Assembly (NCBI GenBank): GCA_023262145.1
Contig: JALRDR010000993.1
Location: 1 to 34,252, forward strand
Origin: Planctomycetaceae bacterium
Lineage (GTDB): Bacteria > Planctomycetota > Planctomycetia > Planctomycetales > Planctomycetaceae
Direction: 5' to 3'
DNA length: 34,252 nt
Shown here piece after piece: positions 1 through 34,252 of the stretch. The notes beneath the pieces were generated by a model. That model made no database searches and was not told the DNA's origin. It worked only from the letters and a program-made list of their open reading frames with translations. Each line of letters opens with the position of its first letter. Positions within the stretch are counted from its first letter, which is position 1. Position numbers and translations under genes: made by a program.

Positions 1-725
1 ATCACACCGGTTGCGATGCCCGGAAGCGCAGCAGGAATGACCTGTCGCCAGATCGTCTGCCAGCGCGTGGCTCCGAGCGCCAAAGAGGCCACTCGAATCG
101 AGGATGGAACCGCTCGCAATGCCTCCTGGGAAGCAATGATCACGATCGGCAGAATTACCAGACTCATCGTCATGGCGCCGATGAGTACACTTCCATCAAA
201 GATCTCCAGATGCAGAATCCGCACCCGGAATAACCCGAGGACGTTCACCACGCGAGTCCCGTCGAACAGTGACTGCAGTGACAGCATCAATGGACGAAAT
301 GCAGATAAACCCAGAATGCCGTAGACAATGGACGGCACTCCCGCCAGGTTTGAAAGATTGATCCGAATCAGCCGCACCAGCCACGTATCAGAGGCCATCT
401 CCTCCAGATAAACCGCCGAACCAACACCGATCGGAATCGAAAAGGCCGCAGTCAGCATGACCAGCCAGAATGACCCCCAGAGCCCGGCCAGGATTCCGCA
501 GCGAACCGGATTCATGGAGTAGTGATTGCTGAGAAAATCCGGAGCCAGTCGAGACAGACTGGTCCAGAACACCGAGCCCATCAGGATTCCCAGAATCCCC
601 AGTGAGGAATATGTCAGCACCAGACACACCACCCGAAAGATTCGGGATTGCAGCAACCGCCGCCGCAACAGGGAATCCGTCCCCTGACGAAAACTGACTC
701 GTGTGTCCTGCGCAGGAATACTCAT
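1..725 (-). CDS. pstA: Phosphate ABC transporter permease PstA (3' part cut by the window edge)
   Basis: Manual translation of the minus strand from ATG at 725 gives an uninterrupted frame to the window edge: [54 protein letters not shown]...[36 protein letters not shown]...[58 protein letters not shown], with the typical PstA permease EAA-loop. It is absent from the ORF track because its stop lies outside the window. The start overlaps the pstC stop (ATGA). Confidence 0.9.
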   Translation of the reverse strand, partial: [241 protein letters not shown]

Positions 726-1669
726 TGATATTCCTCCCGGAACTTTCTCAGAATCCAGCCGGATATCAGATTGATGACCAGCGTGAGCAGAAACAGGGTG
801 ATCCCGACCGCATACATGCTCATACGACTGATGGAATCTGCCGCACTGTCGCCGGTGCTGGCATGGACCATGAATCCCGTCATGGTCTGTGAACCCTCCA
901 ACGGGTTCAGCGACAGCATCGGACTGCCCCCGGCGGCAATTGCCACCGCCATCGTCTCACCAACGGCTCGCGAAAACGCCAGCAGAAATGACGCCAGAAT
1001 TCCCGAGAGTGCTGCCGGTACGACAACCTTCATGCAGACGTCGTATCTGGTACTGCCGAGCGCATGTGCTGCTTCGCGCAGGCTGCGCGGCACTGAACGA
1101 ATCACGTCTTCGCTGAGCGAAGCGATGAGCGGAGTCACCATGATTCCCACCACGATGCCCGCACTCAGACTGTTGAAAATCGACACCTTCAGATCCAGCC
1201 AGCCGAACAGCGGCTTGAGCAGCCAGGGGGTGACAAACTTCAGCGCAAAGAAACCGAACACGACTGATGGAATTCCCGCCAGCAGCTCGAGCACAGGTTT
1301 CAGGATCTGCCGTTCGCGAGCTCCCGCGTATTCACTCATGTAAATGGCCGCACCCAGCCCCGCCGGTATACTCACCAGCGATGAGATGACTGCAACCATC
1401 ATCGTACCCGACAGCAATGGCCAGATTCCGAATCGCCCTTTGGCCCCGTCCACAGGCTTCCACTGAGTCGAGGTCAGGAACTCTGTGAGCGTTACTCGCT
1501 CAAAGAATGCCGTCTTCTCGCCCGGAGCATAAATCGCGTTGCTGAGCAGCACATAGACAATCGCCCCCGTTGTCAGAACTGACAGTGCAGCGCAGACAAA
1601 CAAACCGACTTGAATCAGCTTTTCGTGGCGGCGGGAGGTGCTGCTGGAGAACGAAACTGAGGCCGACAT
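722..1669 (-). CDS. pstC: Phosphate ABC transporter permease PstC
   Basis: 315 aa with multiple TM segments; motifs GIPSVVFGFFALKFVTPWL, SVPRSLREAAHALGSTRYDVCMKVVVPAALSGILASFLLAFSRAVGETMAVAIAAG; sits between pstS and pstA. Confidence 0.93.
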   Translation of the reverse strand: MSASVSFSSSTSRRHEKLIQVGLFVCAALSVLTTGAIVYVLLSNAIYAPGEKTAFFERVTLTEFLTSTQWKPVDGAKGRFGIWPLLSGTMMVAVISSLVSIPAGLGAAIYMSEYAGARERQILKPVLELLAGIPSVVFGFFALKFVTPWLLKPLFGWLDLKVSIFNSLSAGIVVGIMVTPLIASLSEDVIRSVPRSLREAAHALGSTRYDVCMKVVVPAALSGILASFLLAFSRAVGETMAVAIAAGGSPMLSLNPLEGSQTMTGFMVHASTGDSAADSISRMSMYAVGITLFLLTLVINLISGWILRKFREEYQ

Positions 1670-1901
1670 AACTTACCCGGCAGAATGCGACAGCAGGATC
1701 GCTGCCTCTGTTGGACCGCACATCTGAACTGCAGGTGGACAGCTGATGGTCAAATACCGGCCAGCCTGTTTCACCCTACGGAATTCTGACAATGGAGATG
1801 CCGTCACGCACCCTCGCCGCTGCAAGTTGCTCTGAGTTCTCAATCACAATGCGACGGCCGCCCGGAGCAGTACCCCCGGGCAGATCGCCTGCTGCAACAA
1901 G

Positions 1902-2933
1902 TTACTCCGCCCCGGTGACTTCGCTGATTGCCGCTTCCAGTGCCTGCTGAGCCGATTTCAGTTCAGCGTCATCAAGCGGCACATACCCCACATCACTGAC
2001 CATCTTCTGCCCGTCAGTCAGGAAGAATCGCACGTAGTCCTGAACCTCCGGCTTCTTCAGGCTTTCCTTCTTTACGTAGATGAACAGCGGACGTGAAAGC
2101 GGAGCATACGAGCCGGATTTCACTGTCTCAGATGTCGGTGCAACAGCATCAGCCGGATCGTCGGTCGCAGAGATCTTCAACGCCCTGACCTTGTCCTGAT
2201 TGGCGTAAAAGTAAGCGTAGCCAAAGAATCCCATGCCGCCCTTCTCACCGGAGATCCCGGTGATCGTCACATTATCATCCGCACTGGCGCTGTAGTTCTC
2301 AGTGATCGAATCTTCTTCACCATTGATCTCCTCCGTGAAGAAATCGAATGTCCCGGATTCTTCCCCGGGGCCGAATAATGACAACGGCTCATCCGGCCAT
2401 GCCGCGTCAACATCCTTCCAGGTCCTTGCTTCACTTCCGGCAGCCCAGATCCGGTGGAGCTGACCTGTGGTAACAGCATCAACCCAGTCGTTCTCCTTGT
2501 TCACACAGACGGTCAGGCCGTCCAGAGCAATCCGCAGCTCCAGCAGCTCAATCCCATTCGCTGCACAGTCCGCCAACTCTGATTCCTTCACGCCACGAGA
2601 GGCATTGGCCACATCAATTCGGCCCGCGATCATTTCCTTGAACCCCGTACCGGATCCCGTCACCTTCAGAGCAACTTTGGTATCCGCAAATCGACTCTCA
2701 AATTCTTCCTGCACTGCAGCGGCCACCTTGGCCACAGTACTGGACCCATCCACCTGGATGCGACGAACCCCACTGCCGACCGCCGCCCCTGCTCCACCGC
2801 CGCCTTCTCCGCCGGCACTATCGACGGATTCCACGGAACACCCAGCACTCAAAATCGTCACTGAAAGCAGACAGAGAAAGCCGCTGATTACTCTTGCCCC
2901 GTGCGTTCGATACATTTCCCAGACCCTCATCAC
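1902..2933 (-). CDS. pstS: Phosphate-binding lipoprotein PstS
   Basis: 343 aa; lipobox-like LSAGC after a hydrophobic N-terminus; IQVDGSSTVAKV, TGSGTGFKEMIAGRIDVANASRGVKESE, PGEESGTFDFFTEEI and GMGFFGYAYF are typical of PstS. The real start may be the second Met at 2915. Confidence 0.93.
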   Translation of the reverse strand: MMRVWEMYRTHGARVISGFLCLLSVTILSAGCSVESVDSAGGEGGGGAGAAVGSGVRRIQVDGSSTVAKVAAAVQEEFESRFADTKVALKVTGSGTGFKEMIAGRIDVANASRGVKESELADCAANGIELLELRIALDGLTVCVNKENDWVDAVTTGQLHRIWAAGSEARTWKDVDAAWPDEPLSLFGPGEESGTFDFFTEEINGEEDSITENYSASADDNVTITGISGEKGGMGFFGYAYFYANQDKVRALKISATDDPADAVAPTSETVKSGSYAPLSRPLFIYVKKESLKKPEVQDYVRFFLTDGQKMVSDVGYVPLDDAELKSAQQALEAAISEVTGAE

Positions 2934-3012
2934 TACTGCCGGTACCTGTTCCCGGAACTACCGTGAACGGTTACACGTGCATCGCCACAATTCGATTCGC
3001 CGTAGTGAACCG

Positions 3013-3043
3013 CCTGATTGTTAAGGCTCTGTTAACAATCAGG
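3013..3043 (-). promoter_or_regulatory. Perfect 12-bp inverted repeat (7-nt loop) containing TTAACA direct repeats with 11-bp periodicity; candidate Pho-box-like operator upstream of pstS
   Basis: + strand cctgattgttaa-ggctctg-ttaacaatcagg. The minus strand reads TTAACA-GAGCC-TTAACA, 80-110 nt upstream of the pstS start. No U-tract follows on the minus strand. Confidence 0.5.
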
Positions 3044-3134
3044 ACAAGTGGAGACTTTGCGGAGAAATCCCCGCACAGAAGACCCGACAGCAATGTTGCT
3101 TCGTCACGCCATTTCCGCAGCAGCGGACTGCAGC

Positions 3135-3803
3135 TCAGCCACCAAAATGACGCTGCAGCCAGGACTGCGGCAGCCCGATCTGACAGACCGTAACCGCGCC
3201 TGTCCACTGCTCCGCATTCGCCGCCGCAAACCCCTGTTTGGCAGCCACAAACGTCACCGTCCAATCGGCACGCACACAACAGCCACACGGCTCACCGCTG
3301 TCGCAGTTCATTCCGGAAGGCACATCAACTGCCAGCACCTGCGCATCGCTGGCATTAATCTGCCTGATGACATCAGCAAAGGGAGGACGCACAGCACCCT
3401 GAATCCCGGTCCCCAGCAGACAGTCCACGATCAGATCACTGGCCGTGAGCGACCCTGGAATCAGCTCGGCCACTTCGTCCGAAATCTGCTGAACCGGCAG
3501 TCCGCTGCGGGCCAGAAAGTCCAGATTGGCCTGAGCATCCGGGGTAAGCCTGCGCCCGGCCCGGATCAGCAGTACCTCAGCCGCCTGACCTTCGGCAGCC
3601 AGCAACCGGGCGACGGCAAGTCCGTCCCCGCCGTTGTTGCCGTACCCGCAGACAATGACGATTCGTCGCCACGGTCCCGTGGTCTGAATCTGCCGGCAGA
3701 CCCCTCGAGCCGCATTTTCCATGAGGAGCAGACCGGGAATGCCCAGTTGCTCCAGCGCCAGCTGATCAACCTGTCGCAGGGCTTCTTGAGACAGATACTT
3801 CAC
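3135..3803 (-). CDS. nnrE: NAD(P)H-hydrate epimerase (YjeF N-terminal domain only)
   Basis: 222 aa; MENAARGVCRQI, VIVCGYGNNGGDGLAVARLL, DLIVDCLLGTGIQGAVRPPFADVIRQIN and VDVPSGMNCDSG are characteristic of the YjeF_N family. GTG start. Confidence 0.9.
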   Translation of the reverse strand: MKYLSQEALRQVDQLALEQLGIPGLLLMENAARGVCRQIQTTGPWRRIVIVCGYGNNGGDGLAVARLLAAEGQAAEVLLIRAGRRLTPDAQANLDFLARSGLPVQQISDEVAELIPGSLTASDLIVDCLLGTGIQGAVRPPFADVIRQINASDAQVLAVDVPSGMNCDSGEPCGCCVRADWTVTFVAAKQGFAAANAEQWTGAVTVCQIGLPQSWLQRHFGG

Positions 3804-3830
3804 ACTGAACCTTCCCGAACAATGCCTCCA

Positions 3831-3868
3831 TACCAGGGCTCAGCGAGCATACCAGGGCTCAGCGAGCT
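3831..3868. repeat. Tandem direct duplication of a 19-bp unit spanning the aroG stop codon
   Basis: taccagggctcagcgagca (3831-3849) followed directly by taccagggctcagcgagct (3850-3868); 18 of 19 positions identical. Confidence 0.9.
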
Positions 3869-4923
3869 GACTTCAGCTGCTGGTTTGCTTCGCGCAGCAG
3901 TTGAGCTGTGGTGTCGATATCGATGCAGCCATCAGTGATACTGACCCCGTACTGCAGAGCATTCAGGTCTGCAGTAAGCGACTGATTGCCGGGCTTCAGA
4001 TTGCTTTCCAGCATCAGTCCCACGATTTCGGAATTGCCGGCCGCACGCTGACCAATCACATCTCGCCAGACTTCCGACTGACGACGGTAGTCCTTGCTGG
4101 AGTTGGCATGACTGCAGTCGACAACCAGTCGGGGAGGCAGGTTGGCGGCACGCAGCATCCTGCTGGCCTCTGCGATGGCCCCTGCGTGGTAGTTGGGGCC
4201 ATGCCGCCCGCCACGCAGAATCAGATGACCGAATTCATTTCCTCGTGTTGCCATCACACAGGTCTTGCCGTCGTGATCAATGCCCAGAAAGCGATGAGCG
4301 GCACTGGCTGCCTGCATTGCGTTGATGGCTACTTCCAGACTGCCTTCTGTACTGTTCTTGAAACCGACCGGCATGGACAGCCCACTGGCCATCTGACGAT
4401 GTGTCGGTGATTCCGTGGTGCGGGCGCCGATGGATGCCAGAGTAATCAGGTCGGCGATGTACTGTGGAGTAATCGGTTCGAGCATCTCTGTTGCCGCCGG
4501 CAGCCCGAGGGAATTGATGCGGTTGAGAATATCGCGAGCCTTCTGCAGACCGGATTCAATATCAAACGTGTCGTTCAGGTGCGGGTCGTTGATCAGCCCC
4601 TTCCAGCCAACGGTGGTTCTGGGCTTTTCGAAGTACACGCGCATGACAACCAGCAGCGTTTCCGAAACTTCATCCGCCAGCTGTCGTAGCTTTCCGGCAT
4701 ATTCAAATGCCATGTCCGGGTCATGAATGGAACAGGGCCCGACAATGGCAATCACTCGCGGATCACCGCCATGCAGAATGCTGCGGACTGCATCTCTGGA
4801 CTGTAATACGTGCTGACTGACCTGCGGAGTCACCGGGTACTGCAGCTTTAACTCCTGAGGCGAAACCAGGGGAGTCGTGCTGACGATGTTTACGTCCTGC
4901 AGGGAATATTCTGTGGAATTCAT
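3859..4923 (-). CDS. aroG: 3-deoxy-7-phosphoheptulonate synthase (type I, AroF/G/H family)
   Basis: 354 aa; IVGPCSIHDPDMAFEYA, VMRVYFEKPRTTVGWKGLINDP, GARTTESPTHRQMASGLSMPVGFKNSTEG, LRGGRHGPNY and VDCSHANSSKD. Confidence 0.95.
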   Translation of the reverse strand: MNSTEYSLQDVNIVSTTPLVSPQELKLQYPVTPQVSQHVLQSRDAVRSILHGGDPRVIAIVGPCSIHDPDMAFEYAGKLRQLADEVSETLLVVMRVYFEKPRTTVGWKGLINDPHLNDTFDIESGLQKARDILNRINSLGLPAATEMLEPITPQYIADLITLASIGARTTESPTHRQMASGLSMPVGFKNSTEGSLEVAINAMQAASAAHRFLGIDHDGKTCVMATRGNEFGHLILRGGRHGPNYHAGAIAEASRMLRAANLPPRLVVDCSHANSSKDYRRQSEVWRDVIGQRAAGNSEIVGLMLESNLKPGNQSLTADLNALQYGVSITDGCIDIDTTAQLLREANQQLKSAR

Positions 4924-5273
4924 GGGTGGGACTGTTCAGCTGCGGTTCATCGCGTTCGCCCGATTTTCAATTCGTATCTGACAGCACGAATTACCGGCGA
5001 AGTCGCTCAGACCACACTGGAAGGCAGAAGTCTTGGGGCGACGGGAACGCCAAGTATCCGGAATTCTGGTGCACCAATCAATAACAGCACGTGAAATGTC
5101 CCGGCGACACCATGTTCGAAAAAAGTTCCTCCCTCCCAGAACATTTCAGCGTTCTGTCCGGAATAATCCGAGATCGCCAGTCTAGCCTGACATCCCGATC
5201 CATGGGGATTTGCACCCCCCTGCTTTGCCTCAGCCCGCCAGCCTGCGTATGGTGTCGGAAAAGGAGCCCGTCA

Positions 5274-6317
5274 ATGTGTCGTCTGCTGTCCCCGCTGCTG
5301 TGCAGTCAGCTTCTGCTCTTGCTCGCAACATCCGCGCCCGCCGAAGAACCCTTGCGCATCAACGGTCCCACAATGGGATCCTACTATTCCGTGGTCATCG
5401 ACACCCCGGGGCAGGCCAGCCAGAAACAACTGCAGCAGGACATTGAGGCGATCTTTGCCCGGATCAGCAGCATGATGTCAACGTGGGACAACAACTCCGA
5501 GATCTCCCGCTTCAATGCCTCAGATACCTGCAACTGGTTCCCGGTGAGCCCGGAATTTGCTTTTGTTGCGGCCGAAGCGCTCCGCGTCCATGAGCTCACC
5601 GAAGGATCGCTGGACGTCACCATCGCACCGCTCATCGATGCGTGGGGCTTCGGCAGCTCGGGAAAGAAAACCATCCCTCCGCCTGAGGTCATTCAGACCG
5701 CACTCCGAAAAATCGGCTCCCGACACCTGCAGGTTCGTAATGACCCGCCCGCAATTCGCCGCTGCATTCCCGGGCTGCAGATCAGCCTGAATTCCCTTGC
5801 CCCCGGTTACGCCGCTGATCTCGTCTCTGAACTACTGCGTGCTCGCGGGCTGGAACGTCACGTGGTGGATGTCGGAGGAGAAATTCACGCCGGACGCTGC
5901 AAGCTGAATGGTGCTCCATGGCGACTGGGGGTCGAATCTCCACTGGGTGGTCTGCATACCGCTGTGGAAATGACGGACAGCTCCATCGCCACGTCCGGTG
6001 ACTATCGCAACTTCTTCATCATCAATGATCGCCGCTACGCACATGTACTGGATCCGCGTTCCGGCTATCCAGTGGAGGATCCGCCCGCATCCGTTTCCGT
6101 CATCCATGCCTCGGCAATGACCGCCGATGCCATCGCCACCGGTATGATGGTGCTGGGGCCGCAGCGAGGACTGCAGGTCGCCCGCAGACAGAAACTCGAT
6201 GTGATGTTTCTGGTTGTGCACAAGGACGGCTCAATGGAAGAATTCAGCGTCGGCCGGTTTGCAGACTCTGAACAACCTGCGACACCTGACCAGCCGTCAC
6301 CGAAAAACTCCGACTGA
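5274..6317 (+). CDS. apbE: FAD:protein FMN transferase (ApbE family), exported
   Basis: The ORF opens at 5091, but the internal ATG at 5274 has an upstream GGAG and starts a signal-peptide-like sequence (MCRLLSPLLCSQLLLLLATSAPAEEP). Motifs NGPTMGSYYSVVID, SLNSLAPGYAADLV, VDVGGEIHA, HVLDPRSGYPVE and MTADAIATGMMVLG. Confidence 0.9.
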   Translation: MCRLLSPLLCSQLLLLLATSAPAEEPLRINGPTMGSYYSVVIDTPGQASQKQLQQDIEAIFARISSMMSTWDNNSEISRFNASDTCNWFPVSPEFAFVAAEALRVHELTEGSLDVTIAPLIDAWGFGSSGKKTIPPPEVIQTALRKIGSRHLQVRNDPPAIRRCIPGLQISLNSLAPGYAADLVSELLRARGLERHVVDVGGEIHAGRCKLNGAPWRLGVESPLGGLHTAVEMTDSSIATSGDYRNFFIINDRRYAHVLDPRSGYPVEDPPASVSVIHASAMTADAIATGMMVLGPQRGLQVARRQKLDVMFLVVHKDGSMEEFSVGRFADSEQPATPDQPSPKNSD

Positions 6318-6354
6318 AGCAGGTCGCTGCTGTCGCAGAAGCTTCGACGCCCGA

Positions 6355-6975
6355 CTACTGCAACCCGGGCAGCTGACCATACTGTGCACGAATGCGGGCC
6401 AGCAACGGACCAATCGAGTTCTGTGGGCGGCCCAGTTGTCGGGCTGCTTCCGCATAGCTCAGCCCGTTGAGGTAGATCGCCTGCAGCAACTGCCGTGATT
6501 CCTCAGGCAGAATCTGCATCAGCTGATCCACACGATCCTGCTCTTCCACCCGAGCTGCCGGGCTGCGTTCGGAGCTGGTTGCTTCGACCGCGGCCTTGTG
6601 AGCATCCACGTGACCGAACGCCTGGCGATATCGCTGCTCCTTCAGTCTTCGAATGACAATTCGTCGAGCGATCACGGCGAGGTAGACGGCCAGTGAACTG
6701 CGGCCCTGGAAATCCCGCAGCGCGGCCATGTCGCGATGCAGCAGCTCTGCCATCGTGTCAGCACACAGGTCATCGACGTCATCCGCCGAAAGTTTCAGAC
6801 TGTAAGCTTCCGCAGCCTGGCGGATTACCTGCAGCAACAGCCCGGAATAACGATCCACAAACTGCCTCCAGCTGCCGGCTTGATGATCCAGCAGCTGCCG
6901 CAGCAGTTCGCGATCGACATCAGACAAAGGCACGCTGACAGACTTTCGTGAAGGGGCAGGACACGCAATACACAC
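6355..6975 (-). CDS. RNA polymerase sigma factor, sigma-70/ECF-like
   Basis: 206 aa; region 2-like DVDDLCADTMAELLHRDMAALRDFQGRSSLAVYLAVIARRIVIRRLKEQR and region 4-like LPEESRQLLQAIYLNGLSYAEAARQLGRPQNSIGPLLARIRAQ. Exact start uncertain. Confidence 0.85.
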   Translation of the reverse strand: MCIACPAPSRKSVSVPLSDVDRELLRQLLDHQAGSWRQFVDRYSGLLLQVIRQAAEAYSLKLSADDVDDLCADTMAELLHRDMAALRDFQGRSSLAVYLAVIARRIVIRRLKEQRYRQAFGHVDAHKAAVEATSSERSPAARVEEQDRVDQLMQILPEESRQLLQAIYLNGLSYAEAARQLGRPQNSIGPLLARIRAQYGQLPGLQ

Positions 6976-7232
6976 TGCGGCAGTTATTGCAATCGTCTGA
7001 TGTCAGACGCTCGCACTATGGAATCCCCACAGAATTCCTGCGTTCTTTCGCTATTCTGCGTTGTTCATCCACCCACGGCAACCCTGTTCCTGGCTCACCG
7101 CACTGTAACATCCCTTTGCCGCCACCACTCAAGTCGGTTGCATTCGCTTCCGGTCTGTCGGATCATGACTCCTACGAAGTGTGTGTCCAGCACTGCTTTG
7201 GTCTCTCCTTGACGTCTCTGTGAGACTTTTCC

Positions 7233-9719
7233 ATGCGATTGTTCCAGTTCATCCTCCCTCTGCTGGCAGTCCAGCTGCTGGCTGTGCACGCTCAGTCCGC
7301 AGACCAGTACCGCATCCTTCCGGAACAGCTCACCCTGAATGGCCCGGAGGCCGTTCACCGGGTGCTGATCGAAGTCTGGAATGGCCAGGACTTCACTGGA
7401 ACTGCACCGGAATCACTCCAGCTGGTCAGCGACAATCCGCAGATTGTACGTGTGGAAGGCCGGCAACTCATCCCGCAGTCGGACGGCACCACAACCATTC
7501 GCGTATCCTCCGGGAATCAGTCTGCCACCGCTTCCGTCACCGTGCTCAATAGCGGCCAGCCTTTCCGCTGGTCGTTTCGCAATCATGTGGAACCCGTGCT
7601 GGCCCGGCAGGGTTGCAGTTCGGGGGCCTGCCATGGAGCCCTCGCGGGAAAAGGCGGTTTCCGCATCTCTCTTCGCGGTTACGACCCGGAAAAAGACCAC
7701 TTCAATATTGCCTGGCAGCAACAGGGCCGGCGCATCGAATTGCAGGACCCCGCCGCCAGTCTGCTGCTCACCAAACCTACCATGGCCGTCCCGCACAAGG
7801 GCGGCCTGCGGCTGGAACCGGGATCCCGCAAGTGGAAAATTCTGGCCGAATGGATTGCTGACGGAGCGGCACCGCCGACTGCAGACGATCCCGCACTCGA
7901 ACGCCTGGAGATTCTTCCTGAAGGTGTTCTGCTGGCTCCCGAGCAGTCGCAGCCTCTGCTTGTCAGAGCTCACTACTCCAATGGTGTCGTGGAGGATGTT
8001 ACTCAGCTCGCCCGCTTCTCCTCGTCCGCAGAAGCCGTCTGTTCCGTTGATGAAGACGGTCTGATCAGTGTTGTTGGCCCTGGTGAAGGCGCTGTGACCG
8101 CATGGTTCTCCAGCCGAATCGTCATCGCCAGCGTGACCGTACCGTGGCCGGCACCGCAGAACACGGCCGCTGCAGCCAGTCTGACCGCCAGCAATTTCAT
8201 CGACGAACAGGTGAACCAGCAGCTGCTGCGGCTGAACCTGCAGCCGTCTCCGGCCAGCACCGATGAGGTTTTCATCCGTCGCGCATTTCTGGACACCATC
8301 GGTACGCTGCCAACTCGTGAGGAAGTTGAGAAATTCCTCAGCAGTGACCTCCCCGATCGCCGTGAACAGGCCATCGATCAGCTGTTGCAGCGTCCCGAAT
8401 TCGTTGATTACTGGACCTACCAATGGGCCGATCTGCTGCTGCTGAATGGTCAGGAGCTGCGTCCCAATTCCATTCGCGCCTGGTACGACTGGATCCACGA
8501 ACGCGTGGCAGCAAATCAGCCGTGGAATCTGTTTGTGCAGGAACTGATCACTGCTCAGGGTTCCAGCAGCAGGAACGGAGCCACCAATTTCTTCGCGCGA
8601 CATCAGTCACCGGAAGACATGGCGGAAAACGTCAGCCAGGCATTCCTGGGCCTCTCCATCGGCTGCGCTCGCTGCCACAATCACCCCCTGGAAAAATGGA
8701 CCAACGATCAGTACTACTCCTTTGCCAACCTGTTTTCACGAGTCCGCGCCAAAGGCTGGGGTGGCGATTCCCGAAATGGCGACGGAGAACGAACGCTGGT
8801 CACCGTCAGTATGGGTGAACTCATCCAGCCACGAACAGGCCGGCCCCGAAGACCTGCGCCACTGGATGCTGAACCGCTTGAGTTCGACGCTGAAGTGGAC
8901 CGCCGACAGTATCTTGCGGAATGGCTCACATCGTCTGATAACACCCTCTTCGCACGCTCCATCACCAACCGCGTCTGGAAGAATTTCTTCGGAACCGGGC
9001 TGGTGGAGCCGGTTGATGACATGCGGGCTTCCAACCCCGCCAGCAATGAACAACTGCTGTCTGCGGCCGCTGAATACCTTGTCAGTCAGAACTATGATCT
9101 CCGCGCGCTGATGAAAGTCATCCTTATGTCGGATACCTGGCAGAGAAGCAGTCTGACTCTGCCCGGAAACGCCGGTGATCAGCGACACTACTCGCGCTAC
9201 TTCCCACGGCGACTGATGGCGGAAGTTCTGCTGGATGCCATCTCTGACGTCACTGCCGTTCCCACTCCGTTTAATCAGCTGCTTTATCCCGGGGGGGACC
9301 GTCGTGATACCGATGCCTATCCCGCCGGAACTCGCGCGATTCAGCTCCATGACTCCGCTGTTGATTCCTGGTTCCTGCAGACATTCGGACGCAATCAGCG
9401 CCGCATTACCTGCGAATGCGAACGCTCTGATGAACCCAGCCTGGTGCAGGTACTGCACCTTTCCAATGGTACCACCGTGAACGAGAAACTCGCCACTGCC
9501 GAAAACAATCTCTCACGCTGGCTGAATGACTCTGCAGACAACGACACTCTGGTCACCCACGTCTATCTGACCTGCCTTGCCCGCCAGCCACTTCCTGCTG
9601 AACGGACGGAAATTGTACGCATTCTGAACGAAACCAGTGATGCTGCCGAACGACGGATCGTTCTGGAAGATCTGGTGTGGGGTATTGTCAGCAGCCGGGA
9701 GTTTCTGTTCAACCACTGA
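7233..9719 (+). CDS. DUF1549/DUF1553 planctomycete-type secreted protein with Ig-like (Big_2) region and CX4CH/CXXCH motifs
   Basis: 828 aa; signal peptide MRLFQFILPLLAVQLLAVHAQS; GCSSGACHGALAGKGGFRISLRGYDPEKDH; DUF1549-like FIDEQVNQQLLRLNLQPSPASTDEVFIRRAFLDTIGTLPT...CARCHNHPLEKWTNDQYY; DUF1553-like LFARSITNRVWKNFFGTGLVEPVDDMRASNPASNEQLL. Confidence 0.9.
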   Translation: MRLFQFILPLLAVQLLAVHAQSADQYRILPEQLTLNGPEAVHRVLIEVWNGQDFTGTAPESLQLVSDNPQIVRVEGRQLIPQSDGTTTIRVSSGNQSATASVTVLNSGQPFRWSFRNHVEPVLARQGCSSGACHGALAGKGGFRISLRGYDPEKDHFNIAWQQQGRRIELQDPAASLLLTKPTMAVPHKGGLRLEPGSRKWKILAEWIADGAAPPTADDPALERLEILPEGVLLAPEQSQPLLVRAHYSNGVVEDVTQLARFSSSAEAVCSVDEDGLISVVGPGEGAVTAWFSSRIVIASVTVPWPAPQNTAAAASLTASNFIDEQVNQQLLRLNLQPSPASTDEVFIRRAFLDTIGTLPTREEVEKFLSSDLPDRREQAIDQLLQRPEFVDYWTYQWADLLLLNGQELRPNSIRAWYDWIHERVAANQPWNLFVQELITAQGSSSRNGATNFFARHQSPEDMAENVSQAFLGLSIGCARCHNHPLEKWTNDQYYSFANLFSRVRAKGWGGDSRNGDGERTLVTVSMGELIQPRTGRPRRPAPLDAEPLEFDAEVDRRQYLAEWLTSSDNTLFARSITNRVWKNFFGTGLVEPVDDMRASNPASNEQLLSAAAEYLVSQNYDLRALMKVILMSDTWQRSSLTLPGNAGDQRHYSRYFPRRLMAEVLLDAISDVTAVPTPFNQLLYPGGDRRDTDAYPAGTRAIQLHDSAVDSWFLQTFGRNQRRITCECERSDEPSLVQVLHLSNGTTVNEKLATAENNLSRWLNDSADNDTLVTHVYLTCLARQPLPAERTEIVRILNETSDAAERRIVLEDLVWGIVSSREFLFNH

Positions 9720-10067
9720 TAATCCTGCCCGAATGCTCAAAAAACAGGCATTCCGATCCTGCCCCTCGACATCACTGGTGTATTTTTGTCGAACTGCTGG
9801 TTCTGGCAGGCAGAGATTTCCCGGCCTGCACCTGCAGAACCCGCATCACGGTCGCCTCGAAAACAACTCCTGTTCTCAAAAGCGACCATCACTCCCGCGA
9901 AAGCCTGAGTTTGGTCTGTCGTTTGCTTCAGTCCCGAACCCTGCCGAAAGTTTTCAACCGGGAATTCCAATGGCAGCGGGCGGTCAACGGCTGACCTCCC
10001 GGGCGGCAAGCCGGATTCTGCTGCCTCCTGCCGCAAGGCCCATGCTGAACTCCTGAAAGGTCGTCGG

Positions 10068-11489
10068 ATGTCAGAAAATCAGATGTCTCCTCGCGAAGTG
10101 CTGGCATTGTGTCGGCAGCGGGAGATTCAGGCCATCGATCTTCGCTTCACCGATTTCTGCGGCTCCATGCGGCACTTTACAATTCCTGCCGTACAGCTGA
10201 CTGAAGATCATTTCGATCACGGATTTGCCTTCGACGGTTCCTCCATGCGCGGCTGGCAGGCTATTCACGAGAGTGACATGCTGGTGGTACCGGAATCTCA
10301 GACCTGCTTCGTTGATCCATTCATGAAGTCAACACTCGCCATGCTCTGCAATGTGCGAGACCCGGTTTCCCACCAGACATACCCTCGCGATCCACGCAAC
10401 ATCGCTCGCAAGGCAGAAGCCTGCCTGCAGGCGTCCGGCATCGCTGACCGGGCCCTGTTTTCACTGGAATCACAGTTCTTCGTTTTCAATAATGTCCGCT
10501 TCGATCAGCGCGAACACCACGGCTACTACCACATCGACAGCGATGAAGGTCAATGGAATCGTGGATCTGCGGTTTCCGGGGGTGGTAATTCCATTCGCCA
10601 TCGGGAAGGCTATCTGGCTCTGCCGCCCATCGACAGCAATCAGGATCTGCGGACAGAGATCATGATGCTGCTCCAGGAAAGCGGCATCATCACGGACGAC
10701 CACCATCATGAAGTTGCCTCCGGGGGACAGTGTGAACTTTCGCTGGCCGCTGACAGTCCGGTTGCGATTTCAGATAACCTGCAACGGCTGAAGTACCTTG
10801 TTCGCAACGTCGCTCATCGCCACGGTCGAACAGCCACGTTCATGCCCAAACCACTCTGCGATGACAATGGTTCAGGCCTGCACATCGGACTTACGTTGTG
10901 CCAGGGGGAGGACTATCTGTTCTGCGGGAGTGGTTACGGAGGCCTCAGCGAAACCGCCCTGTTCGCGATGGGCGGAATCCTCAAACATGCTCCCGCACTG
11001 CTGGCCTTCTGCTGCCCGACAACAAACAGCTATCGTCGCCTGACCCCCGGCTTCGATGCCCCCGTGAATCTCTCCTACAGCTATCGCAATCGCTCCGCAG
11101 CAATTCGCATCCCCGCCAGTTTCGGGGATGACTCCCGCCGCAGACTGGAATTCCGCTGCCCGGACGGCGCCTGCAATCCGTATCTCGGCACGGCCGCAAT
11201 TCTGATGGCGATGATCGATGGGATCCAGAATCGAATTTCTCCCGGTAAACCCCAGGATAAGGACCTCTACGATCTGGAACCGGAAGAACGACTGGGGCTG
11301 GAATGCACACCAGCATCACTCGACGTCGCCCTGCACGCACTGGAACAGGACCATGAATTCCTGACCCGCGACGACGTGTTTACACCCGACGTCATTGAAC
11401 ACTGGATCGGTCACAAGCGAGAAGCAGACATTCAGGAGATTCGACGTCGCCCGCATCCGTATGAATTTGCACTGTACTACGACTGCTGA
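10068..11489 (+). CDS. Glutamine synthetase family protein (type I), divergent at several catalytic positions
   Basis: 473 aa with GS-I layout: FDGSSMRGWQAIHESDM, HHHEVASGGQCE, FMPKPLCDDNGSGLH, TNSYRRLTPGFDAPVNLSYSYRNRSAAIRIP, LEFRCPDGACNPYL, KDLYDLEPEE. See findings for altered residues. Confidence 0.9.
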   Translation: MSENQMSPREVLALCRQREIQAIDLRFTDFCGSMRHFTIPAVQLTEDHFDHGFAFDGSSMRGWQAIHESDMLVVPESQTCFVDPFMKSTLAMLCNVRDPVSHQTYPRDPRNIARKAEACLQASGIADRALFSLESQFFVFNNVRFDQREHHGYYHIDSDEGQWNRGSAVSGGGNSIRHREGYLALPPIDSNQDLRTEIMMLLQESGIITDDHHHEVASGGQCELSLAADSPVAISDNLQRLKYLVRNVAHRHGRTATFMPKPLCDDNGSGLHIGLTLCQGEDYLFCGSGYGGLSETALFAMGGILKHAPALLAFCCPTTNSYRRLTPGFDAPVNLSYSYRNRSAAIRIPASFGDDSRRRLEFRCPDGACNPYLGTAAILMAMIDGIQNRISPGKPQDKDLYDLEPEERLGLECTPASLDVALHALEQDHEFLTRDDVFTPDVIEHWIGHKREADIQEIRRRPHPYEFALYYDC

Positions 11490-11703
11490 TCGGAAAGTCA
11501 CGGCGGGGCCTGGGAAAAATCTGCCGATCAACAGACCGATTCCGGATTCTGCCTGAGATTCCGGACGTTACTGAGAAACAGATCCTGCCAAACGACCATC
11601 CATGTTCTACAGTGCAGCACAGCGAAACGGGTTTCCTGGCAGAACCCTCCGCCTGTGATTTGCCCGGTTGAGCTCACGCCAACTCCGTTGCGGAAGATTC
11701 AGA

Positions 11704-12321
11704 ATGTCCTTTCCGAAACCGTTTTTCCGCTGGCGACCTCACCCATGGCACGGCCTCGAAGTGGGTCCCGAGCCACCCACGCTGGTCAACGCCTTCATTG
11801 AGATTTCTCCGTTCGACCTCGTGAAATACGAAGTCGACAAGGTGACGGGCTATCTGCGCGTTGACCGACCGCAGCGAACTTCCTCTCAGCCACCGGCACT
11901 TTACGGATTCATTCCCCGCACTTTCTGCGGCCATCGCGTTGCTGAACTCATGCCCAATGCTCGCCGTGGAGACTGCGACCCGCTCGACATCTGTGTGCTC
12001 AGCGAACGCCCCATCAACAAATCAGAAGTCATCGTTACCGTCCGCGTCATCGGTGGTCTGCCCATGCTGGATGGCGGGGAAGCTGATGACAAAATCATCG
12101 GCGTGCTGGCCCAGGACAACATCTGGTCGCACGTCGAGGACCTGGACGAACTGCCTCAGGCTCTGGTGCAGCGGCTGCGGCACTACTTCACCACGTACAA
12201 GACCATGCCGGGTGACCCCTCCACGCAGGTCTCCATCGATCGCATCTATGATCGGGCTCATGCTGAAAAAGTCATCCGCGCTGCGATTGCAGATTACGCT
12301 GATGAATTCGGGGATATCTAA
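11704..12321 (+). CDS. ppa: Inorganic pyrophosphatase (family I)
   Basis: ORF opens at 11668; ATG at 11704 ([18 protein letters not shown]) is the likelier start. [46 protein letters not shown] and HYFTTYK. Confidence 0.9.
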
Positions 12322-12362
12322 GCGTAGTCTGCGTTTCAGTTCTGCGGCCGCAGCACCTTAAT

Positions 12363-14666
12363 TCAGTTGCCAGGTGCTTCAGTCCGCTGCTGCAGCAGTT
12401 GCTCCCGGACCCAGATCAGCTCCGCCCTGCTGAGCCCGCCACTGTTGTCCCGATCTGCCTGCCTGAGTAATGGCTCCAGTTGCCTGCGCGACCCGAGGAA
12501 AGCAGAAAACTGACCGTTACCCGCCTGCATTTCCGCGGCAGTCAGCTCGCCATCACCGTCCCGATCAAGAACCTGCAGGATCCGATTCAGTACCGGTGTT
12601 TCAGCTGCAGACTTGACTGCGGAGTTTCGCGGAGCCCACGTCTCGATGTAACCGATCATCATTTCGTCAGTCGTCTGGTCTCCCCAGCGGACGTTTCTGG
12701 TCGGATCGGGGTTCGCCGGGTTCCCGGAGCTGTTGTCGTAGGTCGCCGTCAACGTCAGCTGCGCGCCGGCTGGGAGCACCATCGGCCGAGCTGGCTCGTA
12801 ACGCAGCTGCCAGTTGAAGTCATACCGCGGGACATCCAGAAGGATCTGCGGCTGACTGCCGTCAAGCAGGTCCAGCTCATATCGAAACGCTGCTCCACGG
12901 ACATGCATGTGCGGCATCAGACCCAGCACAGGCATGTCAAACGGAATCTGCTGCTGCTGTCGCTCCACGTGGCCGGCTGCCCCCGCCGGGATATTCAGTC
13001 GGGGCTGAGCAACACTGACGGTCCGCACTTCGTTGACAGGCGGCTGCTTCGCCAGATACAGACCCAGCTGCGTCTGGTCCGTTGTCGCTCGGCCGTTGGG
13101 AGAATAGTGCAGCTGAAACTGAATCGTCGCTCCTGCCGGCAGACGACGCGCAAATCCTTCCGGATACATGACTCCGTGATTCCCCGGAACCCACGCTGCC
13201 CAGTAGCCGCCGATACCTTCTCCACCGATTCGCCGCTTTGAGCCAGGTTCAAATACCTCCACAATCACGTGATGCACCACACTCGCAGCGGTCGGTCGCA
13301 CCTCATAACCCTGAACCCAGATGTCTGTATCAGCAGTCCACGTCACCTGACGATATTCGTAGGGCATCTGCCCGCTGGCTTTTACCGACACCGGTTCGGG
13401 AATCGAGATCACCTCATCCGGCTCACCCAGTTCCCAGCTCGAGCTCCATGCGGCCCGGCCGATGGCGTCGGCGACATCACCTTCCGGACGACCGCCGTTG
13501 AGCCATGTCAGCAGGTCTCGGCGATCCGCCTCCGACAGAGACCGGTCGTTCTTCCAGCCCGGGTGCGGCTCCGAAACGTCAGCTGCAAACCAGGGTGGCA
13601 TCTGCTGAGTTGAAACGACTTCACGAACCATTGCTGCGTGTGCAGATACCTCGGCAAAACTGGTCAGCGGAAACGGGCCAACCGCTCCCTCGCGATGACA
13701 AACTTCACAGTTCTGCCTCATGATTCGTGAAATGCGATTGTGCCACGTCACATCCACAATCTCTGCCACCGGTTCGTCCGGCTCCAGCAGACAGCCGGGA
13801 GCCGAAGTTGCAGCAATGCTGATTCGTTTACCGTTGAGCAGTTCCTGCAGGGCATCATGCAGATAACTTCGCCGCGGCTGTTCGTGAGCAAACCCGATCC
13901 CGTACTGATCATCGACGGCACCATGGAACAACACCGTCCGCGAACCGTCCAGCAGGAACACATCCGTTGTCGACACCGCCCCGGGATGATGCAGAAACGT
14001 CTCGTCCTCGTCGACGACGTAGATTGCTGTGGTATGCAGCTTCGCTGCCGCTTCCCGCATCGCGGCAGGGTCATCCGATGCGATGCAGTTTACCAGCACA
14101 AACTGCACCCCACGTTCACCAAACTCGTGACTCAGCGCCGTCAGTGTCGGGAGGTACCTGCGACTCATCGGACAACTTGTGCTGGTCATCGCAATCACAG
14201 TCGCCGGGCGATCTGCGAACTCTGAGAGCCGGTGCGTCTGCCCCTGCAGGTCCGTAAATCGGATATCCTGCACCAGCCGACCAACCCCGTGCTCTGCTGC
14301 TGTCACAGGCTCCGCCGATCGTCGCGGGTCTGCAGCCGGCTCCTGCACCGCTGGCTGCCCTGTCCGGACCGGCTGCTCTCGCGCACTGCCATCGCGATTC
14401 AGAATGCCCCGGCGTACTGCCGCGGCAGCTTCCGCGCGAGTAACGAAGCCATCACCATCTGCGTCAATCAACTGGAACGGGATACCCTGCGCGACTTCAT
14501 CAGCCGTGATGCGACCGTCGCCATTTCTGTCAGCCCGATCGAATGCATCGTCTGCCCACAAACTCCCTGCCAGCATCAGGGCACCCGTACAAATCGCAGC
14601 CGCCAGCAATCCTTGCGGAACAGCACAACGTCTCTGACTCAGCAGTAAAATCATGTTCTTTCCCAT
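12363..14666 (-). CDS. Secreted multidomain redox protein: EF-hands, redoxin domain, c-type heme motif, PHM-like type II copper monooxygenase domain, EF-hands
   Basis: 767 aa; EF-hand DRADRNGDGRITADE and IDADGDGFVTRAE; redoxin TSTSCPMSRRYLPTLTAL; heme CEVCH; copper ligand motifs VVHHVIVEVF, FQLHYSP, MPHMHVRG, TTDEMMIGY; C-terminal EF-hands LDRDGDGELTAAE and ADRDNSGGLSRAE. Confidence 0.88.
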   Translation of the reverse strand: MGKNMILLLSQRRCAVPQGLLAAAICTGALMLAGSLWADDAFDRADRNGDGRITADEVAQGIPFQLIDADGDGFVTRAEAAAAVRRGILNRDGSAREQPVRTGQPAVQEPAADPRRSAEPVTAAEHGVGRLVQDIRFTDLQGQTHRLSEFADRPATVIAMTSTSCPMSRRYLPTLTALSHEFGERGVQFVLVNCIASDDPAAMREAAAKLHTTAIYVVDEDETFLHHPGAVSTTDVFLLDGSRTVLFHGAVDDQYGIGFAHEQPRRSYLHDALQELLNGKRISIAATSAPGCLLEPDEPVAEIVDVTWHNRISRIMRQNCEVCHREGAVGPFPLTSFAEVSAHAAMVREVVSTQQMPPWFAADVSEPHPGWKNDRSLSEADRRDLLTWLNGGRPEGDVADAIGRAAWSSSWELGEPDEVISIPEPVSVKASGQMPYEYRQVTWTADTDIWVQGYEVRPTAASVVHHVIVEVFEPGSKRRIGGEGIGGYWAAWVPGNHGVMYPEGFARRLPAGATIQFQLHYSPNGRATTDQTQLGLYLAKQPPVNEVRTVSVAQPRLNIPAGAAGHVERQQQQIPFDMPVLGLMPHMHVRGAAFRYELDLLDGSQPQILLDVPRYDFNWQLRYEPARPMVLPAGAQLTLTATYDNSSGNPANPDPTRNVRWGDQTTDEMMIGYIETWAPRNSAVKSAAETPVLNRILQVLDRDGDGELTAAEMQAGNGQFSAFLGSRRQLEPLLRQADRDNSGGLSRAELIWVREQLLQQRTEAPGN

Positions 14667-15404
14667 TCCTCAACTGAACGCTGGCAGAAATCCAATCCTG
14701 CCGGTCTCACCGTTCTGTGCAACATTCAGATCGTGGAGCCGATCTCGCTGACAGCAGGTTTTTTCACGCCACCTGCTTTTCCACACAGGCTGGCTCAGCA
14801 GTCCTGAACCATGACCGTCGGACACAAGCACACTGCACGCATCGATCCAGAACAAACTTCCCTTCAAACAACAATGGTTGCTGTGCGGTTCGAGGTCTTT
14901 GCAACTTTGCTCAGATTCCGCAGCATCAGCCGGATCAGCAGGCCGCAGTTCCGCTGCATCGCGACAAACGGTGCACTGCTCAACTTCCCCGCAATGGGCA
15001 CCACGCGTGCACAATCACGCACCAGAAAAGCCACCCATCTTCACACTGTTTCGCTGCAGAAAACCTAAAAAAAACTACACGTATTTCCCTGCACCATGAT
15101 TGTCGGGCGCTTGTGAAACGGCAATGCGTTTGGATATGCTCTTGCCTGAGAGAGACCATGTTTTTTTACAAATGAAAATCAGGAGCACTGTCTGCTCTGC
15201 TGACGGCGTTCCTGCGTCTGGCTTTCCTGCTTCTGCCAGAGCGTGCTGCCCTGCTCGTTCGGCACCGGCCACGAACATGTTTCATCGGCCTCATCACAAA
15301 ACCAAGTCCGCCCGAATCGCTGCCGTCAGACGGTTGTTCAGGCGTAATAATATCGCATCAGTCCGATCTCCCGATTGGACCGGGCTCTGACAGGACCTAC
15401 CACG

Positions 15405-17084
15405 ATGACTACGGATCCAGAAAACGCAGCGTCTTCAGTGCCGCCGTCGGCCGCAGAACCCACCGCATCCGCTGCCCCGACACAGCCTGAAACACAAACA
15501 TCTGCTCAGGCACCTGCCCAACAGGAACCTGCTGCCGAAGCAACGGCCGCACCTGTCGTTGAATCGGTGGCCGCAGAGTCAGCTGAAACCCCGGTGCCTG
15601 CAGAGACCTCAGCGCCCGCTGAGCCTGCAGCGCCCGCTGAAACGGTAGCGCCCGCCGATCCGCAGGCAACCGCAAAATCTGTTCCAGCGGAAACAGCACC
15701 GGCTGCGGCAGAAGGATCTGGAGCCCGTATTCGTGAACAGATGGCTGCAGCTACCGATGCGTTGCCGCAACCAGAATCCACGGTGCGTTCCACAGGATCC
15801 TCGGGTGCAGTGCAGATTCCGGCTGCCGATGATCTGGACGCCAGTCTGGAAGCTGAAATTGCAGCAGCTCAGGCTGGTGATGTTTCGGCCCCGACAGCAA
15901 CCCCTGTCGCCGGTCCCACAGAAGGGGCAGAGGGTGAAGCTTCCACTGAACTCTCCGTCGGTTCAAAGATCAAGGGTGTCGTGAACACGATTCACGGTGG
16001 AGATGTCTTTATTGACGCTGGCCTGCGACAGACCGTCGCTGTTCAGTCAACTCAGTTTCCCGAAGGAAAACTGCCTGCGGTCGGTGACTCCCTGGAAATC
16101 GTCATCGATTCCGTTGACGAACATGGGCTGATTCGCGGTCGTATCCCTCGCGCTCGTCATCGCGCCGCCGGCAACTGGGACGGTCTTGCCGTCGGACAGG
16201 TAATTGACTGCCATGTGACGGCTGTCAACAAGGGTGGCCTGCAGGTATCTGTCAGTAATCTTCGTGCGTTCATGCCTGCCAGCCAGGTTGAACTGGGTTA
16301 TGCCGGTGACCTCGAACAATACGTCGGTCAGAAAATCACTGCCCAGATTACCGAAGTCAATCCTCGGAAACGCAACCTTGTGGTCAGCCGTCGCGTCCTG
16401 CTGCAGGCGGAGCGAACAGAGGGTGAGCAGTCCTTCTGGCAGGAGGTTGAGGAAGGTCAGGAACTCCCAGGCGTCGTCAAGACACTCAAGGACTACGGCG
16501 CCTTCGTCAATATTGGTGCGGTGGATGGGTTTCTGCATATTGGTGAAATCAGCTGGGCGCGAATTAACCATCCCCGCGATGTACTCAGCGAAGGCCAGCA
16601 GATCATTGTCAAAGTGCTCAAGCTGGATCGAGAAAAAAGACGCGTCAGCCTCGGCATGAAACAACTGGGCAGCAACCCATGGGCCGACGCTGAAGGTCGC
16701 TATGCGGTGCAAAGTGTCGTCTCAGGACAAGTAACACGCCTTACCGACTTCGGAGCGTTTGTGGAGCTGGAGCCAGGGCTTGAGGGAATGGTGCACATCA
16801 GCGAACTGGCATGGCGTCGAGTCGGAAATGTCTCCGAAGTTCTTACCGCTGGCGAAACTCGCGACTTTATTGTCGTTGAAGTCGACCCTCGTCGACGTCG
16901 TGTTTCGCTCTCAGTCAAGGCACTCGAAAAACGCCCTGAAGAAGCTGCTCCTGCAGAACCGGCCGACACTGAAGATAATACTCCGGATGAACCACGCCGC
17001 CCGCGAAACCCCAATCTCCGTGGCGGAACCGGAATGGAATCCGGCGGCTCTGGACTGTTTGGGAATCCGTCAGACTTCAGTTGA
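15405..17084 (+). CDS. S1 RNA-binding domain protein (ribosomal protein S1-like, about four S1 repeats) with Pro/Ala-rich N-terminus
   Basis: ORF opens at 15375; ATG at 15405 (MTTDPENAASS) is the likelier start. Low-complexity PA/E-rich N-terminus, then S1 repeats including LPGVVKTLKDYGAFVNIGAVDGFLHIGEISWARINHPRDVLSEGQQIIVKVLKLDREKRRVSLGMKQL and SGQVTRLTDFGAFVELEPGLEGMVHISELAWRR. Confidence 0.9.
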   Translation: MTTDPENAASSVPPSAAEPTASAAPTQPETQTSAQAPAQQEPAAEATAAPVVESVAAESAETPVPAETSAPAEPAAPAETVAPADPQATAKSVPAETAPAAAEGSGARIREQMAAATDALPQPESTVRSTGSSGAVQIPAADDLDASLEAEIAAAQAGDVSAPTATPVAGPTEGAEGEASTELSVGSKIKGVVNTIHGGDVFIDAGLRQTVAVQSTQFPEGKLPAVGDSLEIVIDSVDEHGLIRGRIPRARHRAAGNWDGLAVGQVIDCHVTAVNKGGLQVSVSNLRAFMPASQVELGYAGDLEQYVGQKITAQITEVNPRKRNLVVSRRVLLQAERTEGEQSFWQEVEEGQELPGVVKTLKDYGAFVNIGAVDGFLHIGEISWARINHPRDVLSEGQQIIVKVLKLDREKRRVSLGMKQLGSNPWADAEGRYAVQSVVSGQVTRLTDFGAFVELEPGLEGMVHISELAWRRVGNVSEVLTAGETRDFIVVEVDPRRRRVSLSVKALEKRPEEAAPAEPADTEDNTPDEPRRPRNPNLRGGTGMESGGSGLFGNPSDFS

Positions 17085-17203
17085 GACTACAGCCTGCTGA
17101 GCCTTTCGGGATGCGGGATCCTGCTTCACTGACATCAGCCCTCGGCCGATGCGCAGCCCGGTTGAAGAAGCGTTCGCCCGCGAGTCAGTTCTGGTGAGCC
17201 GTC

Positions 17204-18169
17204 ATGCCCGCGACCGAACTCCGCGAGTTTGAGATCCTAGAGACGTTTCGTGAAGGCACGGAATGTACCAGGTCGCTCGCGCGGCATCCGGATTACACCA
17301 CTCCCGTTCAGCTCATCGTCTTTGCCGGCAAACTTTCCGCCAACCCGGATTTTCGCCGCGGTCTCAAGACAGATCGCTCGATGCTCGAAATGCTGCGGCA
17401 TCAGGGTCTGGTAAATCTGCTGGGAGTCTCGGAATCCGACGGCACACTGTTCTGCTGGACAGAAGCCTGTGACTTTCCCACGCTGGCTCAGCAGCTTGAA
17501 GATGGCACGCCGCGATCAACAGACGACATTATTGAGATTGGCTGGCAGATCTGCTCCGCTCTGCAACAGGCGCATAACCTCGGAATTGTGCATGAGTTCC
17601 TTGCCGCAGATTTGATTCAAATCTCTGATTCTCTGCGTGTCTGCCTCGCAGACCTGGGTATCGCGCGCTGGCTGCATCTGGCTGTCGCAGCCGAAGCTGA
17701 CCCTTCCGAAATTGAGCCGCATGCACCCGCCCTGATCACCGTTTCGGTACTGGCCTCTCGTGAATCGGTGGAAAAGGATCTCTGCGACCTCGCGCGGGTG
17801 CTGCAGTTGCTCCTCGATCAGAACGATGACCAACAGCCAGCAGCTGTTGCACTCAGATCGCTGCTGCAACGAATCCTTGATGCCGATCAGCCACAGATTC
17901 CTCTGACAGCGCGGGAATTCCAGGGACGACTCGGAGAACTCCTGCTGGGCACCGATCAGCAGGAGATTCCCATCGTGGATGAACGTAATTCTGTCGTCGG
18001 CAGTCGTCGCTCCATCGTGGTGGAACTGTTTGAAAGTGACCAGCAGCGGCGATCACAGGCCCGCCATGGTATTCCGGCAGAATCTGCTCCTCGCCTGCAT
18101 AATCTGCCGGTCCTCGCACTGGTCGCCCTCGCCGTCATCATCACCATCATTGCCGTTGCAGTCCTGTGA
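17204..18169 (+). CDS. Protein kinase-like fold protein, predicted pseudokinase, with C-terminal transmembrane helix
   Basis: 321 aa; IGWQICSALQQAHNLGIVHEFLAADLIQISDSLRVCLADLGIARWL aligns with the kinase HRDLKPxN...DFG region but lacks HRD and DFG; C-terminal LPVLALVALAVIITIIAVAVL. Confidence 0.72.
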   Translation: MPATELREFEILETFREGTECTRSLARHPDYTTPVQLIVFAGKLSANPDFRRGLKTDRSMLEMLRHQGLVNLLGVSESDGTLFCWTEACDFPTLAQQLEDGTPRSTDDIIEIGWQICSALQQAHNLGIVHEFLAADLIQISDSLRVCLADLGIARWLHLAVAAEADPSEIEPHAPALITVSVLASRESVEKDLCDLARVLQLLLDQNDDQQPAAVALRSLLQRILDADQPQIPLTAREFQGRLGELLLGTDQQEIPIVDERNSVVGSRRSIVVELFESDQQRRSQARHGIPAESAPRLHNLPVLALVALAVIITIIAVAVL

Positions 18170-18369
18170 ACGGCGGATCCGGCCGGTTCCCATTTCAGCT
18201 CTTTCGAAAAATCACCCCGGCGTCCTGACTTGAGTCAATTTCCAATTTTCTCAGCGAAAGCAGAATTCTAAGTTCAGAGCACATGACTCGCTTGTGCGTC
18301 AGCCGCATGGAAACGGCCACAGGCATCGCTCACCCTGGTACTCAATCCGTGTACTCGAGGAATGCTCTG

Positions 18370-19764
18370 ATGAGGACTCGTCTCAGAATCCTGATTCTGT
18401 TGCTCATGGCTCTCGTAGCCGCCCCGAACTCCGCCTTTGCCTGCGGGTTCTGTTCTCCCTTTCATTGGCTGTTCGGCTGTGGACTGCACCACGGCTATTA
18501 CCGTGGCGATGGTGGCTACAGTACCTGGCGAGTCATCGATGACTGGCTGGGGTACGGTTACATTCGTAACAACCAGGGTGTCTACGGTCACTATCCCGGC
18601 AACTGGTATCGCAACCTGCCACACCATCCGACGACAGGCCCCGGCGTGACCCCGGGCTGGATTCCACAGGCATCCGTCTATACTCCGTCCTGGAACCCGG
18701 CTCCGGCCTGGTCCGGCAATCCCCTCGGGTCTGGCTGGGGAATGGGCGGCTATGGCATGTATGGCGGCTATGGCATGTACGGGGGCTGGTCAGAATGCTC
18801 TGAATGCGATTCGTGTGGTTCCGATACGTTTTCCGCGCCAATGGAATCCTCCAGTGATTGCAGCTGCTCAGGCGGCTCGTCCGAGTTTCTGCCGCCCGCC
18901 GCCCCCCCCACTGACACCACAATGTTCTATCAGCAGCAGGCACAGCTGCCGCAGCTGATGAGCGGAGGATTCGCGTTGCCCGGCATGACCCCGCCGGCCG
19001 GGCCATGGCAGCCTGTCGGTCCCGGCATGACCCCGCAAGCCGGGCCATGGCAGCCCGTCGGTTTCGGCATGACCCCGCAGGCCGGGCCATGGCAGCTCGT
19101 CGGTTCCGGCATGACCCCGCAAGCCGGGCCATGGCAGCCCGTCGGTTCCGGCTGGCAACCGCAGACTGCGTGGCAGCCAATGCCTCAGCAGCCATGGACG
19201 ACGCAGCCAGCTTTGCCTCCGCAGCAGTCCGTCGCCTGGAATCCTCGCACTCCGTGGAATCCAGGAGCAGCAAACGCTGCACAGATGCAGAATCAGATGT
19301 CAATGAACTCAGATTTGCTGTCCGTTTCCAGCGGAGGCCCCGCCGCTCCGGTTCATGGCGCCGCGTCCGGCCTCATGCATTCACCTCACCTTGTCCCTGG
19401 CCTGGGCAACGGATTTCCGTCGCAGCAGCCACAACTGGCCGTTCAGCAGCCCGCTCAGAACCCATGGTCGCCGCGTACAGCATGGTCACCGGATCCGCGC
19501 ATGGCAGCCTACCGTCCAGCTCTGCCACAGCAACAGATGCTGGCTGCAATTCCGGTCGCCAACCAGGGCTGGAATACCGCCTTTCGACCGGCGGCTCCTG
19601 TGACCGCATGGGGGCAGCCCATGCCCACTGCTCCGACGCCACCCGGATACGCAGCTCCAGCTCCACAGCCTGCCTCACAGTGGGCTCAGGGAAATGTACC
19701 GGCTCGCACAATCTCTGCGACAAGATCGGCAATGCTGATCCGCTACCCGGGCGCTCTGCAATGA
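18370..19764 (+). CDS. Secreted Pro/Gln/Gly-rich repeat protein of unknown function
   Basis: ORF opens at 18283; ATG at 18370 starts a clear signal peptide MRTRLRILILLLMALVAAPNSAFA. Contains GMTPQAGPWQPVG repeats, GYGMYG repeats and a Cys cluster SECSECDSCGS...CSCSGG. Confidence 0.8.
   Translation: MRTRLRILILLLMALVAAPNSAFACGFCSPFHWLFGCGLHHGYYRGDGGYSTWRVIDDWLGYGYIRNNQGVYGHYPGNWYRNLPHHPTTGPGVTPGWIPQASVYTPSWNPAPAWSGNPLGSGWGMGGYGMYGGYGMYGGWSECSECDSCGSDTFSAPMESSSDCSCSGGSSEFLPPAAPPTDTTMFYQQQAQLPQLMSGGFALPGMTPPAGPWQPVGPGMTPQAGPWQPVGFGMTPQAGPWQLVGSGMTPQAGPWQPVGSGWQPQTAWQPMPQQPWTTQPALPPQQSVAWNPRTPWNPGAANAAQMQNQMSMNSDLLSVSSGGPAAPVHGAASGLMHSPHLVPGLGNGFPSQQPQLAVQQPAQNPWSPRTAWSPDPRMAAYRPALPQQQMLAAIPVANQGWNTAFRPAAPVTAWGQPMPTAPTPPGYAAPAPQPASQWAQGNVPARTISATRSAMLIRYPGALQ
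18748..18783 (+). repeat. Two tandem 18-bp units encoding GYGMYG
   Basis: ggctatggcatgtatggc / ggctatggcatgtacggg. Confidence 0.85.
18982..19149 (+). repeat. Four in-frame tandem 42-bp repeats encoding GMTPxAGPWQxVGx (14 aa)
   Basis: Units at 18982-19023, 19024-19065, 19066-19107 and 19108-19149 with strong nucleotide identity. Confidence 0.95.
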
Positions 19765-19803
19765 ACCTCTCCTTCAGGGACTGCGGTCCTCCTGTCTGAA
19801 CAG

Positions 19804-19840
19804 CACACCCGGTCACCCCCCTGGCCGGGTGTGTTTCTTT
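19804..19840 (+). terminator. Rho-independent terminator
   Basis: Perfect 9-bp stem cacacccgg (19804-19812) / ccgggtgtg (19825-19833), 12-nt loop, followed by tttcttt; 40 nt downstream of the secreted repeat protein stop. Confidence 0.85.
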
Positions 19841-19907
19841 GTCCGGACCGCCTGTTATTCTGAGCCGCTCAGGAACCAGCAGTCGGCTCTTTCAGGAATC
19901 CACCTCT

Positions 19908-20279
19908 ATGGCACGCTGCGAACAGGGATATCTCTGCGACGTCTGCGGAGATGAAGTTGAGAATATCAGTGACAGTGATCTGTACCTGCGATTTGTAACC
20001 GGGCAGATCGCTTCCGGTGATCTGCTCGCTGCTCCCGAACGCCATCTGCTCTGTAATCCCTTCAATGCTCAGTTCATCGATACGGACGCTGTCCCGCGAG
20101 TGTACGCCAGCGGAGACTTCGATCGTCGACAACTGGATGATGAATACGTGCAGCAGCAGTCGCAGCTGCTTACTCGCGGCTGGCAGCGATTGCAGGAACT
20201 GGCCGCTCTGGAACAACCGATCCCGCTGGCAGATTATCCACTGCCGGAATTTCGCAGTCATGGTCGCAGCTCAGACTGA
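19908..20279 (+). CDS. Small conserved-looking hypothetical protein with N-terminal CxxC motif
   Basis: ATG at 19908: MARCEQGYLCDVCGDEVENISDSDLYLRFVTGQIASGDLLAAPERHLLCNP...; 123 aa, compositionally normal. Confidence 0.7.
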   Translation: MARCEQGYLCDVCGDEVENISDSDLYLRFVTGQIASGDLLAAPERHLLCNPFNAQFIDTDAVPRVYASGDFDRRQLDDEYVQQQSQLLTRGWQRLQELAALEQPIPLADYPLPEFRSHGRSSD

Positions 20280-20903
20280 CGGTTCATCCGGAAGCTCCAG
20301 CGATCGCCACAGGTACCACGACGCCAGACTTCGTGCCGGTTTCCAGATCTCCGCCTGACTCTCGTAAACGGGTGGTTTTGCATCAGCCGCGATGCCGTAC
20401 AGCTTCTGCATGGCGTTCCGCAGCCCGAGGTCGTCGACAGCAAACACATCCGGACGTCCCAGTGAAAAGATCAGGTACATCTGAGCAGTCCAGCGGCCAA
20501 TTCCCCGCACCTGTATCAGTTCGGCAACGGCCGTCTCGTCATCACTCGCCGCAATACGACGAAAATCAATAACCCGCTCCAGAGTACAACGCGTCAGATC
20601 CCGCACATAGGACAGCTTCTGCGGGGATACACCAACCTCACGCAGCTGCTCATCCGATAATGCTGCCAGTGCTGCGGGAGTAATTCGCCGGCCCGGTACA
20701 AGCTCCCGTAGTCGACGATGAATCGTCTCTGCCGCCGATGTCGAAATCTGCTGCGAAATAATGGCCTGCACCAGCACCTGAAATCCACGCCCTCTGGGTT
20801 TGAGCCCAAATGCTCCGACACGACGGATGACCTCACCCAGAATTCGATCCCGGCGTCTGAGCGTTCTCAGGAGCCGATCCATCTGTTCTGCATCTGCAGC
20901 CAT
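20271..20903 (-). CDS. DNA-3-methyladenine glycosylase II (AlkA-like, HhH-GPD superfamily)
   Basis: FQVLVQAIISQQISTSAAETIHRRL, LIQVRGIGRWTAQMYLIFSLGRPDVFAVDDLGLRNAMQKLYG with HhH and catalytic Asp. ATG at 20903 (a GTG sits one codon upstream). Confidence 0.9.
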   Translation of the reverse strand: MAADAEQMDRLLRTLRRRDRILGEVIRRVGAFGLKPRGRGFQVLVQAIISQQISTSAAETIHRRLRELVPGRRITPAALAALSDEQLREVGVSPQKLSYVRDLTRCTLERVIDFRRIAASDDETAVAELIQVRGIGRWTAQMYLIFSLGRPDVFAVDDLGLRNAMQKLYGIAADAKPPVYESQAEIWKPARSLASWYLWRSLELPDEPSV

Positions 20904-21625
20904 CACTTGTTTCTCCTGCTGTCCCGATTCTCATCAGACCTTTCGCTGCAGGCATATTCCTGCAGCAATACCGTGAGCCGCTCGTCCTGCAGACTGTTCA
21001 CGCGCAGCTGAGCCCGTGAAAAGTCTCCGTAATCCGTATGCCGATTGGGAACTGCCACCACCTGCGCTCCTGCAGCAGCAGCAGCAGCGACCCCCGTCTC
21101 GCTGTCTTCCAGCACAAGCATCTCCTGCGGATCCACCCGCAGCCGTGCTGCCGCTTTCAGATAAATCTCCGGATGCGGTTTTCCCTGCACCACATCTTCA
21201 GCCGTCAGTACAAACGCAAAGCGGGAATACAGCCCCACCAGGTCCAGCAGCCAGCGCATGTATTTTTGCGGGGAAGATGTAGCGACAGCTCGAGGTAAAT
21301 GCAGGTCTTCCGTCAACTGCAGCAACCACTCCACTCCCGGCATGAGCTGTACGCGATCCGCAGCCAGTTCCTGAAAGATCTGCTTCGTCTCCTGCAGCAG
21401 TGATTCGATGTCGTCAGCAATCCCGGTTGCCTGCTTCAGCGCAGTAAATGCTTCCAGTGGTCGACGCCCGAGCATTGAGCGACGAATTTCGCGAGTCATT
21501 GTCAGGCCACGACGCTGCATCAACTGCTGGCCGGCATCCTCAAAAATGTCCTCGGTGTTCAGCATGGTCCCGTCGAGGTCAAAGACCACCGCCCGAATTC
21601 GCTCAAGTCTGCTCATGAATTCCAC
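20903..21625 (-). CDS. HAD-superfamily hydrolase (beta-phosphoglucomutase/phosphatase-like)
   Basis: VVFDLDGTMLNTEDIF, AVATSSPQKYM, GKPHPEIYLKAAARL and LVLEDSETGVAAAAAAG. Stop overlaps the downstream alkA-like ATG (TGATG). Confidence 0.92.
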   Translation of the reverse strand: MEFMSRLERIRAVVFDLDGTMLNTEDIFEDAGQQLMQRRGLTMTREIRRSMLGRRPLEAFTALKQATGIADDIESLLQETKQIFQELAADRVQLMPGVEWLLQLTEDLHLPRAVATSSPQKYMRWLLDLVGLYSRFAFVLTAEDVVQGKPHPEIYLKAAARLRVDPQEMLVLEDSETGVAAAAAAGAQVVAVPNRHTDYGDFSRAQLRVNSLQDERLTVLLQEYACSERSDENRDSRRNK

Positions 21626-21805
21626 TCAGTTTCTTTCGCCGCGCCCCACCCGTTACCAGACCCTTCGATCACCCGCGGCATTCACGCTCTCCTTCTGGAC
21701 ACGGTCCGCCATTCCTGCAGAATACTCCTGCCGAATGACGATCGGAAGTCGGACCGGTTCCCGCTTCTCAACCTCCTGTATTTCCTTCTGCGGAAGTCCT
21801 CTGCA

Positions 21806-23035
21806 ATGCTCAGTATCCAGGCAGCACTCGACGCTCTGCCCCGCACTCCTCAACTTCTTCCCGCTGAAGTCTGCAGTCTGGATGTCAGCCATGATCGAAT
21901 TCTTGCCGAACCCATCATCGCCCCGGAGAATTCTCCGCCCTTCCCCAAATCGCTCATGGACGGATTTGCCGTATCCGCTGACACCCTGCTGGCAGCACCT
22001 GCGGCCGACGGCTTCGTGACGCTGGACGTTGTGGCAACCCTGCTGGCAGGTCAGATTCCTGAAATCACTCTGCAGGCAGGACAGGCAGTTCGCATCATGA
22101 CCGGCGCGGTGGTCCCCGCAGGTGCCTTCGCTGTCATCCCCATCGAACAGACACGCTTTGACGAAGCTCAGCCGGCAGAAGTCGGCCTGCAGCTGCAGCA
22201 ACTGCAGCAGGGAATGAACGTGCTCGCAGAAGGTGCCAATCTTACTGCCGGAGCCGTATTACTGGATCAGGGCGTCGCATTGCACCCCGGACGCATCGCC
22301 GCACTCGCCGAATTCGGGATTTCCGAAGTACCTCTGTACCGCCGACCACAGGTTGCCATCCTGCCGACCGGAGATGAAGTTGTCCCTTACACTCAACAAC
22401 CGCCACCCGGTCATATTCGTAACTCCAGCCAGCCCATGCTGGCTGCTCAGGCAATCGCCGCAGGTGCGGCCCCACGACTGCTTTCCCCGGTCCAGGATCA
22501 GCCACAGCAGCTGGCTGAATCCATCCGCACCGGACTGAAGTCCGATGTGCTGCTGTTGACCGGTGGCGTCTCCATGGGAACTCATGACTTCGTGCCGCAG
22601 GAACTTGAACGCGCCGGCGTGACGAAGGTGTTCCATGGCGTGCACATGAAACCGGGAAAGCCGCTCTGGTTTGGTCAGTGGGCCGATCAGAACCATACCT
22701 GCTATGTGTTCGGACTTCCGGGGAATCCTGTGAGCAGTCTGGTGTGCTTCGAACTGTTTGTGCGGCCACTGCTCTGCCGTATGCACGGGCTTCCCGACCC
22801 GCCACGTCATGCCGCACGGCTGACGGAACCGTTCATCGTCCGCGGGAATCGCCCTGTCTGTCAGCCGGCACACCTGTTCCTGCAGGATGGCGTACTGCAC
22901 GCCACTCCACTGCGCTGGACCATCTCCGCTGATCTCCATGCAATTACGTCGGCAAATGGTATGGTACTGCTGGATCCGCAACGATCAGTGCAGGATGACA
23001 CACTGATCGTGGACGCGTGGTACTGGTACCGCTGA
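21806..23035 (+). CDS. moeA: Molybdopterin molybdenumtransferase MoeA
   Basis: PPFPKSLMDGFAVSADT, QAVRIMTGAVVPAGAFAVIPIEQT, ILPTGDEVV, GHIRNSSQPML, LTGGVSMGTHDFV, KPGKPLWFG, FGLPGNPVSSLVCFELFVRPLL. Confidence 0.95.
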   Translation: MLSIQAALDALPRTPQLLPAEVCSLDVSHDRILAEPIIAPENSPPFPKSLMDGFAVSADTLLAAPAADGFVTLDVVATLLAGQIPEITLQAGQAVRIMTGAVVPAGAFAVIPIEQTRFDEAQPAEVGLQLQQLQQGMNVLAEGANLTAGAVLLDQGVALHPGRIAALAEFGISEVPLYRRPQVAILPTGDEVVPYTQQPPPGHIRNSSQPMLAAQAIAAGAAPRLLSPVQDQPQQLAESIRTGLKSDVLLLTGGVSMGTHDFVPQELERAGVTKVFHGVHMKPGKPLWFGQWADQNHTCYVFGLPGNPVSSLVCFELFVRPLLCRMHGLPDPPRHAARLTEPFIVRGNRPVCQPAHLFLQDGVLHATPLRWTISADLHAITSANGMVLLDPQRSVQDDTLIVDAWYWYR

Positions 23036-23093
23036 GCTGCCTGGAAAGCACATGCACCGTGCTCTGCTGCACCGTGCACCGCTGCAGTATCAG

Positions 23094-23846
23094 CTACCAC
23101 GCCAGCCCGGCGCCAAAGGTACCACCGAAGCCGTCTCCCCGCAGATCACCCAGCACACCACCACGCAGAAAAAGATGCTCACCCAGCCACGCCACAATCT
23201 CTGTACGCCAGATCGAATCACGAAACTGATCCTTGGTTTCGATATTCAGCTGACTGCGCCAGAAGATATCCTCATGCACCACCACTTCGACACCCGGATT
23301 CGCAACCAGACGATTGTCGAGTGAACCCAGGGTAATCCCCGGAATCTGCAGTCCGGTGTAACTGACACCCAGTGCACCGAAACTGGTCCCCAGCCCCAAC
23401 TGCAGAAATGGACGCACATCCTCATTCAGATACACCCAGGTATTCAACCCGGTGCTGAAGGATCGTGCCTCATAATCGATATTGAAGCCCACAGGTGGTC
23501 CGATGGACGGGTCCGGGGCCATCTGACCGCCAGGAATACTGTAGCCCCCGTTCAACCATGACGTGTTAATAAACACATCCTGCCCGATGTACTCCGGCAG
23601 GTGTCGGTTCCATCGCGCCGGTACGTTGAAGCTGGTCAATGCACCATCGATATCTCCGGTCAGATCACCGTTGCGACCACCACTGAACCAGACATACTGA
23701 ATGTCACTATAGTGACTGCCAAGCAGGGATGCCGGATGAGTTTCATCGTCTGCATACTGGGTCCAGTCATTGTGTGTCTGAGCTGAGACAATTGCCGGAA
23801 ACAGACACAGCAGCAGGGCGATCAGGCAGCAACTCAGATTACGCAT
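23094..23846 (-). CDS. Exported protein, possible outer-membrane beta-barrel
   Basis: ATG at 23846 begins a signal peptide MRNLSCCLIALLLCLFPAIVSAQ; alternating aromatic/glycine pattern and a C-terminal aromatic (GFGGTFGAGLAW). Confidence 0.65.
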   Translation of the reverse strand: MRNLSCCLIALLLCLFPAIVSAQTHNDWTQYADDETHPASLLGSHYSDIQYVWFSGGRNGDLTGDIDGALTSFNVPARWNRHLPEYIGQDVFINTSWLNGGYSIPGGQMAPDPSIGPPVGFNIDYEARSFSTGLNTWVYLNEDVRPFLQLGLGTSFGALGVSYTGLQIPGITLGSLDNRLVANPGVEVVVHEDIFWRSQLNIETKDQFRDSIWRTEIVAWLGEHLFLRGGVLGDLRGDGFGGTFGAGLAW

Positions 23847-24323
23847 CGGCAGGATATCCGCAGAAGATCTTCGCTTCGGGAGGTACGCCGTACACTCCAG
23901 AACCACAACAACCGCCGTCGGCACCGTCGGAAACTCTCCGACAAACGCAGCGGCAGACCCCACCTTAGTTCTGATTCAGCCCTCACGTGAAGGTCACTGC
24001 CGGAGAATTGACCGCGCTGCCGCTGCAAACACCTCGTTGAAACGGCATGATCTGCCGGAGCCATCGAAATGCGGCGGTTTTCGAGCAGTTCTGGCCGAAA
24101 TAACACACTCCACAAGCCGGCCACCGGGCAGCCACAAGACTCGTCTGACAGGAATCGAACTCACCTGACTCTTTGTGAAATGAGATCCTCAGCGCTTTCC
24201 CCAGGGTCTCGCTGGTGAATGCTTCTGACTCAGCACACTTGTCCCCGACATCGCCAGCTGTGAATACGGCAGGCTGCACTTCAGCCCGGATTAGCCTGCC
24301 AGAACAGCGCCACGTCTGCTCCA

Positions 24324-24377
24324 GACTGCCGCCCCCTCCAAGACTGCCGCCCGCTCCAAGACTGCCGCCCGCGGCCA
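24324..24377. repeat. Three tandem 18-bp units gactgccgcccgctccaa
   Basis: 24324-24341, 24342-24359, 24360-24377; the third unit is diverged at its end. Confidence 0.85.
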
Positions 24378-24790
24378 ATTTTTCAGGATCGCTCTGAAAT
24401 TACGCCCTGCGCATCGATTGCATGACTGCAGACACCGGCATCCACCCGGACTGGCTGCGGAGATTCTTCAGCTTCATGGTTTTTTCATCCAGGCACCGCA
24501 ACGCGGACGCAGCTCGTGGCAACACCACGATGATGAATCACGTTCACGCATCGAGCCAGGGGAACTGATCGCAGCCACAGAATCACCGCACCTGCACCCT
24601 GCCCTGCCACAGGAGATCTCTCGCACAAATCTGCTCGCACGAAAACGCCTGTCAGAATGCACAGCAGAATCCGGGCAAAACTGGCAGCCTCAGCTGATTC
24701 GCAGTCTCACTGACGGAATGTACGCCTCTGCTGGTGCCAGCAGACAGACTCGCTCTCAGAGATCCCGTGCGTCAGGAGCAATCTCCGGAC

Positions 24791-25750
24791 TCAGGCCTTG
24801 CGGCAGACAACGGTCTGCATCGCCAGATTGAGTGATCGCTCAAACAGCATGATCGGACTCAGCAATAATTGACCGAGCGCATACGGGTAGATCGCTCGGC
24901 GGAGATTAAGTCCTTTGCCACCCTTGAGCAGAAAGGCTGTTCCTGCAAACAGGTAGAAATAAGCGGGAAAAGCTCCCCATGGCAGATGCTCCACAAGCTC
25001 CAGGTCCGTTCTTTCCATCAGCTGGAGCAGATGTCTGCGGGAATACATGACAGTGTGCTGCGGTGCCTGCACCCCCGGCCATCTTTTGCCGAACAACCGA
25101 TAGGAAACACAGTCCAGACGCGGTACTTCAATCACCAGGTGACCGCCCGGTTTCAGCAGTCGCTCAGCGGTCTGAATACTCCGGACAGGATCATAATCGT
25201 GCTCAAGAAAATGCCACATCGTGATCAGATCAAAGCCGCCCTCCGGAAGATTCTGCTCATAGAACAAGCCGTTATGCAGCGTGACACCTTCGTAGAACGG
25301 CAGATGCGACAGATCCTTGAAGTCAACGCCTGCTGCCTGGACTCCGTACTTCTTCCGCAGATGCTGCAGGAACGAACCTGATCCGCTGCCGACGTCCAGT
25401 ACTGAGCACTGCTGATCCAGCTGCAGATAACGGGAAACGAGCGCGTCCTTCTGACGGTCATGCTTCTGCATTCCACTTTCATAAAACCTCGTCAGCAGGC
25501 CCCAGTTGTTCTCCTTTCGATGCGCGATGTACTCATCGTCGTACCATGCCCCGATGTGTTCGATCTTCAGTCGTGGATTCTGATATGCCAGCCCGCAACG
25601 ATTACAGGTGACGAACCGGAAATCACCAGGCTTCCCGGTGAGATCATCCTGTCCGAAGAGCAGTTCTGCGGAATCATCTGCTCCACAGTTGTAGCAGTTC
25701 ACCGACTCAAACTGGTCCACTGATGGTGCTGCCTGCATCTGTTTACCCAT
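24791..25750 (-). CDS. Class I SAM-dependent methyltransferase with N-terminal zinc-ribbon-like CxxC pair
   Basis: ATG at 25750 (MGKQMQAAPSVDQFESVNCYNCG...CNRCGLAYQNPR); SVLDVGSGSGSFLQHLRKKYGVQAAGVDF; FDLITMWHFLEHDYDPVRSIQTAERLLKPGGHLVIEVP. The ORF extends to 25810. Confidence 0.9.
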   Translation of the reverse strand: MGKQMQAAPSVDQFESVNCYNCGADDSAELLFGQDDLTGKPGDFRFVTCNRCGLAYQNPRLKIEHIGAWYDDEYIAHRKENNWGLLTRFYESGMQKHDRQKDALVSRYLQLDQQCSVLDVGSGSGSFLQHLRKKYGVQAAGVDFKDLSHLPFYEGVTLHNGLFYEQNLPEGGFDLITMWHFLEHDYDPVRSIQTAERLLKPGGHLVIEVPRLDCVSYRLFGKRWPGVQAPQHTVMYSRRHLLQLMERTDLELVEHLPWGAFPAYFYLFAGTAFLLKGGKGLNLRRAIYPYALGQLLLSPIMLFERSLNLAMQTVVCRKA

Positions 25751-25794
25751 CGTTAAACCGCAAAAAAATGACACCCGGATGCCCGGGGACATGC

Positions 25795-26427
25795 TTATTC
25801 CATGATCCACATGAACAGAATGCTGCCTCCCAGCAGCACGCCCTCTGCCACGGCGATCTTCCGTCCGGTCGACTGCGATCGCAACTGAGACTCACTTCCC
25901 AGTTCCCAGAGACACACCATCAGGTAAACGCACAGTGCAGCTGCAGTCATTTGCAGTCCTGTCAAACCGCGACCAAGCGCAACCGTGAGCAGAATAAACG
26001 GATACTTCAGCAGCAGCAGATGATACGACACGAACGGATTCGAGCATCGTTTTCGAATCCGATACCACAGTGCCAGTAATCCACAGAGCCCACTGAGCAG
26101 TATCCCGGACGTCCAGCCGAAAGACAATCCGGCACCCGCCACGATCACTATCAGGCCTGATGCCAGAACCACGGTCAGGGCTCGATGGTATTTCGTGTCG
26201 GAAAGTCCGTGTCCAGGCCTGTGAAGGCGATCAAGTTCCGCATCCTGCAGGTCATCCCAGAGTCTGAACAGGGCGACAAAACCAGACAGGAAGAACCAGT
26301 CCTCCGCTGCATTCCATGGAGAATCGTCTGTTGCCCACAGCCGGATGGATCCCCACAGAAGCAGCACCAGAAGCATGATCCGCGGCACCAGAATTCGTGT
26401 CTCCAGCCAGCGGCAGAAATCAATCAT
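25795..26427 (-). CDS. UbiA-like prenyltransferase family integral membrane protein
   Basis: ATG at 26427 (MIDFCRWLETRILVPRIM...), several TM segments, FRLWDDLQDAELDRLHRPGH resembles the UbiA Asp-rich motif. ORF extends to 26505. Confidence 0.7.
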   Translation of the reverse strand: MIDFCRWLETRILVPRIMLLVLLLWGSIRLWATDDSPWNAAEDWFFLSGFVALFRLWDDLQDAELDRLHRPGHGLSDTKYHRALTVVLASGLIVIVAGAGLSFGWTSGILLSGLCGLLALWYRIRKRCSNPFVSYHLLLLKYPFILLTVALGRGLTGLQMTAAALCVYLMVCLWELGSESQLRSQSTGRKIAVAEGVLLGGSILFMWIME

Positions 26428-29110
26428 CGCAGATTCGGACAATTCCGAGGTCTCCATCAACAAGGACGTGATCACCCGTGGCAAACCGCTTTGTCGCATC
26501 GGCAAGCCCGACTACAGAGGGTATGCCAAACTCCCGCGCGAGGATTGCGCCGTGCGAGAGCATTCCTCCGCGCTCCATCACCAGCCCTCGAACAAGGAAC
26601 AGGACCGGTCCCCAGCCAGGATCTGTCTGGCAGGTAATCAGAATGTCTCCCTCCCGAACCTCCGCAAACTGGTCCGGGCTGTCAAGCACAACGGCCCGGC
26701 CACGAACTCTTCCTCCGCAGACTCCGATTCCACCATCGGCCACTCCGGGGGCATGCCCCACCTCGTCATTCTCCCGGGAATTCCAGTATTCACCAATCCG
26801 TAGCCGAATCCGATCGGGCGGCCTGACTGCTTCCAGACTTCTGATCTCCTCAGCTCGCTGTCTGGCGATCCCTGCAACCGTTCCGGGCAGCATGCAGTCG
26901 CCGCGCAACAGCTGCTGGACCTCATCCCATGTCAGAAAGAGTGTCGAACTCGGTTCTTCAAGTATCTGCCGCTGCACGAGTCGTTCCCCGACCTGCAGGG
27001 CCAGCCGCCGCAGTCGCCGGTAAAGCAGAGCCTGCTTCAGCCGCGCACGCTCGCGAAGCATCACACTCCGCTGAGTCCATTTCAGAAGCCTGTTCGCTAC
27101 GCTGGAAACTCGCAGCAAGGGAAACCAGCGAACCATGGATTTTCTCTTTAATTCGCCCATCAGCTGACGCGTCTCTTCTTCCCGCTGCAGCGATCGTTCC
27201 ATCGCTCCGTCATGTGGCGCTGTTCCCTCACGCGAAGCATACGAAGCGATGATCGGGATCAGCATTTCCGGCTGCTCCTGATAACACGGACGACTCAGCA
27301 TCAGTTCTCCTGAACAGCGGAAACCCCATTCATCGATGAAACGGTTCAGCTCGTCTCGCACGGCGCTGAACCGCTCATCAGACTGAATTCGGTCCCAGCT
27401 TTCCTTTGCTGAACAATTCTCCAGCAGGCTGGTGAGTTCCGGGGATTGCCTGATCGATCGCGAAAGTTGCCAGAGTTTTTCCGCTGGCAGGCCACTGACG
27501 ATCCCTGTCAATCCACTCAGCAGCCGATTCACAAGCGCGCCGTCGTTGCCATCCACCCGGGCGTAACGACGAAGCAGTGATGATGTCAGTTGATAGCTGA
27601 TCATGCTCGCTGCATCCGCCAGTGACGCTGAAGTCCAGTTGCTGCGGATCGAGCGAAACTCTTCCCAGCACTCCCGCAGGTCCTGATCGCTGAGCTCACT
27701 CAATCGCTTTGGACTGGTCCGTTCCGCGAATGCATCGATTCTCGCTTCGAATTCCTGCACCCCCTGCTCCACTCCACGCAAACACCATACGGCGTGCCAC
27801 GCAATTCGTGTAAGTTCAAGCAGTTCGACGAGTCGATTTGAGGACAGGGTCTGCCAGCTTGCAAATTCCCGATTCCTCCGTGTCGACTCAGCCCCGACAA
27901 ACAGATTGAACGATGATGCAAGGAATTCTCCGAGTGGGGCGGCACGAAGAACGGCATGAATGTTGGTCAGGTTGTAATACAGTCGACCAGCCTGTGTCCC
28001 AACGATCTGTCGCAGGCAGGAATCCATCGCAGCGATTCGCCGACCACTGATTCCAAAAGCCACAGCGAGATTGCGGAAGTAGTGGTAGTAACCACACGAA
28101 GCTACTGAATAGAGCAATGGACAGATCGGCCCCGGATAATTCTCATTGACATTGGCGTTTGACCAGAGAACCGTAGCCACACCCGACTTCGTTGCGGTAA
28201 TCGGACGACTCTGCACAAGACAGAGCTGCAGCTTCCTGTCCAGGCACCATTCAATGTCCTGAGGCCCGCCAAATAACCTCTCGATGGACCGCCCAACTTC
28301 CACTGTTCGCTTCAGAAACTCCCGCGAAACCTCACCGCTCACCGCACTCTCGGACTGGCTGAGGACTTCTCCGGTATTCCAGTCCAGACAGACACGCTGT
28401 GGCACAATGGCCCCCGAAACCAGTCGCTCAGCAGTTCCCGAACAGTATTCAAGAAGCATCTCTTCGCTGACGTCATCCGCCGGATTCTGTGTAAATAACA
28501 CCCCCGAAACCACAGCGTCCACCTGCTCCTGGATGATCACGCCCATGGTTGTCAGTCTTACCGATCGCGCGTTCTGGTAGCACAGGGAACGATGAGACCA
28601 GCAGGATGCCCAGCAGCGTCGAACTGCCAGCAATACGTCGTCCGAACTATGGCAATCCAGAAAACTGTCCATCAGCCCCGCGAATGCTGCATGCTCCGAA
28701 TCCTCTCCGCGAGCAGAACTTCGAACCACCACCGGGCCGGCTGCCAGCAACGGCTCGAAACTCTCCGACAGACACCGCCGCTCAGCGTCCGAAAAATTCA
28801 GGCCAACGAACAACTCCTCGATCTGCCGTGCCGCCGCTTCGGAGTCACCCCGGTCAGTACCGGCTGCCGACTCAAGAATCCGGTCGATCTGCTGCCGCAC
28901 CCCGGTCCGCTCCAGAACGTCGTCCAGAAAACAACAAGGCACGACAACAGCCCCTGGTACCTGCAACCCGTGACGCAGCATTTCCGCCAGTCGATATGCC
29001 TTGGCGCCGGCTGTCTCTGCATTGGGGATCGCGGCGGCGGGAAGCAGAGTTGTGAGCGTTGCAACCGTCATTCGATTTTCATCCAGACAACACACCGGCA
29101 GATTCCACAC
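26420..29110 (-). CDS. PEP synthase/PPDK-related dikinase with N-terminal ATP-binding domain and C-terminal mobile phosphohistidine domain (rifampin-phosphotransferase-like order)
   Basis: 896 aa; GAKAYRLAEMLRHGLQVPGAVVVP, VVVRSSARGEDSEHAAFAGLMDSFLD, IEWCLDRKLQLCLVQSRPI, SNANVNENYPGPICPLLYSV, and C-terminal ERGGMLSHGAILAREFGIPSVVG. The start may be internal (MTVATL). Confidence 0.85.
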   Translation of the reverse strand: MWNLPVCCLDENRMTVATLTTLLPAAAIPNAETAGAKAYRLAEMLRHGLQVPGAVVVPCCFLDDVLERTGVRQQIDRILESAAGTDRGDSEAAARQIEELFVGLNFSDAERRCLSESFEPLLAAGPVVVRSSARGEDSEHAAFAGLMDSFLDCHSSDDVLLAVRRCWASCWSHRSLCYQNARSVRLTTMGVIIQEQVDAVVSGVLFTQNPADDVSEEMLLEYCSGTAERLVSGAIVPQRVCLDWNTGEVLSQSESAVSGEVSREFLKRTVEVGRSIERLFGGPQDIEWCLDRKLQLCLVQSRPITATKSGVATVLWSNANVNENYPGPICPLLYSVASCGYYHYFRNLAVAFGISGRRIAAMDSCLRQIVGTQAGRLYYNLTNIHAVLRAAPLGEFLASSFNLFVGAESTRRNREFASWQTLSSNRLVELLELTRIAWHAVWCLRGVEQGVQEFEARIDAFAERTSPKRLSELSDQDLRECWEEFRSIRSNWTSASLADAASMISYQLTSSLLRRYARVDGNDGALVNRLLSGLTGIVSGLPAEKLWQLSRSIRQSPELTSLLENCSAKESWDRIQSDERFSAVRDELNRFIDEWGFRCSGELMLSRPCYQEQPEMLIPIIASYASREGTAPHDGAMERSLQREEETRQLMGELKRKSMVRWFPLLRVSSVANRLLKWTQRSVMLRERARLKQALLYRRLRRLALQVGERLVQRQILEEPSSTLFLTWDEVQQLLRGDCMLPGTVAGIARQRAEEIRSLEAVRPPDRIRLRIGEYWNSRENDEVGHAPGVADGGIGVCGGRVRGRAVVLDSPDQFAEVREGDILITCQTDPGWGPVLFLVRGLVMERGGMLSHGAILAREFGIPSVVGLADATKRFATGDHVLVDGDLGIVRICDD

Positions 29111-29116
29111 GCCGAC

Positions 29117-29662
29117 TCAGGCAAACCGATTTCTTAACCTGAGTCGCCAGAGCACAACATTGACCGCAAGATGCAGAATTCCACCAATAAGTATGAGCAA
29201 TAAGCAGACGGTCACAGGAAGACTGATCACCAGGGAAACTGCAGCCAGTCCTCCGATGGTCGAATCAACCTGGTCGACAAGAAAAAAAAACAGCTTCGAA
29301 AACCGGTTTGCAGCAGCAGCACCCGCGGGAATATCAAGCTGCCTCTTGATCAGCGAATTCGGCAGCTCACCAGCCATAAATCCCAGTCCACCAAGACAGC
29401 CAATGAGGAAATACTCCCCCGAACTCAACGGCCATGGCGCCGCATCAACCACATCCCAGACCAGTGACATCAACAGACAACTGCAGCCCGACGCCGGAAT
29501 CATCACCACGAAACCACGCCACGTCTTGTTGTCGCCAAACAGACGCCGACCCCGCAGACAAATGCCTGCATCAATCGGAATGGCCCACGCTCGAGCCGTT
29601 CGACTGTGCAACCAGATCGTCTGCACAAGTCCACCCAGCAGAAATGTCAGCGCCAGAAACAT
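29117..29662 (-). CDS. CDP-archaeol synthase (CarS/DUF46)-like integral membrane CTP transferase
   Basis: ATG at 29662; IPIDAGICLRGRRLFGDNKTWRGF, GGLGFMAGELPNSLIKRQLDIPAGA...FFFLVDQVDSTIGG resemble CarS motifs (PID.G....R.LGDGKTWRG; GD...S.IKRRL; DQ.D...G). ORF extends to 29824 but that overlaps the upstream gene. Confidence 0.78.
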   Translation of the reverse strand: MFLALTFLLGGLVQTIWLHSRTARAWAIPIDAGICLRGRRLFGDNKTWRGFVVMIPASGCSCLLMSLVWDVVDAAPWPLSSGEYFLIGCLGGLGFMAGELPNSLIKRQLDIPAGAAAANRFSKLFFFLVDQVDSTIGGLAAVSLVISLPVTVCLLLILIGGILHLAVNVVLWRLRLRNRFA

Positions 29663-29714
29663 CGTGGCTGACAACGTACTCTCACACAGATCCAACCCAC
29701 ATCTCCAGTTCAGT

Positions 29715-31565
29715 TCAGAAATCGAAACCAGTCTGAGAACGGTTCTGAAACAGGAGTATCTCTGCTCGCGTTCGCTTTGCTGACCAGACCCACTTCCACC
29801 ACGGAATACAGTTGGGCAGCTCACGATGGTTCAACTGATGCAGATAATATCCCGGCACCCGCGGAAACTGATGATGCAGGCCATGAGCATCAAAGTTGAG
29901 CAAGAACAGGCGCGCAAACCAGCCCGGGAAGATCAGGGATCGTGTGAAAACAACCTGCTCACGCGGCAGAAATGCCCGCGCGTCTTCTCCCGCCGCAACC
30001 TTCATCGGGATGTGAGTATGCTGACTCAGAATCAACAGGTCCTGCATCACAAGCGTTAAGTAAATCGCCGGAAAAATCGCCCACAGCACAGTCTCCCAGC
30101 CCACCACGACAATCACCGTCAGGTACAGCAACGCATAAATCGCTATATTCCACATCAGGAGCCGACGGTCCTGATCCCGTGGAAACAGCCGCCACAGCCG
30201 TACCGGATTCCAGTAGTTCCCAATCCTGTACATCGTGGCAAAAAATGGAATCCACAACAGCCAGCAAAGATTCAACACCGCCTTCTCATACCAGGCAAGC
30301 TGACGTGGGACGAGCGATTCTGTCGTCATATCCAGATCCTGCCATCCGGTCCAGTAATGGTGCCTGGCGTGCACAATCCGCCAGCAGTCACCGGGGATCA
30401 GAGCAAAGAAGCCGGCAATCCAGGCTGCTGTACGATTCAGTCGTCGAGTTCTCAGCAGAGTCTTGTGCCCCGACTCATGCAGGATCGCGAGCCATTGCAG
30501 AAGATGCAGCGACAGCAGCAATTGTCCGCACAGCCAGTACTGCCATTCGTCACGCAGTGAAAGCATCACCGCCAGTGCGGTGCCCGCCAACGCAAACAAC
30601 AGATAAAAACTTCCCCATAAGTTCGACGGTGTTGTGGAAACACCAGGCTCCGAGGACTTTTCTTCTGCGGAGTGCACATCTTCCCGGTCGCCGTACCCAG
30701 ACAACTGCGACCTGTCGCTGAGGACAGGCTGCGCGCCGGACCGTTCCACAACACACTGCTGGACGGCATCCGATTCCGCTTCCGCCGCATCGAGATGCTG
30801 CCGAAAAACAGATTCCAGCCGAGCCATGAAAACGCGTGATTTCTCCTCAGGATCCCGCCGAACCAATGGCAGAATCTTCAACCCGATCAATCCCGGGCGA
30901 ACCAGTCGCAGACTTTGCTGACGTGGCAGGATCTGTCTGGCACCGGAAATAACAATCGGCTGCACGTCCGAACCAGTCTGTCCCGCAAGCACCGCAGTTC
31001 CACGATGAAACGCCTGCAGTGAATCGGAACGTGTTCCCTCCGGAAATATCACCAGCCATTTGCCCGACCGAAGAACTTCCCGGCACTGCCGAAGGCAATC
31101 GGCTGGCTGCGCAGGATCAACCGCAACCCCTCCAATGCGTCGCAGCACATGGCGAACACCGAAGTAACCGAAGTACTTGGGATTTGCGGCAAATACAATC
31201 GGGATCTCAAGCGCGTACAGCAGGGCCAGCTGGTCAAACCATGAGGCATGATTGGCCACAATTACGGAGACTGAATCTCGATTCAGATTCTCAAGCCCCT
31301 GCAATTGAACCTCAATTCCGAAGGTCCGAAATGAGATTCTTAATGCCCGACGAATTAATCCTCGAAAAGCTGCTTCAGACTTGTCACGTTTCAGAACCGG
31401 CAACAGGAACAGGAAGTAGCAGAACAAAACGTGGTAAACGATAAATCCCCACAGACCCGACAGTCTGCTGCGATCAGCGTCACTGCTACGCGACAGCATT
31501 GCGTTCAGATCATTCCGCATATCAGTCCTGAAGTCCCCTGACGGACGATCGGCTTCATCGGACAA
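29715..31565 (-). CDS. Fusion: N-terminal PlsC-type 1-acylglycerol-phosphate acyltransferase plus C-terminal membrane fatty acid desaturase/hydroxylase
   Basis: 616 aa; PlsC motifs VANHASWFDQLALL and IFPEGTRSD; desaturase histidine boxes HESGH, HARHH, QHTH and HGLHH in one uninterrupted frame. Confidence 0.9.
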   Translation of the reverse strand: MSDEADRPSGDFRTDMRNDLNAMLSRSSDADRSRLSGLWGFIVYHVLFCYFLFLLPVLKRDKSEAAFRGLIRRALRISFRTFGIEVQLQGLENLNRDSVSVIVANHASWFDQLALLYALEIPIVFAANPKYFGYFGVRHVLRRIGGVAVDPAQPADCLRQCREVLRSGKWLVIFPEGTRSDSLQAFHRGTAVLAGQTGSDVQPIVISGARQILPRQQSLRLVRPGLIGLKILPLVRRDPEEKSRVFMARLESVFRQHLDAAEAESDAVQQCVVERSGAQPVLSDRSQLSGYGDREDVHSAEEKSSEPGVSTTPSNLWGSFYLLFALAGTALAVMLSLRDEWQYWLCGQLLLSLHLLQWLAILHESGHKTLLRTRRLNRTAAWIAGFFALIPGDCWRIVHARHHYWTGWQDLDMTTESLVPRQLAWYEKAVLNLCWLLWIPFFATMYRIGNYWNPVRLWRLFPRDQDRRLLMWNIAIYALLYLTVIVVVGWETVLWAIFPAIYLTLVMQDLLILSQHTHIPMKVAAGEDARAFLPREQVVFTRSLIFPGWFARLFLLNFDAHGLHHQFPRVPGYYLHQLNHRELPNCIPWWKWVWSAKRTRAEILLFQNRSQTGFDF

Positions 31566-31772
31566 AGACTGTGCATCAGCACCTTCTCAGAGCGATTCGT
31601 GACTACCATCACTGTCTTTGCTCGTTCGCATGCGATTTTCACGCCAGTTGCAGCCCATGCTGCCCGACCAGAGCACTGGAGAACTCTGTGACACAGGCTA
31701 TCATAATTACTCATTTAATCTCACCATAGCCTGAAAATCAAATGCGGCCTGCTGCCCGTCGGATTACGACAA

Positions 31773-32558
31773 ATGTCCATGCACACCCTGCGCAGATTGT
31801 TCGTAGCCACCATTGGCCTCTTCGTCTTATTGTCGGGGGCCATCATCATGCTGCTGGTTGCCGTGGTGACATTGTTTCAGTCACGCAGGTTCTGCAGCGA
31901 AGTGATCGCCCGCATGATGGGTAAGATCGCTGTTCGTATCAGCGGTTTGACCGTCCTGCTTACGCCAGAGATGGCAGAACGTCTGCGCCAGGAAGATCGC
32001 TCAGTCATCTATATTGCCAACCATACAGACACCGTCGATTTGTTTGTTGTCATTTCTCTTGGCTTGCCGAACACCAGATATTTTCTCAGCGGTTTCCTCA
32101 GAAAACTTCTTCCGCTCGGTCTCGTTGGTTATCTGATCGGTGTCTTCTGGACAGCTCCCTACTCACAGCCTCACAAACGTCTGCGAATCTTCCAGCATGC
32201 CGATGACACACTGCGAAGGACCGGAGATTCCGTCTTCCTGACCCCGGAAGGCAGTCGGATCCGAACTGGTGAAATCGGGCACTTCAATCGCGGAGCTTTT
32301 CATCTGGCGACAAGCCTGAAACGCAACATCGTTCCGCTGTATATCCATGTGCCTGAAAATGTCGGTGCAGGCATGCAGCTGATCGCCGAACCCGGTCCTG
32401 TCTATGTTCAGGTCCTTCCGGAAATCGATACTTCGAACTGGACGCTGGAAGATCTCGATGCAAATCGAATGGCTGTTCGCCAGATCTATATCGACCATCA
32501 CAATCGAATCAGGACGAATGGCATCGAAGCCAGTCTGGCAGCAGAGTCCAATGGCTGA
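31773..32558 (+). CDS. 1-acyl-sn-glycerol-3-phosphate acyltransferase (PlsC family)
   Basis: 261 aa; N-terminal TM helix, IYIANHTDTVDLFVV (HX4D), FLTPEGSRIRTGEIGHFNRGAFHLA. Confidence 0.88.
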   Translation: MSMHTLRRLFVATIGLFVLLSGAIIMLLVAVVTLFQSRRFCSEVIARMMGKIAVRISGLTVLLTPEMAERLRQEDRSVIYIANHTDTVDLFVVISLGLPNTRYFLSGFLRKLLPLGLVGYLIGVFWTAPYSQPHKRLRIFQHADDTLRRTGDSVFLTPEGSRIRTGEIGHFNRGAFHLATSLKRNIVPLYIHVPENVGAGMQLIAEPGPVYVQVLPEIDTSNWTLEDLDANRMAVRQIYIDHHNRIRTNGIEASLAAESNG

Positions 32559-33064
32559 ATGCAAATGCCTGCACTGGTTCACGACATGGGGCGCGAAGAT
32601 CACCTGTACGCTGCGCTCTCTCTTCCACCCGTCCGGATTGGCCTGCAATCACCAACCCGCTGAGACGGTGTACTGCAGATCACCGCTCACTGCCCCTCCC
32701 GGCCGGTATAACGCTCCATCTGCTTCAGCCGCTGCTGATACGCTGCCTTCAACGAACCCTGTCGATCCACCAGCTCACAGCGTATTCACCCTGCCACCGC
32801 ACGGCAGCGGCACTGCATCATGCCAACACTCCATCACACCTGATGCGCCGATGGTACTCGCCGCTGACTGCTTTCGAACAGCCTCCTGTCCCCCATCAAC
32901 GACCCGCCGGAACATACAGACACAGACGGTCAGGAAGTTCAGTACTGCCTGCCCTGTCGCAGGCAACCCTCAATTTCACTAAGCTGTCGCCAGTGACTCT
33001 TCAGAAACCACATGGGAAAAGCAGAGTCGCAGCGTTCAGTTTCCTCGGCAACGGAGCACACGCA

Positions 33065-34177
33065 GTGGCACAACAACCGAATCCCGACCGAAGAACATTT
33101 CTGCAGGCAGCAGGCGCAGGACTGTTCGCCGCACAATCACTCTCCGCACAGACTCCCGGCAACCGCATCCGCATCGGACAAATCGGCACCGGTCACGCCC
33201 ATGCATCCAAGTTGTCTGTCTATCGTGCTTCCGCAGAATATGAAGTCGTAGGTCTTGTGGAAGACGATCCGCAACTGCAGGCTCGCGCTGCCGAACAGGC
33301 TTCCTATCGAGACCTGCCCCTGATGTCCCGCGAACAACTACTCAACACGCCGGGTCTGCAGGCCGTACTTGTGGAAACACACGTCCGCGACAGTCTGGAT
33401 GCTGCCGAGGCCTGCGTGAATGCCGGCAAACATGTTCACCTGGACAAACCCGCCGGAGAATCTCTGCCGCAGTTTGAACGCATCCTCCGCGCTGCCGACG
33501 ACGCCGGGCTGATGCTCCAGATGGGCTACATGTATCGCTACAACCCGGCCGTCGTCATGCTCCGCGAATTCCTGCAGCAGGGCTGGCTCGGCGAAGTCTT
33601 CGAAGTGCATACTGTGATGAGCAAAGTGGTGCCTGCTGCTTCCCGGAAGCAACTGGCAGAATACCCAGGCGGTATCATGTTCGAACTGGGCTGTCATATT
33701 CTCGATCTGGTCATCGGGATTCTCGGCACCCCGGACCAGGTTCATCCGTTCGTTCGCGGACCGCTGCTGGATACCGATCAGCTGCGCGATAATATGCTCG
33801 CGGTGCTGGAATATGAACGAGCCACAGCAACTGTCAGATCATCGGCACTTGAAGTTGATGGCGGCCGACGCCGACACCTCACGGTCTGCGGCACAAAGGG
33901 AACATTCCATATCCAGCCGCTCGACCAGCCTGCTGTCGGTCTTTCACTCGATCAGCCCCGCGGTGAATGGAAGCAGGGATTCCAGGAAGTCAGCCTGCCG
34001 AAATACACCCGCTATGTGGACGATGCCGCCGACATGGCCGCCATCATTCGCGGCGAACGGCAGAACCGGTTCCCATCATCACACGATCTGACAGTCCAGC
34101 GAACTCTCCTGCAGGCCTGCAACCTGGCAGGCGTCCCGCCTGCACCCGGTGGCTCGCGTTCCCGTGAACCTGAGTGA
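33065..34177 (+). CDS. Gfo/Idh/MocA-family oxidoreductase with twin-arginine signal
   Basis: ORF opens at 32843; GTG at 33065 gives VAQQPNPDRRTFLQAAGAGLFAAQSLSAQ (Tat motif) with GGAG upstream; IRIGQIGTGHAHASK, GKHVHLDKPAGES, MYRYNPAVVMLREFL, GGIMFELGCHILDLVIGILG. Confidence 0.88.
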   Translation: MAQQPNPDRRTFLQAAGAGLFAAQSLSAQTPGNRIRIGQIGTGHAHASKLSVYRASAEYEVVGLVEDDPQLQARAAEQASYRDLPLMSREQLLNTPGLQAVLVETHVRDSLDAAEACVNAGKHVHLDKPAGESLPQFERILRAADDAGLMLQMGYMYRYNPAVVMLREFLQQGWLGEVFEVHTVMSKVVPAASRKQLAEYPGGIMFELGCHILDLVIGILGTPDQVHPFVRGPLLDTDQLRDNMLAVLEYERATATVRSSALEVDGGRRRHLTVCGTKGTFHIQPLDQPAVGLSLDQPRGEWKQGFQEVSLPKYTRYVDDAADMAAIIRGERQNRFPSSHDLTVQRTLLQACNLAGVPPAPGGSRSREPE

Positions 34178-34252
34178 GACTGCCCGCCGGATCGGCGGTT
34201 TGTGTTGCTGACTGCACCACTCCGTCTCGCTGGACGAAGTGCTGATCCACCG

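Follow-up and report, generated by a model that had tools for sequence, protein, structure and literature searches.

A conserved gene cluster of Planctomycetota joins a CarS-like protein and an RPH-type dikinase with predicted lipid enzymes

The locus and its six gene products

The window analysed here is an entire contig (C518, 34,252 bp) of a draft genome, G000, with 1220 contigs, 94.8% completeness and 4.3% contamination. Given this number of contigs and this contamination, the contig may be mis-binned. The first-pass annotation described five packed minus-strand genes and a divergent PlsC gene at 24791-32558, and all six open frames are real. Five of the six have Pfam support, the exception being the UbiA-like protein:

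24791..25810, minus strand: class I SAM methyltransferase with an N-terminal CxxC/CxxC zinc ribbon and a conserved hydrophobic C-terminal region (PF13489 4.4e-26)
25795..26505, minus strand: UbiA-like membrane protein (fold and motifs; window copy unmatched in Pfam)
26420..29110, minus strand: RPH-type dikinase with ATP-grasp, acceptor domain and C-terminal swivel (PF01326 1.2e-50, PF00391 2.1e-22)
29117..29824, minus strand: predicted CarS-like CTP:lipid-phosphate cytidylyltransferase (PF01864 5.1e-17)
29715..31565, minus strand: PlsC-desaturase fusion, with an N-terminal PlsC-type acyltransferase and a C-terminal membrane fatty-acid desaturase (PF01553 2.5e-20, PF00487 3.2e-21)
31773..32558, plus strand: second PlsC-type acyltransferase, divergent from the other five (PF01553 1e-12)

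The gene calls themselves stood, while homologues indicated that three starts had been placed slightly too far upstream; these were corrected to about 29662-29689 (CarS), 26457 (UbiA-like) and 25792 (methyltransferase). Spacing within the minus-strand set is operon-like, at 2 bp, a 38-bp overlap between the UbiA-like and dikinase genes, 6 bp and 52 bp, and a gap of 252 bp separates the fusion gene from the divergent PlsC. Promoter and terminator scans gave no greater signal than shuffled sequence. On the downstream side, an 827-bp gap separates the methyltransferase from a gene for a 289-aa protein without a Pfam match (23094-23963), which is outside the conserved cluster. At 3-2933 of the window, two ABC permease genes accompany one for a PBP_like_2 binding protein, a set reminiscent of a phosphate (Pst) transporter.

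The CarS, UbiA, PlsC and desaturase assignments made at first pass hold in profile, motif or fold tests. Both PlsC copies in the window combine a PF01553 score with an NHxxxxD motif, seen as NHASWFD in the fusion protein (with PEGT) and as NHTDTVD in the second copy (with PEGS). The desaturase part of the fusion matches PF00487 and shows the three expected histidine boxes (HESGH, HARHH and HGLHH).

The CarS-like protein scored 62.9 bits against PF01864 (cut-off 22), and a profile of its family matched the CDP-archaeol synthase 5guf at 2.7e-07. Its GxxKT, SFVKR and D(Q/R)xD motifs align with those of 5guf and are also conserved in A5. The score against the NCBIfam CDP-digeranylgeranylglycerol synthase equivalog was below the cut-off (66 vs 148 bits), and we therefore assign the protein to the superfamily only and not to the archaeal equivalog. 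A CdsA-type protein was found above cut-off in 10 of 11 cluster genomes, so that CarS is an additional enzyme in them. The window genome differs from those ten: its sole CdsA-type match (C953) is sub-threshold, which probably reflects incompleteness of the assembly.

The UbiA-like protein, 220 aa long, differs widely from genome to genome (16-28% identity). The L139 homologue reached 24.3 bits against PF01040, below the cut-off of 34.2. Conserved motifs are FRxxDDxxDxxxD, KYP and ExxxD/E. UbiA superfamily proteins carry two Asp-rich motifs; in the window copy DDxxDxxxD starts at D68 and the second motif, ExxxE/D, at E185. The best PDB matches of its AlphaFold model (pLDDT 85) were two DGGGP synthases (6m31 and 7bpu) and an Aeropyrum UbiA homologue, each with a probability of 1.00, a TM score of 0.56-0.65 and an E-value of only 0.01-0.12. 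Since these are all UbiA enzymes, the model supports a UbiA fold. DGGGP synthase function does not follow from this modelled match: the protein is short and 13-14% identical to DGGGPS, and other UbiA enzymes are nearly as near.

The dikinase shows the RPH layout of ATP-grasp, acceptor domain and C-terminal swivel. In the NCBIfam search it scored 295 bits to RedH, 290 to RPH and 255 to PigC and also matched a PEP-synthase-like model, with all of the listed models far below their own cut-offs, including the rifamycin phosphotransferase equivalog (290 vs 999 bits). According to Pfam and the structural model, the protein terminates at the histidine swivel domain and lacks the pyruvate-binding barrel, on which grounds we rejected a PEP synthase reading. 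A profile of eleven dikinase relatives matched the RPH crystal sequences with an E-value of about 1e-120. The top matches of the AlphaFold model (pLDDT 79) were six RPH entries, aligned over the full length with E-values of 1e-25 to 1e-37; PEP synthase and PPDK structures covered it only partially. Phage matches to the dikinase were distant, at 24-33% identity.

The catalytic residues of RPH are His825, Arg666, Glu667 and Lys670 (PMC4844700). Their equivalents in the dikinase are H853, R686 and E687, with Arg690 in place of the lysine. Because the RPH active-site residues are conserved, we infer phosphate transfer onto a hydroxyl, so that the dikinase probably serves as a hydroxyl phosphotransferase and not as a PEP synthase. 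The first-pass term "dikinase-like" was thus right as to family, and residues and model refine it to a full-length RPH-type enzyme without the pyruvate domain. It shares with the RPH family the full-length fold, the C-terminal swivel histidine and the acceptor-site Arg-Glu pair (PMC4844700), but is only about 20% identical, forms a clade of its own and lies within a lipid-type operon. Judged by its sequence, it has RPH architecture but is no rifamycin enzyme, and rifampin is not an expected substrate.

Conservation and spread of the cluster

The first-pass annotation had named beforehand the point at which its proposal could fail, namely a lack of conserved co-occurrence of the genes in related genomes, and the proposal withstood this test. 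Genes for desaturase, CarS, dikinase, UbiA-like protein and methyltransferase occur together in eight other genomes (L193, L194, L138, L139, L140, L195, L141 and L152), all of them Planctomycetota, which span four families and at least two classes. Seven of the eight have a separate PlsC; the desaturase protein of L152 contains a PlsC part instead. The layout of L193 and L194 is exactly that of the window, down to the PlsC-desaturase fusion and the divergently oriented second PlsC. In L138, L139, L140, L195 and L141 the desaturase is a separate gene, as it is in L192 and L076, and the second PlsC is co-directional and follows the methyltransferase. The methyltransferase is 48-69% identical in the eight loci, while the UbiA-like protein of L152 is the most diverged and was assigned by position and motifs.

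Partial sets were found in three genomes: L192, L042/L199 and L076, a Burkholderiales MAG. Genome scans with the dikinase recovered a 45% identical copy adjoining CarS in L042 (Planctomycetaceae) and a copy in L076 preceded by desaturase and CarS. L199 has the UbiA-like gene without an adjacent methyltransferase or PlsC, and the genes beyond it differ. The window CarS-like protein is 28-46% identical to the copies in 11 other loci. Gene order persists in distant genomes, where most of the genes show a protein identity of roughly 30-60%, and the arrangement is therefore not due to chance.

We use type I for loci with the window type of cluster, counting the partial set of L192 among them. Type I dikinases form one clade with a support of 100/100, and 11 of 12 type I CarS proteins also form one clade, the exception being the long branch of L152. 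CarS and dikinase protein distances are correlated (Spearman 0.76).

Scanning 393 Planctomycetota genomes with a CarS profile gave matches in 16, and scans of two classes gave further ones. None of 17 congeners had a close dikinase, and the seven congeners that the class scan listed had no CarS match. Among 399 genomes of the phylum of the Burkholderiales MAG there was no match beyond that MAG itself, and a plasmid search for the cluster returned no CarS match. Copies are no more alike within a family than between families, which makes horizontal transfer likely. With 17 congeners lacking the dikinase as well, the distribution is patchy and the cluster probably a mobile one. Our literature search found no paper describing the cluster, or one combining CDP-archaeol synthase, fatty acid desaturase and gene cluster.

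CarS-dikinase pairs and accessory genes in relatives

CarS also lies directly beside an RPH-type dikinase without the other cluster genes in L142, L148, L149, L150, L151, L182, L196 and L197, and near but not beside one in L143 and L145. CDP-alcohol phosphatidyltransferase genes accompany them in L142, L143 and L145 (with a weak match in L196) and occur in the type I locus L192, where the best NCBIfam match is an archaetidylserine synthase, below cut-off. L142 and L143 additionally have a PS decarboxylase. The window cluster contains no CDP-alcohol transferase. In L150, L196 and L197 the pair lies beside an aminotransferase class III-reductase fusion, joined in L150 and L196 by a sulfotransferase and a type I phosphodiesterase; these three loci are a second, different type of CarS-dikinase cluster.

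Several type I loci extend further than the window cluster. The clusters of L138, L139, L140 and L195 run on into genes for an acyl-AMP ligase and for a protein that joins an ACP-thioester reductase to an APH-type kinase. L152 instead has an HMG-CoA reductase-APH-type kinase fusion (10039-12345), whose C-terminus is homologous to the ACP-reductase-kinase proteins of L138 and L139. In the window genome, matches to thioester-reductase domains are of partial length only. ElbD of the myxobacterial ether-lipid cluster joins acyl-AMP ligase, ACP-thioester reductase and PlsC activities in one protein (PMC9131029), and L138, L139, L140 and L195 hold these activities as separate genes. Unlike the ElbD system, the window cluster has no acyl-AMP ligase, ACP-thioester reductase or ElbD-like multidomain protein, and it adds CarS, the dikinase and the UbiA-like protein, with an APH-type kinase added in relatives. 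The hint of ether lipids thus stems from the relatives and not from the window genes. A candidate AGPS-type ether synthase near L152 was rejected, the flavoprotein being vanillyl-alcohol-oxidase-like.

In L193 and L194, a radical SAM gene of the Tes/TrsS family overlaps an Lgt-like gene just downstream of the cluster PlsC (L193:14870-17163 and L194:9153-11467). Its product matches 7tol at 1.1e-66. It differs from characterised tetraether synthases and TrsS in scoring below both NCBIfam cut-offs, higher for TrsS than for Tes, and a search of the window genome with this protein found no match. This pair could be a separate cassette or an extension towards membrane-spanning lipids.

L141 has PepM-like, split phosphonopyruvate-decarboxylase-like and Fe-ADH genes interleaved with its desaturase and CarS genes (119-3124 and 9701-10663). 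The signature of PEP mutase is EDKxxxxxNS; the PepM-like protein reads EDNPFPKECS instead and is below cut-off, and TIGR02320 finds no match in the window genome. We rejected a phosphonolipid product on these grounds and keep it as a lead only. Overall, the accessory genes of the relatives point to lipids, and to no single product.

A candidate lipid pathway and its alternatives

The first-pass annotation proposed a lipid cluster, possibly related to ether lipids, and abstained from claiming archaeol synthesis. A conserved cluster holding the parts of a lipid pathway is borne out in gene content, protein families, catalytic motifs, folds and co-occurrence. The abstention was justified: archaeol-type ether-lipid synthesis is not supported, as GGGP synthase was above cut-off in none of the 12 cluster genomes. 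With this result and the CdsA-type proteins of the other genomes, neither archaeol synthesis nor substitution for CdsA is the simplest reading. Compared with the archaeal polar-lipid pathway of GGGP synthase, DGGGP synthase and CarS, the cluster shares the CarS family motifs and a UbiA fold closest to DGGGP synthase, but lacks GGGP synthase and has bacterial PlsC, desaturase, RPH-type dikinase and methyltransferase. On balance, we lean towards the view that the genes encode a dedicated pathway, apart from housekeeping phospholipid synthesis and probably mobile by horizontal transfer, whose product would be a specialised phospholipid-like compound.

We infer the lipid substrate, the order of the steps and the hand-over from dikinase to CarS. 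The PlsC enzymes would acylate a hydroxyl-bearing backbone, and the di-iron desaturase would alter one chain. The dikinase would pass the beta-phosphate of ATP via its swivel histidine to a hydroxyl of the lipid or a precursor (ROH + ATP + H2O -> RO-P + AMP + Pi), and CarS would use this phosphate and CTP to form a CDP-activated lipid. A membrane transferase, UbiA-like in the window and a CDP-alcohol phosphatidyltransferase in some relatives, may then add a chain or head group from a diphosphate-activated lipid, and the methyltransferase may cap the product. The position of the dikinase ahead of CarS, with a head-group transferase following, is proposed mainly because some CarS-dikinase loci carry CDP-alcohol phosphatidyltransferases.

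RPH-fold enzymes act on varied small molecules, which counts against a lipid substrate. The cluster might make a specialised natural product: the dikinase would activate or ligate a scaffold in the manner of PigC or RedH, to be decorated by acyltransferases, acyl-AMP ligase and thioester reductase. The RedH and PigC scores close to that of RPH, the acyl-AMP ligase and ACP-thioester reductase of four relatives and the patchy spread would all fit. However, CarS, UbiA-like, PlsC and desaturase proteins are membrane-lipid enzyme types, and phospholipid head-group genes adjoin CarS-dikinase pairs in L142, L143 and L192, so that we regard this explanation as rather unlikely. Those same PssA-like and Psd genes near CarS and dikinase in L142 and L143, together with the sub-threshold CdsA match of the window genome, would agree with an ordinary phospholipid branch, where CarS replaces CdsA and the dikinase turns diacylglycerol back into phosphatidate, yielding PS/PE-type lipids with modified chains. 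This is improbable, as the other cluster genomes retain a CdsA-type protein, whose absence from G000 may reflect incompleteness, and the UbiA-like, methyltransferase and acyl-AMP ligase genes are left unexplained.

An archaeol-like isoprenoid ether-lipid pathway, with the UbiA-like protein as DGGGP synthase and CarS as CDP-archaeol synthase, would account for the first structural matches of the one (6m31 and 7bpu), the CDP-archaeol synthase match of the other and the HMG-CoA reductase-kinase fusion within the L152 cluster. The lack of GGGP synthase, the acyl chains implied by PlsC and desaturase and the short, barely similar UbiA-like protein make it very improbable. That the genes form no single pathway and adjoin by chance or for regulation is largely refuted and scarcely credible: despite the split parts of L199, eight distant genomes share the set with tight or overlapping spacing, and type I dikinases are monophyletic.

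A bolder and less likely possibility is a new class of bacterial lipid, for which an RPH-type lipid kinase would supply a CarS of the archaeal type and a transferase with the UbiA fold would use a diphosphate- or CDP-activated chain, the chains perhaps being cross-linked in relatives carrying Tes/TrsS. If true, bacteria would in this way arrive at archaeal-like or hybrid lipids with no need of GGGP synthase. The conserved coupling of CarS to an RPH-type dikinase would give RPH-fold enzymes a role in lipids and CarS a bacterial function. Planctomycetota are suspected makers of unusual ether and membrane-spanning lipids for which the responsible genes are unclear (PMC11868695). The cluster is a concrete, testable candidate, and the loci of some relatives also hold acyl-AMP ligase, thioester reductase or Tes/TrsS genes.
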